This document shows positions 1 to 64,000 of a DNA stretch of 64,000 bases, in pieces. Source of the stretch: Pseudoxanthobacter soli DSM 19599 (GTDB lineage: Bacteria > Pseudomonadota > Alphaproteobacteria > Rhizobiales > Segnochrobactraceae). The stretch is taken from contig NZ_FRXO01000005.1 of assembly GCF_900148505.1 (NCBI RefSeq), positions 124,001 through 188,000 on the forward strand, written 5' to 3'. The position numbers and the translations under genes were made by a program. The notes below the pieces were generated by a model that saw nothing but the letters and a program-made list of their open reading frames with translations, was not told the DNA's origin and did not search any database. Within the stretch, counting starts at the first letter, position 1; each line of letters opens with the position of its first letter.

Positions 1-96
1 ATGATCCTGGCCGTGTTTGCGGGCGTCGTCGCGTCGTTGGCCTGGGCCATGGAAAAGGCGGCCGCGCTCGCCGAAGAAAACAGTCAGTTCATCTGA
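1..96 (+). CDS. C-terminal end of a DUF2975-type membrane protein (partial)
   Basis: Frame 1 is open from the first base and stops with TGA at 94-96, giving 31 residues of the end of a protein that begins outside the window. The visible part is a hydrophobic stretch (ILAVFAGVVASLAWAM) followed by a short tail with EENSQFI. DUF2975 membrane proteins end this way, in a last membrane helix and a tail with acidic residues. They are usually followed directly by a small Cro/CI-like HTH gene, as happens here with only 5 bases between. The assignment rests on this tail and the neighbour, so it is tentative. A short start at base 1 cannot be excluded. Confidence 0.5.
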   Translation: MILAVFAGVVASLAWAMEKAAALAEENSQFI

Positions 97-101
97 TCGC
101 C

Positions 102-335
102 ATGCCCATCAAAGTGAACCTTGCCGCGGTGCTGGCGCAGCGCAACGTAAAATCCAAAGAACTGGCCGAATATATCGGCATCACCGAAGCCAATCTCAGC
201 CTGCTCCGGCAGGGCAAGGTCAAAGGCATGCGCTTCGACACACTGGACGCGATCTGCCGCTACCTCGCCTGCCAGCCGGGCGATATTCTCACCTATGAAC
301 CCGACAACGAAACAGCCGCGACACCGGAGCCGTGA
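102..335 (+). CDS. Small Cro/CI-family HTH regulator (YozG-like)
   Basis: A 77-residue protein that is almost entirely one helix-turn-helix domain (about residues 4-68). The pattern is that of the YozG/YgzD type of XRE regulators: SKELAEYIGITEANLSLLRQ is the HTH, followed by RFDTLDAICRYLACQPGDIL. It should bind DNA as a dimer. It starts 5 bases after the stop of the upstream DUF2975-like gene, so the two are probably cotranscribed. Pairs of this kind are widespread, and the HTH protein is presumed to control its own operon, but the signal it senses is not known. The C-terminal tail after residue 68 looks unstructured. Confidence 0.85.
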   Translation: MPIKVNLAAVLAQRNVKSKELAEYIGITEANLSLLRQGKVKGMRFDTLDAICRYLACQPGDILTYEPDNETAATPEP

Positions 336-560
336 CGCAAGCCCGCCACCGGGCATCGCGCGCGATGTGAACGGGGCGACTAGAGGGCCTGCGGCCTCCG
401 CTCCGGACAGGCCGGGGCGGCGCGGGCATGGAGCCATCGATTTTCGACAGGAACAGGCAATAAACAGAGGGGATCGGGCTAGGTTATCAGCGGAAAGACG
501 CCCATTTCAGGCGGCTGAGACAGGTCGCATCGTCGTGGTGCGAATTTCTGGTGGCTTGGA

Positions 561-1523
561 ATGACCATCGTCAGAAGCGAAACCACCGTTGAAGATCCGA
601 TGATCGCCCTTGCTCGCGACCGGATCGCCGAGATCGTCAAACGTCACCTGAGCACGAACGGGCGACCTGAAACGGCTGTGGCCGGTCTTACGATTCATGG
701 GAAGACCGGTCCCGCGGAGCCGGCGTCTTTCTTCTACGATCCATCGTTCGCCCTGATCGCCCGCGGATCGAAGCGCGTTGTTCTGGGGGGCGAGAGCTAT
801 GTGTACGATGAATCTCACTTCCTGATGACGGCGGTCGGTCTGCCCACCATCGTTCAGGTTCTGAATGCCTCCGAGTCCCAGCCCTATTATTCGATCAAAC
901 TGAGCATCGACCTCGATTTGGCGCGGGAGCTCATTTCAGAGCTCGCCCAATACGGCGCGAAAGCGCCGGTCGCCAGTATGGGTATGGCCATCGGCCCGGT
1001 GACGCCGTCTCTTGCTCTCGCCGCAATGCGCCTGACCGAACTGCTGGATCGGCCTCAAGACATTCCCGCCCTTGCACGGTCTCTCCAGCGTGAAATCCTC
1101 TATCACGTTCTGATCAGCCCGATTGGAGATCGCCTGCGCCAAGCCGTCCAGCTTGACGCGCGCACGAGCAGGGTCGCGACCGCAATTCAGTGGATCCGCG
1201 GCAATTTCGCGGAAGCACTGAGGATCGAAGAACTCGCCGCGATGGCGGGCATGGGAGAATCGACCCTGCACCATCATTTCCGGGCCATCACCGCGATGAG
1301 CCCCCTGCAATACCAGAAGCATCTGCGGCTGCACGAAGCTAGGCGGCTGATGGTCAACGATCGGATCGATGCGGGCCTCGCCGCTTTCAAGGTCGGGTAC
1401 GAGAGCTCCACCCAGTTCAATCGCGAATATAGCCGGCTGTTCGGCGCCCCCCCGAAGCGCGACGTCACCGCGATCCTGTCAAACGATGTGGCAGTCCGCC
1501 AACGGGCGACGCCCTCACTGTGA
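561..1523 (+). CDS. AraC-family transcriptional regulator with AraC_N domain
   Basis: A 320-residue activator of the YqhC-like branch of the AraC family. Residues about 20-190 match the AraC_N sensor domain, with FFYDPSFALIARGSKRVVLG and the YYSIKLSIDLD stretch. Residues about 205-300 hold the paired HTH domain, including LRIEELAAMAGMGESTLHHH and a typical second helix pair ending in NREYSRLFGAPPKR. The start has a plausible GGTGG ribosome site six bases upstream. The gene is followed after 467 bases by an SDR oxidoreductase on the same strand, a common pairing in which the regulator controls the reductase. The inducer cannot be read from sequence; reactive aldehydes or electrophiles are a guess from YqhC. 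Confidence 0.9.
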   Translation: MTIVRSETTVEDPMIALARDRIAEIVKRHLSTNGRPETAVAGLTIHGKTGPAEPASFFYDPSFALIARGSKRVVLGGESYVYDESHFLMTAVGLPTIVQVLNASESQPYYSIKLSIDLDLARELISELAQYGAKAPVASMGMAIGPVTPSLALAAMRLTELLDRPQDIPALARSLQREILYHVLISPIGDRLRQAVQLDARTSRVATAIQWIRGNFAEALRIEELAAMAGMGESTLHHHFRAITAMSPLQYQKHLRLHEARRLMVNDRIDAGLAAFKVGYESSTQFNREYSRLFGAPPKRDVTAILSNDVAVRQRATPSL

Positions 1524-1612
1524 CGCAACTGATTCCGGGATTCCGGCTGGCCCGTGAAAGAACGCTTGGCTGCAAGAGCAACAGGCAAGAAATGGGCAGC
1601 TTCGAGCTACCG

Positions 1613-1730
1613 CTCTAGAGCATATCCTGTTCAGATTGAACCGATCTGAACGACAAGGATATGCTCAAGCTCTTAAATCTGGAGCGATTTCTTGTCGATC
1701 TGATGATTCCATCAGATCGGAAAGCTCTCT
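1613..1730. repeat. Two-hairpin intergenic repeat, copy 1
   Basis: A long hairpin has outer arms GAGCATATCCT (1618-1628) and AGGATATGCTC (1656-1666), and inner arms GTTCAGAT (1629-1636) and ATCTGAAC (1644-1651). A linker containing CTGGAGCGATTTCTTGTC leads to a second hairpin with arms GATCTGATG (1697-1705) and CATCAGATC (1710-1718). All arms are perfect. Three more copies occur near 27785, 38103 and 55978. This one lies between the AraC gene and the SDR gene. Function unknown; it could act as a transcription terminator or be a remnant of a non-autonomous mobile element. The remaining bases up to 1990 show no gene. Confidence 0.85.
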
Positions 1731-1990
1731 AAGGAAACGAACTCCCATCATCCACACGGTCAAGCGTGATGGACGCCGTCGGATCGGAGGGTTCGCACGG
1801 CCGACATCGCGCGCCAACCGGCCACTGTGCCATGGGCGCATCCGGCCATGGGCGCACGCATCCGCGGCGCCCGCCGTTGCTGCGGATGGTGCGTTCGGTC
1901 GGCCGGCTGCTGCGTCTTTCGAGACCTGATTGAACCGATATCTGCTGGCACGACCGCCTGCGAGACTTCTCGAAAAAGTGGAAAATGTAG

Positions 1991-2740
1991 ATGACTCATC
2001 TCAAGGGAAAGACCGCCCTCATTACCGGGGCGTCGAGCGGCATCGGCGCGGCAACGGCGCTGAAACTGGCAAAGGCCGGCGTTAAGGTCGGCATCGCAGC
2101 GAGGCGGGCCGATCGGCTCGATGCTCTGAAGGCGGAGATCGACGGCCAAGGTGGCGAGGCACTCGTTCTCGAACTCGATGTGGCAGATCCAGATGCGGTC
2201 CGCTCGGGTGTCGATCGTTTCATGCAGATGTTCGACGTGATCGACATCCTCTTCAACAACGCGGGTGTCATGCCGGTGGCGGAGATCGATCAGTTCAAGG
2301 TCGATGAGTGGAATGCCATGGTCGATATCAACATCAAGGGTGTGCTAAACATGACGGCCGCCGTCCTGCCGCACATGATCCGCCAGCATTCCGGCCATAT
2401 CTTCAACACATCCTCTATCGCTGGACGAAAGGTTTTCGGGCCGGGTTACACGGTCTATTCCGCCACCAAATTCGCCGTCAGCGCTTTCAGCGAAGGACTG
2501 CGGATGGAGGTCGGGAAAAAGCACAACATCCGTGTGACCAGCATCCAGCCCGGAGCCGTCGCCACCGAACTGCCCGAACAGACCACAGATCCGGAAAAGC
2601 GCCGGCAGCTCGACGACTACAGAGCCGCCATCACGTTTCTCGACCCGGACGATATCGCTGACACGTTGCTTTTTGCGGCCCAGGCTCCCGCCCACGTCAA
2701 TGTCGCCGAGCTGTTCGTCCTGCCGACCGAGCAAATTTGA
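1991..2740 (+). CDS. Short-chain dehydrogenase/reductase
   Basis: A 249-residue classical SDR oxidoreductase, the usual length for the family. The cofactor motif TGASSGIG is at residues 12-19, NNAG at 89-92, the catalytic serine in NTSSIAG (about 141-142), and the YSATK catalytic Tyr-Lys pair at 156 and 160. AARRADRL after the second strand (basic residues) suggests NADPH preference, which is inference. The C-terminal part ([31 protein letters not shown]) is that of the general oxidoreductases related to YdfG and serine dehydrogenases. The substrate is not identifiable. It stands downstream of the AraC regulator and is a likely target of it. Confidence 0.9.
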
Positions 2741-2980
2741 TCATCGGCCAAACCGGCACGCGTCCGGAAACACGTTGACACGCAGGCACTGGCGCGGACC
2801 TTCGAGGCCGAAGCGCAATCACATAAGATTGGGCAAGGCCGCGAGGACGGAATCGGCAGGGAGAGCCTACGGCCTCGCCAGCATCTGGGGATAGGATCGA
2901 AGGGCGAACTGCTGCGAGCCCTGACGTCGGTCTCTAGCGGCAGATCGGTAGGGACCGGCGCGCCCACTCGCGGGCTGAAA

Positions 2981-3070
2981 TGGCGGAGAGAGAGGGATTC
3001 GAACCCTCGATACGGTTTCCCGTATACACGCGTTCCAGGCGTGCGCCTTCAACCACTCGGCCACCTCTCC
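2981..3070 (-). tRNA. tRNA-Ser (GGA anticodon)
   Basis: The reverse strand folds into a class II tRNA of 90 bases including an encoded CCA end (TGG at 2981-2983). The acceptor stem begins GGAGAGG. The anticodon stem is CACGC/GCGTG around the loop CTGGAAC, giving anticodon GGA. There is a long variable arm (TATACGGGAAACCGTA) as expected for serine, and the T arm carries GGTTCGAATCC. It reads UCC and UCU codons. No integrase or duplicated 3' end was seen next to it, so it does not look like an occupied insertion site. Confidence 0.95.
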
Positions 3071-3643
3071 GGGAAGCAGGCCGGTACGTGTCCGAGGCTG
3101 CTCGCGGCGGCACTATAATCATCGGCGGCGCCGACGCAAGGCCACGGCGGCGTTCTTTCGAAAATGCGGTGGATGGCGGTGGAGAGCTTTATTAATATCT
3201 TGAAAAAAGAGGGATTTTTCGCCCGGCCGCGGCGGCCGGGCGGGGGGCGTGTCACGCTTGGGTGGGAGAAGGCGGCTAAATCACGCCCCGTTCGCATCGA
3301 GGTGTCCCGAGCGGCCGGGGTGTCTCCAAGCTCTTGATTCGGCGCCGTTTTCCCTTGGTCCGACGGGGCTATCGGATCGGAAGGCGTTCCACGCGGCGCC
3401 GATGGCCGTCTATCGGACGGCGACCCCGGCCGGCGATGGTGTTTGGTCGGGCTGCGAGGGGGCGGACATCGGCGGTCCCGGGCCGGGGGGCTTCATTCGC
3501 CGTGTTCCGCGGCTCGAATTGGTCTATGAGCGGGGAGGCGTGCACGGGCCAGCCTGCCGGGCCTTCTTCGGAACACCCGCGCCTGCCCGTTGCGTGCCGC
3601 CGCTCCGCTTCATCCCCCGTGCTCTGATCGACTGCTGCCGCCC
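3071..3643. other. 573-bp gap with no convincing gene
   Basis: Between tRNA-Ser and the amidohydrolase. The only structure seen is a perfect 8-bp hairpin, GCCCGGCC (3221-3228) and GGCCGGGC (3234-3241). Next to it is an AT-rich stretch (3190-3220) that, read on the minus strand, lies upstream of the tRNA and may hold its promoter. Open frames here are arginine- and proline-rich, lack ribosome sites and resemble noncoding GC-rich DNA. Confidence 0.5.
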
Positions 3644-4486
3644 ATGACCGATCCCCAGTCCGCCTCCATCAATCCGGCTTCCGCCCGGCCCCAGGGCGAG
3701 CCGCCGCCCTTCGTCGCGATCGAGGGCGATGATCGCACCGGCATCCTCGTGATCTGCGACCATGCGTCGAACCGGGTACCGGCGGCCTATGGCGGCCTCG
3801 GCCTGCCGGCGGCGGAGTTCGAGCGTCATATCGGCTATGATATCGGTGCGGCGGCGGTGACGGAGGCGCTAGCCGCCCGGCTCGGAGCGCCGGCGCTGAT
3901 GACGACGTTCTCCCGCCTGCTGATCGATCCCAATCGCGGCGAGGACGATCCGACCCTGGTGATGCGGCTCTCCGACGGTGCGGTGGTGCCGGGCAATGCA
4001 CGGATCGATGCGACGGAGCGCGAGCTGCGGCTCGAGACCTATCATCGGCCCTACCAACGTGCGATCGAGGCCCGGCTCGATTCCATGCTGGCGGCCGGGA
4101 TCGTCCCGCTGGTGGTCTCGATCCACAGCTTCACGCCGGTCTGGCGCGGTACGCCGCGGCCGTGGCATGCGGCGGTGCTGTGGGACAGCGATCCGCGTGC
4201 CGCACTGCCGATGATCGCGCAGCTTCGGGCCGATCCGGCGCTCGTCGTCGGCGACAACGAGCCCTATGACGGCGCCCTGCGCGGCGACACGCTCTATCGC
4301 CACGCCACCCGCCGCGGCATTGCCCATGCGCTGCTGGAGATCCGGCAGGACCTCATCGCCGATCGCGGCGGCGCCACGGCCTGGGCCGAGCGGCTGGTAC
4401 CGATCGTGCAGGCGATCCGCGCCCGCCCGGACGTGGCCGAAATCCGTCATTTCGGTTCGAGAACCGGTCCGGTCGAGATCGGCTGA
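3644..4486 (+). CDS. N-formylglutamate amidohydrolase family protein
   Basis: A 280-residue metal-dependent amidohydrolase of the HutG2/FGase family, cytoplasmic. Supporting motifs are LVICDHASNRVP near the N-terminus, the FERHIGYDIGAAAV stretch, and FSRLLIDPNRGEDDP, SIHSFTPVW and the final LEIRQDLI. In N-formylglutamate deformylase these supply metal ligands and the binding pocket. The family includes enzymes of histidine breakdown and many uncharacterised paralogues. No hut genes are nearby, so the true substrate is uncertain. The start at ATG 3644 was chosen because the 18 residues encoded upstream are not family-like; a ribosome site is weak. A gap of 111 bases separates it from the DUF1244 gene, which is probably in the same unit. 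Confidence 0.88.
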   Translation: MTDPQSASINPASARPQGEPPPFVAIEGDDRTGILVICDHASNRVPAAYGGLGLPAAEFERHIGYDIGAAAVTEALAARLGAPALMTTFSRLLIDPNRGEDDPTLVMRLSDGAVVPGNARIDATERELRLETYHRPYQRAIEARLDSMLAAGIVPLVVSIHSFTPVWRGTPRPWHAAVLWDSDPRAALPMIAQLRADPALVVGDNEPYDGALRGDTLYRHATRRGIAHALLEIRQDLIADRGGATAWAERLVPIVQAIRARPDVAEIRHFGSRTGPVEIG

Positions 4487-4597
4487 GGCGGTCGCGCGAC
4501 GTGCGGCTGGGCGCAACAGGCCGGCGGTTTGCAGCGGCGGCGCAAAGCGTCTTTAATCCCTGCGGCATTGAAGGACGGGCCAGGACCGGAGAGCGAC

Positions 4598-4945
4598 ATG
4601 AACGACGTGGCGAAGACAGCGCCTGTCGAGGGCACGGACGGGGCGCCGGCACTGGACGAGGCGACCCGGACGGCGCTGGAGGCGGCGGCCTTTCGCAGGC
4701 TCGTCGCGCATCTGAGGGCGCGGCCGGACGTCCAGAACATCGACCTGATGAATCTCGCCGGCTTCTGCCGCAACTGCCTGTCGAACTGGTATCGCGAGGC
4801 GGCGGAGGAGCGTGGCATCGCCCTCGACAAGGAGGCCTCGCGCGAGATCGTCTACGGCATGCCCTACGAGGACTGGAAGGCGCTTCACCAGCGCGAGGCG
4901 AGCGAAGCGCAGCAAAAGGCCTTCAAGGCCGCCTCCGGCCATTGA
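4598..4945 (+). CDS. DUF1244 family protein
   Basis: A 115-residue protein that is nearly all DUF1244 (from about residue 25). The diagnostic block is FRRLVAHLRARPDVQNIDLM, then NLAGFCRNCLSNWYREAAEE and YGMPYEDWKALHQREAS. The two cysteines in FCRNCLSNW are conserved in the family. It is a small cytoplasmic protein of unknown function that is common in Alpha- and Gammaproteobacteria. ATG 4598 is preceded by GGAGAGCGAC, a good ribosome site, whereas the frame upstream is not family-like. It follows the N-formylglutamate amidohydrolase gene, an arrangement I believe is common in Rhizobiales. Confidence 0.9.
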   Translation: MNDVAKTAPVEGTDGAPALDEATRTALEAAAFRRLVAHLRARPDVQNIDLMNLAGFCRNCLSNWYREAAEERGIALDKEASREIVYGMPYEDWKALHQREASEAQQKAFKAASGH

Positions 4946-5223
4946 GGGGCGAGGCGCCGGTGAGCTTGGCCGAGCGTCGCTCTCCGCGCGCCGAAGCATG
5001 GGCTGCCCGGTCTTGCAGGGCGAACGGCGGAGCGGCGGGCGGCCAGGCCGGGCACCACCAGCCGGATGCATGCGGTTCGGGGTTGCCACCTTCCCGGCCT
5101 TGCTTCAGGAGTGTCGGGCAGAGGCGAGGCCGGGCGTCTCACCGGCCACCGCGCTAGCCTCGTACCGCCCGCCCCGGTCCGAAACGGACGCAGCGGCGCG
5201 GTTCAAGCTTATGATCTCCGGCA

Positions 5224-5253
5224 TGTTCCCTCGCCGGCCTTCGGCCGGGAACA
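5224..5253 (+). promoter_or_regulatory. Hairpin in the leader region of gapR
   Basis: In the 354-bp gap before gapR the core arms CCGGCC and GGCCGG close on a TTC loop, with outer arms TGTTC and GAACA. It ends 46 bases before the start codon. It has no T-run, so it is not a classical terminator. It may be a processing or regulatory element in the 5' leader; this is inference. The rest of the gap (4946-5223) shows no gene. Confidence 0.3.
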
Positions 5254-5299
5254 CGCCGGAGACGACGTGTCGACGTGCAATCGAGGTACGGAAGAAAAC

Positions 5300-5554
5300 A
5301 TGACCACCGATATCGCCGAAACCGGCGTGGCCGCGGAAGAGCTGAAGCAGTTCATAGAGCGCATCGAGCGGCTCGAGGAAGAGAAGAAGGGCATCGCGGA
5401 CGATATCAAGGAAGTCTACGCGGAGTTGAAGGGGCGCGGCTTCGACAACAAGGCGGTTCGCAAGATCGTCTCGATCCGCCGCCAGGATGCCTCCGAGCGG
5501 CAGGAACAGGAGGCCATCCTGGAGCTTTATATGCAGGCGCTCGGCATGGCCTGA
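5300..5554 (+). CDS. gapR: GapR-family (DUF2312/UPF0335) nucleoid protein
   Basis: An 84-residue, highly charged coiled-coil protein. The block [20 protein letters not shown], followed by [20 protein letters not shown] and [10 protein letters not shown], is the UPF0335/DUF2312 signature. The Caulobacter member, GapR, is a nucleoid-associated protein that binds AT-rich overtwisted DNA ahead of replication and transcription and stimulates type II topoisomerases; this is family knowledge. The protein here is of family length with nothing missing. ATG 5300 was chosen because the coiled coil begins just after it; GAAGAAAAC upstream is a modest ribosome site. It is probably expressed from its own promoter in the long upstream gap. 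Confidence 0.85.
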
Positions 5555-5755
5555 TCGCGCTTCGCTGGGGACGTGATGAACGAAACGGTAACGCCCGGAT
5601 GCGAGCTTCATGCTGGGCGATTCGGATCGCCGTGCGATCAGGCCTTCGCGGGGGCCGCCGATGAGGCCGCAGTCGGCGACGTCCGGCCTCGGAGGCGTGC
5701 GACAGCCTCGCGGCCGCAGGTGCAGGTGCTGTAAACGAGGGCGGTGTCGCCGGTA

Positions 5756-7762
5756 ATGCGTAAGAGCGGAGCAAGCCGACGGGGGAGGCGGGGCGAGACA
5801 CGGAACGCTCCCGGCCGGCTTCGCACGTCTGCCGGCTCCGCCGTGACGCGCATCGCCTCCGGCCTCACCTGCGTTCTGCTTTCCACGGGGCTCGCCACGC
5901 CGGCCTCCGCGCGCTGGTTCTGGGAGCGCGAGCCGGCAAGCGACGCGCAGACGACGGCCGGCGGCAAGGCCGACCGCGGCGACGCCCGGCATCGAAGCGC
6001 CGTCAACCTCACGATCGATATCAACGGCGGCAACGGCGACGTCCGCTCCGCTGTCCAGGATGCGTCCGGGCTCTACGGCCTCGAGCAGGACGGCGCGCAT
6101 TCGACGGACGAAGTGCTGCGCGCGGCCCTGTCCGAGCGCGCGCGCATCATCGGCGCGATGTACCAGCAGGGCCGCTACGCCGCGATCGTGGAGGTCGAGG
6201 TCGCCGGCACCAGCGTTTCCAATCCGGCGATCCGCGACGCCATCGACGCGGCGTTCGCCCGCGGAACGGTTCCGGCGACGATCCGGCTCACGCCCGGTCC
6301 CGTGTTCCATCTCGGCACCGTCGCCGTCCACGACCCGGACGGACGGCCTGCGACGGTTGTCGGCGCGGCTGCGACCGGTCTTGTCGTCGGCGATGTCGCC
6401 GGTTCCGCAGGCCTCGTCGCCGCGGAGGCCAAGCTTACGTCGGCGATGCAGAACGACGGCTATCCGCTGGCGCGGGTCACGAGTCGCGAGGTCGTGGCCG
6501 ACCACCGCGCGGTCAAGGTCGACGTCACCTATGTGGTCGATCCCGGCCGCAGCGCCACCTTCGGCGCGGTGGAGGTTCGCGGCACGGACAAGATGAATCC
6601 GGGCCTGATCCGTCGCTGGGCGCCGTTCAAGGCCGGCGAGCGCTATGACCCCGCCCAAGTGGCGGCCTACGAGCGCTATCTGCGCGGGCTCGAGGTGTTC
6701 GATTCCGTGCGCGTCACCACGGCCCAGGCGGTGGAATCCGACGGTTCCATTCCGATCATCGTGACGGTCGCGGAGCGGAAGCTGCATTATGTCGGCGCGT
6801 CGGCCACCTGGTCGAGCACCGACGGCGCCGCGCTGACCGCCTATTGGGGGCACCGCAACCTGTTCGGGGGTGCGGAGCGGTTGCGGTTGGATGCAACGGT
6901 GTCGCGGCTGTTCGTGAACGCGACCAACGACCTCGAATATCGCGTGGGCTTCACGTTCACCAAGCCCGGCATCTGGTCCTACAAGAACGACCTGACCATC
7001 GCGAGCCACCTCGTCCGCGAGGCGCCGAAGGCCTATACGCGCGAGGGTTTCGACAACACCATCAGCCTGATCCACCGCTTCGACGACCGGCGCGACGTGT
7101 CGATCGGCTTCTCGCCGAGTTGGTCGCACATCACCGATGCCTACGGCGATCACTATTATGCCCTGTTCGGCATGCCCGTGGCCGGGCGGATCGACACAAC
7201 GGACGACAAGCTCAACCCGTCGGAGGGCTATCGTGCCGTCGGTTCGATCGAGCCGGTCGTCGGCGACATCGGCGACAGCAACTTCATGCTGCTGTCGAAT
7301 GCCACATTCAGCGCCTACAAGGCGCTCGACGACGCCAAGCGCTTCATCGTCGCCGGCCGCGTCCAGATCGGCAGCGTGGTCGGGCCTTCGCTCGCCGATA
7401 CGCCGGCTAACGATCGTCTTTATGCCGGTGGCGGCGGTTCGATCCGCGGCTATGCCTACCAGGCGGCGAGCCCGCGCGATGCCTGGGGCCAGATCACGGG
7501 CGGACGCAGCCTGTTCGTGACCTCGCTCGAGCTGCGCACCCGGATCACGGAAACCATCGGGCTGGTGCCGTTCGTCGACATGGGCAGCGCCTATACGGAA
7601 AGCTGGCCGAATTTCTCCGAACCGCTGAAGATCGGCGTCGGCCTCGGTCTGCGGTATTTCACGTCCATCGGTCCGCTGCGCCTCGACGTGGCAGTGCCGA
7701 CGACGCACGAAAAGGGGGATCCCTCAGTGGCCGCCTATATCAGCATCGGACAGGCCTTCTAG
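5756..7762 (+). CDS. tamA: TamA-like autotransporter assembly outer-membrane protein
   Basis: About 668 residues, an Omp85-family outer-membrane protein. A basic N-terminus and a hydrophobic stretch (IASGLTCVLLSTGLATPASA) form a signal peptide cleaved near ASA-RW. Then come POTRA domains, the clearest being SATFGAVEVRGTDKMNPGLI and on to LEVFDSVRVTT. The C-terminal half is a surface-antigen barrel with GGGGSIRGYAYQ, the conserved lid-loop RGY motif, and a closing strand ending in Phe, as outer-membrane proteins require. It should act with TamB, encoded next, to insert or deliver envelope proteins or lipids. The start is uncertain: GTG at 5744 is in frame 12 bases upstream, and GAGGG sits awkwardly between the two. 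Confidence 0.9.
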   Translation: MRKSGASRRGRRGETRNAPGRLRTSAGSAVTRIASGLTCVLLSTGLATPASARWFWEREPASDAQTTAGGKADRGDARHRSAVNLTIDINGGNGDVRSAVQDASGLYGLEQDGAHSTDEVLRAALSERARIIGAMYQQGRYAAIVEVEVAGTSVSNPAIRDAIDAAFARGTVPATIRLTPGPVFHLGTVAVHDPDGRPATVVGAAATGLVVGDVAGSAGLVAAEAKLTSAMQNDGYPLARVTSREVVADHRAVKVDVTYVVDPGRSATFGAVEVRGTDKMNPGLIRRWAPFKAGERYDPAQVAAYERYLRGLEVFDSVRVTTAQAVESDGSIPIIVTVAERKLHYVGASATWSSTDGAALTAYWGHRNLFGGAERLRLDATVSRLFVNATNDLEYRVGFTFTKPGIWSYKNDLTIASHLVREAPKAYTREGFDNTISLIHRFDDRRDVSIGFSPSWSHITDAYGDHYYALFGMPVAGRIDTTDDKLNPSEGYRAVGSIEPVVGDIGDSNFMLLSNATFSAYKALDDAKRFIVAGRVQIGSVVGPSLADTPANDRLYAGGGGSIRGYAYQAASPRDAWGQITGGRSLFVTSLELRTRITETIGLVPFVDMGSAYTESWPNFSEPLKIGVGLGLRYFTSIGPLRLDVAVPTTHEKGDPSVAAYISIGQAF

Positions 7763-7871
7763 CGCGTGTGTCCTTCGACCCCGCTGCAGCCGAGTGGGCT
7801 GTGGGCGGGCATGCAAGCACAGTGATCCGGGCACGGCAGGTCCGGCTTGAGAAATCGGGGAGACAGTACGG

Positions 7872-10800
7872 GTGAACGAGCGGACGACGCGGCCCGAAGG
7901 ACCGCAACCGCAGCGCAGACGGAAGAGACCCGTGGCCGGTCGGCTCGTGCGCCGCGTGGCGCTGGTGCTGCTTGCCGCCGTCGTCGTCATTGCGGCCGCC
8001 GCATCGTTCATGGTGTTCACCGCCCCGGGGCGCACCATGCTGGTGCGCGTGGTGGAAGCCGTCACGCGGATGACCGGCTCGCCGGTGACCATCGCCGCCA
8101 TCGAGGGGCCGTTGGACGACCTGCGACTGCGTGATGTCGGCGTCGGCGACCGCGATGGCCAGTGGCTTTCCATCGACAGCATCGCGCTCGCCTGGCGCCC
8201 GGCTGCCCTCCTTCGTCGCGCCGTCGTGGTCGAGAGCCTCGATGTCGGGCGGGTCGACGTGACGCGCATGCCGCATTCGGAACCGTCGGCGCAGAAATCC
8301 GAGGGTTTCGCGCTTCCGGTCGACGTGTCGGTGGCGGGCTTCAAGGTCGGCACAGTGTCGCTCGCCTCCAGCGTCGGGGCGGGCCGCGCGGTCGATTTCG
8401 GTCTGGCCGGTCGGCTCGACCTGCCGGTTCTGACCGAAGGCGCACCGGTCGATATCGACGTGTCCGTGGACGGGCAGGGGCCCGACGACCCCGACGCCCG
8501 CCTGGCGCTGACATTCCGGTCCTCGGACCAGACGTTGGGCGTCTCGATCGATGCCAGCGAGCCCGCGGGCGGTATCGTTCACCGCATGGCGAGGCTCGGG
8601 CAGAATATGCCGCTCGCGCTCGTGGTGAAGGGCGAAGGCCCGCTCGATTCCTGGGCCGGGACGCTGCGGCTGGCGCTCGGCGACGAGACGCTGACCGAAG
8701 GCAAGGCGAGCATCGCACGGGTGAACGGCGGACGCCGCATCACGGCCGATCTTGATGCGACGATCGCCGGGACGCTGCCGGGCGTCTACCAGCCGCTTGC
8801 GGACGGTGGCATCCGCGCCGTCCTGTCGACACTCGTCGGCGACGACGGCGTCGTCGAGATCGAGAAGGCCGATCTTGCCGCCGCGGCCGGCACGCTGTCG
8901 GCAACGGGCAAGGTTGCGACCGCCACCGGCGAACTCGATCTCGCGCTCGATGCCCGTGTGGCGAAATCGGACGTGTTCGGTGGCCTCACCGGCGCTACCG
9001 CGACATGGGACGGCGCGACGCTTTCCGCGAAGATCGGTGGTACCACCGCCGCTCCTTCCGTGACCCTCACCGGCCAGATCGAGAAACCGGCGGCCGGACC
9101 GCTCACGGGCAGCGCGCTGACGCTGCAGGCTTCATCGAGCGAAATCACCTCTCTGCTCGGATCGAGCGGCAGCCGGCAGATCGATCTCGTCGCCAATCTT
9201 CAGGATGCGGCCCTGGCCGGCCGGAAGCTCGATGCCGCCGGCGCGCCGCACCTCAACGTGAAGGCGACCGTCGACGACAGCGGCCAGGCAGCCATCCAGG
9301 ATGCCGAACTCGTCGCACTCGGCCTGACCGTGAAGGCGACCGGCGGCTGGGCGGGCGGCACGGCCACGGTCGATCTCGCGGCCGAAACCAAGGATCTCTC
9401 GCCGCTCGGCACGCTGGTCGATCATCCGCTCGGCGGCGGCGCCCGGCTGACCGTCAAGGGCAGCGGCGATCCGGAGCAACTGACCGGCAATGCCGACGTG
9501 CAGGTCGCAGGCGAAGGGCTCGCGACCGGCATCCCGGCGCTCGATGCCCTGCTCGGTGCTGCCCCGAAGCTCACGGCCGGGCTATCCGCCGCCAACGATG
9601 CCGTGACGGTGGAGCGCTTCAGCCTTGAAGGTGCGAAGCTGACCGCGAGTGCGAAAGGCGGCTTCGGTAGCGGCACCCAGGGCCTCACGCTCGACGCCGC
9701 ACTGGCCGATCTCTCCGCACTGGCGCCGACCCTCGCCGGCCAGGCGAAGCTTGCCGCCACCCTGACCGGCAGCTTCGAGGCGCCGGTGCTGAAGGCGCGG
9801 ATTTCCTCCGCCGAGATTGTCGCCGCCGGTCAGCGTATCCGCGACCTGAAGGCCGATCTCGAAGGCAGCCGCCATGACGACGGCCGCATCGATGGCCGCC
9901 TCACGCTCGCCGGCTCGTCCTCCGGGCGACCGGTCACCGGTTCGGTCGCGTTCGCGCACGGGCCCGACGGCCAGAGCCTGAAGGTCGCCGATCTCGCCTT
10001 CGTCGGGCTGACGGCATCAGGCGACCTTTCGCTCTCGGCCGCGGGCAAGCCGGGCGGCCGGCTCGTCGTCAGAGCGACGGACGTCGCGCCGCTCGCCGCG
10101 CTCGCGGGGCAGCAGGCGAGTGGCGGGTTCGACGCCACGATCGATCTCGGCTCGAACGGTGCCGATGAGGCGCGCCTCGATCTGAAGTCCGCCCGCCTCG
10201 CCATGGCGGATGCGACCGTCACAGACCTCTCCGCGGCTGTCGTCGTCGCCCAGCCTCTCGGCACGCCGCGCTTCAACGCCACGGTGACGGCGGCCTCGCT
10301 CGTCGCCTCCGGCGCGAATGCCGAGGCGGTGCGCATCACCGCCACCGGACCGCTGACGGCGATCGTCACCGAGGTTAGCCTGCGGCTCCAGGGCGCGGCC
10401 ATCGCGTCCAAAGCGACCGTCTCGCTGCCGGGTGGCCAACCGCTCGGCAGCGCCGTCGACGTGGCGCTCGCCTCCTTCAGCGCCAATCGCGACGACATGT
10501 CGGTCGCCCTGTCCCGTCCGGGGCGGGTGTCCTACCGCCCGGACCGCACCAGCCTCGATCTCGCGCTCGCGGTTCGTGGCGGCGGCACGGCGACCGTCAC
10601 GGGCAGCGTCGGCACGCGGGCGCTCGATCTCTCCGTGGATGTCGCCGCCTTGCCGCTCGCGCTGTCGCGCATCTTCGTGCCCGAACTCGGCCTCACCGGC
10701 ACGCTCGCAACCCGGGCTCGGGTGACGGGCACCACGGCGGCGCCGCGCATCGCCTACACTCTCACCGTCCGGGGCGCCCGCGTTGCCTCGATGCCGGAAG

Positions 10801-12239
10801 CGGCACCGGCGGTCGACCTCGATCTGGAAGGCACCACGGGCACGAATGGCGTCACTCTGAACGGTGCGGTGAATGCGGGATCGACGCGCATCACCCTCGA
10901 CGGCACGGCGCCGGCGACGGCTACCGGCCGCTTCTCGATCCGCATGCGCGGCAACGCCGATCTGGCGCTCGTCAACCAGATCGTGCCGTCCGCGTCCCGT
11001 CAGGTCGGTGGCCGGCTTTCGCTCGACGGCACCGCACAGGGCACGCTGGCGGAGCCGGATTTCAACGGCACCCTCAGGGTCGACGGTGTCTCGTTCTCGG
11101 ACGTGATGACCGGTGTCGATTTCCGCGACATTTCGGGCGTGATCCGTCTCGACCGGCGGGTGGCGCGGCTGGAGAACATCACCGGCCGGGCCGTGGCGGG
11201 CGGAACCCTCGCCATCACCGGTACGGTCGGGCTCGATCCCGCGACGGGTTTTCCCGCCGACATCGCCATCGCCGGCCGTTCGCTCGTGCTGCGTTACCAG
11301 GGCATGGTGCGTGCGCAGGCAACGGCCGATATCACCGTTCGCGGGCCGGTCGCCTCGTCACCGCAGATCGCGGGCAACATCGTGCTCGGACAGGTCGACG
11401 TGACCATTCCCGATCGGCTGCCGTCTTCGGCCGCGCCGATCGACGTGATCCATATCAACGTGCCGCCGGACCAGATCGATCTCTTCACCCAGCCCGCGCC
11501 GCCGCGGCCCGCCGGCAGCGCCGAACCGAAGCCGTTCGACCCGAAGATGGACATCACCGTCACGGCCAACAACCGTGTGTTCGTCCGTGGGCAGGGCATC
11601 GATGCGGAGTTCGCCGGCCGGTTCGCGATCACCGGAACCGCCTCCGCGCCCATCGTGAACGGCGATCTCGACATGCGCCGCGGCACGCTCACGATCCTCG
11701 GCCGCAACCTCACGTTCAGCCGGGGCAACCTGACATTCGTCGATTCGCTCGATCCGCTGCTCGATCTCGTCGCCGAGACCCGGGCGAGCGATATCACGGC
11801 GCAGATCGAGGTGACGGGCCGGGCGTCCGCTCCCGTGTTCAACTTCACGTCCTCGCCGCCGCTTCCACAGGACGAGGTGCTGGCGCGGCTGCTGTTCGGC
11901 AAGTCGGCTGGCAATCTCAGCGCCGGCGAGGCCCTTGCGCTGGCCGATGCGGTCGGCAATCTCAGCGGCTTCTCCCGCGGCCCGGGGCTGCTCGACCGCA
12001 TCCGCCGCATGATCGGCCTGAGCCAGCTCAACATGACCTCGGATTCTCGTTCGAACCCGGCGCTGCAGGCGGGCGGCTACGCCACCGACAATCTCTATAT
12101 CGGGGTCCGGCAGGGGACGAGCGCGGCCTCGACGCGGGTGACAGTCGATCTCGACATCACCAAGCACCTGCGTCTTCAGGGCGAGGTCGGCATCAACGGA
12201 GAGGCCAAGGTCGGCATCGGCGCGGAGACGGATTACTGA
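7872..12239 (+). CDS. tamB: TamB-like translocation and assembly module protein
   Basis: A very long protein of 1455 residues, typical for TamB. An arginine-rich cytoplasmic start is followed by one membrane anchor (about residues 27-50, VALVLLAAVVVIAAAASFMV). Then comes a long periplasmic part rich in beta strands with repeated short hydrophobic patterns. The C-terminal DUF490 domain is clear: PLLDLVAETRASDITAQIEV, SSPPLPQDEVLARLLFG, and a final GEVGINGEAKVGIGAETDY. The family forms a hydrophobic groove spanning the periplasm and pairs with TamA. Start is GTG at 7872. The gene follows tamA by 109 bases on the same strand, so they are likely one operon. Confidence 0.93.
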   Translation: MNERTTRPEGPQPQRRRKRPVAGRLVRRVALVLLAAVVVIAAAASFMVFTAPGRTMLVRVVEAVTRMTGSPVTIAAIEGPLDDLRLRDVGVGDRDGQWLSIDSIALAWRPAALLRRAVVVESLDVGRVDVTRMPHSEPSAQKSEGFALPVDVSVAGFKVGTVSLASSVGAGRAVDFGLAGRLDLPVLTEGAPVDIDVSVDGQGPDDPDARLALTFRSSDQTLGVSIDASEPAGGIVHRMARLGQNMPLALVVKGEGPLDSWAGTLRLALGDETLTEGKASIARVNGGRRITADLDATIAGTLPGVYQPLADGGIRAVLSTLVGDDGVVEIEKADLAAAAGTLSATGKVATATGELDLALDARVAKSDVFGGLTGATATWDGATLSAKIGGTTAAPSVTLTGQIEKPAAGPLTGSALTLQASSSEITSLLGSSGSRQIDLVANLQDAALAGRKLDAAGAPHLNVKATVDDSGQAAIQDAELVALGLTVKATGGWAGGTATVDLAAETKDLSPLGTLVDHPLGGGARLTVKGSGDPEQLTGNADVQVAGEGLATGIPALDALLGAAPKLTAGLSAANDAVTVERFSLEGAKLTASAKGGFGSGTQGLTLDAALADLSALAPTLAGQAKLAATLTGSFEAPVLKARISSAEIVAAGQRIRDLKADLEGSRHDDGRIDGRLTLAGSSSGRPVTGSVAFAHGPDGQSLKVADLAFVGLTASGDLSLSAAGKPGGRLVVRATDVAPLAALAGQQASGGFDATIDLGSNGADEARLDLKSARLAMADATVTDLSAAVVVAQPLGTPRFNATVTAASLVASGANAEAVRITATGPLTAIVTEVSLRLQGAAIASKATVSLPGGQPLGSAVDVALASFSANRDDMSVALSRPGRVSYRPDRTSLDLALAVRGGGTATVTGSVGTRALDLSVDVAALPLALSRIFVPELGLTGTLATRARVTGTTAAPRIAYTLTVRGARVASMPEAAPAVDLDLEGTTGTNGVTLNGAVNAGSTRITLDGTAPATATGRFSIRMRGNADLALVNQIVPSASRQVGGRLSLDGTAQGTLAEPDFNGTLRVDGVSFSDVMTGVDFRDISGVIRLDRRVARLENITGRAVAGGTLAITGTVGLDPATGFPADIAIAGRSLVLRYQGMVRAQATADITVRGPVASSPQIAGNIVLGQVDVTIPDRLPSSAAPIDVIHINVPPDQIDLFTQPAPPRPAGSAEPKPFDPKMDITVTANNRVFVRGQGIDAEFAGRFAITGTASAPIVNGDLDMRRGTLTILGRNLTFSRGNLTFVDSLDPLLDLVAETRASDITAQIEVTGRASAPVFNFTSSPPLPQDEVLARLLFGKSAGNLSAGEALALADAVGNLSGFSRGPGLLDRIRRMIGLSQLNMTSDSRSNPALQAGGYATDNLYIGVRQGTSAASTRVTVDLDITKHLRLQGEVGINGEAKVGIGAETDY

Positions 12240-12271
12240 GGGATGCGGCGGACGGGCGCGTATCGGGCGGT

Positions 12272-13675
12272 TCAGCCCGGCACCCGCACCCGCACCCTTA
12301 GGCCGCCGAGGGGCGAATCCCCGAGCACGACGTCGCCGCCGTGACCGCGCGCGGCATCGCGCGCGATGGTGAGCCCCAGCCCGGTACCGGTCTGGTCCTG
12401 GTTGCGGGCGCTGTCGAGGCGGAAGAACGGACGGAACACCGCCTCGCGCTGGTCCTCGGGAATGCCGGGGCCGTCGTCGTCGACGATGACGGTGATCCAG
12501 CCGTCGGCATGGCGGCCGGAGATCTCGATGGTCTTGCCGTAGCGGGCGGCGTTCAGCACCACGTTGAAGAGGAGCCGGCCGAAGGCCATCGGCTTGACGG
12601 ACACCATCGGCTCACCCTCGAAGGTGGAGCGCACCACGGCGCCGCGGGCCACCGCCTCGTCCTCGATATAGTCGAGCATCGTGGTGAGATCGACGAGCGA
12701 GGCCTGCTCGTCGCCGTCGCCGCGGGCGAAGGCGAGATAGGCCTCCAGCATCGCGTTCATCACGTCGACGTCCTGTTTCAGCGCCTCGATCTCCTCGTCG
12801 TCGCCCAGCATCGCGAGTTCCAGCCGGAAGCGGGTGAGGATGGTGCGCAGGTCGTGAGAGACGCCGGCGAGCATGGTGGTGCGCTGCTCCAGCTGGCGCT
12901 CGATGCGCCGCCGCATCTCCATGAAGGCGAGCGCCGCCTGCCGAACCTCGAGCGCGCCGCGCGGGCGGAAATTCTCCACCGGCTGTCCGCGTCCGAACCG
13001 CTCGGCGGCCTCAGCCAGCGTCTGGATCGGGCGGATCTGGTTGCGCAGGAACAGGACGGCGATGCCGATCAGCACCAGCGACGCGCCGACCATCCACACC
13101 AGGAAGATGTGGGCGTTCGACGCATAGGTCTGGCTGCGGCGCGCGAAGATCCGAAGCACCTTGTCGCCGAGATCGATGCGGATCTCGACATAGTCGGAGC
13201 GGCCGACGGTATCGATCCAGAAGGGACGCTGGATCTGGGTGGAAATGAGCCGGCTCAGTGTCCGGTCCAGAAGAGAGAACAGCGGCTTGTCGGCGGGTGG
13301 CGGAAGCGGCGTCGGCGGTAGCACCTGCACCGAGAGATCGAGATCGCGCATCGCGATCTCACGGAAGGTCTTGTAGCCGGGGTCCTGCGGATATGCCTCG
13401 AGGATGCCGATCAGGGCCGCGATGTCGCGCGTGGTGGCCTCGGACAGGCGCTGGGTGACGAGTTCCCAATGACGCTGCAGGAAAACATAGGCAACGACGG
13501 ATTGCAGGATAACGAGCGGCAGCACCACGATCAGCAGCGAGCGCGGGAACAGCCGCTTCGGCAGCCGGGCGTGCAGCCATCGGCCCGGCACCAGCAGGCC
13601 GTTACCGATGGTGGCGAGCACGGTGCGTACCGGCTTCGACCGCGGCTGCCGTTCGGATTCGCTGTCGATGGCCAA
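12272..13675 (-). CDS. EnvZ-like sensor histidine kinase
   Basis: A 467-residue membrane kinase. Two membrane helices (about 46-66 and 190-210) enclose a periplasmic sensor of about 120 residues. HAMP follows (211-263). The phosphoacceptor His274 lies in LAGVSHDLRTILTRF, where the usual proline after the threonine is isoleucine. The ATP-binding domain has the N box NVVLNAARYGK, G1 VDDDGPGIPEDQ and G2 GTGLGLTIARDAARGHGG. It should phosphorylate the regulator encoded just upstream (13818-14531). The 142-base gap to that gene still suggests one operon with the MarR gene: MarR, regulator, kinase. The signal sensed is unknown. Confidence 0.9.
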   Translation of the reverse strand: MAIDSESERQPRSKPVRTVLATIGNGLLVPGRWLHARLPKRLFPRSLLIVVLPLVILQSVVAYVFLQRHWELVTQRLSEATTRDIAALIGILEAYPQDPGYKTFREIAMRDLDLSVQVLPPTPLPPPADKPLFSLLDRTLSRLISTQIQRPFWIDTVGRSDYVEIRIDLGDKVLRIFARRSQTYASNAHIFLVWMVGASLVLIGIAVLFLRNQIRPIQTLAEAAERFGRGQPVENFRPRGALEVRQAALAFMEMRRRIERQLEQRTTMLAGVSHDLRTILTRFRLELAMLGDDEEIEALKQDVDVMNAMLEAYLAFARGDGDEQASLVDLTTMLDYIEDEAVARGAVVRSTFEGEPMVSVKPMAFGRLLFNVVLNAARYGKTIEISGRHADGWITVIVDDDGPGIPEDQREAVFRPFFRLDSARNQDQTGTGLGLTIARDAARGHGGDVVLGDSPLGGLRVRVRVPG

Positions 13676-13817
13676 AGCCGGCTCCGTCTTTACGGTTGCA
13701 CCCGACCCGCGCGGGCAAAAGTCTGCGCCGGAGGGAGGGCCTCGCGCGCGCCATGGGCTGTGTGCGCCGGAAATCGGGCCGCGATGTGGTTCGCTGCGTG
13801 TGCCGCAGGTCCGCCGC

Positions 13818-14531
13818 TCAGGACGCGATCAAACGGTAGCCGATGCCGCGGACGGTCTGAAGGTAAGCCGGATCGGCGGGATCGTCTTCGATCTTGCGCC
13901 GGAGGCGGTTGATCTGCACGTCCACGGTCCGCTCGCCCAGCGCACCTTCGCGGCCGACAAGGTGGTGGCGTGCGATGGTCTGGCCGGGCCGCTCCGCGAA
14001 GGTGGCGAGCAGCCAGCGCTCGCGGTCCGTCAGGCGGATCTGCGCGTCGCCGCGCCGCAGTTCCTGGCGGCCGAGATCGAACACGAAGGGGCCGAAACGG
14101 ACCTCGCTCGTCGGCGCCTCCGCGGGGCGCCGCCGCCGCAGGATGTTGGCGAGCCTCAGCAGGAGTTCACGCGGCTCGAACGGCTTGGTGAGGTAGTCGT
14201 CGACGCCAACTTCGAGGCCGGCGATACGGTCTGCCGCCTCGGCACGCGCCGTCAGCAGAAGGATCGGGATATCGGACCGGTTCTTGAGGGTGCGGGCGAG
14301 CGACAGCCCGTCCTCGCCCGGCATCATCACGTCGAGCACGAGGGCATCGAACACCAGCGATTCGAGCTTGCGGCGCGCGTCAGCTGCGTCCTCGGCGGCG
14401 GTGATCCGGTAGCCCTTGCCGGTGAGATAGCGCCGAAGCAGCGAGCGAATGCGGCTGTCGTCGTCGACGATCAGCAGGTGGGGAGCATCGTCGGGCAAAG
14501 GCTGCTCGGTGCCGGCGTCGGTCAACGTCAT
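13818..14531 (-). CDS. petR: OmpR-type response regulator (PetR-like)
   Basis: A 237-residue two-component regulator. The receiver domain holds the acidic pair in HLLIVDDDSRIR, the phosphorylated aspartate Asp67 in LVLDVMMPGEDG, and the lysine in VDDYLTKPFEPREL. A winged-helix DNA-binding domain fills the C-terminal half (LTDRERWLLATFAERPG, VDVQINRLRRKIEDDP). Gene order MarR-regulator-kinase with ilvE divergent matches the petP-petR locus of Rhodobacter and relatives, where petR was found beside the cytochrome bc1 genes; the symbol rests on that. A GGAGG site is 7 bases before ATG 14531; an in-frame GTG at 14534 is possible. It overlaps the end of the MarR gene, implying translational coupling. 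Confidence 0.85.
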   Translation of the reverse strand: MTLTDAGTEQPLPDDAPHLLIVDDDSRIRSLLRRYLTGKGYRITAAEDAADARRKLESLVFDALVLDVMMPGEDGLSLARTLKNRSDIPILLLTARAEAADRIAGLEVGVDDYLTKPFEPRELLLRLANILRRRRPAEAPTSEVRFGPFVFDLGRQELRRGDAQIRLTDRERWLLATFAERPGQTIARHHLVGREGALGERTVDVQINRLRRKIEDDPADPAYLQTVRGIGYRLIAS

Positions 14532-15121
14532 CACGCGTCCTCCTCGTCGGCCTCCGTGGCGGCACCGGACCGCTTCTCACCGGCATCCGTCGCGGCGAGC
14601 AGGGTCAGGAAGCGGCGCACGTCTCCCGCACCCTCAGGTCCGAGACCGCCGAGCGCAGCTTCGATCTGGCGAGATTGCAGCATCGACAGCCTGAACGAAA
14701 GCTGCTTGCCGGCTTCGGTCGCATAGAGCAGTCGCTCGCGGCGGTCGTCCGGACCGGGGCGCTGGTCGATGAATCCAGTGTCGATGAGCTGTTTCAGGAC
14801 GCGGCCGAGGCTCTGCTTGGTGATCTTGAGGATGTCCAGGAGATCGGCGACGCGGATGCCCGGATTGCGCACGACGAAATGCAGCACCCGGTGGTGGGCG
14901 CGCCCGAACCCGAACTCCGCCAGCACCCTGTCGGGCCTTCCGATGAAGGCGCGGTAGGCGAAGAACAGCAGCTCGATCAGATCGTATTGCGGCGCTTCGG
15001 GGTCCGCTTCGCCGGCATCGGCCGGGATGATAGCGCCGCTGCGGGTCGTCGCCGCAACCCGCGCCGGGGCGGCCCGTACCCGGGACGAAGAGTCGGATGG
15101 GGAAGAAATTACGTCAGCCAT
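14531..15121 (-). CDS. petP: MarR-family regulator (PetP-like)
   Basis: About 196 residues, winged-helix regulator of the MarR/PetP type. The DNA-binding core runs from about residue 65: FGRAHHRVLHFVVRNPGIRV, then DLLDILKITKQSLGRVLKQL and the wing DTGFIDQRPGPDDRRERLLY. Its neighbours are the PetR-like regulator (overlapping by a few bases) and the sensor kinase, so it shares their transcript. Divergent ilvE begins 359 bases away. The start is uncertain. ATG 15121 is used here; a GTG at 15181 would add 20 residues and has AGGTC upstream. Ligand unknown. The petP symbol follows gene order and similarity and is an inference. Confidence 0.8.
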   Translation of the reverse strand: MADVISSPSDSSSRVRAAPARVAATTRSGAIIPADAGEADPEAPQYDLIELLFFAYRAFIGRPDRVLAEFGFGRAHHRVLHFVVRNPGIRVADLLDILKITKQSLGRVLKQLIDTGFIDQRPGPDDRRERLLYATEAGKQLSFRLSMLQSRQIEAALGGLGPEGAGDVRRFLTLLAATDAGEKRSGAATEADEEDA

Positions 15122-15266
15122 GTTGACATAATCATGCACGATCGTTACTTCAATAAGGGTCGGGACGAAAGGATCGTTCACATTCGGCGACCTGCCGGGC
15201 GTGAACGAACGATATCGATAGTTTCGCCGCGACGCAAAATCTGCCTGGCCGGGCGGCCGTCGAGCC

Positions 15267-15288
15267 CCTTCCGTTCGTGAACGGAAGG
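15267..15288. promoter_or_regulatory. Perfect 22-bp palindrome between petP and ilvE
   Basis: Arms CCTTCCGTTC (15267-15276) and GAACGGAAGG (15279-15288) are perfect inverted repeats separated by GT. The site lies in the 359-bp divergent region, 193 bases before the ilvE start. The shorter element GTGAACG/CGTTCAC recurs in the same region near 15175 and 15202. This geometry suits a dimeric regulator; PetP, PetR or an Lrp-type protein are candidates. As RNA it would also form a hairpin, but it has no T-run. Confidence 0.45.
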
Positions 15289-15480
15289 CGTTCTGCGAGG
15301 TCGTGTCCGGGGGTGGAAGATATCGGCCGGCGGGGCATCCCTGGGATGCCGGGAGTGCGCTCCACGTCCGCTGACCGGAACAGACGCAACCGACGGGATG
15401 TCAGGACGACTCGGCTGAAGGGCCGGGGCTCGCAACGGTCGTCCCATGCCTGACCCCAAGCCGCTAAGCAGGAGATAACA

Positions 15481-16374
15481 ATGGCGGGTCAATCTTTCGA
15501 CAATCGTGACGGCGTCATCTGGATGGATGGCAAGTTCATTCCGTGGAATGACGCGAACGTTCATGTTCTCACCCATGGGCTCCACTATGCGAGCTGCGTG
15601 TTCGAGGGAGAGCGAGCCTATGACGGCGAAGTGTTCAGGCTGGCTGAGCATACCGACCGCCTGATCGAGTCCGCCCGGATTCTTGGCTTCGAGCTGCCGT
15701 TCTCCGCCGAGGAAATCAACGCGGCCCATCGGGAGCTTCTGCAGCGGATGAACTTCTCCGATGCGTACGTGCGCCCGGTCGCATGGCGCGGGAGCGAGAT
15801 GATGGGCGTGGCTGCGCGCCAGAACACCATCCACGTCGCCATCGCGGCCTGGCAGTGGCCGAGCTATTTCGATGCCGCGGAGCGCATGAAGGGCATCCGT
15901 CTCGATCTGGCCGAGTGGCGCCGCCCCGACCCGCGCACGATCCCCTCGAAGGCCAAGGCCTCCGGGCTCTACATGATCTGCACGCTGTCGAAGCACGCGG
16001 CGGAGAACAAGGGTTATGCCGACGCGATGATGCTGGACTGGCGCGGCTACGTCGCCGAGGCGACCGGCGCCAACATCTTCTTCGTCAAGGAGGGGGCGCT
16101 CCATACCCCGCTGGCGGACTGCTTCCTCAACGGCATCACCCGGCAGACCGTGATCGGGCTTGCCCGCAAGCGCGGCCTGACCGTGCACGAGCGCCACATC
16201 CTGCCGGAAGAGCTCGACGGCTTCGAGGAATGCTTCCTCACCGGCTCCGCGGCCGAAGTCACACCCGTGTCGGAGATCGGACCCCATCGCTTCGTGCCGG
16301 GCGCCATCACCCGGCAGATGGTGGAGGACTATGCCGCCGCCACGCGGCCGCAGCGTGCAACGGCGGCTGCCTGA
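15481..16374 (+). CDS. ilvE: Branched-chain amino acid aminotransferase
   Basis: A 297-residue fold-type IV PLP enzyme that interconverts leucine, isoleucine and valine with their 2-oxo acids, in the cytoplasm. Key features are DGKFIPWNDANVHVLTHGLH, the arginine in CVFEGERAYDG, the PLP lysine Lys159 in IPSKAKASGLYM, and YVAEATGANIFFVKEGALHT with its cofactor-binding EAT. ADCFLNGITRQTVIGLA is the usual C-terminal motif. GGAGATAACA is a good ribosome site at the right distance. It is transcribed away from petP. A 10-bp hairpin at 16414-16436 closes the unit before the convergent sulfotransferase-like gene. Confidence 0.95.
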   Translation: MAGQSFDNRDGVIWMDGKFIPWNDANVHVLTHGLHYASCVFEGERAYDGEVFRLAEHTDRLIESARILGFELPFSAEEINAAHRELLQRMNFSDAYVRPVAWRGSEMMGVAARQNTIHVAIAAWQWPSYFDAAERMKGIRLDLAEWRRPDPRTIPSKAKASGLYMICTLSKHAAENKGYADAMMLDWRGYVAEATGANIFFVKEGALHTPLADCFLNGITRQTVIGLARKRGLTVHERHILPEELDGFEECFLTGSAAEVTPVSEIGPHRFVPGAITRQMVEDYAAATRPQRATAAA

Positions 16375-16413
16375 GGGCAGTTGCGATGTGCGGGGCCGCG
16401 GCGCTCCGCGGAC

Positions 16414-16436
16414 GGCCGGACGCGTGGCGTCCGGCC
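16414..16436. terminator. Hairpin between convergent genes after ilvE
   Basis: Arms GGCCGGACGC (16414-16423) and GCGTCCGGCC (16427-16436) pair perfectly around GTG. It lies 40 bases after the ilvE stop and 12 bases from the end of the convergent gene. It could end transcripts from both sides, but neither side has a clear T-run, so efficiency as an intrinsic terminator is uncertain. Confidence 0.5.
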
Positions 16437-16447
16437 ATGACGAAGCC

Positions 16448-17218
16448 TCAGCCGCCGAGCCGATAGGCGGCGAGGCGCTCGTAATAGGGCCGCGCGGCCT
16501 CGGCCACCGGCTTCAGCGTGTCGTCGAGATCCTCGAAGCGCGTCCCCGGGCGCGGCGGCCCGAAGCCCGTGGAGGCCTCGACGGCATGATACCAGTGCGG
16601 CGCCCACACGCCGTCGGTGTCGCGCCGGCCGGCGGGCCAGGCGAGCATCGCGGGGTCGAACGCGATGCCGGCCGCGCGGCAGAGCGCGGAGAGCACGCCT
16701 GCCGGGTCCGCCAGCACGTCGGCACCGTCGATCACGGGCGGGGCATGGCCGAGGCGGTCGGCGGCGCGCTCGAACAGGTCCGCCTGTTCGGCGAACCCGA
16801 TGTCGCGCAGGGTCACGCTGTCCCGCTTGGCCGCATAGGACGCGAGCACGCTTTCCGGAGTGCGGATCAGGAAGGCGTGGACGAAGCCTGGCTCGTCCAT
16901 CCAGTCCCGGCCGATCTCGCCGATCATGTGGTGCGTCATGTGCTTCTGGTAGAAAACCGCCCGCCCATCCGGCACGGGGCCGGTCAGGAACGCCGCCGCG
17001 TCGCGCCAGTCGGCCGGGCCGGCGGCGATCACCTCCTCGCGCATCGGGTGGTCGAGCCCGGTAAGCGCGAGATAGGCGGCATAGAACGGCTCGTCGACCA
17101 CGGCCGTGTCCGGCCTGTTTTCGAACGCCCGCATCATCGCGGTCGAGATGTTGCGCGGGCCGGACCACATCGCGATGCGGACGGCGGGTTTCTCGTGTGT
17201 GTCCGCCATCGCCGTCAC
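16448..17218 (-). CDS. Sulfotransferase-like P-loop protein
   Basis: A 256-residue protein related to PAPS-dependent sulfotransferases. The N-terminal MWSGPRNISTAMMRAF resembles the phosphosulfate loop, and VVDEPFYAAYL and FLIRTPESVLASY match the following motifs of this subfamily. In plants and some animals the same kind of domain is fused in front of a class IV aminotransferase in branched-chain-aminotransferase-like proteins. Here its start overlaps the stop of exactly such an aminotransferase by 4 bases, so the two proteins are probably made together. The reaction is unknown, and sulfotransfer has not been shown for this group as far as I know. ATG 17209 is an alternative start. Confidence 0.8.
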   Translation of the reverse strand: MTAMADTHEKPAVRIAMWSGPRNISTAMMRAFENRPDTAVVDEPFYAAYLALTGLDHPMREEVIAAGPADWRDAAAFLTGPVPDGRAVFYQKHMTHHMIGEIGRDWMDEPGFVHAFLIRTPESVLASYAAKRDSVTLRDIGFAEQADLFERAADRLGHAPPVIDGADVLADPAGVLSALCRAAGIAFDPAMLAWPAGRRDTDGVWAPHWYHAVEASTGFGPPRPGTRFEDLDDTLKPVAEAARPYYERLAAYRLGG

Positions 17219-18186
17219 GCCGCCTCGATGTCGGTGCGGCGCGTCAGTTCCCGCCCGATCAGGTCGCGATAGAGCGCCCGCAGCGTGCGGGTGACCGGGC
17301 CGGCGTGGTCTCCGTCGGCATTCATCTCGCCGATGGCGCGGCCGTCGACATTGTTGACCGGCGTCAGCCCGGCGAAGCTGCCGGTCACGAAGGCTTCGTC
17401 GGCTCCGTAGACGTCGGTCAGCGAGAACCGCTTCTCATGCACCGGGATGCCCGCCTCGCGGCACAGCCGGATGACATTGGCGCGCGTGATGCCGCCGAGG
17501 CAGTAGAGCCCGTCCGAAGTCCAGACCTCGCCGCGCCGCACGATGAAGAAGTGGGTGGAGTTGCAGGTCGCGACCGCGCCGGCATCGTCCAGCATCAGCG
17601 CCTCGTCGGCCCCGGCCTCCGCGGCCTGGATGCAGGCGAGGATGCAGTTGAGCTTCGAATGCGAGTTCAGCTTCTGGTCCTGCTCGGCCGGACCGGTGCG
17701 GCGGATGTGGACGGTGAAGAGCTTCAGCCCGCGCCGCGTCACCTCCGGCAGTGGGGTCTTGTATTCCGGAATGATGACCATGGTCGCCGGGCCGATGGTC
17801 ATGCGCGGGTCCTGGTAGGGCGTCCGCTTCACGCCGCGCGTGACCATCAGGCGGATATGCACGCCGTCCGTCATGCCGTTGGCGTCGAGGCAGTCGAACA
17901 ACCGGGCCGCCAGCGCGCGGCGGTCGAGCCCGATCTCCATGCGGATCGCCTTGGCGCCTTCATAGAGCCGGTCGAGATGGGCATCGAGGAAGGCGATACC
18001 GCCGTCGACGAGCCGCAGACCCTCCCACACGCCGTCGCCGAGCACGAAGCCCGAATCGAACACCGAGACGGTGGCTTCCGCCCGCAGCTTCAAGGTGCCG
18101 TTCACGGAAATCAGGATGGAGGCATTGCGCGGATCGTCGACGAAATCGTGGGTGCCGGTGGTCGCGGCGGCAGCGGAAGAGGACAT
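17215..18186 (-). CDS. Class IV aminotransferase (BCAT/D-amino acid aminotransferase-like)
   Basis: About 323 residues, second fold-type IV PLP aminotransferase of the region. Visible features are VNGTLKLRAEATVSVFDSGF, GDGVWEGLRL, the PLP lysine in KLNSHSKLNCILACI, DEALMLDDAGAVATCNSTHF and YCLGGITRANVIRLC. The sequence is distinct from ilvE, and its substrate could be a branched-chain or a D-amino acid; this is not resolvable by eye. ATG 18186 was preferred over an in-frame start 54 bases upstream because the added residues are not family-like. It overlaps the sulfotransferase-like gene by ATGA, so the two form a coupled pair. Confidence 0.87.
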   Translation of the reverse strand: MSSSAAAATTGTHDFVDDPRNASILISVNGTLKLRAEATVSVFDSGFVLGDGVWEGLRLVDGGIAFLDAHLDRLYEGAKAIRMEIGLDRRALAARLFDCLDANGMTDGVHIRLMVTRGVKRTPYQDPRMTIGPATMVIIPEYKTPLPEVTRRGLKLFTVHIRRTGPAEQDQKLNSHSKLNCILACIQAAEAGADEALMLDDAGAVATCNSTHFFIVRRGEVWTSDGLYCLGGITRANVIRLCREAGIPVHEKRFSLTDVYGADEAFVTGSFAGLTPVNNVDGRAIGEMNADGDHAGPVTRTLRALYRDLIGRELTRRTDIEAA

Positions 18187-18555
18187 CGTGGGGAGGACTC
18201 CATGCGGCCATGCCGCGGACGAAGCGGAGTTTCCACGCATATGAATGCGACCGCAAGGGTGCCCCTGCGTCGCGGCTGCCGCGACGATTGCATCGCCGGC
18301 GATGTCGGCCCGGACGTCGTCCGGCCACGCGCTTGCCGAGGTCCGCGCATCCGTCCGTGGACGGGACCGGAAACCCCATCAACACAAAGGCGCCGCTGCT
18401 GGTGCAGCGACGCCCACGCTCCCCCCTGGAGCGCATTTCGCCCGTGCCGGTTCGGCCCGAACGAAATGAAGGTGGTCAAGCCGTTGATCAGGCCTCGTTT
18501 CTGCCCGGCCGGATGATCGCACCCGGCCGGTTGTCGCGTCGGGACGCGATGTCGA

Positions 18556-19491
18556 TCAGTTCGCGAGGAACTTGTCGACGTTCGCCTTGTCGACGAGGTC
18601 GAGGCCGGCATAGGTGATGGTCGGGACTTCCTTGCCTTCCTTCAGGGCGAGCAGGATGTCCATGGCCTTCTCGCCCATCTCGTAGGGGCGCTGGCCGACG
18701 AGGGCGTTGGCGTAGCCTTCCTTCAGCAGCTCCAGCTGCACCTTCAGCGTATCGGCGACGACGAGCTTGAGCTTGCCGGAATCATAGATGCCGCGGTTGG
18801 CATCGACGAAGCTCTTGTAGGCATCCGGCACGAACATCGGCCAGCCGCCGACCGGGATGATCGCGCTGACGTCGGGGTTGGCGGTCAGCACGTCGGCCAT
18901 CTGCTGGACGGCGAGCGCCATGTCGTCGTTGCAGAACAGCGGCGAACCGGAGACCTGCTTCCAGCCGGCGGCGTCGAGCACCTTCTCCACGCCCTTGACG
19001 CGATCGGCGAGGTTGGCGGCGGCCGGGCCGCCCGAGATCAGCGCGTAGGTGCCGGGCTCCTTGCGGATCTTGATCAGCTCGTTGGCGAGCGCCTCGCCGA
19101 AGGCCACGTTATCGGTGCCGACATGCGCCTGGCGGGCCGAATCCGGCGCGTCGGCATCGAAGGTGATGACCTGAACGCCGGCATCGCGGGCCTGCTTGAT
19201 GACGTCGCCGATGGCCGAGGCGTCGGAGACGGCGATGGCGATGCCGTCCACGCCCTGGCTGATCAGATCCTGCACGATCTGCACCTGGGTCGCCGGCTCA
19301 TGCTCCACCGGGCCGATATAGATGCACTCGACATTGCCGAGCTTCTTGGCCTCGGCCATGCAGCCGTCGCGCGACAGGTCGAAATAGGGATTGTTCATCG
19401 CCTTGGGCACCAGGGCGAACTTGTAGTCGGCGGCGAGCGCCGGCGCGGAGAGCACGACAGCCGCGACGGCGGCAAGAAGAAGACGCTTCAT
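18556..19491 (-). CDS. Sugar ABC transporter substrate-binding protein
   Basis: A 311-residue periplasmic binding protein of the ribose/galactose (CUT2) type. It has a clear signal peptide (MKRLLLAAVAAVVLSAPALA) cut before ADYKFALVPK. The mature part shows the family pattern VPKAMNNPYFDLSRDGCMAE, IAIAVSDASAIGDVIKQARD and VITFDADAPDSARQAHVG. GGGAGGAAACAT upstream is a strong ribosome site. It ends the leftward run rhaD-rhaI-ATPase-permease, so the sugar it binds may be rhamnose or another sugar met at the same time, but the ligand cannot be read from the sequence. It is clearly different from the RhaS protein at 26783. Confidence 0.9.
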   Translation of the reverse strand: MKRLLLAAVAAVVLSAPALAADYKFALVPKAMNNPYFDLSRDGCMAEAKKLGNVECIYIGPVEHEPATQVQIVQDLISQGVDGIAIAVSDASAIGDVIKQARDAGVQVITFDADAPDSARQAHVGTDNVAFGEALANELIKIRKEPGTYALISGGPAAANLADRVKGVEKVLDAAGWKQVSGSPLFCNDDMALAVQQMADVLTANPDVSAIIPVGGWPMFVPDAYKSFVDANRGIYDSGKLKLVVADTLKVQLELLKEGYANALVGQRPYEMGEKAMDILLALKEGKEVPTITYAGLDLVDKANVDKFLAN

Positions 19492-19592
19492 ATGTTTCCT
19501 CCCAGAGATGGTCTTGACGACCCATTGTCGATTTGGACTTGCAATCGTTCGCCGGACCGTGCGGCGCGATGGCCGTTCCGGTCCGGCGAAAG

Positions 19593-20629
19593 TCAGGTGG
19601 CGCGGCGGGCGCGGAAGCGATCGACCAGCACCGCGAGAATGATGATCAGGCCGACGAATGCGTCCTGCCAGTAGGGGTTGACGCGGGCCAGCACGAGGCC
19701 GTTGCGGATCACCTCGATCAGCGCCGCGCCGAGCACCGCGCCCACCGGGCCGCCGGAGCCGCCGGCGAGATTGGCGCCGCCGATGACCGAGGAGGCGATG
19801 ACGCGCAGTTCGTAGCCTGTGGCGAGATTGGCCGGCGCGGAGCCGAGCCAGCCGACCATGAGGATGCCCGCGAAGCCGGCCGAAAGGCTGCACAGCACGT
19901 AGGCGGAGATCTTCATGCGGTCGACATTGACGCCGGTCAGCGCCGCAGCCTTCTCGTTGCCGCCGAGAGCGAACAGGTGGCGGCCCCAGGCGGTGTGGCG
20001 CAGGCTGAGCCCCATCACGACCGAAAGCAGCGCCAGATAGATCAGCGGCATCGGCAGGCCGAGGATCTCGCCCTTGGTGATCGAGGTCATCAGCGCCTTG
20101 TCGACGCCGGCCGGCGCCTGTCCCCGGCCCTCCGTCACGATGTAGCAGAGGCCGCGCGCGATGGAGAGCATGCCGAGGGTGGTGACGAACGGCGACAGCC
20201 CGACCTTTGCGATCAGCGTGCCGTTGATGAGACCGACGAGGATCGAAACGCCGAGGCCTGCGAGGCAGGCGATCAGCAGCACGAGGCCGGGCACGGCGGA
20301 CAGGCCCATCGCCTCGCAGGCATTGAACGCCATCGCCGTGACGATGGCCGACAGCGCGATCACCGAGCCGACCGACAGGTCGATGCCGCCGGTTATGATC
20401 ACGATGGTGGAGCCGAGCGAAACGATTGCGATGTAGGAGAAGTTCTGGGCGACGTTGTAGAGGTTGCCCGACTTCAGGAACGCCGGCGACAGCAGCGCCA
20501 TGATGACGGCGATGACGATGAACGCCACCAGCACGTAGGCCGTCTGCGAGGCGAAGAAGCCGCGTCGATACCAGGGAGCGCGGCCGACATTGGCGAAGTC
20601 GGTGTGGGCGTGGTGGGAGGCACTCGACA

Positions 20630-20630
<1 letters not shown>
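19593..20630 (-). CDS. Sugar ABC transporter permease (CUT2)
   Basis: A 345-residue inner-membrane permease of the RbsC/FrcC type with about eight to ten hydrophobic segments. Family marks are IVIITGGIDLSVGSVIALSA, SPFVTTLGMLSIARG, GRHLFALGGNEKAAALTGVN and VIGGANLAGGSGG. It probably works as a homodimer with the single ATPase encoded upstream. The start overlaps that gene's stop (ATGATG at 20633-20628); GGAGG lies 7 bases before ATG 20630 and 4 bases before ATG 20633, so 20630 is preferred. The substrate-binding protein follows after about 100 bases. Confidence 0.92.
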
Positions 20631-21370
<740 letters not shown>

Positions 21371-21677
21371 CCACGATCACCCTTGTTGCGTTTCGATCCC
21401 GTCACGCGTCGGGGGTGTTCGCCCTCCGCCGCGCGTTGCCATTGCTGGTCTGTTTTTTATCGTTTTCGTGCATTGCTGCCGTTCCCCATTCAAACGACAA
21501 ATCGCTGACGGATGCAAGCGGGATTTGAGGTGCGTCCCTCATAAAATTTCGTCAGACGCGCAGCAGGAAATCTTACTTACATTCAAAACAAAGAGAAAAA
21601 TGAGATGTACGTACCCGGTGCTGCACCGCAGCGGGCGGCGGATGTCGCATCGCCGCCCGCGGACCGATGGGCGCCTG
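21371..21677. other. AT-rich gap between rhaI and the ABC ATPase gene
   Basis: No gene seen. Bases 21530-21610 are clearly AT-rich for this genome, including CTTTGTTTTGAATGTAAG read on the minus strand. That suggests a promoter for the transporter trio rather than simple read-through from rhaDI. No perfect palindrome was found by eye. Confidence 0.35.
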
Positions 21678-22970
21678 TCAGACGATGCCGCCGCCGCCGC
21701 CGGAGACAGCCGGACGCTCGTTCGCCTTGCGGGGGCGATAGCCCGAGGCACGATAGACCGCCACCGGATCGATGGCGCCGCCGTTGCGCCGGCGGGCGGC
21801 GGCGAGGATGGGGCCGACGTCGGTCACGAAGCCGCGCTTCAGCGTCTGCGCTGCCAGGAACGCGTCGTTTCGCGCCTGCGCTTCCGCCAGCGCGCCGCGG
21901 TCGACGATGAGCGCCTGGGCATAGGCCCGGGTGACCTCCACGGCGCTGCCGATCAGGCTTTCGATCGGATCGGTGACGTTGTGGGACTGGTCGAGCATGT
22001 GGGCGGGACGGAACGTGTCGTCGTTGAGTTCGGCCTCCACCAGTTCGTTGAAGACGAGGAACAGGCGGAAGGGATCGACCGATCCGGCATCGAGATCGTC
22101 GTCGCCGTATTTGGAGTCGTTGAAATGGAAGCCGCCGAGCTTCTTGCGGTGCAGAAGCCGGGAGACGATCATCTCGATGTTCACGTTCGGCGCATGGTGG
22201 CCGAGATCGACGAGGCAGAATGCCTTCTCGCCGAGCGATTCGGCCGCGATCAGCGACGAGCCCCAGTCCTGGATCACGGTCGAGTAGAACGCCGGCTCGT
22301 ACATCTTGTGCTCGACGAACACGCGCCAGTCGTCGGGCAGGGCGGCGTAGATCTGCGACGCCGATTCGAGATAGCGCTCGAACGCCTTGGAGAGGTTGCT
22401 CTGGCCGGGGAAGTTGGAGCCGTCGCCGATCCAGATCGACAGTGCGGTGGAGCCGAGCACCTTGCCGAGTTCGATGCACTCGATGTTGTGGGCGACCGCC
22501 TGGGCGCGGACCGCCGGATCGGTGTGGCTGAGGCTGCCGTATTTGTAGGACAGCGCCTGACCGGGACTGTCCTGGAAGGTGTTGGAATTCACCGCATCGA
22601 AGCCGAGGCCTAGCGCGTCGCCATGGGCCTTCAAGGCCGCCATGTCCGGCACCTTGTCCCACGGGAAGTGCAGCGAGACGGTCGGGGTCGCGCGGCCGAG
22701 CTGCTGCACCACGGCGCAGTCCGAGAGCTTGTCGAAGACGTCGCGCGGCTCGCCTGGGCCCGGGAAGCGGGCGAAGCGCGTGCCGCCGGTGCCCACGCCC
22801 CATGATGGCAGCGCGACGCCGAAGCCCGCGATCTTGGCCGTGACGGCCTCGATGTCGATGCCGCGGCGGGACAGCTGGCGGCCGAGGGCCTCGTAGTCTT
22901 CGTCGAGGGCGTCGGCGAGGGCGGCGTTCTCGCGGACGATGAGATCGGGATCGATCGGTAGCTCGGTCAT
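21678..22970 (-). CDS. rhaI: L-rhamnose isomerase RhaI (rhizobial type)
   Basis: A 430-residue metal-dependent sugar isomerase converting L-rhamnose to L-rhamnulose. The TIM-barrel motifs are visible: TVSLHFPWDKV, VNSNTFQDS, WIGDGSNFPGQ with its conserved aspartate, VEHKMYEPAFY, LVDLGHHAPNVN and GGFHFNDSKYGDDDLD, which give the metal-binding Glu, Asp and His residues. This is the RhaI type of Rhizobium and Pseudomonas, unlike E. coli RhaA. GAGGAAACCCGCC precedes ATG 22970. It lies just downstream of rhaD on the same strand, reproducing the known rhaDI unit. The C-terminal tail (VSGGGGGIV) is glycine-rich. Confidence 0.95.
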   Translation of the reverse strand: MTELPIDPDLIVRENAALADALDEDYEALGRQLSRRGIDIEAVTAKIAGFGVALPSWGVGTGGTRFARFPGPGEPRDVFDKLSDCAVVQQLGRATPTVSLHFPWDKVPDMAALKAHGDALGLGFDAVNSNTFQDSPGQALSYKYGSLSHTDPAVRAQAVAHNIECIELGKVLGSTALSIWIGDGSNFPGQSNLSKAFERYLESASQIYAALPDDWRVFVEHKMYEPAFYSTVIQDWGSSLIAAESLGEKAFCLVDLGHHAPNVNIEMIVSRLLHRKKLGGFHFNDSKYGDDDLDAGSVDPFRLFLVFNELVEAELNDDTFRPAHMLDQSHNVTDPIESLIGSAVEVTRAYAQALIVDRGALAEAQARNDAFLAAQTLKRGFVTDVGPILAAARRRNGGAIDPVAVYRASGYRPRKANERPAVSGGGGGIV

Positions 22971-23255
22971 GGCGGGTTTCCTCACATGTTCTCGTGGGAG
23001 CAGGCCGTCTTCGCCCGGGCGCCCGGCGTGGCGGCTCCTGATTGCTCCGGCTTTCTCGATGGGCGTCGTCTCCGGAGCCCGCTTTCCCTCGACCGGGCCG
23101 CACCGATCCGGTCGGCGGGAGATCACAGGGGAAGTCGTTCCGATTCGCCGGATCGGTCATCCGGCGGACGCGCGCCGGGACCGTCCTTCGCGAGGGGCGG
23201 TCGACGCGGCGCGGCGCGGGCGGGCGGCGATGGTCTCCGCCCGCCGTCGTCCCGT

Positions 23256-25370
<2,115 letters not shown>

Positions 25371-25680
25371 GTGTCGTCCTCCCGGTTGGGCGTGGCACCG
25401 AAGCCGCGGGCGTTCGGGACATCACGGCCAAGCATTTGAATCCAGGGCGCCTTGCGAACGCGATTGCGCGCGGCGCTCCGCTGGCGGGTTCGTTGGTGCC
25501 TCCGGCCCGGCGTGCGAGGAGCGCCTCTCACGCGCGCCAGTCGCGCGGCGCCGTTGGCACGCCGCCTGTCTGCACGTCGCCTTGATTAGGACCAGATGCC
25601 GACGATTTCAATCAACTTCTGTCGTAACCGGTCATTATTGTGCGCCGCAACAATCAATTACGATCATTTCTGACCGAATC

Positions 25681-25695
25681 GCGATTGACAATCGC
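25681..25695. promoter_or_regulatory. Palindromic candidate RhaR operator
   Basis: GCGATTG-A-CAATCGC is a perfect 15-bp palindrome in the rhaD-rhaR divergent region. It overlaps TTGACA (25685-25690), which could serve as a -35 element toward rhaR. CAATCA recurs near 25609, 25650 and 25718. DeoR-family repressors use repeated short sites of this kind. The rest of the 25371-25839 gap is AT-richer than its surroundings around 25600-25700 and holds no gene. Confidence 0.5.
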
Positions 25696-25839
25696 CCCTC
25701 ATTGCCGTGTCTTGGATGCAATCAACGAATGCCCTGCCGCTCCGGCCTGCCGGAACAGGACGGGGTCGGAGCGGGCTGCCGTCCCATGCCGTCGTGCTGG
25801 GAGGGGCGGCCCGAACGGGATGGAGACCATGGGACGGCC

Positions 25840-26649
25840 ATGCTTGAGCGCGAACGCCACCGCCTGATCCTGAAGCTCGTCACCGAGCGCTCCGTCGTGA
25901 GCGTTACCGAGCTCGTGGACATGCTGGACGCCTCGGAGGCGACCATCCGCCGGGACATCGTAGCGCTGGCCGACCGAGGCGAGCTGAAGCGGGTGCGGGG
26001 CGGTGCGGAGGCGCTGCGGCCGCGCCACAAGGCCCACCTCGTCGGCGTGCCGTTCAACGTGAACATGGAAGTCGCGGTGCCCGAGAAGCGGGCGATCGCG
26101 CGCGCCGCCGCCGCTCTGGTGGAACCCGGCGACAGCATCATCATCAATGGTGGCACCACCACATGGCGGCTGGTCGAGTTCCTGCGCGACCTCGACCTCG
26201 ACATCCTGACGAACTCGTTCCCGATCGCCGCGGACCTGCTGGCCACGGCGCGCTCGCGCATCACGCTGCCCGGCGGAACGATCTATCCGGAACAGAACAT
26301 CATCCTCAGCCCCTACGAGGAGGCCGACGCGGTCGCGCACTTCTCGGGCCGGATCATGTTCACCGGCGCCTACGGCATCGGTCGCGCGGGGCTGCTCGAA
26401 ACCGATCCGCTCATCGTGCAGTCGGAATGCCGGCTGCTGCGGCGCGCCGAGCGCCTCGTGGTCATGGCGGATGCCAGCAAGCTGCGCCGCCATTCCTCGA
26501 TGGTGGTGGCGCCGCTTGATCGCGTGAACGTGCTGGTGACCGACGATGCCGCCACCGAGGCCGATCTCGCCCCGCTGCGTGATGCGGGCGTCGAGGTCGT
26601 GGTCGCCGAGGTGACGGCCGAGGACCGGGCGCTCGACGTGGCGGCCTGA
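25840..26649 (+). CDS. rhaR: DeoR-family repressor of rhamnose genes
   Basis: A 269-residue DeoR/GlpR-type regulator. The N-terminal HTH is MLERERHRLILKLVTERSVV followed by SVTELVDMLDASEATIRRDI and LKRVRGGAEAL. The C-terminal sugar-phosphate-sensing domain has SIIINGGTTTWRLVEFL, LTNSFPIAADLL, LPGGTIYPEQN and VVMADASKLRRHSS. In Rhizobium leguminosarum the equivalent gene regulates the rhamnose genes; that is family knowledge. It is first in the rightward run and is divergent from rhaD. ATG 25840 is the start of the family's conserved region; the ribosome site is weak (GGGACGG). The effector is probably a rhamnose-pathway metabolite. Confidence 0.9.
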   Translation: MLERERHRLILKLVTERSVVSVTELVDMLDASEATIRRDIVALADRGELKRVRGGAEALRPRHKAHLVGVPFNVNMEVAVPEKRAIARAAAALVEPGDSIIINGGTTTWRLVEFLRDLDLDILTNSFPIAADLLATARSRITLPGGTIYPEQNIILSPYEEADAVAHFSGRIMFTGAYGIGRAGLLETDPLIVQSECRLLRRAERLVVMADASKLRRHSSMVVAPLDRVNVLVTDDAATEADLAPLRDAGVEVVVAEVTAEDRALDVAA

Positions 26650-26782
26650 CGTCCGCCGGGGCCCGACGGACGCCCGGATCCCGCTCCTCGCGGGCACGCA
26701 TACCAACGCCGCGGACAACAAGCGGCGCCGAATTCGGCATCAACGGCCGCGCCAGAAGGGCGGCCATTTCGGGAGGACGACT

Positions 26783-27766
26783 ATGATCCGCAAGCTTATC
26801 CTGGCCGCCGCGACGGTGGCGCTGCTCGCCGGCTCGGCGCACGCCGCCGACATCCGCGTCGGCCTCGTGCCGAAATCTCTCGGCAACGGCTTCTTCGATG
26901 CCGCCTACAAGGGCGCGCAGGAAGCGGCCAAGGAGATTGGCGGCGTCGAGGTGATCTATACCGGCCCGACCACCACCACCGCCGAAGGCCAGATCGAGAC
27001 CATCAACGCGCTGATCGCCCAGAAGGTCGACGCCATCGCGATCTCCGCCAACGATCCCGACGCGCTCGTTCCGGCGCTGAAGAAGGCGATGCAGCGCGGC
27101 ATCAAGGTGGTGTCGTGGGATTCCGGCGTCGCGGTCGACGGCCGCGAGGTCCATCTCAATCCCTCGTCCAACGAACTGATAGGCGAGATGTGCGTGCAGC
27201 TCGCGGCCGACGTCGCCGGTTCCGGTGAGAGCGAAGTCGCGATCCTGTCGGCCACCCCGACCTCGACCAACCAGAACATCTGGATCGGCGAGATGAAGAA
27301 GGTGCTGCCGAAGTTCCCGAATCTGAAGCTCGTCGCGACCGTCTATGGCGACGACCTCGCCGACAAGTCCTATCGCGAGACCCAGGCGCTCCTGAAGCAG
27401 TATCCGAACCTCAAGGTCATCATCGCCCCGACCTCGGTCGGCATCGTCGCCGCCGCCAAGGCGGTCGAGGACGCCGGCCTCTCGGGCAAGGTGCTCGTCA
27501 CCGGCCTCGGCCTGCCGTCGGAACTCGCCGGCCACGTCATGAAGGGCACGGTGAAGAGCTTCGCGATCTGGAACCCGATCGACCTCGGCTACGCCGCGAC
27601 CTATCTCGCCGTCGATCTCGTCAAGGGCGACAAGGGCGGCCCCGACGCCAAGCTGCCGATCGGTCGCCTCGGCACCGTCTCCTTCGACAAGGAAGGCGCG
27701 GGCGCCATGGCGAAGCCCTTCGTCTACGACAAGTCGAACGTGGAAGAATTCGCGAAGATCTTCTGA
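26783..27766 (+). CDS. rhaS: Rhamnose ABC transporter substrate-binding protein
   Basis: A 327-residue periplasmic binding protein with a clean signal peptide (MIRKLILAAATVALLAGSAHA) cut before ADIRVGLVPK. Mature features are SLGNGFFDAAYKGAQEAAKE, ISANDPDALVPALKKAMQRG and VVSWDSGVAVDGREVHLNPS, typical of the autoinducer-2/rhamnose branch of CUT2 binding proteins. GGGAGGACGACT before ATG is a strong ribosome site. It stands between rhaR and rhaT as in the Rhizobium locus. A copy of the two-hairpin repeat follows at 27785-27896, which could reduce read-through so that the binding protein is made in excess over the membrane parts. Confidence 0.93.
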   Translation: MIRKLILAAATVALLAGSAHAADIRVGLVPKSLGNGFFDAAYKGAQEAAKEIGGVEVIYTGPTTTTAEGQIETINALIAQKVDAIAISANDPDALVPALKKAMQRGIKVVSWDSGVAVDGREVHLNPSSNELIGEMCVQLAADVAGSGESEVAILSATPTSTNQNIWIGEMKKVLPKFPNLKLVATVYGDDLADKSYRETQALLKQYPNLKVIIAPTSVGIVAAAKAVEDAGLSGKVLVTGLGLPSELAGHVMKGTVKSFAIWNPIDLGYAATYLAVDLVKGDKGGPDAKLPIGRLGTVSFDKEGAGAMAKPFVYDKSNVEEFAKIF

Positions 27767-27784
27767 TCACCGCGACAAGGGCGC

Positions 27785-27896
27785 ATTTCCGATCTGATGG
27801 AAGCATCAGGTTCACAAGAAATCGCTCCAGATTAAAAAAAGCTTGAGCATCTCCTTGTCGGTCAGATCGGTTCACTCCGAACGGGATATGCTCAAG
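27785..27896. repeat. Two-hairpin intergenic repeat, copy 2
   Basis: Opposite orientation to copy 1 and more decayed. The small hairpin comes first (GATCTGATG at 27791-27799 against CATCAGGTT), then the shared linker CAAGAAATCGCTCCAGATT, then the long hairpin with arms GAGCATCTCC (27845-27854) and GGGATATGCTC (27883-27893). It sits between rhaS and rhaT. A run of seven A within the linker is unique to this copy. Confidence 0.8.
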
Positions 27897-28006
27897 CCTC
27901 TTCCCCATATCTGACGGCGGCGCCGGCCGGCGCCGCCGCACCGGCCCGGCCCATGGTGCCGGCGCCTCGCGTCGCCGCGTTCGTGCCGCCCTGCAGGGGT
28001 GATCCC

Positions 28007-29548
28007 ATGTCCCTTTCGACCACCGCCGCTTCGGCCATAGAGCCTTTGCGTCCCGCCGCCGGGCCCGTGCCCGTGCTCACGCTGTCCGGTATCCAGAAGT
28101 CCTTCGCCGGTGTGCGCGCCCTCGTCGACGGCGCGCTCGAACTCTACGGCGGCGAGGCGACCGCGCTGATCGGCGAGAACGGGGCCGGCAAGTCGACGCT
28201 CGTGAAGGTCCTGACCGGCATCCACGCGCCGGACCACGGCACCATCACCCTCAACGGCAAGCCCGTCACCATCGGCTCGGCCGACGAGGCCCAGCGCCTC
28301 GGCATCACCGCGATCCACCAGGAAGCCGTGGTGTTCGACGACCTCAGCGTCGCCGAGAACATCTTCGTCTCCCACCGTCCACGCGGGCGGTTCGGCATGG
28401 TCGACTGGTCGGCGATGAACGCGCGGGCGGCAAAGCTCCTCGCCGAGCTTGAGGCGGATTTCGATCCCGGCCAGCCGCTGCGCTCGCTTTCGATCGCCCA
28501 GAAGCACCTCGTGCAGATCGCCCGCGCGCTCTCGTTCGACGCCCGCGTCGTCATCATGGACGAGCCGACGGCGGCGCTTTCCCACCGCGAGGCGGAAGAT
28601 CTGTTCCGCATCGTCGACCGGCTGAAGGCGGAGGGCCGGGCGATCCTGTTCATCAGCCACAAGTTCGAGGAGATCATGCGCGTCGCCGACCGCTATGCGG
28701 TATTCCGCGACGGCGCGGCGGTGGGCGCGGGACGCATCGGCGAAAGCTCGACCGACGATCTCATCCGCATGATGGTCGGCCGTCCCGTCGACCAGATCTT
28801 TCCGAAAATCGAGACGGTGCCGGGCGACGAGGCGCTGCGGGTCGAGGGGCTGTCGCACCCGACCGAGTTCGACGACGTCTCGTTTCACGTCCGCCGCGGC
28901 GAGATTCTCGGCCTCTACGGTCTGGTCGGCGCCGGCCGGTCCGAAGTGATGAAGGCGGTGTTCGGGCTGACCGAGCCGAGCGCCGGCCGCATCTTGGTCG
29001 ACGGCCGGCCGCTCTCGATCCGCCGGCCCGACGACGCGATCCGCGCCGGCATCGTCTATGTGCCGGAGGATCGCCAGCACCAGGGCGCGGTGCTGAAGCA
29101 GTCCATCGTGGAGAACATCGCGCTGCCGAGCCTCGCGCAGCTGTCGCGCCGCGGTTTCAACAACCGTCCGCGCGAGCGCGATGTCGCCGGTGCGCTCGCC
29201 CAGCGCCTGCAGGTGCGCATGTCCGGGCTCGACCAGCCGGTCGAGGACCTCTCCGGCGGCAACCAGCAGAAGGTGGTGATCGCCAAGTGGCTGGCGACCC
29301 AGCCGCGGGTGCTGATTCTCGACGAGCCGACCAAGGGCATCGATGTCGGCTCCAAGGCCGCGGTGCACCGCTTCATGGCGGAACTCGTCGCCCAGGGCCT
29401 CGCGGTGGTGATGGTCTCGTCCGAACTGCCTGAGGTTCTCGGCATGGCCGACCGGGTGATGGTGATGGCCCGCGGACGGGTGCGTCGCACATTCACCCGC
29501 GCCGAAGCCACGCCCGAAGCCGTCGTGCGCGCCGCCACCGATGCCTGA
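28007..29548 (+). CDS. rhaT: Rhamnose ABC transporter ATPase (double domain)
   Basis: A 513-residue protein with two fused ATPase domains, as usual for CUT2 importers. The first domain has Walker A GENGAGKST, signature LSIAQKHLVQIARAL and Walker B VVIMDEPTAAL. The second has a degenerate loop GLVGAGRSEV, the signature LSGGNQQKVVIAKWL and LILDEPTKGIDVG. It powers rhamnose import at the inner membrane with the two permeases encoded next. ATG 28007 follows AGGGGTGATCCC; upstream residues in frame are not conserved. A 44-base gap leads to the first permease. Confidence 0.93.
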   Translation: MSLSTTAASAIEPLRPAAGPVPVLTLSGIQKSFAGVRALVDGALELYGGEATALIGENGAGKSTLVKVLTGIHAPDHGTITLNGKPVTIGSADEAQRLGITAIHQEAVVFDDLSVAENIFVSHRPRGRFGMVDWSAMNARAAKLLAELEADFDPGQPLRSLSIAQKHLVQIARALSFDARVVIMDEPTAALSHREAEDLFRIVDRLKAEGRAILFISHKFEEIMRVADRYAVFRDGAAVGAGRIGESSTDDLIRMMVGRPVDQIFPKIETVPGDEALRVEGLSHPTEFDDVSFHVRRGEILGLYGLVGAGRSEVMKAVFGLTEPSAGRILVDGRPLSIRRPDDAIRAGIVYVPEDRQHQGAVLKQSIVENIALPSLAQLSRRGFNNRPRERDVAGALAQRLQVRMSGLDQPVEDLSGGNQQKVVIAKWLATQPRVLILDEPTKGIDVGSKAAVHRFMAELVAQGLAVVMVSSELPEVLGMADRVMVMARGRVRRTFTRAEATPEAVVRAATDA

Positions 29549-29592
29549 ACAGACCCGCCGGACGCCCCGCTGAGGGCCGCCAGGAGGACGAC

Positions 29593-30609
29593 ATGAAGAC
29601 TGCCAAACACATGGCGGCGACGCGGCCCGGTGCGGTCCGCGGCTGGCTCGCGAGCCGCGATGCCGCGCTCGCCGCACTGGTCGTGGCGGTGACCGTCGGG
29701 GTCGCCGTCAAGTTCCCCGCCTTTGTTGCCCCGTCGAACCTCGTCGACGTGTTCGACGACACCTCGATCCTGTTCCTGCTGGCGCTCGGCCAGATGCTGG
29801 TGATCCTGACGGGGGCCATCGACCTGTCGGTCGCGGCCAATCTCGCGCTCACCGGCGTCGTCGTCGCGCTGCTGAATTCCGCGATGCCCGAACTCGGCGT
29901 CGTGCCGGTGATCCTGCTCTCCGTCGCGCTTGGCACCGCCCTCGGCCTCGTCAACGCGCTGCTCGTCTGGAAGCTCGGCCTGCCGTCGATCGTCGTCACG
30001 CTCGGCACGCTCGCGGTCTATCGCGGCGTGATCTTCCTCATCACCGGCGGCGCCTGGATCAACTCCAACCAGATGTCCGACGCCTTCCTCGACTTCATCC
30101 GCGCGCCGCTCCTGGGGCTGCCAGTGCTGAGCTGGGTGGCGATCCTCGGCATCGCGGCGATGGCCCTGTTCCTGCGCTTCACCGCCACCGGCCGCAACAT
30201 CTACGTCGCCGGCGGAAATCGCTCGGCCGCCGTCTATGCCGGCATCGATCCCGGCCGGATGCAGGCGATCGCCTTCGTGGTCTCCGGCGCCGTCGCCGGG
30301 CTCTGCGGCTATTTCTGGGTGTCGCGCTATGCGGTCGCCTATGTCGACGTCGCCCAGGGCTTCGAACTGCAGGTCATCGCGGCCTGCGTCATTGGCGGCG
30401 TTTCCATCGCCGGCGGCGTCGGCACGGTGACGGGCGTCGTGCTCGGCGCCCTGTTCCTCGGCATCGTCAAGAACGCTCTGCCGCTGATCGGCATCTCGCC
30501 GTTCTGGCAGATGGCCATCGCCGGCCTCGTCATCACGGTCGCGGTCGTTCTCAACGCCCGCGGCGGCCGGTCGGCCGGCCGCCGCATCCTGGAGGAGAAG
30601 CCGGCATGA
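29593..30609 (+). CDS. rhaP: Rhamnose ABC transporter permease 1
   Basis: A 338-residue inner-membrane permease of the CUT2 type with about ten hydrophobic segments. Typical blocks are LGQMLVILTGAIDLSVAANL, LPSIVVTLGTLAVYRG, GRNIYVAGGNRSAAVYAG and VIGGVSIAGGVGTVTGVV. GGAGGACGAC upstream is a strong ribosome site. Its stop overlaps the start of the second permease (ATGA at 30606-30609), so the two are translated together, as expected for heterodimer partners. The rhaP/rhaQ names follow gene order in the Rhizobium rhaRSTPQUK locus. Confidence 0.92.
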   Translation: MKTAKHMAATRPGAVRGWLASRDAALAALVVAVTVGVAVKFPAFVAPSNLVDVFDDTSILFLLALGQMLVILTGAIDLSVAANLALTGVVVALLNSAMPELGVVPVILLSVALGTALGLVNALLVWKLGLPSIVVTLGTLAVYRGVIFLITGGAWINSNQMSDAFLDFIRAPLLGLPVLSWVAILGIAAMALFLRFTATGRNIYVAGGNRSAAVYAGIDPGRMQAIAFVVSGAVAGLCGYFWVSRYAVAYVDVAQGFELQVIAACVIGGVSIAGGVGTVTGVVLGALFLGIVKNALPLIGISPFWQMAIAGLVITVAVVLNARGGRSAGRRILEEKPA

Positions 30610-31649
30610 ATGCGGTTTCGAACGGACGACTCGGCAACGGCGTCAAGCTCGCGGGCGATCCGGCGGACGGCGGCGGACGGACAGGACACAGCCGCTTCGC
30701 CTTCGCCAGGCGGTGGGAGTTCATCCTGTTCGCGCTGTTCGTGGCGGGCTTTGGGCTGTGTTCGTGGGTGTCGCCCTATTTCCTCGACGTCTGGAACCTG
30801 TCGGACGCCACCTTCAACTTCACCGAGAAGGCCATCGTCGCGCTGCCGATGGCGCTCCTCATCATCGCCCGCGAGATCGACATCTCCATCGCCGGCATCA
30901 TGGCCCTCGCCTCCGTTGCCATGGGGCTTGCCGCGGGGGCCGGCGCGGATGTGTGGCTGGTGGTGGCCGTGGGGCTCGCGACGGGCCTTGCCTGCGGCAT
31001 CGTCAATGGCACTCTCGTCACCGTGTTCCGCGTGCCGGCCATCGTCGCCACCATCGGCACCATGAGTCTGTTCCGCGGCGTGGGCTACGCCATCCTCGGC
31101 GATCAGGTGCTGAAGTCCTACCCGGCCGGCTTCGATGCTTTCGGGCAGGGCTATTTCTGGGGGCCGATCTCCAACGAGTTCGCGCTTTTCCTCGTGCTCG
31201 CGGCGCTGTTCGCGGTTGTGCTCCACGGCACCTCGGTCGGCCGGCGCATCTACGCCATCGGCAACAATCCCGAGGTCGCGCGCTTTTCCGGCGTCGCGGT
31301 CGACCGCTACCGCTTCGTGCTGTTCGCGGTGGTCGGGCTAGCCGCCGGCCTCGCCTCGGTGTGCCTCACCTCGCGGCTCGGCTCCACGCGGCCGTCGCTC
31401 GCGGTCGGATGGGAGCTTGAGATCATCACCATGGTGGTGCTCGGCGGCGTCTCGATCCTCGGCGGCGTCGGCACGATCCTCGGCGTGGTGCTCGCGGCAT
31501 TCCTGATGGGCCTCGTCACCTTCGGTCTCGGCCTCGTCAACGTGCCCGGCATCGTCATGCAGATCGTCGTCGGCGTGCTGCTCGTCGCCGTGATCTCGAT
31601 CCCGGTCTTGCTGCGGAAGCTCGGACTCGCGCGGGGAGGGCGGCGATGA
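30606..31649 (+). CDS. rhaQ: Rhamnose ABC transporter permease 2
   Basis: A 347-residue CUT2 permease. A cytoplasmic N-terminal tail of about 30 residues precedes the first membrane helix ([20 protein letters not shown]). Conserved blocks are [60 protein letters not shown] and [20 protein letters not shown]. It overlaps rhaP at the front and rhaU at the back by 4 bases each, a tight translational chain that should keep the transporter parts in proportion. It probably forms the import channel together with RhaP. Confidence 0.92.
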
Positions 31650-31963
31650 GCGAGAAGATCGCCTTCAAGATGCAGCTTCTGCCGGGCTTCGAGGCGGAAT
31701 ATCGCCGCCGCCATGATGCGATCTGGCCGGAACTCGTCGACCTGCTGCACGAGGCCGGGGTCTCGGATTATTCGATCTTCCTCGATCCCGAGACCCTCAC
31801 CCTGTTCGCCGTGCTGGTCAGGCGCGACGACCACACAATGGACCGCCTTCCCGAAACCGCCGTGATGCGGCGCTGGTGGGCGATGATGCGCGACATCATG
31901 GTGGTGCACCCCGATGGCGAACCGGTGGCGACGCCGCTCAGCCCGGTGTTCCACATGGCCTGA
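31646..31963 (+). CDS. rhaU: L-rhamnose mutarotase
   Basis: A 105-residue protein of the RhaM/RhaU family, the normal length. It interconverts the alpha and beta anomers of L-rhamnose in the cytoplasm so that the isomerase receives its preferred form. The pattern is [40 protein letters not shown], then TVLFAV-like [11 protein letters not shown] and [19 protein letters not shown]. The histidine in RRRHDAIW is the likely catalytic acid/base in the family. The start overlaps the rhaQ stop by ATGA and the kinase follows after 24 bases. Confidence 0.95.
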
Positions 31964-31987
31964 CCGGCGTCCTCGGAGGCACTGCCC

Positions 31988-33391
31988 GTGATCGATCCAG
32001 CCCGCCCCCCCGCCGCCCCCCTCGTCGCCGTGCTCGACATCGGCAAGACCAACGCCAAGCTGGTGGTGGCCGACCCGGCGACCGGCGAGGAACTCTGGCA
32101 GGAGACCCGCCCCAACCGGCCGCTTGCCGGAGCGCCCTATCTTGCCATCGATGCCGCGGCGATCGAGGCGTTCCTGCTGGGCGCGCTCTCGAACGCGCCC
32201 GAACGCGAGCGGATCGGCACGATCGTGCCGGTCGCCCACGGCGCCTGCGGTGCGCTCGTCGATGAGGCCGGCCTCGTGCTGCCGGTGATGGACTACGAGG
32301 ACCCGGTGCTGGAGGAGGTCGCGGACGAATACCGCGCCGAGCGCGACGCCTTCGCCGTCACCGGGTCGCCGTTCCTGCCGCTCGGCCTCAATCTCGGCCG
32401 GCAGATCCATTTCCTCGAACGCCGCTTCCCCGCCGCGTTCGCCCGCGCGCGGCACCTGATGATGTGGCCGCAATATCTTTCCTGGCGCCTCACGGATGTC
32501 GCCGCCGGTGAGGTGACGTCGCTCGGCTGTCACACCGATCTCTGGGAACCGGCGACTGGCCGCTTCTCGCCTCTGGCGCTTCGCCGCGGCTGGGATCGCC
32601 TGGTGCCGCCGCTGAAGGCGGCCGGTGACGTGGTCGGCCGGATCGCACCCGGAATCGCCGCCGCGACGGGGCTTCACCCGCAGACGGCTGTGCTCGCCGG
32701 CATTCACGATTCCAACGCCTCGTTCCTGCGCCACCGGCTGGCGCGGCCGAAAGACGAACCTTTCGTGGTGATCTCGTCCGGAACCTGGGCGGTGCTGCTC
32801 GCCTCCGGCGTGCCGGTCTCTGGGTTGTCCGAAGACCGCGACTGCCTCGTCAATGTCGACGCCCTCGGCGCGCCGACGCCGACGGCGCGGTTCATGGGTG
32901 GCCGCGAGTTCGCCGCCATTGCCGGAGAAGCCCCGGCTCCCGCCGGACCGGGCGATCTCGATCGTGTGCTTGCCGCGGGCGCCGTCGCCTGGCCGTCGTT
33001 CGTCGCCGCCGGCGGTCCGTTCCCGGGCCGGCAGGGCTTCGTCGAAAATGGGGAAGGGCTCGATGCGGCCGGGCGCTCCGCGCTCGCTGCGCTCTATATC
33101 GCGCTGATGGCGGACACGTCGCTCGATCTCCTCGGCGCGCGCGGCACGGTGGTCATCGAGGGGCCGTTTGCGGACAATGCCCTGATCGGACCGCTGCTCG
33201 CCGGTCTCCACCCCGGGCGCTCCGTTGCGCTTTCGCGCGATCGGGCCGGAACCGTCGGCGGCGCGCTGGCGCTCGCCTCGGGCGGTCGGGCTCCCGAGCC
33301 ACGGCTGAGGGCCGTCGAGCCGATCTCCGATCCCCGCCTCACGGCGTTGCGAAGCCGCTGGCGGACCGGCCCTCGCGTCGCGGTGGGCTGA
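31988..33391 (+). CDS. rhaK: Rhamnulokinase-like FGGY-family sugar kinase
   Basis: A 467-residue kinase of the FGGY family. The N-terminal phosphate loop is AVLDIGKTNAKLVVAD, and the sugar-binding region has MDYEDPVLEEV, QIHFLERRFPAAF and TSLGCHTDLWEP. The C-terminal ATPase part has VLAGIHDSNASFLRH with the catalytic aspartate and VVISSGTWAVLL. It phosphorylates rhamnulose; in Rhizobium RhaK is also needed for rhamnose uptake, which is family knowledge. Start is GTG 31988 with GGAGG 9 bases upstream. It is the last gene of the rightward rha run, and no clear terminator follows. Confidence 0.92.
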   Translation: MIDPARPPAAPLVAVLDIGKTNAKLVVADPATGEELWQETRPNRPLAGAPYLAIDAAAIEAFLLGALSNAPERERIGTIVPVAHGACGALVDEAGLVLPVMDYEDPVLEEVADEYRAERDAFAVTGSPFLPLGLNLGRQIHFLERRFPAAFARARHLMMWPQYLSWRLTDVAAGEVTSLGCHTDLWEPATGRFSPLALRRGWDRLVPPLKAAGDVVGRIAPGIAAATGLHPQTAVLAGIHDSNASFLRHRLARPKDEPFVVISSGTWAVLLASGVPVSGLSEDRDCLVNVDALGAPTPTARFMGGREFAAIAGEAPAPAGPGDLDRVLAAGAVAWPSFVAAGGPFPGRQGFVENGEGLDAAGRSALAALYIALMADTSLDLLGARGTVVIEGPFADNALIGPLLAGLHPGRSVALSRDRAGTVGGALALASGGRAPEPRLRAVEPISDPRLTALRSRWRTGPRVAVG

Positions 33392-33411
33392 TCCGGCCCG
33401 GCCTGCGACTA

Positions 33412-33951
33412 TCAGCGCGACGGTGGCTGCGTCGCCGTCAGGGTGCGGCGGGCGTCGAACGCCGCCGGATCGCCTGCGGGCGCCGCGCCGCGGTGGATCC
33501 GGATATCGGCCTGTGCGGTGAACGCGGTGCCAGACCGTTCGTTCAGGGTCGCGACCCCGCCCCAGACTCCGATGACCGGGCCGGCCTGGGGCGCCGAGGG
33601 CGGTATCGAGACGCCGCCCGGATAGCTCCTGACCGCCGCCACCGACGCGGGTGCGCCGGTGATGCTGCGCCCCTCGACGACGAAGTAATCGCCGCCCTGT
33701 TCGAGGGTCAGCTGCGCCGCCCGTCGAAGTAGATAGCTGTCGACCGTCTCCGGAGAGGTCGCGGGATTGCCGGTGAAAGCGACCCGCCAGCGGTCGCGGG
33801 CGATCTGCGTTTGCGAGAAGCCGAAGCCGTCCGCTGCCGGGCCATAGGGGGTCGGCATCGGGCCGGCACAGGCCGCCAGCAGCAGCGCACCGAGAAGGAT
33901 TGCGATCCGAGACAGGCGACGGGGCATGGACTGGCGCATGGGCATGTTCAT
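33412..33951 (-). CDS. CC0125/CC1285-family lipoprotein
   Basis: A 179-residue predicted outer-membrane lipoprotein. The signal sequence ends in the lipobox LLLAACAGP (cysteine about residue 27), so the mature protein begins with lipidated Cys. The mature part has TPYGPAADGFGFSQTQIARD, RWRVAFTGNPATS and YLLRRAAQLTLEQGGDYFVV, which match a small lipoprotein family known from Caulobacter and Rhizobiales with no assigned role. AGGAGACCG before ATG 33951 fixes the start. It is convergent with rhaK at 21 bases and does not seem part of the sugar cluster. Confidence 0.82.
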   Translation of the reverse strand: MNMPMRQSMPRRLSRIAILLGALLLAACAGPMPTPYGPAADGFGFSQTQIARDRWRVAFTGNPATSPETVDSYLLRRAAQLTLEQGGDYFVVEGRSITGAPASVAAVRSYPGGVSIPPSAPQAGPVIGVWGGVATLNERSGTAFTAQADIRIHRGAAPAGDPAAFDARRTLTATQPPSR

Positions 33952-34161
33952 CGGTCTCCTACAACCCGCCCGGCCGCGGTCTCGCCTCCGGGGCGGGGTC
34001 AAGCCGTTGAACCGGGAGCCTGCTCCCAGGGAGCGGAAAAGGGCGCCGGCATCGCGGCATGGCGTTGCCTTCGGTGGCCCTGCCTTTAGGAAAGACAGGG
34101 TCCATAGAGCCTGATGACACAAACTCTTGCCGCCCCATATCGGCGACGGTCGCGCCCCGGC

Positions 34162-34177
34162 TGTACGCAATCGTACA
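34162..34177. promoter_or_regulatory. Short palindrome between two leftward genes
   Basis: TGTACG (34162-34167) and CGTACA (34172-34177) are perfect arms around CAAT. It lies just past the stop of the diguanylate cyclase gene and about 210 bases before the lipoprotein start. It could be an operator for the lipoprotein gene or a weak terminator. Only six base pairs, so chance is possible. Confidence 0.25.
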
Positions 34178-34197
34178 ATTCGGTCCGGTCTTTGGCT

Positions 34198-35721
34198 TCA
34201 AATCTCGACGGTCGTGACGACGCGGTTGCGGCCGGTGTTCTTGGCTTCATAGAGCGCCTGATCGGCCGCCTCGATCAACTGGGCGACCTCGCCATCGGCC
34301 TTCGCCGTGGCGAAGGCAACACCGATGCTGACGGTCGTGCCTGGGGCGCGGCCCGCCGCCGCCTTGTCTCCATACCGGTCCTCCATGCCGGCCCGGATTT
34401 TCTCCGCCGTCGTCATGGCTTCTTCCAGTGTCGCATCGGGAAGCACGACGGCGAACTCTTCTCCGCCATAGCGCGCACTGCAATCGCCGGCCCGTCGTGT
34501 GCAACTGGCGATCAGTCCGCCCAGCGCGCGCAGGACGGTATCGCCCTGCCCGTGGCCGTAGGTATCGTTGAGGTGCTTGAAGTGATCGGCGTCGATCATC
34601 AGGAGGGCGAGAGAAGAGCCGGTCCGGCGGGTGCGCCGCCACTCCCGGGCGACGACCTCGTCGAAACGCCGGCGGTTGGCGAGGCCTGTCAGAGCGTCGG
34701 TCGTGGCGAGGGCGGCAAGGTGTGCTTCCGCGATCGCCCTGCGGCGCAACTCGTGCCGCAGCGCCAGGCTCAAGGCGATCAAGGCCACGCATATCAGGGT
34801 CAGGATGACCGCTATGACGATCGCACGCGTTCGCCAATTGTCGTAGATCTCGTCGACGGCGATGCCGACGCTGACGATAAGAGGGCGTTTGCCCACCGGG
34901 CCGAAGAAGTAGGCGCGCCGGACGCCGTCGAGACGGGCCTTGGCCGTGAACGTCCCCGTGCCCATCGCAAGCAGTCGCTTGAAGTTCGGGCTCGACGAAA
35001 GATCGAGACCGACGATTTCCAGATCCGGTTCTGACGGTTGGCGGACAAGAACGCGCCCATCCGTCTTCACCACAGCGATCACGCTGTCCTTCCCGAGTCT
35101 GAGTTCGGTGAACAGCTTTTCGAAATTGGCGAGCGTGATCGCGATCATGGCGATCCCCGCGAAGCTGCCATCGGGATTGGAGATGCGCCGGCTGAGCGCG
35201 AAGGTCGGGACGCCGCCGTGCAGGCGGCTCGCATAGGGGGCACTGATATAGGTGCCGACATTCGGATCGTTCTTGGGAACGAGGAAATAATCGCGGTCCG
35301 CGAAGCTCATGTCCGCCGGGACATTCTCGCCGACGTCATCGACGATATGGCCGGTCGTGTCGAGCACACGCAGATAGGTGGCACTCGGAAGGTAGCTCGA
35401 CGCCCGTTCAAGAAGCTGGTGATGCGCGCGCCCCGGCATCTTGGCGCCGAAGGTCAGGTCGTCGATCACATCCTTCAGCAAGACCTCCGCGACATTCAGG
35501 AAGCTCGTGATGTCGCTGCTGATCGTAACGCGAAGATTCGTCGCCGACTGCTCATGAGAACTGAGTGTATCTCTGCGCTCCTTCAGCAGGAGATTCCCGA
35601 CCAAGGCAATGATGAGAAAGCAGATCAGCCACGGTCCGAAAAGCAGGGCTCGATCGATCGCGACAATGTTGCGAACGGCGGATTTCTCATGATCATCGAC
35701 CGTCGTCTTCTGATGAGCCAT
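34198..35721 (-). CDS. Membrane-bound diguanylate cyclase with periplasmic Cache sensor
   Basis: A 507-residue enzyme expected to make cyclic di-GMP. Membrane helix 1 is about 26-46 (FGPWLICFLIIALVGNLLL). A periplasmic double-Cache-like domain follows (VGTYISAPYASRLHGGVPTF, RRISNPDGSFAGIAMIAITL), then membrane helix 2 about 295-320. The GGDEF domain spans about 340-507. The active-site motif YGGEEF is at about 418-423, and the inhibitory I-site RxxD (RAGD) is intact five residues before it, so product feedback is likely. The DALTGLANRRRFDE and DADHFKHLNDTYGH blocks are standard. The ligand of the sensor is unknown; amino acids or organic acids are common for such domains. Confidence 0.92.
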   Translation of the reverse strand: MAHQKTTVDDHEKSAVRNIVAIDRALLFGPWLICFLIIALVGNLLLKERRDTLSSHEQSATNLRVTISSDITSFLNVAEVLLKDVIDDLTFGAKMPGRAHHQLLERASSYLPSATYLRVLDTTGHIVDDVGENVPADMSFADRDYFLVPKNDPNVGTYISAPYASRLHGGVPTFALSRRISNPDGSFAGIAMIAITLANFEKLFTELRLGKDSVIAVVKTDGRVLVRQPSEPDLEIVGLDLSSSPNFKRLLAMGTGTFTAKARLDGVRRAYFFGPVGKRPLIVSVGIAVDEIYDNWRTRAIVIAVILTLICVALIALSLALRHELRRRAIAEAHLAALATTDALTGLANRRRFDEVVAREWRRTRRTGSSLALLMIDADHFKHLNDTYGHGQGDTVLRALGGLIASCTRRAGDCSARYGGEEFAVVLPDATLEEAMTTAEKIRAGMEDRYGDKAAAGRAPGTTVSIGVAFATAKADGEVAQLIEAADQALYEAKNTGRNRVVTTVEI

Positions 35722-35963
35722 TCGTCAATTTGTTCTTGATGTTACGAACAGGATGGCCGAAACCGGACATCAGAAAAACAGAGCGGTCTCTGGAATGGCC
35801 GCCGCGGCAAGCGATCCGAAGCGGAATAACTTTAAAGGACCGCTGCGCCAGTTGAAAGCAGATCGGCGCTCGCGAAAACGCGCTTTCGACGCATGTTTCC
35901 GTGCTCATCGGCGCAGACCGTACGGCCCCACGCGGCCTGATCGCGATCATCGGGCAGGTGTTC

Positions 35964-36038
35964 TGGCTGGGGCACCAGGATTCGAACCTGGGAATGGCGG
36001 AATCAAAATCCGCTGCCTTACCACTTGGCTATGCCCCA
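35964..36038 (-). tRNA. tRNA-Gln (UUG anticodon)
   Basis: The reverse strand gives a 75-base tRNA with encoded CCA. Acceptor stem TGGGGCA pairs with TGCCCCA. The anticodon stem GCGGA/TCCGC holds the loop TTTTGAT, anticodon UUG. D arm (AGCCAAGTGGTAAGGC) and T arm (CAGGTTCGAATCCTG) are regular. Starting with U1 paired to A72 is normal for tRNA-Gln. No integrase next to it. Confidence 0.95.
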
Positions 36039-36171
36039 ATGCGGCCCGACGGCGCGCGAGGCACTTTCTAACCACTCGGACAGCACGCCGCAATGGCCGC
36101 TTTTCGACTCGCGGCGGACGCCGCGCCGCAGGTCGATCCGCGCGGGAAGCGCCCATGCCGGGTCTGCGGCT

Positions 36172-37242
36172 CTAGATCGGCGACCCAATCTCCGCAACCG
36201 GTGCCCAAAGCACATCGGTGATCCGCGTCGCGCCGGTCGCCAGCATCACCAGGCGGTCGATGCCCAGCGCGATGCCGCTCGTTTCCGGCATCAGGGAAAG
36301 CGCCGCAAGAAAGTCCTCGTCGATCGGATGCCGCTCACCATAGATCCGTTCCTTCAGCGCCATGTCCGCTTCGAAGCGGCGGCGTTGCTCGGCCGGATCC
36401 GTCAGCTCGCCGAACCCGTTGGCGAGTTCCACGCCGCACGCATAGAGCTCGAACCGCTCCGAGAGCCGGGGGGCGTCCGGCTTTCGTCGTGCCAGCGCGG
36501 CCTCGCACGCCGGATAGTCGCACAGCGCGGTCGGCCGTCCGAGGCCCAGGAACGGCTCGATGCGCTCCACCATCACCCGGCTGAAGATGTCGGACCAGCT
36601 GTCGTCCGCGGCGATACGGATGCCTTTCGATGCGGCGGCGGCGGCAAAGCCGTCGCGGTCGGGGCTCTCGGGGTCGGCGAGGGTTGCGAGCAGGTCGATG
36701 CCGGCGAGATCGCGGAAGGCCTCCGCCACGGTGACGCGCTCGATGCCGGCGCGCGGGTCGGCCGCGCGGCCGCGGAAGACGAAGCGCTCGCTGCCGGCGG
36801 CATCCGCAGCAGCCGCGACCAGGGCGGCGCAGTCGTCGATCAGGGCCGTGTAGGGCGCGCCGGCGCGATACCACTCCAGCATCGTGAATTCGGGGTGGTG
36901 CAGGTCGGTCCGCTCACGGTTGCGGAACACCCGGGCGAGGGTGAAAAGTCGTCGTTCCCCTGCCGCGATCAGTTTCTTGCAGGTGAATTCCGGCGACGTG
37001 TGCAGGTAAAGCCGCGACGGCGTGCCGTCGTTGGCGAAGAGGGTCGTCTCGAAGGCATGGAGATGGGTCTCGTTGCCGGGGGAAACCTGGAGGATCGGCG
37101 TTTCCACCTCGGTAAAGCCGTCGTCCTCGAACAGCCGGCGCACCGCCCTGACGATGCGCCCGCGCGCGGCGAGCCGGGGTGCACGGTCCGCGTGAAGATC
37201 GGGGCGCCACCAGCCGGCACCGGGAGAGGGGCGTTGCGTCAT
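36172..37242 (-). CDS. epmA: EF-P lysine ligase EpmA (GenX/PoxA)
   Basis: A 356-residue paralogue of class II lysyl-tRNA synthetase lacking the anticodon-binding domain, which is the EpmA length. Class II motif 2 is visible as LYLHTSPEFTCKKLIAAGER and LARVFRNRERTDLHHPEFTM, and motif 3 as SGIALGIDRLVMLATGA. It activates beta-lysine and attaches it to the conserved lysine of elongation factor P. The efp gene starts 256 bases away on the other strand, which strongly supports the role. ATG 37242 is used; the frame extends further up but not with family sequence. No epmB (lysine 2,3-aminomutase) gene is seen in the window. Confidence 0.93.
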   Translation of the reverse strand: MTQRPSPGAGWWRPDLHADRAPRLAARGRIVRAVRRLFEDDGFTEVETPILQVSPGNETHLHAFETTLFANDGTPSRLYLHTSPEFTCKKLIAAGERRLFTLARVFRNRERTDLHHPEFTMLEWYRAGAPYTALIDDCAALVAAAADAAGSERFVFRGRAADPRAGIERVTVAEAFRDLAGIDLLATLADPESPDRDGFAAAAASKGIRIAADDSWSDIFSRVMVERIEPFLGLGRPTALCDYPACEAALARRKPDAPRLSERFELYACGVELANGFGELTDPAEQRRRFEADMALKERIYGERHPIDEDFLAALSLMPETSGIALGIDRLVMLATGATRITDVLWAPVAEIGSPI

Positions 37243-37498
37243 GTCGGTCCGGTCTCGCTGATCGGCAGGCCTTGTTGGCAGCAGGTCTTGTCGGGTTCTT
37301 TCCGTTCGATCTCGGGAGGTGCGCGCGGGCCTCCAGGCTCTGCCTTCCCGGGCTCGGCCCACATGCCGGTTCCTCCGGCGCGGGACGGTGCGAAGCCGCT
37401 TCGTAGCGATTGCGGCGGCGCGAGGCAATTGATAGGGTCCGCGCGAAATTCCGGCCGGCTTCCCGGCCCGAAATCAACGTCAAGAGGAAGTCCGCTCC

Positions 37499-38065
37499 GT
37501 GAAGGTCCAGGCCAGCTCGCTCCGCCAGGGCAATGTCGTCGAGGTCGACGGCAAGCTCTACGCCATTCTGCGGGCCGAAAATATCCACCCCGGCAAAGGC
37601 ACGCCGGTCACCCAGCTCGACATGCGCCGCATCTCCGACGGCGTTAAGGTCTCGGAGCGTTATCGCACCACCGAGCAGGTCGAGCGCGCCTTCATCGAGG
37701 ATACCGACTACCAGTATCTCTATCAGGACGGCGACGGCTACGCCTTCATGAACACCGAGAGCTTCGAGCAGGTGACGGTGCCGGCCGACGTGGTCGGCGA
37801 CGTCGCCGTGTATCTCGCCGAGAACATGGTCGTTCGACTCAGCCTGCACGAAGGTGTGCCGGTCGCCATCGAGATCCCGGCCCGCGTCGTGCTCGAGGTG
37901 ACGGACACCGAGCCGACCGTGAAGGGCCAGACCGCGTCGTCGTCCTACAAGCCGGCGGTGCTCTCCAACGGCGTCAAGACGTCCGTGCCGCCGCACATCG
38001 CGCCGGGCACGCGGATCGTCGTGATGACGGCGGACGGTTCCTACGTGGAACGCGCCAAGGACTGA
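37499..38065 (+). CDS. efp: Translation elongation factor P
   Basis: A 188-residue EF-P with its three beta-barrel domains. It enters stalled ribosomes and helps form peptide bonds at runs of proline. The modification site is Lys33 in [10 protein letters not shown], preserved for beta-lysylation by EpmA, whose gene is divergent. Later signatures are [33 protein letters not shown] and [20 protein letters not shown]. Start is GTG 37499 with GAGGAAG upstream; an ATG start is absent. A two-hairpin repeat and a strong terminator follow. Proline-rich proteins such as the 43823 peptide and the DUF4167 protein may depend on it. Confidence 0.97.
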
Positions 38066-38102
38066 TGTCGCAAGGATTGATGCCGCGCCGGCGAACACGC
38101 CG

Positions 38103-38220
38103 CTAGAGTGCTTTCCGATCTGATGGACTCATCAGATGGACAAGAAATCGCTCCAGATTCAAGACCTTGAGCATATCCTTGTCTTTCAGATCGGTTCGAT
38201 CTGAACGGGTTATGCTCTAG
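38103..38220. repeat. Two-hairpin intergenic repeat, copy 3
   Basis: Same orientation as copy 2. Small hairpin GATCTGATG (38117-38125) against CATCAGATG (38130-38138), linker CAAGAAATCGCTCCAGATTC, then the long hairpin GAGCATA (38169-38175) against TATGCTC (38211-38217) with inner TCAGATC/GATCTGA. CTAGAG (38103-38108) and CTCTAG (38215-38220) form inverted ends. It follows the efp stop by 37 bases. Confidence 0.85.
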
Positions 38221-38233
38221 CACCCGTCTCAAG

Positions 38234-38266
38234 AAGGCCGGCCGGGCTTCCCGCGCCGGCCTTTTT
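38234..38266 (+). terminator. Intrinsic terminator after efp
   Basis: Arms AAGGCCGGC (38234-38242) and GCCGGCCTT (38255-38263) are a perfect 9-bp stem; the loop itself can pair CGGG with CCCG. The stem is followed by TTT and CG, giving five consecutive T counting the arm. It lies 168 bases after efp, beyond the repeat copy. The gap from here to 38488 shows no gene. Confidence 0.7.
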
Positions 38267-38488
38267 CGTCTGCGATGCGCGGCCGCTGACGCGCGCGGTG
38301 CAATTCTTCCGCGCAGCCTGGCCGCGATGGGTGTAGACTGTCGTAGTCGGCATCGCCCGAGCATCCCGTGCGCCCCTCCGAGCCGCCGGGAAGCAGGAAC
38401 GCAGGCCGACCGAACCGCGCGGAACAATCAGCGCGGAGCCAATGATCGGTCGCGGGTCCGCCCCGCGGCCAGCGGGAGGAGGCCAGGG

Positions 38489-39580
38489 ATGGTGCACGGC
38501 ATGTCGGCCGGGCCGCCCGCGCCCTTGCGCGGTGCCGTTGTCGGTTGCGGCTTCTTTGCGATGAACCAGCTCCATGCCTGGCGAGACATCGCCGGGGTCG
38601 AGATCGCGGCGATCTGCGACCGTGACCCCGACCGGCTGTCGGCGACCGGCGAGGGTTTCGGCATCGCGCGGCGCTACCGGGATGCGGCGGAGATGTTCGC
38701 CGCCGAGCGGCTCGACTTCGTCGACATCGCCACCACGGTCGAAAGCCATCGCCCGCTCGTCGAACTCGCGGCGCGCCATCGCGTGCCGGTGATCTGCCAG
38801 AAGCCTCTGGCGAAAACGCTCCCGGATGCCCGCGCCATGGTCGATGCCTGCGCGGAGGCCGGCGTTCCGCTGATGGTGCACGAGAATTTCCGCTGGCAGG
38901 CGCCGATCCGCGCCGTCGCCGCGGTGCTCGCCACCGGCCGCATCGGCCGGCCGTTCTTCGGCCGGCTTTCGTTCCGCTCGGGATATGACGTGTTCAAGGG
39001 GCAACCCCATCTCGCCACCGGCGAGCGCTTCATCATCCAGGAACTCGGCATCCACATGCTCGATATCGCGCGGCACCTGTTCGGCGACGTCTCCGGGCTG
39101 ACGGCGCGCTCGACCCGCATCAACCCTGCGATCCGGGGGGAGGATGCCGTGACGATGCTGCTCGACCATGCCGGTGGCGCGATGTCGGTCGTGGACTGTT
39201 CCTATGCCACGCGGCGTGCGGTCGACAGCTTTCCCGAAACCAGCCTCGAGATCGACGGGGCTTTCGGTTCGATCCACCTCATGCCGGGCTATCGCATGGT
39301 GGTGACGGACCGGACCGGGAGCGAGACGGTCGACGTCTCGCCGCCGCTGCTGCCGTGGGCCGCGCGACCCTGGCACAGTGTTCAGGAAAGCGTGCTGGCG
39401 ATCCAGAGCCATTGGGTGGACTGCCTCCGCAGCGGTTGCGAGCCGGCGACGTCCGGACGCGACAACCTCGCCACCGTCGCCCTCGTCGAGGCGGCCTACG
39501 AAAGTGCCGCTGCCGGCGGGCCGGTCTTCCTGCACGCGCGTCCTGCGCGAGCGGCGTGGAGCAGCCCCGCCCTTCATTGA
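38489..39580 (+). CDS. apsD: D-apiose dehydrogenase-like Gfo/Idh/MocA oxidoreductase
   Basis: A 363-residue NAD(P)-dependent enzyme of the Gfo/Idh/MocA family. The Rossmann motif is GAVVGCGFFAMNQLHAWRDI, and the catalytic lysine is in VPVICQKPLAKTL. The stretches LMVHENFRWQAPIRAV, GRLSFRSGYDVFKGQPHLA and VDVSPPLLPWAARPWH are very like the D-apiose dehydrogenases (ApsD) described for bacterial apiose breakdown. The product would be D-apionolactone. The next gene resembles D-apionate lactonase, the next enzyme in that pathway, which strengthens the call. GGAGGAGG lies 6 bases before ATG 38489. Assigned by recalled similarity, not by search. Confidence 0.82.
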   Translation: MVHGMSAGPPAPLRGAVVGCGFFAMNQLHAWRDIAGVEIAAICDRDPDRLSATGEGFGIARRYRDAAEMFAAERLDFVDIATTVESHRPLVELAARHRVPVICQKPLAKTLPDARAMVDACAEAGVPLMVHENFRWQAPIRAVAAVLATGRIGRPFFGRLSFRSGYDVFKGQPHLATGERFIIQELGIHMLDIARHLFGDVSGLTARSTRINPAIRGEDAVTMLLDHAGGAMSVVDCSYATRRAVDSFPETSLEIDGAFGSIHLMPGYRMVVTDRTGSETVDVSPPLLPWAARPWHSVQESVLAIQSHWVDCLRSGCEPATSGRDNLATVALVEAAYESAAAGGPVFLHARPARAAWSSPALH

Positions 39581-39692
39581 GCGGCCGGTCGGCGGCAGAA
39601 AGCCGGTGGGGCGCGACGTTCCGGCGGCGCGACATCATCCGGAGGCGAAACCGGATCGCCGAACGAAGCCGTGGAACCGGGGAGACAAGCAC

Positions 39693-41738
39693 ATGGGTTC
39701 ATCATCGCTCGTCGTTTCGCCGCCGGATTTGGAACAGACGCCGGGCCCGCCCGGTCCCGGCGGCCATGCGCTGCTGGTCGCGCGGCTCGGCACCGATGAA
39801 GCGGAGCCGCCGGTGATCCGGCTCTCCGCAGGCCGTCTCAGCGCCGAACTCGTCTCCGGCGGTCTCAGGGCGGTGCGATATGACGGGCGGGAGGTCCTGC
39901 GTGCCGTCGGGTGCGTCGCGGCCGGGCGTGCGCTCACAACGGTCGTCGAAGACGTGTCCGTCGAGCGGGACGCCGGCTCGTTCGCCGTGCGCCTTCGCGG
40001 CAATGCCGACGGGCGCGCCGCTGCGTTCGATGTCCGCATCGAGGGCCACGCGAACGGGAGCCTGCGGTTCGAACTCAGTGCGACGGCCGCCTCCGCCGCC
40101 GGCGGCATCGGGTTGCGGGTCCGCCACCCGGTCGTCGGCGTCGCCGGCCGCCCCGTCGTTGTGGAGCATGACGACGGCCGCGTCGAGCAGTCGGCGTTCC
40201 CGGATCTGATCGAGCCGATCCCGCCCTTTATCGCCATTCGCACTCTCACCCATAGCGTGGCCGAGGGCATCACCGCGACCTGCCGCTTCGAAGGGGCGCG
40301 CTTCGACATGACCGATCTACGGGCCTGGTCGGACGCGGCGTACGAAACCCGTGCGTGCGCGCCCCTTGCAGGCGCCCCCTCTGCAAGTACCCCCTCTGCA
40401 AGCGAACCCCTTTCGGGCGAAGCCCGTGCCGCTACCGGGCCGTCGCAGCCGGCGGACGGTGCGCGGCGGGAGGCCGGCGTCGTCCAGTGCCTCCGGCTGT
40501 CGGTCGCCGATACCCGCACCCCGGCGGCCGCGGTGGCGCGCTCAGGCATCACCACGCTCGGCTTCGGCACGGTCGCGGGCTATTTCCCGCGGGTCGGGCT
40601 GTTCATCACGCCGGAGGAAACCGCGCGGACGATGGACCGGCTCGACGATCTTCTGGAGATCGCACCCCAGGCGCTGCTGTGCCGGTTCGATCCTGAGGCC
40701 GGCCACGGCTGGCGGGCGCTGACGGACTTCGCGGCGCTGTCGCGGTCGAGCGGCATTCCCGTCGCCCTCGAATGCGTCGTGCGGCGGACGGAGCGTGCGC
40801 TCGAGACCTTGGAGGCGATCGCCCGCCTCGCCCGCAGCGCCGGGCTCGAACCCACATCCGTCGCGATCCTGTCGGACGAGGACGGACCGGCCACACCGTC
40901 CGACGGCGTCCGCCCGCCCCATGCCGAAATCCGGCGGGCTGCGGCCGAGGCCTTTCCCGGCGTCGCGGTTGGCGCGGCGTTCCCGTCGTTCGAGGCGATG
41001 AACCGCGTGCGGCCGGCGCCGGAACAACTGGCGTTCATTTCGCACGCGACCTGTCCGATTCTGCACGCCGCGGACGACCGCAGCGTGATGCAGAGCCTGG
41101 AGGCGATGCCTTGCATGGTCCGCACGGCCAGAGCGGTGTTTGGCGATGTGCCCTATCGCATCGGCCCGTCCACCATCGCGCTCGGCGCCTGTTCGGCCGG
41201 CATCCGGCCGGCCGAGAATCCCTTGGGCGGCCGTTTGCCGTCGGCCGGCGAGGATCCACGCCAGCGCGGGCTGTTCGCCGCCGCGTGGATGCTGGGTTAT
41301 GTCGCGGCGACTGCAGACGCCGCGCTCGATCTCTGGACCGGTGCGGCGCTGACAGGGCCCGCGGGCGTCGTCGACGACGACGGCGGGCGGCGTCCTGCCT
41401 TCCATGTGCTGCGCGGCCTCGCCCGGCTTGCGGGAACCCCGCGGCTTGCCTGCGTGTCGAGCCGGCCAGACCGGGTGCTCGCGCTCGCCGGGCGGGATGC
41501 CGGCGGTCGCACGGTCGCCTGGATCGCCAACATCACCGACCGGCTGCAGCCGTTTTCGCTGTCCCATGCCGGCATGATGCCGTGGCGCGCCTCGGTGGTC
41601 GACGAGGTGAGGTTGACCGACGATGCGGGGCGGGACGCGGCGCCGCCCCCGGGCGTGCTCGCGTCCCGCGGCTGCGATTTGTCGCTCGCACCTTATGCGG
41701 TCGCGATGCTGGAGCAGGTCGGGGCGCCGCGCTATTGA
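39693..41738 (+). CDS. apnL: D-apionate lactonase-like protein
   Basis: A 681-residue protein, cytoplasmic (no signal peptide). The N-terminal part (PPVIRLSAGRLSAELVSGGL, then VRYDGREVLRAV, HPVVGVAGRPVVVEHDDGR and RFDMTDLRAWSDAAYETR) matches the ApnL lactonase family, which opens D-apionolactone to D-apionate. A barrel-like domain follows. Around residues 226-262 there is a low-complexity insert rich in Ala, Ser and Pro (with a 15-base DNA repeat) where relatives have a short compact segment. The gene follows apsD by 112 bases. GGGGAGACAAGC precedes ATG 39693. No genes for later apionate steps (kinase, decarboxylase, RuBisCO-like protein) are in the window. Confidence 0.78.
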   Translation: MGSSSLVVSPPDLEQTPGPPGPGGHALLVARLGTDEAEPPVIRLSAGRLSAELVSGGLRAVRYDGREVLRAVGCVAAGRALTTVVEDVSVERDAGSFAVRLRGNADGRAAAFDVRIEGHANGSLRFELSATAASAAGGIGLRVRHPVVGVAGRPVVVEHDDGRVEQSAFPDLIEPIPPFIAIRTLTHSVAEGITATCRFEGARFDMTDLRAWSDAAYETRACAPLAGAPSASTPSASEPLSGEARAATGPSQPADGARREAGVVQCLRLSVADTRTPAAAVARSGITTLGFGTVAGYFPRVGLFITPEETARTMDRLDDLLEIAPQALLCRFDPEAGHGWRALTDFAALSRSSGIPVALECVVRRTERALETLEAIARLARSAGLEPTSVAILSDEDGPATPSDGVRPPHAEIRRAAAEAFPGVAVGAAFPSFEAMNRVRPAPEQLAFISHATCPILHAADDRSVMQSLEAMPCMVRTARAVFGDVPYRIGPSTIALGACSAGIRPAENPLGGRLPSAGEDPRQRGLFAAAWMLGYVAATADAALDLWTGAALTGPAGVVDDDGGRRPAFHVLRGLARLAGTPRLACVSSRPDRVLALAGRDAGGRTVAWIANITDRLQPFSLSHAGMMPWRASVVDEVRLTDDAGRDAAPPPGVLASRGCDLSLAPYAVAMLEQVGAPRY

Positions 41739-41766
41739 AGCGGGCGGCCCGCATACGGCATCCCCA

Positions 41767-41794
41767 TGGGATGTGCGTTATGGGATGTGCGTTA
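41767..41794. repeat. 14-bp tandem duplication at a gene end
   Basis: TGGGATGTGCGTTA occurs exactly twice in a row (41767-41780 and 41781-41794) between the convergent apnL and permease genes. The second copy contains the TAA stop of the permease (41792-41794, minus strand). CATCCC-CAT-GGGATG just before it can form a small hairpin. Probably a recent slippage duplication. Confidence 0.7.
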
Positions 41795-43210
41795 CGCGGC
41801 CTCGCGCGCAGGCCCCGGATAGGGCAGGGCGTGCTCCATCGGGTCGGTATAGAAGCGGCTGGCGTAGCGGCGGCGGTAGTACCACATCGGCACGATGCCG
41901 ATGACGATGGTGCCGATGCTGATGACGGAAACCCGCCAGCCGAGCTGCGGCAGCTGGTAGAGGCCGACGCAGCCGATGAACACCGCCGAGGCGAACGGCA
42001 CCACGCCCGCGAAAAGGCACACCCGCCAGTCGGTCAGCAGCACCTTGCGGTGATACCAGGCGCAGGCGATGCCGGCGACGGCATAATAGAATGACACCTG
42101 TACCCCGATGGCGTTGATGAGGTCGCTCATCAGGATGCTGATCGTCGGCACCGTGGCGGAAACGGCGAACAGCAGGAGCGAGACGCCGGCGACCGCGAAG
42201 CCGGCGAGCCAGGGCGTCTGGAATCGCGGGTGCAGCCGGCCCATCCGTTCGGAGACGACGCCGTCGCGCGCCATGGAGAACAGCAGGCGGGTGCATTGGA
42301 GGAGCTGCGTCTCCAGCGTCGCGACCGCGCTCACCATCACCGCCAGCACGGCGATGGCGCTCCAGGGCGCCGGAAGCGCCACGTGGCCGAGCGCCGGCAG
42401 CAGGTTGGCGCTGTTGTTCTGCACCTCGGCCGGCGTCAGCGCCATTTGCACCGCGACCTGGATCAGGATGAAGGCGAGGAAGATCACCAGCACCCCGATG
42501 ATGCCGCCAAGCCCCGCCGTTTTCTCGGCGTTCGCCGTTTCCTCCGCGAGGTTGGCCGAGACGTCCCAGCCGAAATAATAGAACACGGCGACCAGCATCC
42601 CGGCGGAGAAGGTCTGGAAGTTGCCGAAGCTCGACGGCAGGAACCAGTCCCAGGAGAGGCTCGTGACCGGGGCGGCGCTTGCATGCCAGATCGCGAGCAC
42701 GCCGACGAGCAGCAGCGCGCCGAGTTCGAGCAGCGTCATCAGCACCTGCACCTTGGCGGTGGCGGTGATGCCGACCGTGATCAGCGCCAGCACGCCGAGG
42801 AACCACACCACGCCGATGCCGGTCGCCCAGGTGACATCGTGCAGTTCTCCGGGTGCGAACAGGTCGAGCGTCGCCTCGCCCGCGGGTAGGGCGGCCGCCA
42901 CCATGAAGATGGTCGAGAGGCCGAGCAGCGCCCAGCCGGCCAGGAACCCGAGCGACGGATGGATGGCGCGCCCGACCCATGCGTAGGCGGCGCCGGCATC
43001 CGAACGCCAGCGGTTGAGATAGGAGAAGGCGATCGTGATGCCGATCATCGGCACGAAGGCGACCCAAAGCGCCGCGGGCCCGGCAATGCCGACCGCAGCC
43101 ACAAGTGCCGCCGTGCTCGCGGTGATCGAATAGGCCGGGGCCGCGCCCGCGACCGCCATCACCGCTGTGTCGAGAAATCCCAACGCGCCCTTCTTGAGCG
43201 AGCCTGCCAT
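41792..43210 (-). CDS. APC-superfamily amino acid/amine permease
   Basis: A 472-residue inner-membrane transporter with about twelve helices. Helix 1 carries the loop motif typical of the APC superfamily (VMAVAGAAPAYSITASTAAL), and FYYFGWDVSANLAEETANAE marks helix 6 and the following loop. The CTRLLFSMARDGVVSERMGR region is also typical. Substrate could be an amino acid, a polyamine or another small amine; the sequence does not decide. GGGGGGAACGCG precedes ATG 43210. It is convergent with apnL at 53 bases and lies next to the unusual low-GC patch on its upstream side. No enzyme gene for amine breakdown is adjacent. Confidence 0.88.
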   Translation of the reverse strand: MAGSLKKGALGFLDTAVMAVAGAAPAYSITASTAALVAAVGIAGPAALWVAFVPMIGITIAFSYLNRWRSDAGAAYAWVGRAIHPSLGFLAGWALLGLSTIFMVAAALPAGEATLDLFAPGELHDVTWATGIGVVWFLGVLALITVGITATAKVQVLMTLLELGALLLVGVLAIWHASAAPVTSLSWDWFLPSSFGNFQTFSAGMLVAVFYYFGWDVSANLAEETANAEKTAGLGGIIGVLVIFLAFILIQVAVQMALTPAEVQNNSANLLPALGHVALPAPWSAIAVLAVMVSAVATLETQLLQCTRLLFSMARDGVVSERMGRLHPRFQTPWLAGFAVAGVSLLLFAVSATVPTISILMSDLINAIGVQVSFYYAVAGIACAWYHRKVLLTDWRVCLFAGVVPFASAVFIGCVGLYQLPQLGWRVSVISIGTIVIGIVPMWYYRRRYASRFYTDPMEHALPYPGPAREAA

Positions 43211-43822
43211 ATCGCGTTCCCCCCTGATCGGAACGGCCCTGTCGATCCCCCCGGATCGACAGGCTTCAGTGTGCACCGGAGGCGATATGCCGGCACCAGA
43301 AAACATGCCGATGACGAAAAAAGGCGTTCATGACGGGGACGTCATCCGCCCCACGTCTTCACGCGTCTCGCTTGCGACGGCGACCGCGACGCGAACACGT
43401 CGGTTCGTTAAATATCGGACATGTACCCGGCGTGGGTAGTGTGTATATGGACGTGGGCAAGAGAAGGAATATTCTTATCTACATCGACGAAGTGATGTTG
43501 AAGCAAGATGACATAGAATACGTCAGGGGAGACTGTAATTTTATGTTGTCGCGATCAGAGCAAAAATCGTCGATGTCGAGAGATTTGACTCGAAACGTCA
43601 CGTCTTCCCGGCGATATGAACAGGCCTGCACCGATCCGCACGGAATGCAAAGTCATTGTGACGCAAATCGGCAGGGCCAATCGAAACACCGTCGATCCGG
43701 GACCGATCCAGCTCACCCGGGGCGGCAATCAGGCACTTGAGGCAGCAGCGTTCCCCCCGCCGGCGGTTTGCATCGGTTGGGAAACGTTCCCGCGCTCGAT
43801 CACAACAGCAACGAGGCAAGTC
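43211..43822. other. 612-bp gap with a low-GC patch
   Basis: By hand count 43441-43560 has 50 G/C of 120 bases (about 42%), far below its surroundings. A frame starting ATG 43447 (97 codons, to 43740) reads MDVGKRRNILIYIDEVML and on, but it has no ribosome site and its second half looks noncoding. The patch may hold promoters for the permease and the peptide gene or be imported DNA. Confidence 0.4.
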
Positions 43823-44110
43823 ATGTCCGTCTTCGCACGTCACAATGCCAACGTCGCTCTCGATGACGTGGCTCTTCAATCTGTCACCGGCGGCATCGCC
43901 CTGTCGCCCTCTCTCAACCCTGACGACTGGGGCCCGGGTCCGGCGATCCCCCCGCACGGCTACGGCTCGGGCCTGGTGATTCCGCTGGGTGACTTGGGTC
44001 CCGGTCCGGCGATCCCACCGAACGGCTTCGGTCCGGGGTTCGGCGTCCAGCCGACGGTCTCGCAGGGGATTGTGAACGTCCCGAACGGGCCGGTCCTCAG
44101 TGGCGGCTGA
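43823..44110 (+). CDS. Orphan double-glycine-leader peptide with Gly/Pro-rich repeats
   Basis: A 95-residue product with no family I recognise. Residues 1-24 look like a leader peptide ending in a double-glycine cleavage site: VALDDVALQSVTGG, with the spaced Leu-Leu-Val pattern seen before GG in bacteriocin and RiPP precursors. The remaining 71 residues are rich in Gly and Pro and contain two 22-residue repeats (35-56 and 57-78) that share GPGPAIPP, then HGYGSG or NGFGPG. There is no cysteine. GAGG lies 8 bases before ATG 43823, and a strong terminator follows at 44196. No C39-type exporter or modifying enzyme is nearby. A secreted antimicrobial or signalling peptide is a hypothesis only. A frame start at 43616 is possible but has no leader logic. 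Confidence 0.6.
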   Translation: MSVFARHNANVALDDVALQSVTGGIALSPSLNPDDWGPGPAIPPHGYGSGLVIPLGDLGPGPAIPPNGFGPGFGVQPTVSQGIVNVPNGPVLSGG

Positions 44111-44195
44111 GGCTCGCCGTTCTCCTGAGGTGTGCCGGATCGCCCGGCCCGGCCGTTCTTCTCGAAACCATCCGGTTAGTCGAAACGATCAGACG

Positions 44196-44234
44196 AGGCC
44201 GCCATCCGCATCGAATCGGATGGCGGCCTTTCCA
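44196..44234 (+). terminator. Strong intrinsic terminator after the peptide gene
   Basis: Arms AGGCCGCCATCCG (44196-44208) and CGGATGGCGGCCT (44217-44229) are a perfect 13-bp stem with an 8-base loop, followed by TTTCCATTTC on the plus strand. There is no T-run on the other side, so it serves the rightward peptide gene, 86 bases upstream. It supports the view that this small gene is really transcribed as its own unit. Confidence 0.8.
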
Positions 44235-44285
44235 TTTCGCAAAAGGCCTGTGCGGGAAAGCCCCGCAATCTGGAGAGGAACGGGA

Positions 44286-44630
44286 TCAGCCGGCGCGGCT
44301 GGCCGGCGAAGGCAGGGCCGGTCCGGTTCCCGCCTCGGCGCGGGCACGGTTGCGCTCCGCCTCGCGGCGCCAGTGCCCGGCCTCGCGCCGCTCGCGCCTG
44401 AGCGAGCGGCGGTCGGAAAGGCCGCGGAACCACATCCCGACGCTGCCGATGACGACGCCGAGCGCCAGCACGGCGAACAGGGCCCAGTAGAGCGGAATCT
44501 GGAAGGCGACGGCAGGGGCGACACTGTTGAACGGATCGAGCGAGACGAGCACGACCTGCCGGTTGGCGACGGCCACGGCGACGAGCGCCACGGCCAGAAC
44601 GATCAACACCAGAGCCTTCAGAAAACGCAT
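44286..44630 (-). CDS. LapA-domain membrane protein
   Basis: A 114-residue small membrane protein. Helix 1 is about 4-24 (LKALVLIVLAVALVAVAVAN) and helix 2 about 47-68 (PLYWALFAVLALGVVIGSVG). A basic cytoplasmic tail (SDRRSLRRERREAGHWRREA) probably forms a coiled coil. This is the LapA (lipopolysaccharide assembly protein A) domain pattern, with NRQVVLVSLDPFN between the helices. In E. coli LapA works with LapB in controlling LPS synthesis; whether this short protein does the same is inference. It is 162 bases downstream of ihfB on the same strand, a common Rhizobiales order. Confidence 0.85.
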   Translation of the reverse strand: MRFLKALVLIVLAVALVAVAVANRQVVLVSLDPFNSVAPAVAFQIPLYWALFAVLALGVVIGSVGMWFRGLSDRRSLRRERREAGHWRREAERNRARAEAGTGPALPSPASRAG

Positions 44631-44792
44631 CGCTGTTCTTTCCCGTCCGCCATGTCCTCAGGCCGCCCGCGCCTGCCGCGCGACGGCGCCCGCCCGACCG
44701 GTGCCCGTGGCGGCTTCACCGCAGCAGAACCCCCTGCGTCGACCCCACCGTCGGCCGGCCGGGGACGTGTCCAGCCGAACCGGTGACGGCCA

Positions 44793-45092
44793 TCAATCCT
44801 CTTCGTCGTCCGCGCCGTCGTTGAGGCGCTGCCGCATTTCCTTGCCGGTCTTGAAGAACGGCACATATTTCTCGTCGACGTCGACCTGCTCGCCGGTCCG
44901 GGGATTGCGGCCGAGGCGGGCGGGCCGGTTCTTGACCGAGAATGCGCCGAAGCCGCGCAGCTCGACGCGATCCCCGCGGGACAGCGCCCCGATGATCTCG
45001 TCCAGAATGGCGTTCACGATGTTCTCGATGTCGCGCTGGTAGAGATGCGGGTTCTTTTCCGCGATCAGCTGCACCAATTCCGACTTGATCAT
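44793..45092 (-). CDS. ihfB: Integration host factor subunit beta
   Basis: A 99-residue DNA-bending protein of the HU/IHF family. [20 protein letters not shown] is the usual beta-subunit start, [20 protein letters not shown] the dimer core, and [20 protein letters not shown] the arm whose proline wedges into DNA. It ends in an acidic tail (NDGADDEED). It should pair with IHF alpha (not in the window). The start overlaps the sppA stop by ATGA at 45089-45092, so the two are translationally coupled. It is one of the leftward housekeeping genes after rpsA. Confidence 0.95.
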
Positions 45093-46141
45093 TGCTGCGA
45101 GGCCCCCTGGCCCCCATCGTCGTCGTACCCGATCGGGCCAACGTGCCAAAGCGACTGAAGTCCGTCAACGCGCTGTCCGGCTGAAGAGAACGCGGCCGAA
45201 TCCACAGCAATGCCGAACGAGCGGAAAAGTCCATCGGTGACGCCGGAGGCGAGGCTTTCGCCGACCGACGACGCAAGCGAAAGCAGACCGGAACGCCGCT
45301 TCACCTCCCAGTCCTCGACGGGAAGGCCGGCGGCGACCTTGCGGTCCTTCTCGAGCCAGGCGATCGCCACCTCCTCGCCGCCGATCGCGTCGACGAGTTG
45401 GGCTTCGCGGGCCTGGTGACCGGTCATGATGCGGCCGTCTGCGAGGGCGAGCGCCCGGTCGTGCGGCAGCCGGCGGCGTTCCGCGACGATGTCGACGAAC
45501 CAGGCGTAGGTGTCGTCGACGACGCTCTTGAGCATCGCCTTGGCTTCCTGCGTGGCGGGCGCGTAGGGTGCGGGCTCGGCCTTCAGCGGGGCGCTTTTGA
45601 CGGCGCCGATCTCGACGCCGATGGTGTCGAGCAGCTTGGCGGCGTCGCCGTACTGGAACAGAACGCCGATCGATCCGGTGATCGAGGTCCGGCGCGCGAC
45701 GATATGGTCCGCGGCGATCGCCGTCATGTAGCCGGCGGAGGCGCCGAGCGTGCCGATGGTCGCCACCACGGGCTTCTTCTCGGCCAGACGGCGCAGGGCG
45801 TCGTAGAGGCCCTCGCCGCCCGCGGTGGTGCCGCCGGGGCTGTTGATCGCCACGATCACGCCCTTCACGGCCGGATCCTTGGCCATGCGCTCGATGAGCT
45901 CGATGCGGTCGCGATCGTCGGTGATGACGCCGGAGACGGAAAGGCGGGCGATCTGGTCCTTCTCGCCCCGCACGTCGTCCAGCCCGCCGGCGAGGCCGAT
46001 CCCTGCGATGATGGCGAGCGCGATGGCGACAATGGCGGCGACACGCCAGCCCGTGACCGAGCGGCGCAGGCGGCGGCGTTCAACCACCGCATCGGCCTGA
46101 AGCAGCGATCCGGTGTCGGAAGTGCCTCGTTCGACGGGCAT
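45089..46141 (-). CDS. sppA: Signal peptide peptidase SppA (short type)
   Basis: A 350-residue membrane-bound serine protease of the S49 family, single-domain type. One N-terminal membrane anchor (about 33-52). The catalytic serine is Ser135 in [11 protein letters not shown] and the general base is probably Lys187 in [13 protein letters not shown]. The 52-residue spacing equals that of the Ser-Lys dyad in Bacillus Spp[21 protein letters not shown] is the conserved substrate-binding part. It degrades leftover signal peptides and membrane fragments. ATG 46141 was chosen; upstream frame is unlike the family. It lies downstream of rpsA but beyond its terminator, so probably has its own promoter. 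Confidence 0.92.
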
Positions 46142-46406
46142 CAGGCGTCCGTTCCCTCGCTTCACGGCAGACCGGGCAGCCGGCCGTGCTATGGCGTTTC
46201 CGCCGGATCCGTCCCCACCGATCCGGTGCCCCGATGTCCGGGTTCCTCGCCATGACGGCGCCGAAACCTCTTCCCTCGGCATCAAACAGACGCTGATGGC
46301 GAAAGCAAGGTTAATCTCACGGAAGCCGCTGGATCAACACGCGATTTCGCTCTTGACGCGACGGTCGTTTTCGTTCGTGTGCGAAGGCTGGCGCCTCAAA
46401 ACGAAG

Positions 46407-46470
46407 AAACCCGCCTCGCGGCGGGTTTCCGGTATCGTCGGTCCCGGGGGCGCCGAAGCGCCCCGGGACC
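46407..46470 (-). terminator. Double hairpin terminator after rpsA
   Basis: Reading the minus strand after the rpsA stop, a large GC hairpin comes first (46440-46470, arms around CGAA/TTCG). Then a perfect stem follows: AAACCCGCC (46407-46415, plus strand) with GGCGGGTTT (46420-46428), trailed by CTTCGTTTTG. The second is a good intrinsic terminator. The rest of the gap to sppA (46142-46406) shows no gene. Confidence 0.8.
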
Positions 46471-46497
46471 GGGAAGGAACGGCATCCGCGAAGCGGA

Positions 46498-48198
46498 TCA
46501 GTCCTTGTCGCCGTCCTGGCGGGCGCGCAGCGCCGCGCCGAGGATGTCGCCGAGCGAGGCACCGGAGTCCGACGAGCCGAACTGGGCCACGGCTTCCTTC
46601 TCCTCGGCGATTTCCAGCGCCTTGATCGAGACCTGCACCTTGCGGGCGCGGCGGTCGAACTGGAGGATGCGGGCATCCACCTTGTCGCCGACGGCGAACC
46701 GCTCGGGGCGCTGGTCGGCACGGTCGCGGGCGAGGTCGGAGCGACGGATGAACGAGGTCAGGTCGGTACCGAGCAGCTTCACCTCGATGCCGCCTTCCTT
46801 CACCTCGGTCACTTCGCAGGTGACGATCGCGCCCTTCTTCAGGTCGCCCGCCTCCGCGAAGGGGTCGCCGGCAAGCTGCTTGATGCCGAGCGAGATGCGC
46901 TCCTTGTCGACGTCGACGTCGAGAACGACCGCCTTGACCACTTCGCCCTTGCGGAACTCCTCGATGACCTGCTCGCCGGGACGGTTCCAGTCGAGATCCG
47001 ACAGGTGAACCATGCCGTCGACATCGCCGTCGAGGCCGAGGAACAGGCCGAACTCGGTCTTGTTCTTGACCTCGCCTTCGACGACGGACCCGATCGGGTA
47101 CTTGTCGACGAAGCTCTCCCACGGATTGGACAGGGTCTGCTTCAGACCGAGGGAGATGCGGCGCTTCACCGGATCCACCTCGAGGATCATCACTTCCACT
47201 TCCTGCGAGGTGGAGACGATCTTGCCGGGGTGAACGTTCTTCTTGGTCCACGACATCTCGGAGACGTGGATCAGGCCTTCGATGCCCGGCTCCAGCTCCA
47301 CGAAGGCGCCGTAGTCGGTGATGTTGGTCACGCGGCCGGTGAAGCGAGCCTCGACCGGATACTTGGCCTCGATGCCCTCCCACGGGTCGGACAGCAGCTG
47401 CTTCATGCCGAGCGAGATGCGGTGCGTCTCGTGATTGACGCGGATGATCTGCACGCGGACGGTCTGGCCGATCGTGAGGATCTCGGACGGATGGTTGACG
47501 CGACGCCACGCCATGTCGGTGACATGGAGCAGGCCGTCGATGCCGCCGAGGTCGACGAACGCACCGTAATCGGTGATGTTCTTGACCACGCCCTCGATGA
47601 TCTGGCCCTCTTCCAGGCTCTGCACCAGCTCCGAACGCTGCTCGGCGCGGGTTTCCTCGAGAACGACGCGGCGCGACACGACGATGTTGCCGCGGCGCTT
47701 GTCCATCTTGAGGATCTGGAAGGGCTGCGCGGTGTGCATCAGCGGACCGACGTCGCGCACCGGGCGGATATCGACCTGGCTGCGCGGCAGGAACGCCACG
47801 GCGCCGTCGAGGTCGACGGTGAAGCCGCCCTTGACCTGATTGAAGATCTGGCCGGTGACCTTCTCGCCCTTGGTGAAGGCGACTTCGAGGCGCACCCAGC
47901 TCTCTTCGCGCCGCGCCTTCTCGCGCGACAGCACGGCCTCTCCGAGGGCGTTCTCGACGCGCTCCAGATAGACTTCGACTTCGTCGCCCACATTGAGCGC
48001 CCCGTCACGGGCGCGGGCTCCGAACTCCTTCAGGGCAACACGCCCTTCGACCTTCAAGCCGACGTCGATGACGGCGAGGTCCTTTTCGATTGCAACGACG
48101 ATGCCCTTGATCACGGACCCTTCGTGCATCTCCGACTTGGAGAGAGACTCGTCGAGAAGCGCGGCAAAATCGTCGCGCGTGGGATTGAGCGAGGCCAT
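46498..48198 (-). CDS. rpsA: 30S ribosomal protein S1
   Basis: A 566-residue protein made of six S1 RNA-binding repeats. It helps place mRNA on the small ribosomal subunit. The repeats show regular motifs such as GGFTVDLDGAVAFLPRSQVD, ITDYGAFVDLGGIDGLLHVT, ITDYGAFVELEPGIEGLIHV and KTEFGLFLGLDGDVDGMVHL. Length and repeat number are normal. It usually follows cmk directly in Rhizobiales, but here a chemoreceptor gene lies between. A candidate promoter at 48425-48453 gives a leader of roughly 220 bases, long enough for autoregulation by S1 as known in E. coli. Confidence 0.97.
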   Translation of the reverse strand: MASLNPTRDDFAALLDESLSKSEMHEGSVIKGIVVAIEKDLAVIDVGLKVEGRVALKEFGARARDGALNVGDEVEVYLERVENALGEAVLSREKARREESWVRLEVAFTKGEKVTGQIFNQVKGGFTVDLDGAVAFLPRSQVDIRPVRDVGPLMHTAQPFQILKMDKRRGNIVVSRRVVLEETRAEQRSELVQSLEEGQIIEGVVKNITDYGAFVDLGGIDGLLHVTDMAWRRVNHPSEILTIGQTVRVQIIRVNHETHRISLGMKQLLSDPWEGIEAKYPVEARFTGRVTNITDYGAFVELEPGIEGLIHVSEMSWTKKNVHPGKIVSTSQEVEVMILEVDPVKRRISLGLKQTLSNPWESFVDKYPIGSVVEGEVKNKTEFGLFLGLDGDVDGMVHLSDLDWNRPGEQVIEEFRKGEVVKAVVLDVDVDKERISLGIKQLAGDPFAEAGDLKKGAIVTCEVTEVKEGGIEVKLLGTDLTSFIRRSDLARDRADQRPERFAVGDKVDARILQFDRRARKVQVSIKALEIAEEKEAVAQFGSSDSGASLGDILGAALRARQDGDKD

Positions 48199-48424
48199 TC
48201 AGACTCCTGAGCGTGCCGACGGTTCGAGTGGTTCGGACCGATCCGTCCAGCCCGGCCCCTTGGGGCTTCCGCCCTGTCATGAACGGGCGGGTCGGCACAT
48301 GCGGGCTGACGGATTCGTAAGCTGCCTCCGGGCGTCCGCTTCTGCGTCCCCATGGGGCGGGCCTGCCGGCGCGTCCCGACAGGCATCGCGAAGACTTACG
48401 AAAACCGCCGTTTAAGCCCGGCTT

Positions 48425-48453
48425 ACATAGCCGCAAGGGCCGTCATCCACAAG
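48425..48453 (-). promoter_or_regulatory. Candidate sigma-70 promoter of rpsA
   Basis: On the minus strand CTTGTG (48453-48448) and CTATGT (48430-48425) are separated by exactly 17 bases. The alphaproteobacterial consensus is close to CTTGAC-17-CTATAT. It is well placed, about 230 bases before the rpsA start, in the 351-bp gap that otherwise holds no gene. Read by eye, so moderate confidence. Confidence 0.5.
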
Positions 48454-48549
48454 AGGATCTCGCCGGTTTCCGCCCTTTTTGCGCGTCCCCGCGCCACTTT
48501 TCGCGCGTTCCGAAGGAGGTCGACGATGCCGCTCCGGCCCGCCGGCGCA

Positions 48550-50661
48550 TCACGCCGCCGCGCGGATGTCCTCCAGAAAGCGGCCGACCCGCTCCCGGAG
48601 CAGCTCCGACTGTGTCGAGAGTTCGGACGAGGCCGCCAGAACCTGATTGGCCGCGGCGCCTGTGCCTTCGGCCGCCTGGGCAACGCCGCTCATGTTGGAC
48701 GTGACCTCATAGGTGCCCGAAGCCGCCTGGTCGACGTTCTGGACGATCTCGCCGGTCGCCGAATGCTGCTCGTCCACCGCGAGAGCGATCTCGTTCGCCA
48801 CGGCGTTCATCTTCTCGATGGTGACGCGGATGCCGTCGATCGCCTGCACTGCATCGGCGGTCGAGTGCTGGATGTCGCCGATCTGGCGGGCGATGTCGCT
48901 CGTCGCCTTCGATGTCTGGGACGCCAGCGTCTTGACCTCGGCGGCGACGACCGCGAAGCCCCTGCCGGCCTCTCCTGCGCGCGCGGCTTCGATGGTGGCA
49001 TTGAGCGCCAGCAGGTTGGTCTGGGCGGCGATGGCGTTGATGAGATCGACGATGGCGCCGATCCGCGAGGTCGCCTCGGCGAGATCGCGCACGATGGCGG
49101 CCGCGTCCCCGGCCTCGCGCACCGCGTCGCCGGACATGCGGGTCGAGGTTTCGATGCGCCGGCCGATGCCGTCGATCGAGGAGCCGAGCTGGGTAGCGAA
49201 GGCGGCGACCGACCGCACATTGGCCGAGGCCTGCTCGGCCGCCGCCGACACCGCCGTCGATTGATAGGCGGTTTCGTTCGCCGACTGGGAGAGCTGTTCC
49301 GCGGTCGATTGCAGTTTCGTCGCCGCGGAGGAAACGGTGCCGACGATCCCGCCGATGGCGGCGTCGAAACCGTCGGCGAGGTCGCGGGTCGCCTGCCGGC
49401 GCTGCCTCTCGGCCTCGGCCCGGGCCCGTTCCGCCTCGGCCTCCAGCGCGGCGTTGCGCACCATGCCGTCCTTGAACACGAGCACGGCCCCCGCCATGCG
49501 GCCGATCTCGTCGCCACGGTCGGTGTCGGGCACTTCGGTGGAAAGGTCATTGTCGGCGAGCCGCAGCATCGCCCCGGTCATCCGCTTCAGAGGGCGCAGC
49601 ACGCGACGCCAGATCACGACGAAACTCGCAACCGCGACGACGAGCCCGACCACCATGGCTCCGACCGCCCAGAGGAAGGAGGTGCGGGCCTCGCCGGCGC
49701 TGGTGCGCGCCTGGTCCAGCGCCGCGTCCATGAAGGCGCTGGCGAGCGCGACAAGCGGAACGAAGGCTTTGTCGGCCTCGGCGCGATATTCCGCCAGCGA
49801 ATAACCGGAGGCGCCGTTGCGGAGGTTTGCGATGAGCTGCGACTGGCGGGCGGCGAATTGTCCGCCGATAAAGCCCTTCTCGACCGCACCGGCCTTCTCG
49901 GCGAAGATCTTCGGCGTGCCCGGCGCGGTGGCGAATTCCTTGACCTGCGCCCAGAGCGTGGCGGTGCGGATCTGGGCGATCTGCGCCTTCTGCGATTCGA
50001 TCGGGCTGAAGGCGCGCGCCTCGGAAAGCGCGGTGATGATCGCGAGCGCGATCTCGCCGCCGCTGGCGTGCACCTGCCACGTCAGGGTCTTGGCGCGTAC
50101 ATAGTTGCCCGCCACGGCATCGAGATTGCGCAAGGCGGCTTCGAGCGTGTCGGACGCGCGCTCGATGGCCTTCAGGAAATCGCCGGTTTCCGGCATGAAG
50201 CGGATGAGGAGCTGGGGGTTGCGCGTCTCGACGGAGACCGCGAGCGCGGCATCGACCGCCTTCCGCCGCTCGAGATGCGTCCGGTAGATCACCTCCAGCG
50301 ACTTCGCCGCCTTCCGCCAGTCCGGCGCGTAGGGCAGGTCGATATTGGCCGAGACGATCCGCATGACGTCGTCGAGCTCTTTGCGATCGGCGGCGAACGT
50401 CGCCGCGGCGGCCGCCGCTTCCGCAGGAGGAAGCGCCAGCGCGGCGGCTGTGGCGTTGCGTTCGCTGCGGAAGGTCTGCAGCGCATGGAACAGCTGCTTC
50501 TCGACCTCGGCCATCTGGCCGACGACGTTGGCGAACTTGTACTGCCGGTATTGCTCCCAGGCGACGTAGCCGCAGGCGAGAACGACGATGAGGCTCATCA
50601 CCGCGATCAGCGCGGTGAGCGTTGCGGCGATGCTGATAGAAACGGCGTGCGGCTTCGACAT
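48550..50661 (-). CDS. Methyl-accepting chemotaxis protein
   Basis: A 703-residue chemoreceptor. Membrane helix 1 is about residues 9-33. A large helical periplasmic domain follows (about 35-330), then helix 2 (about 332-355) and HAMP ([20 protein letters not shown] and on to DEIGRM). The signalling domain has the hairpin tip [20 protein letters not shown] and [20 protein letters not shown]. No C-terminal pentapeptide tether is seen. It would pass ligand signals to CheA, whose gene is not in the window. GAGGGGCCGCC precedes ATG 50661. It sits between cmk and rpsA, which are normally adjacent, so it appears inserted into the housekeeping cluster. Ligand unknown. Confidence 0.93.
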
Positions 50662-51051
50662 GGCGGCCCCTCGCAGCGCGGGCGGGGCCGCTGGCGGAGG
50701 CCGCCCGCAGGTTGACGGCGTTCCTTCTCCCGATCGGCTCGCCGCTCTCGCGCAGGCGCGCAAGAGTGGCCGGACCGCTGCTTTTCACCGATTATCCAGG
50801 GAAACACCCGTGGGTCGGCTGCGGTTCTCAATGGCCGGATTGCAACGCTAGGTGCCCAATCTTGCGCCAGGCTGACTTCCTGGTGGGCAGGCTGTGCAAT
50901 GAGCCCCGCACGAGCGAATTTGCGTTCCGCCGCGGCCGGAGGGCCGGTCGAAGGAGGTGCTGGCTAGCCGAAAGTCTTACAGAACCGGGAGATTTTCGCG
51001 CGACGCCACGGCCGACGTCAGTCGGTTTTGCCCCTTGGCAGGTGGGCAGAA
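50662..51051. other. 390-bp gap between cmk and the chemoreceptor gene
   Basis: No gene seen. It should hold the promoter of the chemoreceptor gene. GGGCACCTAGCGTTGCA on the minus strand near 50850 resembles a sigma-54 site, but its GG-to-GC spacing is one base too long. No other structure found. Confidence 0.35.
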
Positions 51052-53111
<2,060 letters not shown>

Positions 53112-53205
53112 TCACGCCGTCGAGCGGCATCGCTCCCACCTCGCTCCTCCAGCGCCGCGTGCCGGGTGAGGCGCGAAAGCCCGCTTTCCGATTGCTTCTT
53201 CGGCT

Positions 53206-53234
53206 TTGACAGCGCCCCCTTGCGCATGTAAGGG
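53206..53234 (+). promoter_or_regulatory. Candidate promoter of the TIGR02300 gene
   Basis: TTGACA (53206-53211) is a good -35 element in the 303-bp gap between divergent aroA and the TIGR02300 gene. TGTAAG and TAAGGG are possible -10 elements at 15 to 17 bases, neither perfect. The gap has no gene. Confidence 0.35.
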
Positions 53235-53339
53235 AGCGCCGCTTACGACAACAGGTGGGCGGTTTTTGCCGTCCGGCGGGGCCGTACTCCGCCGCACCGA
53301 CCAGACTATCCGACTGACCCAGACAGACGAGGCGCGATC

Positions 53340-53723
53340 GTGGCGAAAGCGGAACTCGGCACCAAGCGGCACTGCCCGAATTGCGGCACCCGCTATTACG
53401 ATCTGAACCGCACGCCGATCCTGTGCCCGAAGTGCGGGACCGTGTTCGACGTCGGTTCTGCCGTCCGTCCCGAGAAGGTCGCCAAGATGGCCGCCGTCGT
53501 CGCGGACGATCCCGAGGTCGAGGACGAGGTCGTCGACGTCGAGCTGGTGTCGCTCGAGGACGCCGACGCCGAGACCGCAGGTGTCGAGGACGTGCCGGAC
53601 ATCGAGGACGAGCAGATCGAGGACATCGGCGCCGAAGAGGACACGTTCCTCGAAGAAGACGACGACGAGGGCGACGACATGACCGACATCATCGGCGATG
53701 TCGAGGACGAGGAAGAGCGCTGA
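53340..53723 (+). CDS. TIGR02300 family zinc-ribbon acidic protein
   Basis: A 127-residue protein. The N-terminus is a zinc ribbon with two CxxC pairs (Cys12/15 in RHCPNCGTRY and Cys29/32 in ILCPKCGTVFD). The rest, from about residue 50, is extremely acidic (long runs of Asp and Glu, for example EEDDDEGDDMTD). This matches TIGR02300, an alphaproteobacterial family of unknown function. The start is GTG 53340 (GTG GCG AAA); there is no ATG nearby in frame. It stands alone between the divergent aroA and a 16-bp tandem repeat. The ribbon and acid tail suggest binding to nucleic-acid machinery, which is speculation. Confidence 0.9.
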   Translation: MAKAELGTKRHCPNCGTRYYDLNRTPILCPKCGTVFDVGSAVRPEKVAKMAAVVADDPEVEDEVVDVELVSLEDADAETAGVEDVPDIEDEQIEDIGAEEDTFLEEDDDEGDDMTDIIGDVEDEEER

Positions 53724-53739
53724 GCCTCTTCATGACGAT

Positions 53740-53764
53740 CCGGGCGGAGACCTGATCCGCCCGG
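53740..53764 (+). terminator. Hairpin after the TIGR02300 gene
   Basis: CCGGGCGGA (53740-53748) and TCCGCCCGG (53756-53764) pair perfectly around a 7-base loop, 17 bases after the stop. No T-run follows; the tandem repeat begins at once. It may end transcription with help from Rho. Confidence 0.5.
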
Positions 53765-53765
53765 C

Positions 53766-53845
53766 AAGACTTGAGACCGCCAAGGCTTGAGACCGCCAAG
53801 GCTTGAGGCCGTCAAGGCTTGAGATCAGCAAGATCTTGAGATTTG
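53766..53845. repeat. 16-bp tandem repeat, five units
   Basis: Units begin at 53766, 53782, 53798, 53814 and 53830. The consensus is AAGGCTTGAGACCGCC. Units 1-3 are nearly identical; units 4 and 5 diverge at the end (GATCAGC, GATTTG). The period is exactly 16 bases, so it is a minisatellite and not a CRISPR array (no spacers). It lies between the TIGR02300 gene and panC and codes for nothing recognisable. Confidence 0.85.
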
Positions 53846-53960
53846 GACGCGGCGCGGTCGTTCCGGACTGCGCCGAGGCGCCCCCGCCGGCGGCGCCACC
53901 CGGTTTGCAGCCTGCGCCGCCAGTGCGCAGGCCCTGTCCGGGCCGTCGGGTCCCTTCCGG

Positions 53961-55755
<1,795 letters not shown>

Positions 55756-55977
55756 TGCCAACACTCCTCCCGCCGGCTTCCCGCTGCGGACGGTCGCGGG
55801 GGATGCGGATCGTTTGCGTGTCACGCGCCGACAAGGGTTGATTTATCCCCGCTCGCAGCCGCGTTCAACATGCTGCGGCGCATAATCGCCCGGCGGCGCC
55901 GCGCGGCGGGTCGCGGCCTCAGGGTGAAACCATCGTGACCGGCGCCATTGCCGGTTGGCAAAGCCGCGGGCAGGCAT

Positions 55978-56080
55978 TAGAGCATATGCCGTCCGGACCC
56001 CGCGGGTCCAAACGGCGGGAACATGCTCAAGCGTTTGAATCCTGAGCGCTTTCCCGTCGATCAGATGATTGCATCCGATG
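55978..56080. repeat. Two-hairpin intergenic repeat, copy 4 (diverged)
   Basis: Same orientation as copy 1. The long hairpin keeps the outer arms GAGCAT (55980-55985) and ATGCTC (56023-56028), but the inner part is replaced by GCCG/CGGC and GGACCC (55995-56000)/GGGTCC (56004-56009). The linker (CCTGAGCGCTTTCCCGTC) and a decayed small hairpin follow. Different bases with the pairing kept point to selection on structure. It lies between divergent panB and the DUF805 gene; the rest of that gap has no gene. Confidence 0.75.
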
Positions 56081-56131
56081 GATGCGCGCTTCGGGCGAGG
56101 CGCGGGCCGTCGGTGATGTCCGAGGGCCGCG

Positions 56132-56524
56132 ATGGCGCACCCACCCACCAACGCGAGCCGTGAAACCTCCATCCTCTGGCTGCTGTTCTCGTTCGACGGC
56201 CGCATCGGCCGCGAGCCGTTCTTTCTCGGCTTCGTGCTGATCACGCTGGTCGAGGTCGTGCTCATGAGCCCGATGCGCGGCGAGATCCAGGAGCTCATCG
56301 CGCAGCCGAACCTGCCGTTCCTCGTGATCATCGGCATCGCGCTCTGGACGGAGTTCGCGCTCGCCGTGAAGCGGCTGCACGATCGCGGCTACAGCGCGCT
56401 GTTCTCGCTGATCCTGTTCATCCCGTTCGTGAACTTCATCTTCTTCTTCCTCGTGCTCGCCCTGGTGCCCGGCGATGCCGGGCCGAACCGCTACGGCCCC
56501 TCGGCCAACAGCCGCCCGCGCTGA
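56132..56524 (+). CDS. DUF805 membrane protein
   Basis: A 130-residue inner-membrane protein. LLFSFDGRIGREPFFLGFVL is the DUF805 opening motif, LAVKRLHDRGYSALFSLIL the second, with the conserved RLHDRG, and ALVPGDAGPNRYGP the usual end. Three hydrophobic segments are seen (about 32-46, 64-78, 91-112). Function unknown; the family is widespread and often stress-related. It starts about 50 bases after repeat copy 4 and ends before a terminator, so it is a single-gene unit. Confidence 0.9.
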   Translation: MAHPPTNASRETSILWLLFSFDGRIGREPFFLGFVLITLVEVVLMSPMRGEIQELIAQPNLPFLVIIGIALWTEFALAVKRLHDRGYSALFSLILFIPFVNFIFFFLVLALVPGDAGPNRYGPSANSRPR

Positions 56525-56589
56525 CCCGCGCCGTCGGCTCCGCGCTCCGCGAAGGCGGACCGGACCGGCCGGTTCCGGGCAAAAAGGGG

Positions 56590-56616
56590 GCCGCCTTGCG
56601 GGGCGGCTTTGTTTCC
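56590..56616 (+). terminator. Intrinsic terminator after the DUF805 gene
   Basis: GCCGCC (56590-56595) and GGCGGC (56602-56607) close on TTGCGG; the stem is followed by TTTGTTTCC. It lies 66 bases after the DUF805 stop and before lysC. Confidence 0.65.
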
Positions 56617-56763
56617 TGTAACACCCCCGCCGGTTCCGGCTTCCAGGCCGTTGAACAGTTCAAAATCGATCGCCACCTGTCGCCGCGGTCTCATCGGCCC
56701 GCGGACCGACGCGCCCGGAGGCCGCCCGCGCGGCCTCGCCCGCCCGAAGAAGAGCCCTCCACG

Positions 56764-58017
56764 ATGGCCCGCCTTGTGATGAAGTTCGGCGGCACCTCCG
56801 TCGCCAACCTGGACCGAATCCGCAACGTCGCCCGCCACGTCAAACGCGAGGTCGATGCGGGCCATCAGGTTGCCGTGGTCGTTTCCGCGATGTCGGGCGA
56901 GACCAACAAGCTCGTGGGCCTCTGCCGCGAGGCGAGCCCGCTGCACGACGCGCGCGAGTACGATGCGGTGGTCTCCTCCGGCGAACAGGTGACGTCGGGC
57001 CTGCTTGCAATCGTGCTGCAGTCGATCGGCGTCGACGCGCGCTCGTGGCAGGGCTGGCAGATCCCGCTCAAGACCGACGGCGCCCACGGCGCCGCGCGCA
57101 TCATGGGCATCGACGGTGCGTTCCTGACCCAGCGGATCGACGGCGGCCAGGTCGCGGTCATCGCCGGCTTCCAGGGTATCGCGCCCGACAACCGCATCTC
57201 GACCCTCGGCCGCGGCGGCTCCGACACCAGCGCGGTCGCCATCGCCGCCGCCATCAAGGCCGACCGCTGCGACATCTACACCGATGTCGACGGCGTCTAC
57301 ACCACCGATCCGCGCATCGTGCCGAAGGCCCGTCGCCTCGACCGCGTTTCCTACGAGGAAATGCTGGAGATGGCCTCCCTCGGCGCCAAGGTGCTCCAGG
57401 TCCGTTCCGTGGAACTCGCCATGGTGGAACGGGTCCGTACCTTCGTGCGGTCGAGCTTCGACGATCCCGACGCGCCGCAGATCGGCGCCCACGGTCTTCC
57501 ACCCGGCACCCTCATCTGCGACGAGGACGAAATCATGGAACACGAGGTCGTCACCGGCATCGCCTATTCCAAGGACGAGGCCCAGATCTCGCTGCGCGGC
57601 GTGGCCGACAAGCCGGGCGTGGCCGCGGCGGTGTTCGTGCCGCTGGCCGAGGCGAACATCAATGTCGACATGATCGTCCAGAACGTCACCGGCGACGGCT
57701 CGACGACGGACATCACCTTCACGGTGCCGGCGACCGACTACGATCGCGCCCGCGCCGTGCTCGCGGCTGCCACCGACCAGATCGGCGCCCACGAGATTCT
57801 GGGCTCCACCGATGTTGTGAAGGTGTCGGTGATCGGCATCGGTATGCGCACCCACGCAGGCGTCGCCGCCGCCTGCTTCAAGGGGCTGTCCTCCAAGGGC
57901 ATCAACATCCGCGCGATCTCGACTTCGGAGATCAAGATCTCCGTGCTGATCGATGCGGCCTACACCGAGCTTGCGGTCCGGACTTTGCATTCGCTATACG
58001 GACTCGACGCGGCCTGA
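56764..58017 (+). CDS. lysC: Aspartate kinase
   Basis: A 417-residue enzyme, first step of lysine, threonine and methionine synthesis. The kinase domain opens with LVMKFGGTSVANLDRIRNVA and has VSAMSGETNKLVGLC, SSGEQVTSGLLAI and RGGSDTSAVAIAAAIKADRC with the substrate-binding STLGRGGSDT. The two C-terminal ACT domains (from about 265) have ISLRGVADKPGVAAAVF and ISTSEIKISVLIDAAYTELA, so feedback by lysine and threonine is likely. ATG 56764 begins the family sequence; the frame upstream is not similar. It is followed after 186 bases by ptsP, a conserved order in Rhizobiales. Confidence 0.96.
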   Translation: MARLVMKFGGTSVANLDRIRNVARHVKREVDAGHQVAVVVSAMSGETNKLVGLCREASPLHDAREYDAVVSSGEQVTSGLLAIVLQSIGVDARSWQGWQIPLKTDGAHGAARIMGIDGAFLTQRIDGGQVAVIAGFQGIAPDNRISTLGRGGSDTSAVAIAAAIKADRCDIYTDVDGVYTTDPRIVPKARRLDRVSYEEMLEMASLGAKVLQVRSVELAMVERVRTFVRSSFDDPDAPQIGAHGLPPGTLICDEDEIMEHEVVTGIAYSKDEAQISLRGVADKPGVAAAVFVPLAEANINVDMIVQNVTGDGSTTDITFTVPATDYDRARAVLAAATDQIGAHEILGSTDVVKVSVIGIGMRTHAGVAAACFKGLSSKGINIRAISTSEIKISVLIDAAYTELAVRTLHSLYGLDAA

Positions 58018-58203
58018 CGCCGCCGTCGTCCATCGCCGGCGCAACCGGTGCGCGCGGACCGCGCGGCCGTCGTCCTGCCGGAAACCCGGCCTCGGCCGGG
58101 CCAGGACACGCGGCGCGGCCGCTGCCGGACGCAGGTTCGCCCGGCGGACGATGACTGAACCCGACCGGCCCCGTCCGGTCGCAGCCTGGAGACGTCGGGC
58201 GCG

Positions 58204-60464
58204 ATGCGGTCTCCTTCCGCCGGTCCAAGATTGTTGCTGCGCCGCCTGCGCGAGGTGATGGCCGAGCCCATCGCCGCGCAGGAACGGCTCGACAAGATCG
58301 TCGTCCTGATCGCGGCCAACATGGTGGCCGAGGTCTGCTCGGTCTATCTGCTGCGCGCCGACGGCGTGCTCGAGCTGTTCTCCACCGAAGGCCTGAACCG
58401 CGCGGCCGTGCATCACACCGGCCTCAAGGTCGGCGAGGGTCTCGTCGGCCTCATCGCCGCGAGCGCGCAGCCGCTGAACCTCGCCGACGCCCAGTCCCAC
58501 CCCGCCTTCGCCTACAAGCCGGAGACGGGCGAGGAAATCTACAATTCCTTCCTCGGCGTGCCGATCCTGCGGGCGGGGCGGATGCTCGGCGTGCTCGTGG
58601 TGCAGAATCAGGCCCACCGCACCTATTCCGACGAGGAGATCGAGGCGCTCCAGACCACCTCCATGGTCATCGCCGAGATGGTGGCGGCGGGAGAGATCGA
58701 ACTCGCGCCCAAGCAGGGCAGCGGCCTCGACCTGCGCCGCCCGATGCACCTCACCGGCCTCGCGCTCGCCGACGGCGTCGGGCTCGGCCACGTGGTGCTG
58801 CACGAGCCGCGCGTCGTGGTCACGAACCTCATCGCGGAGGATGCCGGCCACGAACTTGCGCGGCTCCACCTCGCGCTCGAACGGCTGCGGCTTTCGCTCG
58901 ACGACATGCTGGAGCGGCGCGAGGTCGCCCGCGACGGCGAGCACCGCGACGTGCTCGAGGCCTATGCCATGTTCGCGCGCGACCGCGGCTGGGCGCGCAA
59001 GATGGAAGAGGCGATCCGCAACGGCCTGACGGCCGAGGCGGCGGCCGAAAAGGTGCAGTCCGATACCCGCGCGCAGATGCTGCGCTCGACCGACCCCTAT
59101 CTGCGGGAGCGGCTGCACGATCTCGACGACCTCGCCAACCGGCTGATGCGCGAACTCGTCGGCCGCGCCGGCGAACAGTTCGCCACGCTGCCGCGAGACG
59201 CGGTGCTCGTCGCGCGCAACATGGGCGCGGCCGAACTGCTCGACTACGAGCGCGACCGCCTGCGCGGGCTGGTACTCGAAGAAGGCAACCCGACGAGCCA
59301 CATCACCATCGTCGCCAAGGCGCTCGGCATTCCGGTCGTGGGGCAGGTCGCCACGGTGGTATCGCTCGCCGAGGCCGGCGACGCGATCATCGTCGACGGC
59401 GAAAGCGGCGACGTGCACCTGCGGCCGCCGCCGGACATCGAGAACGCCTTCGCCGACCGCGTGCGGTTCCGGGCCCGCCGCCAGGCCGGCTACCGCCGGC
59501 TGCGCAACAAGCCGTCGGTGACCAAGGACGGCACGGCCATCGCGCTGCACCTCAATGCGGGCCTTCTGGTGGACATGCCGCAGCTGGAGGAATCCGGCGC
59601 GGCGGGCGTCGGGCTGTTCCGCACCGAACTCCTGTTCATGGTCGCGGCGCGGCTGCCGCGGGTCTCCGAGCAGGAAGAGCTCTACCGCCAGGTATTGGAG
59701 GCGGTGGGCGACCGGCCGATCAATTTCCGCTCGCTCGATATCGGCGGCGACAAGCTGCTGCCGTACCTGCGCTCGGTGGAGGAGGAGAACCCCGCCCTCG
59801 GCTGGCGCGCGATCCGGCTCGGGCTCGACCGACCGGCGCTGCTGCGCACCCAGATCCGGGCGCTGCTGAAGGCCGCCGCAGGCCGCGAACTGCGGCTGAT
59901 GTTCCCCATGGTCACCATGGTGAAGGAATATCGCGCCGCGCGCGCGCTGGTGGACCGCGAGATCCGCCACCTGCGACGCCACGGCCACCCGATCGCGGAA
60001 ACGCTGCGCTACGGCGTGATGATCGAGGTGCCGTCGCTGCTGTTCGAACTCGACGAACTGCTGGAAGAGGTCGATTTCGTTTCCGTCGGCTCCAACGACC
60101 TGTTCCAGTTCATGACCGCGACGGACCGCGGCAACACCCGGGTTTCGAGCCGCTACGATCCCGTTTCCGTGCCGTTCCTCAGGGCGCTGCGGCTGATCGT
60201 GGAGAAGGCGGAGGCGCTGCACGTTCCCGTCTCGCTCTGCGGCGAGATGGCCGGCCAGCCGCTGACGGCGATGGTGCTGATCGCGCTCGGTTTCCGCACG
60301 ATCTCGATGCCGCCGGCCTCGATCGGCCCGGTGAAGGAGATGGTGCGCAGCCTCGATCTCGGCCGGCTCAGGGCCCGCCTGCTGCCCCGGCTGGAGCCGG
60401 GCTGCTGGAGCGGCGACCTGCGCGCGTTCCTCAAGGCCTATGCCGAGGAAAACGGGATTCCGGT

Positions 60465-60468
<4 letters not shown>
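58204..60468 (+). CDS. ptsP: Nitrogen phosphotransferase enzyme I (PtsP)
   Basis: A 754-residue cytoplasmic protein. An N-terminal GAF domain (about 20-165) binds a small effector, glutamine in studied relatives. The enzyme I part has the phosphohistidine His366 in [30 protein letters not shown] with its PEP-binding arginine, [15 protein letters not shown], and the metal-binding [18 protein letters not shown] plus [13 protein letters not shown] with the catalytic cysteine. It takes phosphate from PEP and passes it to NPr, linking nitrogen and carbon state. It overlaps prfA by ATGA at 60465-60468. Confidence 0.96.
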
Positions 60469-61529
<1,061 letters not shown>

Positions 61530-61537
61530 GGCGGCCG

Positions 61538-62416
61538 ATGCCGGACGCGGCGGACAGCGGCACACGCATCGCGGACCTTCTGATCCGCACACGCGCGGCC
61601 TTCCGTGCCGCCGGCCTGCCGACCGCCGATCTCGATGCGCGGCTTCTGGTGTCCGAGGCGTTCGGGTTGTCGTCGACGGCCGTGGTGATCGAGGGCGACC
61701 GGGCGGCGACCGCCGACGGCCAGACCCGGCTCGCGGATTTCACGCGCCGCCGCCTTGACGGCGAGCCGGTCGGCCGCCTTCTCGGCCGGCGCGAGTTCTG
61801 GGGCATCCCGTTCGCGCTCGCCCCCGACACGCTGGAGCCGCGGCCCGATACCGAGACTGTGGTGGAGGCGGCGCTCGCGGCCTTTCCGCATCGCGACGCG
61901 CCGCTGCGTTTCGCCGATCTCGGCACCGGAACCGGGGCGATCGCCGTCGCGATCCTCTCGGAGCGGCCGAACGCCGTCGCCGTCGGGCTCGATCTCGCGC
62001 CCGGCGCGGTGGCGGCGGCGGTGAAGAATGCGGTCTCCGCAGGCGTCGGCACCCGCTTTCTGGGGGTCGTCGGCGATTTTTCACGGCTTCCGGTGGCCGG
62101 TTTCGATTTCATTGTCTCGAATCCGCCCTATATTACGTCTAGTGATATGGCTTCACTTGATCGGGGCGTGCTCGAATACGATCCGGCATTGGCACTCGAT
62201 GGCGGTCCGGACGGGCTCGTCGCCTACCGTGCGCTCATCCCCGCGGCGTTCGCCGCCCTCAAGCCGGAGGGACGGCTGATCGTGGAGATCGGCGCCGGGC
62301 AGGAGCGCGACGTCGCCGCATTGATGACGCGGGCGGGGTTCGAAGCGGTGTTCGCGCGGCGCGATCTGGCGGGGCTCGACCGCGTGATCGAAGGCCGGCG
62401 GACGACGGCAAGATGA
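61538..62416 (+). CDS. prmC: Release-factor glutamine methyltransferase
   Basis: A 292-residue SAM-dependent methyltransferase that N5-methylates the GGQ glutamine of release factors. The SAM-binding motif is FADLGTGTGAIAVAILSERP, the catalytic NPPY is at 195-198 in FIVSNPPYITS, and the N-terminal domain has GEPVGRLLGRREFWGIPFAL. The last conserved block is LIVEIGAGQERDVAALM. It lies directly after its substrate gene prfA. The few bases around NPPY (62125-62150) are AT-richer than the rest, probably a chance local effect. Confidence 0.95.
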   Translation: MPDAADSGTRIADLLIRTRAAFRAAGLPTADLDARLLVSEAFGLSSTAVVIEGDRAATADGQTRLADFTRRRLDGEPVGRLLGRREFWGIPFALAPDTLEPRPDTETVVEAALAAFPHRDAPLRFADLGTGTGAIAVAILSERPNAVAVGLDLAPGAVAAAVKNAVSAGVGTRFLGVVGDFSRLPVAGFDFIVSNPPYITSSDMASLDRGVLEYDPALALDGGPDGLVAYRALIPAAFAALKPEGRLIVEIGAGQERDVAALMTRAGFEAVFARRDLAGLDRVIEGRRTTAR

Positions 62417-63102
62417 GCCAAATGTTCAGGAAAATCGCCTGAAAATAGCCCTTGGAAATCAGCGCCGAAGCGGCTAACGTCCATTTCGCCGAAGCAAAGC
62501 GCTGGTGATTGCAGCCGAAGGGGGGCGACGATCACTGGGATGTGACGTCCGGCAATGGCTTTTGCCTGCCGCGCGGTTCACCCGGACAAGGCCGGAGACG
62601 ATTTCTCTCCCGGTCGGTTCACGAACCGGTGGCGTTCGGACATCGTATCTGCAATCCAGTGCCTCGGTAATACAACGCCGTGCCGCCGGAACGCACCGTC
62701 CCAAGGAACGCACCTTCCCCAAGGGCTGGCGCGTGCTCCGGCAAATGCCGAGAGGCGCTGAATTTCATGGGCTGTCGTCGTTCTCCGCCTTGCGGGGGAC
62801 GGGTCTTGGATATTCGCGTGGGGCTTGAACATCCGCCCTTGTGGCAGGGGAACCGAGGGGCGCGAACCGAGGGGCGCGATCTGGATTTCGGGCGTCGACA
62901 CCGCCGGAAAGCAAGCCGGCCCGCATCGGTTCAGGATGCCGCCGGGTAAACGGGAAGCCATGACCAGGAATGCCGGAGGCCGCATGCGGCCGGCCGGTTG
63001 GGCGACGCGCCGCGCAGGCCTCTGGCCGTCTGCGGTGACGCCGGTGAACGGGCGAGGCCACGCGCGGCGTGGCGGGGCCCTTTCTTTTAGAGAAGCGATC
63101 GG
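62417..63102. other. 686-bp gap before the DUF4167 gene
   Basis: No convincing gene; the open frames are basic, lack ribosome sites and do not resemble known families. Close to the DUF4167 start a hairpin GCCACGC (63057-63063)/GCGTGGC (63067-63073) is followed by GGGGCCC and TTTCTTTT (63081-63088 region). That could be a terminator or a leader attenuator. The long gap should hold the promoter of the DUF4167 gene. Confidence 0.4.
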
Positions 63103-64000
63103 ATGAGACAGGGAAATCCCAACAAGCGCCTCCGTGGCAGGAATAACAACAATAACAATAATAATAACGGCAATAACAATCGGAAAGGCCCAAATCCGTT
63201 GACGAGGACTTATGAGTCCAATGGGCCGGATGTGAAGATTCGTGGCACTGCGCTGCACATCGCTGAAAAGTACATGCAGCTTGCGCGCGATGCCCAGTCT
63301 TCGGGCGACACGGTTACCGGCGAGAACTATCTTCAGCACGCCGAGCATTATTATCGCATCATCGCTGCGGCGAATGCGACCTCTCCTCATCCCGTGTTCG
63401 TGCGGGAGGACGATACCGCCGACGACGATTTCGACGGCGCGCGCCAGGAAGGCCGCTACCAGGACTCCAACAATCGCTACGACAACAACGTCCGCAGCGA
63501 GGGCAACCGCTTCGAGGGCCAGCGCCAGGACCGTCCCGAGCGCCAGGAGCGCCAGGACCGTCCCGAACGCCAGGACCGTTCGGAGCGTTCGGAGCGCCAC
63601 GACAATCGCCAGGAAGGCGGCTATCGCCACGAGGGCGGCCGCAACGGCGATGCGCCCTACCAGCAGCGCCCGCGCCACCAGCGCTTCGAGCGCCCGGTGT
63701 TCAACAACGGCGACCCGACCCTGCCCCCCGGCCTCGGCCAGCAGCCCGATATCGCGCCCGAGCCGGTGAACGCCGCCCGCGCGCCCGCCGCCCCCGCCCC
63801 GAGCCCGGCTCCGGTTCCCGCTGCGGCTGACGAGGCGCAGCCGGCCGTTGCATCGTTCGAGGCGGAGGTGCCGCCCGTTTCCGCAGAAGCCGCGCCGGCC
63901 GAGCCGGCCCCGCGGGCGACCCGCGGCCGTGGCCGTCCGCCGCGCACGCCGCGTCCGGCCGCCGAGGCCGACGAGGAGATCGCGAGCGCTGCCCAGGTTC
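63103..64000 (+). CDS. DUF4167 domain protein (partial, runs off the window)
   Basis: An open frame from ATG 63103 to the window end, 299 codons with no stop, so the C-terminus is missing. MRQGNPNKRLRGR is followed by a run of asparagines broken by one glycine (residues about 14-26). Then comes the DUF4167 core: GPDVKIRGTALHIAEKYMQL, ARDAQSSGDTVTGENYLQHA and EHYYRIIAAANA. After residue about 115 it becomes low-complexity: Arg-Gln-Glu-Asp-rich repeats such as QDRPERQERQDRPERQDR, then Ala-Pro-rich, with GRGRPPRTPR near the edge. Such proteins may bind RNA, but no function is established. Its place after prmC is conserved in Rhizobiales. Confidence 0.93.
   Translation, partial: MRQGNPNKRLRGRNNNNNNNNNGNNNRKGPNPLTRTYESNGPDVKIRGTALHIAEKYMQLARDAQSSGDTVTGENYLQHAEHYYRIIAAANATSPHPVFVREDDTADDDFDGARQEGRYQDSNNRYDNNVRSEGNRFEGQRQDRPERQERQDRPERQDRSERSERHDNRQEGGYRHEGGRNGDAPYQQRPRHQRFERPVFNNGDPTLPPGLGQQPDIAPEPVNAARAPAAPAPSPAPVPAAADEAQPAVASFEAEVPPVSAEAAPAEPAPRATRGRGRPPRTPRPAAEADEEIASAAQV

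What the first reader, a model, noticed from the sequence alone, without database searches (positions are those of the whole stretch)
43823..44110. Orphan double-glycine-leader peptide with a repeated Gly/Pro core
The 95-residue product has a 24-residue leader ending in LDDVALQSVTGG, which fits the double-glycine processing sites of bacteriocin-type and RiPP precursors. Its core has two 22-residue repeats, each with GPGPAIPP, then a His/Asn-Gly-aromatic-Gly step, and no cysteine. It has a plausible ribosome site and its own 13-bp-stem terminator, so it looks expressed. I do not recognise any family, and no exporter or tailoring enzyme is adjacent. A secreted antimicrobial, signalling or surface peptide is possible; the role is a guess.
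Basis: partly seen in the sequence, partly recalled or inferred. Interest (0 to 1): 0.72.

Follow-up and report, generated by a model that had tools for sequence, protein, structure and literature searches.

The report
Scattered family of exported repeat peptides
This small bacterial gene encodes a peptide that the cell very probably cuts and exports; it belongs to a seemingly new, scattered group of such genes that share one kind of promoter and probably use an exporter encoded elsewhere in the genome.

Summary
A same-family genome (G001) has two tandem homologues sharing the LDD..L..VTGG leader and GPGPA repeats. They lie downstream of a HlyD / C39-peptidase ABC / second-ABC exporter of NHLP type. 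The window's genome keeps the orthologous exporter on another contig (69, 74 and 61% identity) with no recognised cargo beside it, so the peptide is an orphan only by position. A leader model built from G001 peptides hits this ORF alone among 2,976 starts in the window. This genome has further leader peptides, some with related Gly/Pro repeats (GPGIALPP, GPCPNP).

I read this as a dispersed, jointly regulated set of exported peptides. Regulation, cleavage and export are inferred, not shown. The activity is open: antagonism first, then a surface or biofilm role, then signalling. No convincing relative turned up outside these two genera in the samples searched.

The parts
43390..43518 (+). conserved promoter-like element shared with other leader-peptide genes
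   Evidence: aligned with two other copies in the same genome, 77% mean column identity; genome search; copies upstream of cargo genes in G001
43408..43428 (+). TTAA plus GGACATGTACCC block, proposed activator site centred about -60 from the predicted start
   Evidence: conserved block in the alignments and near-constant distance to the -10 box; binding itself is inferred
43448..43453 (+). -35-like hexamer TGGACG (TTGACC in 5 G001 copies)
   Evidence: the sigma-70 consensus scan found no promoter here, so it is a weak -35
43470..43475 (+). -10-like hexamer TATTCT; transcription start predicted near 43482
   Evidence: the start site is inferred
43813..43816 (+). GAGG, plausible ribosome-binding site
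   Evidence: sequence
43823..44110 (+). 95-aa exported peptide precursor
43823..43894 (+). 24-residue double-glycine leader
   Evidence: conserved in G001 homologues; G001 leader HMM E 7.1e-5
43895..44107 (+). 71-residue predicted mature peptide, Gly/Pro-rich, acidic, no Cys
   Evidence: AlphaFold mean pLDDT 47.8 from a 3-sequence alignment, no confident fold
43925..43990 (+). repeat 1, 22 residues, GPGPAIPPHGYG
43991..44056 (+). repeat 2, 22 residues, GPGPAIPPNGFG
44195..44230 (+). 14-bp hairpin with short T tail, possible terminator between convergent genes
   Evidence: z -5.7; one search found no site meeting its terminator rule

Best explanation
The gene encodes a secreted peptide. A transcription activator (not identified) binds near 43408-43438 and switches on a sigma-70-like promoter shared by a scattered set of peptide genes. 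The 95-aa precursor is recognised through its LDDxxLxxVTGG leader by the NHLP-type exporter encoded on contig C2 (HlyD, C39-peptidase ABC, second ABC). Its C39 domain cuts after Gly24, and the 71-residue acidic Gly/Pro-repeat peptide, probably unstructured, leaves the cell. Shown by sequence: leader homology, repeat homologues, linkage to the exporter in a relative, the orthologous exporter here, and the shared element. Inferred: regulation, cleavage, export, and which of the two C39 exporters is used. For the activity my split is microcin-like antagonism alongside co-regulated hydrophobic bacteriocin-like peptides about 45%, surface or biofilm component about 30%, signal about 15%, other about 10%. 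The confidence below is for the export and regulon reading, not for the activity.
For: The window protein alone finds two tandem G001 genes at E 1.1e-8 and 1.2e-5. They begin about 0.9 and 1.3 kb downstream of the end of HlyD-ABC1-ABC2 in G001, with another leader peptide between. NHLP models hit above cut-off: ABC1 and ABC2 in G001 and L025, HlyD in L025, HlyD in G001. Orthologous exporter in this genome: HlyD 69%, ABC1 74%, ABC2 61% identity. G002, the third genus (97% complete, 220 contigs), has no C39 domain at E 0.001, no cargo at E 0.001 and no element at E 10. Leader HMM from G001 peptides: 1 hit among 2,976 window starts, against at most 11.6 bits in 20 shuffles; it also hits three C2 peptides of this genome at E 1.5e-6 to 2.8e-5. 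The element search led to contig C8, where a previously unlisted leader peptide (ISGAG type, same HMM, E 2.1e-5) begins 22 bases after the match. The pattern TTAA-N37-TTGACC-N16-TAT occurs 5 times in 254,813 bases of 14 loci, each time upstream of a cargo gene, against mean 0.0 in 20 local shuffles.
Against: No transcript or peptide data. The exporter here has no recognised adjacent cargo, and no element copy was found before it. Of 9 non-seed element matches at E 10 or below, 4 precede a leader-type ORF and 1 a small hydrophobic ORF without GG; for the other 4 no cargo was found, two of them checked only with the leader HMM. The strict pattern was written after seeing the five copies, and the 14 loci were chosen because they hold cargo, exporter or element matches; the looser pattern missed the C8 and C15 copies and gave one stray match at window 63264. 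A BLAST-type search with one C2 copy found the other C2 copy but not the window's. The G001 leader set is not fully independent of the window: 2 of its 13 members are the homologues themselves, and 7 were found with a profile that included the window leader. Only three GPGPA-type genes are known, so selection estimates are weak (dN/dS 0.38, 0.64, 0.79). No immunity gene sits beside the window gene, and the mature peptide is acidic (charge -3.2), unlike typical cationic antimicrobials.
Confidence: 0.8

Rival explanations
1. The peptide is a surface or biofilm component, like the EbfG proteins of Synechococcus elongatus: exported by a C39 transporter and acting outside the cell without killing.
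For: Cys-free Gly/Pro repeats with no confident fold, acidic, no adjacent immunity gene. EbfG1-4 are GG- or GA-type small secreted proteins needed for biofilm and dependent on the PteB peptidase (passages of PMC4997328); a GA-type leader also occurs in this set.
Against: Partners with the same leader and element include hydrophobic Gly/Ala-rich bacteriocin-like peptides. No sequence link to EbfG was tested.
Confidence: 0.3
2. It is a pheromone-type signal: the exported peptide reports cell density and feeds back on the shared promoter, as GG peptides do in streptococci (recalled).
For: A shared promoter-like element lies before scattered cargo genes.
Against: A 71-residue mature product with repeats is long for a pheromone; no sensor was sought; many leader-sharing peptides have different cores.
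Confidence: 0.15
3. It is a RiPP precursor whose core is modified before export by an enzyme encoded elsewhere.
For: NHLP-type exporters are linked to modified peptides (passages of PMC2887384).
Against: No tailoring family appeared among the neighbouring proteins scanned at L021, L025, L036 and L037 (several of those proteins matched no family). The core has no Cys and few Ser/Thr (6 of 71), and the precursor matches no NCBIfam model. The whole genome was not searched for tailoring enzymes.
Confidence: 0.1
4. The ORF is a chance reading frame or a decayed remnant.
For: GC3 is 0.79 against 0.83-0.90 for six other genes of the window; the ihfB-lapA locus of G001 lacks it.
Against: Homologues with the same leader and repeats, HMM specificity and the conserved upstream element.
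Confidence: 0.03

Closest known systems
NHLP-type three-part exporter with its precursors (Haft et al. 2010, PMC2887384, passages seen; TIGR03794/03796/03797)
   Same: exporter families hit above cut-off in G001 and in this genome; GG processing proposed in both
   Different: the cargo has a short LDDxxLxxVxGG leader and no NCBIfam match; no tailoring enzyme recognised nearby; cargo unlinked from the exporter in this genome
Cyanobacterial double-glycine bacteriocin clusters (Wang et al. 2011, PMC3140520, passages seen)
   Same: several short precursors near HlyD and C39 ABC genes, GG or GA sites
   Different: there precursors were found by screening around the clusters; here part of the cargo is scattered and shares a promoter-like element; different leader consensus
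EbfG1-4 / PteB of Synechococcus elongatus (PMC4997328, passages seen)
   Same: small GG/GA-leader secreted proteins and a C39 exporter, no known domains
   Different: co-transcribed cluster; no Gly/Pro repeats mentioned in the passages seen
Neisseria Nap peptides (PMC11798529, passages seen)
   Same: several GG peptides with a C39 peptidase
   Different: cationic, island-borne with a FapF-related channel; no killing of competitors, promote autolysis
Pneumococcal blp/com double-glycine regulons (recalled)
   Same: GG peptides sharing promoter motifs and an exporter
   Different: Gram-positive, peptide-sensing two-component control; no regulator identified here

Membership tests
Double-glycine (C39-processed) exported peptides | leader ending in GG/GA with hydrophobic residues at -4, -7, -12 (consensus recalled) | tested here: met
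   V21, L18, L13, G23-G24; conserved in homologues, HMM
Double-glycine (C39-processed) exported peptides | cognate C39-peptidase ABC exporter in the genome | tested here: met
   two C39 domains in this genome; homologues lie near the orthologue of one
Double-glycine (C39-processed) exported peptides | cleavage after GG and secretion | not testable with these tools
   needs peptidomics
NHLP / Nif11 leader precursors | nitrile-hydratase-like or Nif11-like leader | tested here: not met
   0 NCBIfam families at E 10 or below for the window peptide
NHLP / Nif11 leader precursors | served by the TIGR03794/96/97 exporter | tested here: inconclusive
   linkage in G001 and orthologue here; use not shown
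Class II microcin / bacteriocin | match to a bacteriocin family model | tested here: not met
   window peptide: 0 Pfam and 0 NCBIfam families at E 10 or below. In the 6-member set single members reach TIGR01847 E 0.15, PF10439 E 0.098 and PF03047 E 0.077
Class II microcin / bacteriocin | adjacent immunity gene | tested here: not met
   the two flanking genes are an amino-acid permease and a LapA-domain protein
Class II microcin / bacteriocin | kills related bacteria | not testable with these tools
   bench test
RiPP | tailoring enzyme acting on the core | tested here: inconclusive
   none recognised among the neighbours scanned at L021, L025, L036, L037; whole genome not searched

The most novel reading that the evidence does not exclude
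A lineage-restricted secretome switch: one activator controls scattered loci encoding a mixed set of double-glycine peptides. One group carries acidic Gly/Pro repeats (GPGPAIPP, GPGIALPP, GPCPNP) and forms a new kind of extracellular building or effector peptide, exported unmodified by an NHLP-type machine thought to serve modified natural products.
Probability: 0.35. Interest if true: 0.75.

Novelty: new variant of a known kind. Interest (0 to 1): 0.6.

Why it matters
Genome mining for exported peptides often looks beside exporters. Here some cargo lies on another contig, and a promoter-like element helps to find it: the C8 peptide was found that way. If the regulon is real, the element gives a direct route to the secreted peptide set of this lineage, and it makes testable whether NHLP-type exporters also serve unmodified peptides. 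The acidic Gly/Pro repeat peptides give no confident match in Pfam, NCBIfam or, for the GPGPA profile, in PDB sequences.

Tried and rejected
Distant hits rejected. In 199 relatives, 25 genomes had a match at E 0.1, but only G000 and G001 were below 0.001; a G002 match at E 0.02 has two stops in frame. With profile A1 in 397 genomes of the order, 7 matched at E 0.01; besides G000 and G001 the other five (E 0.0026-0.0073) match only part of the profile and were dropped without reading them. With profile A3 in 385 genomes of the class (G001 not listed in that sample), 2 matched; G494 (E 6.9e-4) has three stops in frame and was dropped. The leader profile A7, run on 397 genomes, returned 4 matches in G000 and 13 in G001, the same numbers as its 17 seed leaders, and nothing elsewhere at E 0.001. 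Scans of genome contigs and viral contigs, plasmids and phages found no relative; the tools note that records of or near the window's genome may be left out. PDB sequences: 0 at E 1. AlphaFold gave no confident model, so no fold search was made.

A known RNA family for the upstream region: only two tRNAs, both in the window, at gathering score in 131,004 bases of 5 sources; weak matches below cut-off look like chance. The element as a coding region was rejected because copies differ by a single-base indel. A BLAST-type search with one element copy missed the window's copy, and a first pattern was mis-spaced by one base and so tells nothing about this genome; the profile model replaced both, but it missed two G001 copies that I found by reading. 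A regular-expression leader scan missed the C2 and 1880k clusters; the profile search had found them, and they were read. Regular-expression matches near the L025 exporter (one, one) do not resemble the leaders, and the leader HMM gave none there at E 1 in 988 starts. Noise level of that HMM: E 0.017 for an unrelated enzyme-like frame in L080. The script failed because an alignment row was also named window; it was repeated correctly.

Papers: PMC2887384, PMC3140520, PMC4997328 and PMC11798529 were seen as passages only; other papers only as search listings. That no such repeat family is in print rests on searches, whose listings name none (search 100 returned 0 papers); most subscription papers are not held.

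Full report
What is there. From the ATG at 43823 the frame to 44110 (+) encodes 95 residues, MSVFARHNANVALDDVALQSVTGG followed by a 71-residue core with GPGPAIPP at residues 37 and 59. The mechanical ORF list opens the same frame at 43616 (164 aa); the later start is preferred because the homologues align from there and a GAGG precedes it. The predicted mature part holds 15 Pro and 16 Gly, no Cys, and has a calculated charge of -3.2 at pH 7. The hairpin after the gene is strong (14 bp, z -5.7), but its T tail is short and the terminator scan found none.

Relatives. In 199 relatives the protein finds one other genome below E 0.001: G001, same family, different genus, with two tandem genes at E 1.1e-8 and 1.2e-5. 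They share the leader LDD..L..VTGG, NP.D..GPGP and a second GPGPA.P. Wider samples gave no convincing further member: 397 genomes of the order and 385 of the class. Pfam and NCBIfam give nothing for the window peptide even at E 10.

Exporter. In G001 the two genes lie, with other leader peptides, downstream of an exporter operon. The ABC genes of G001 hit NHLM_micro_ABC1 and ABC2 above the curated cut-offs, and its HlyD hits NHLM_micro_HlyD above cut-off. In the window's genome, L025 on contig C2 carries the orthologous operon, with all three models above cut-off and 69% (HlyD), 74% (C39 ABC) and 61% (second ABC) identity. The leader HMM found nothing there at E 1. A second, more distant exporter lies on contig C6 (L026): its C39 ABC hits TIGR03796 below the cut-off and its HlyD hits TIGR03794 above. 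G002, the third genus, has no C39 domain at E 0.001, no cargo at E 0.001 and no element at E 10. With one genome per genus, exporter and cargo are present together in 2 of 3 and absent together in 1 of 3, a small sample.

Other cargo. A profile of seven leaders (the window's and six of G001) found a cluster on contig C2 of this genome (E 0.0015-0.0042) and another at 1.88 Mb in G001. The C2 peptides include cores with GPGIALPP twice and GPCPNP three times, plus hydrophobic Gly/Ala-rich peptides. G001 has a GPCPNPDA-repeat peptide. To reduce circularity, a leader HMM from 13 G001 peptides was run on every start in the window: 1 hit of 2,976 at E 1 or below, the ORF in question, at E 7.1e-5; it also hits three C2 peptides at E 1.5e-6 to 2.8e-5. 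Best scores in 20 shuffled windows were 4.2-11.6 bits against 19.8. The 13 are not wholly independent: two are the homologues themselves and seven were found with the seven-leader profile.

Shared promoter-like element. The 130 bases upstream at 43390-43518 align with the regions before two C2 peptide genes. A sequence-only model of these three was run over the three genomes of the family. Seed copies aside, it gave four matches in G000 (C7 E 2.4e-12, C8 1.1e-6, C15 0.010, C3 0.095) and five in G001 (3.6e-4, 6.2e-4, 8.1e-4, 0.53, 6.5); G002 gave none. Of these nine, four precede leader-type ORFs: C8 and three G001 sites. The C8 peptide had not come up in the leader searches before; its leader ends ISGAG and scores E 2.1e-5 with the G001 HMM. 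C7 precedes an 87-residue hydrophobic ORF without GG. C15 and the G001 3.89 Mb site show no cargo in the sequence read. C3 and the G001 3.11 Mb site were checked only with the leader HMM. Reading G001 revealed two more copies before cargo that the model had missed, so five G001 copies precede cargo genes.

Geometry. In these five G001 copies TTAA lies 37 bases before TTGACC, which lies 16 bases before TAT[CT][CT]T. The window has TTAA at 43408 and TATTCT at 43470, 62 bases start to start, against 63 in G001. A looser form matches 11 places in the 14 loci (mean 0.1 in shuffles): ten element copies and one stray at window 63264; it misses the C8 and C15 copies. Both patterns were written after the copies were seen. 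A conserved block around CATG lies near -60 of the predicted start in both genomes (my count from the sequences). This is the layout of an activator-dependent sigma-70 promoter. That is inference; no activator was identified, and the plain sigma-70 scan found no promoter in 43300-44300.

Sequence evolution. NG86 dN and dS were 0.45/1.18 and 0.55/0.86 for the window gene against the two G001 genes, and 0.23/0.28 between the G001 genes. This fits mild purifying selection with fast core change, but the alignments are 75-78 codons. At the ihfB-lapA locus of G001 no homologue was found, so the gene is not at a conserved position there; the matching G002 contig ends at ihfB and cannot tell.

Mechanism and role. 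The most likely chain is: activator, promoter at 43408-43475, precursor, C39 cleavage after Gly24, export through the C2-encoded exporter. The role of the mature peptide is not settled by sequence. Antagonism fits the mixed set with bacteriocin-like partners. The acidic repeats with no confident fold and the lack of an adjacent immunity gene fit a surface or matrix role nearly as well; EbfG peptides (PMC4997328, passages) and Nap peptides (PMC11798529, passages) show that such peptides need not kill competitors.

Compared with the known. It works like a double-glycine exported peptide and meets the two defining features that could be tested. It is not a member of the NHLP or Nif11 leader families by the models tested. 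NHLP-type exporters were described as linked to those leaders and to modified peptides (PMC2887384, passages); here the linked cargo in G001 has short leaders, and no tailoring enzyme was recognised among the neighbours scanned.

Noticed in passing
L037 8339-8518, 9785-9964, 11001-11188; L021 8253-8450 and 4225-4372 (-); L039 6855-7050 (-): Six copies of a ~150-200-nt conserved stretch lie just before cargo start codons in G001; no Rfam match in L021 and L037 at gathering score (L039 not searched). The predicted fold has 2 of 42 pairs with compensatory change. No counterpart in the seven loci of the window's genome that were searched, window included.
   Followed up: partly
L026 5120-7600 (+): 826-residue protein with an N-terminal GG-type leader (SSDILKSIVGG) upstream of the second, divergent NHLP-like exporter on contig C6; 0 Pfam families at E 0.1 and 0 NCBIfam families. 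Possibly a very large double-glycine cargo.
   Followed up: no
L080 6195-6458 (-): 87-residue hydrophobic ORF with a good ribosome site behind a strong element copy (E 2.4e-12), without GG leader; could be an immunity protein or a leaderless peptide.
   Followed up: partly
L082 6579-6660 (-) and L084 6280-6359 (-): Element-like matches (E 0.010 and 6.2e-4) with no cargo ORF found downstream; decayed loci, small RNAs or chance.
   Followed up: partly
window 43401-43650: GC falls to 0.40-0.53 in 100-base steps over the promoter and early untranslated region, against 0.57-0.75 in most of the stretch around it.
   Followed up: no
L036 8873-9847 (-): 324-residue protein of no Pfam family between the two C2 cargo transcripts.
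   Followed up: no
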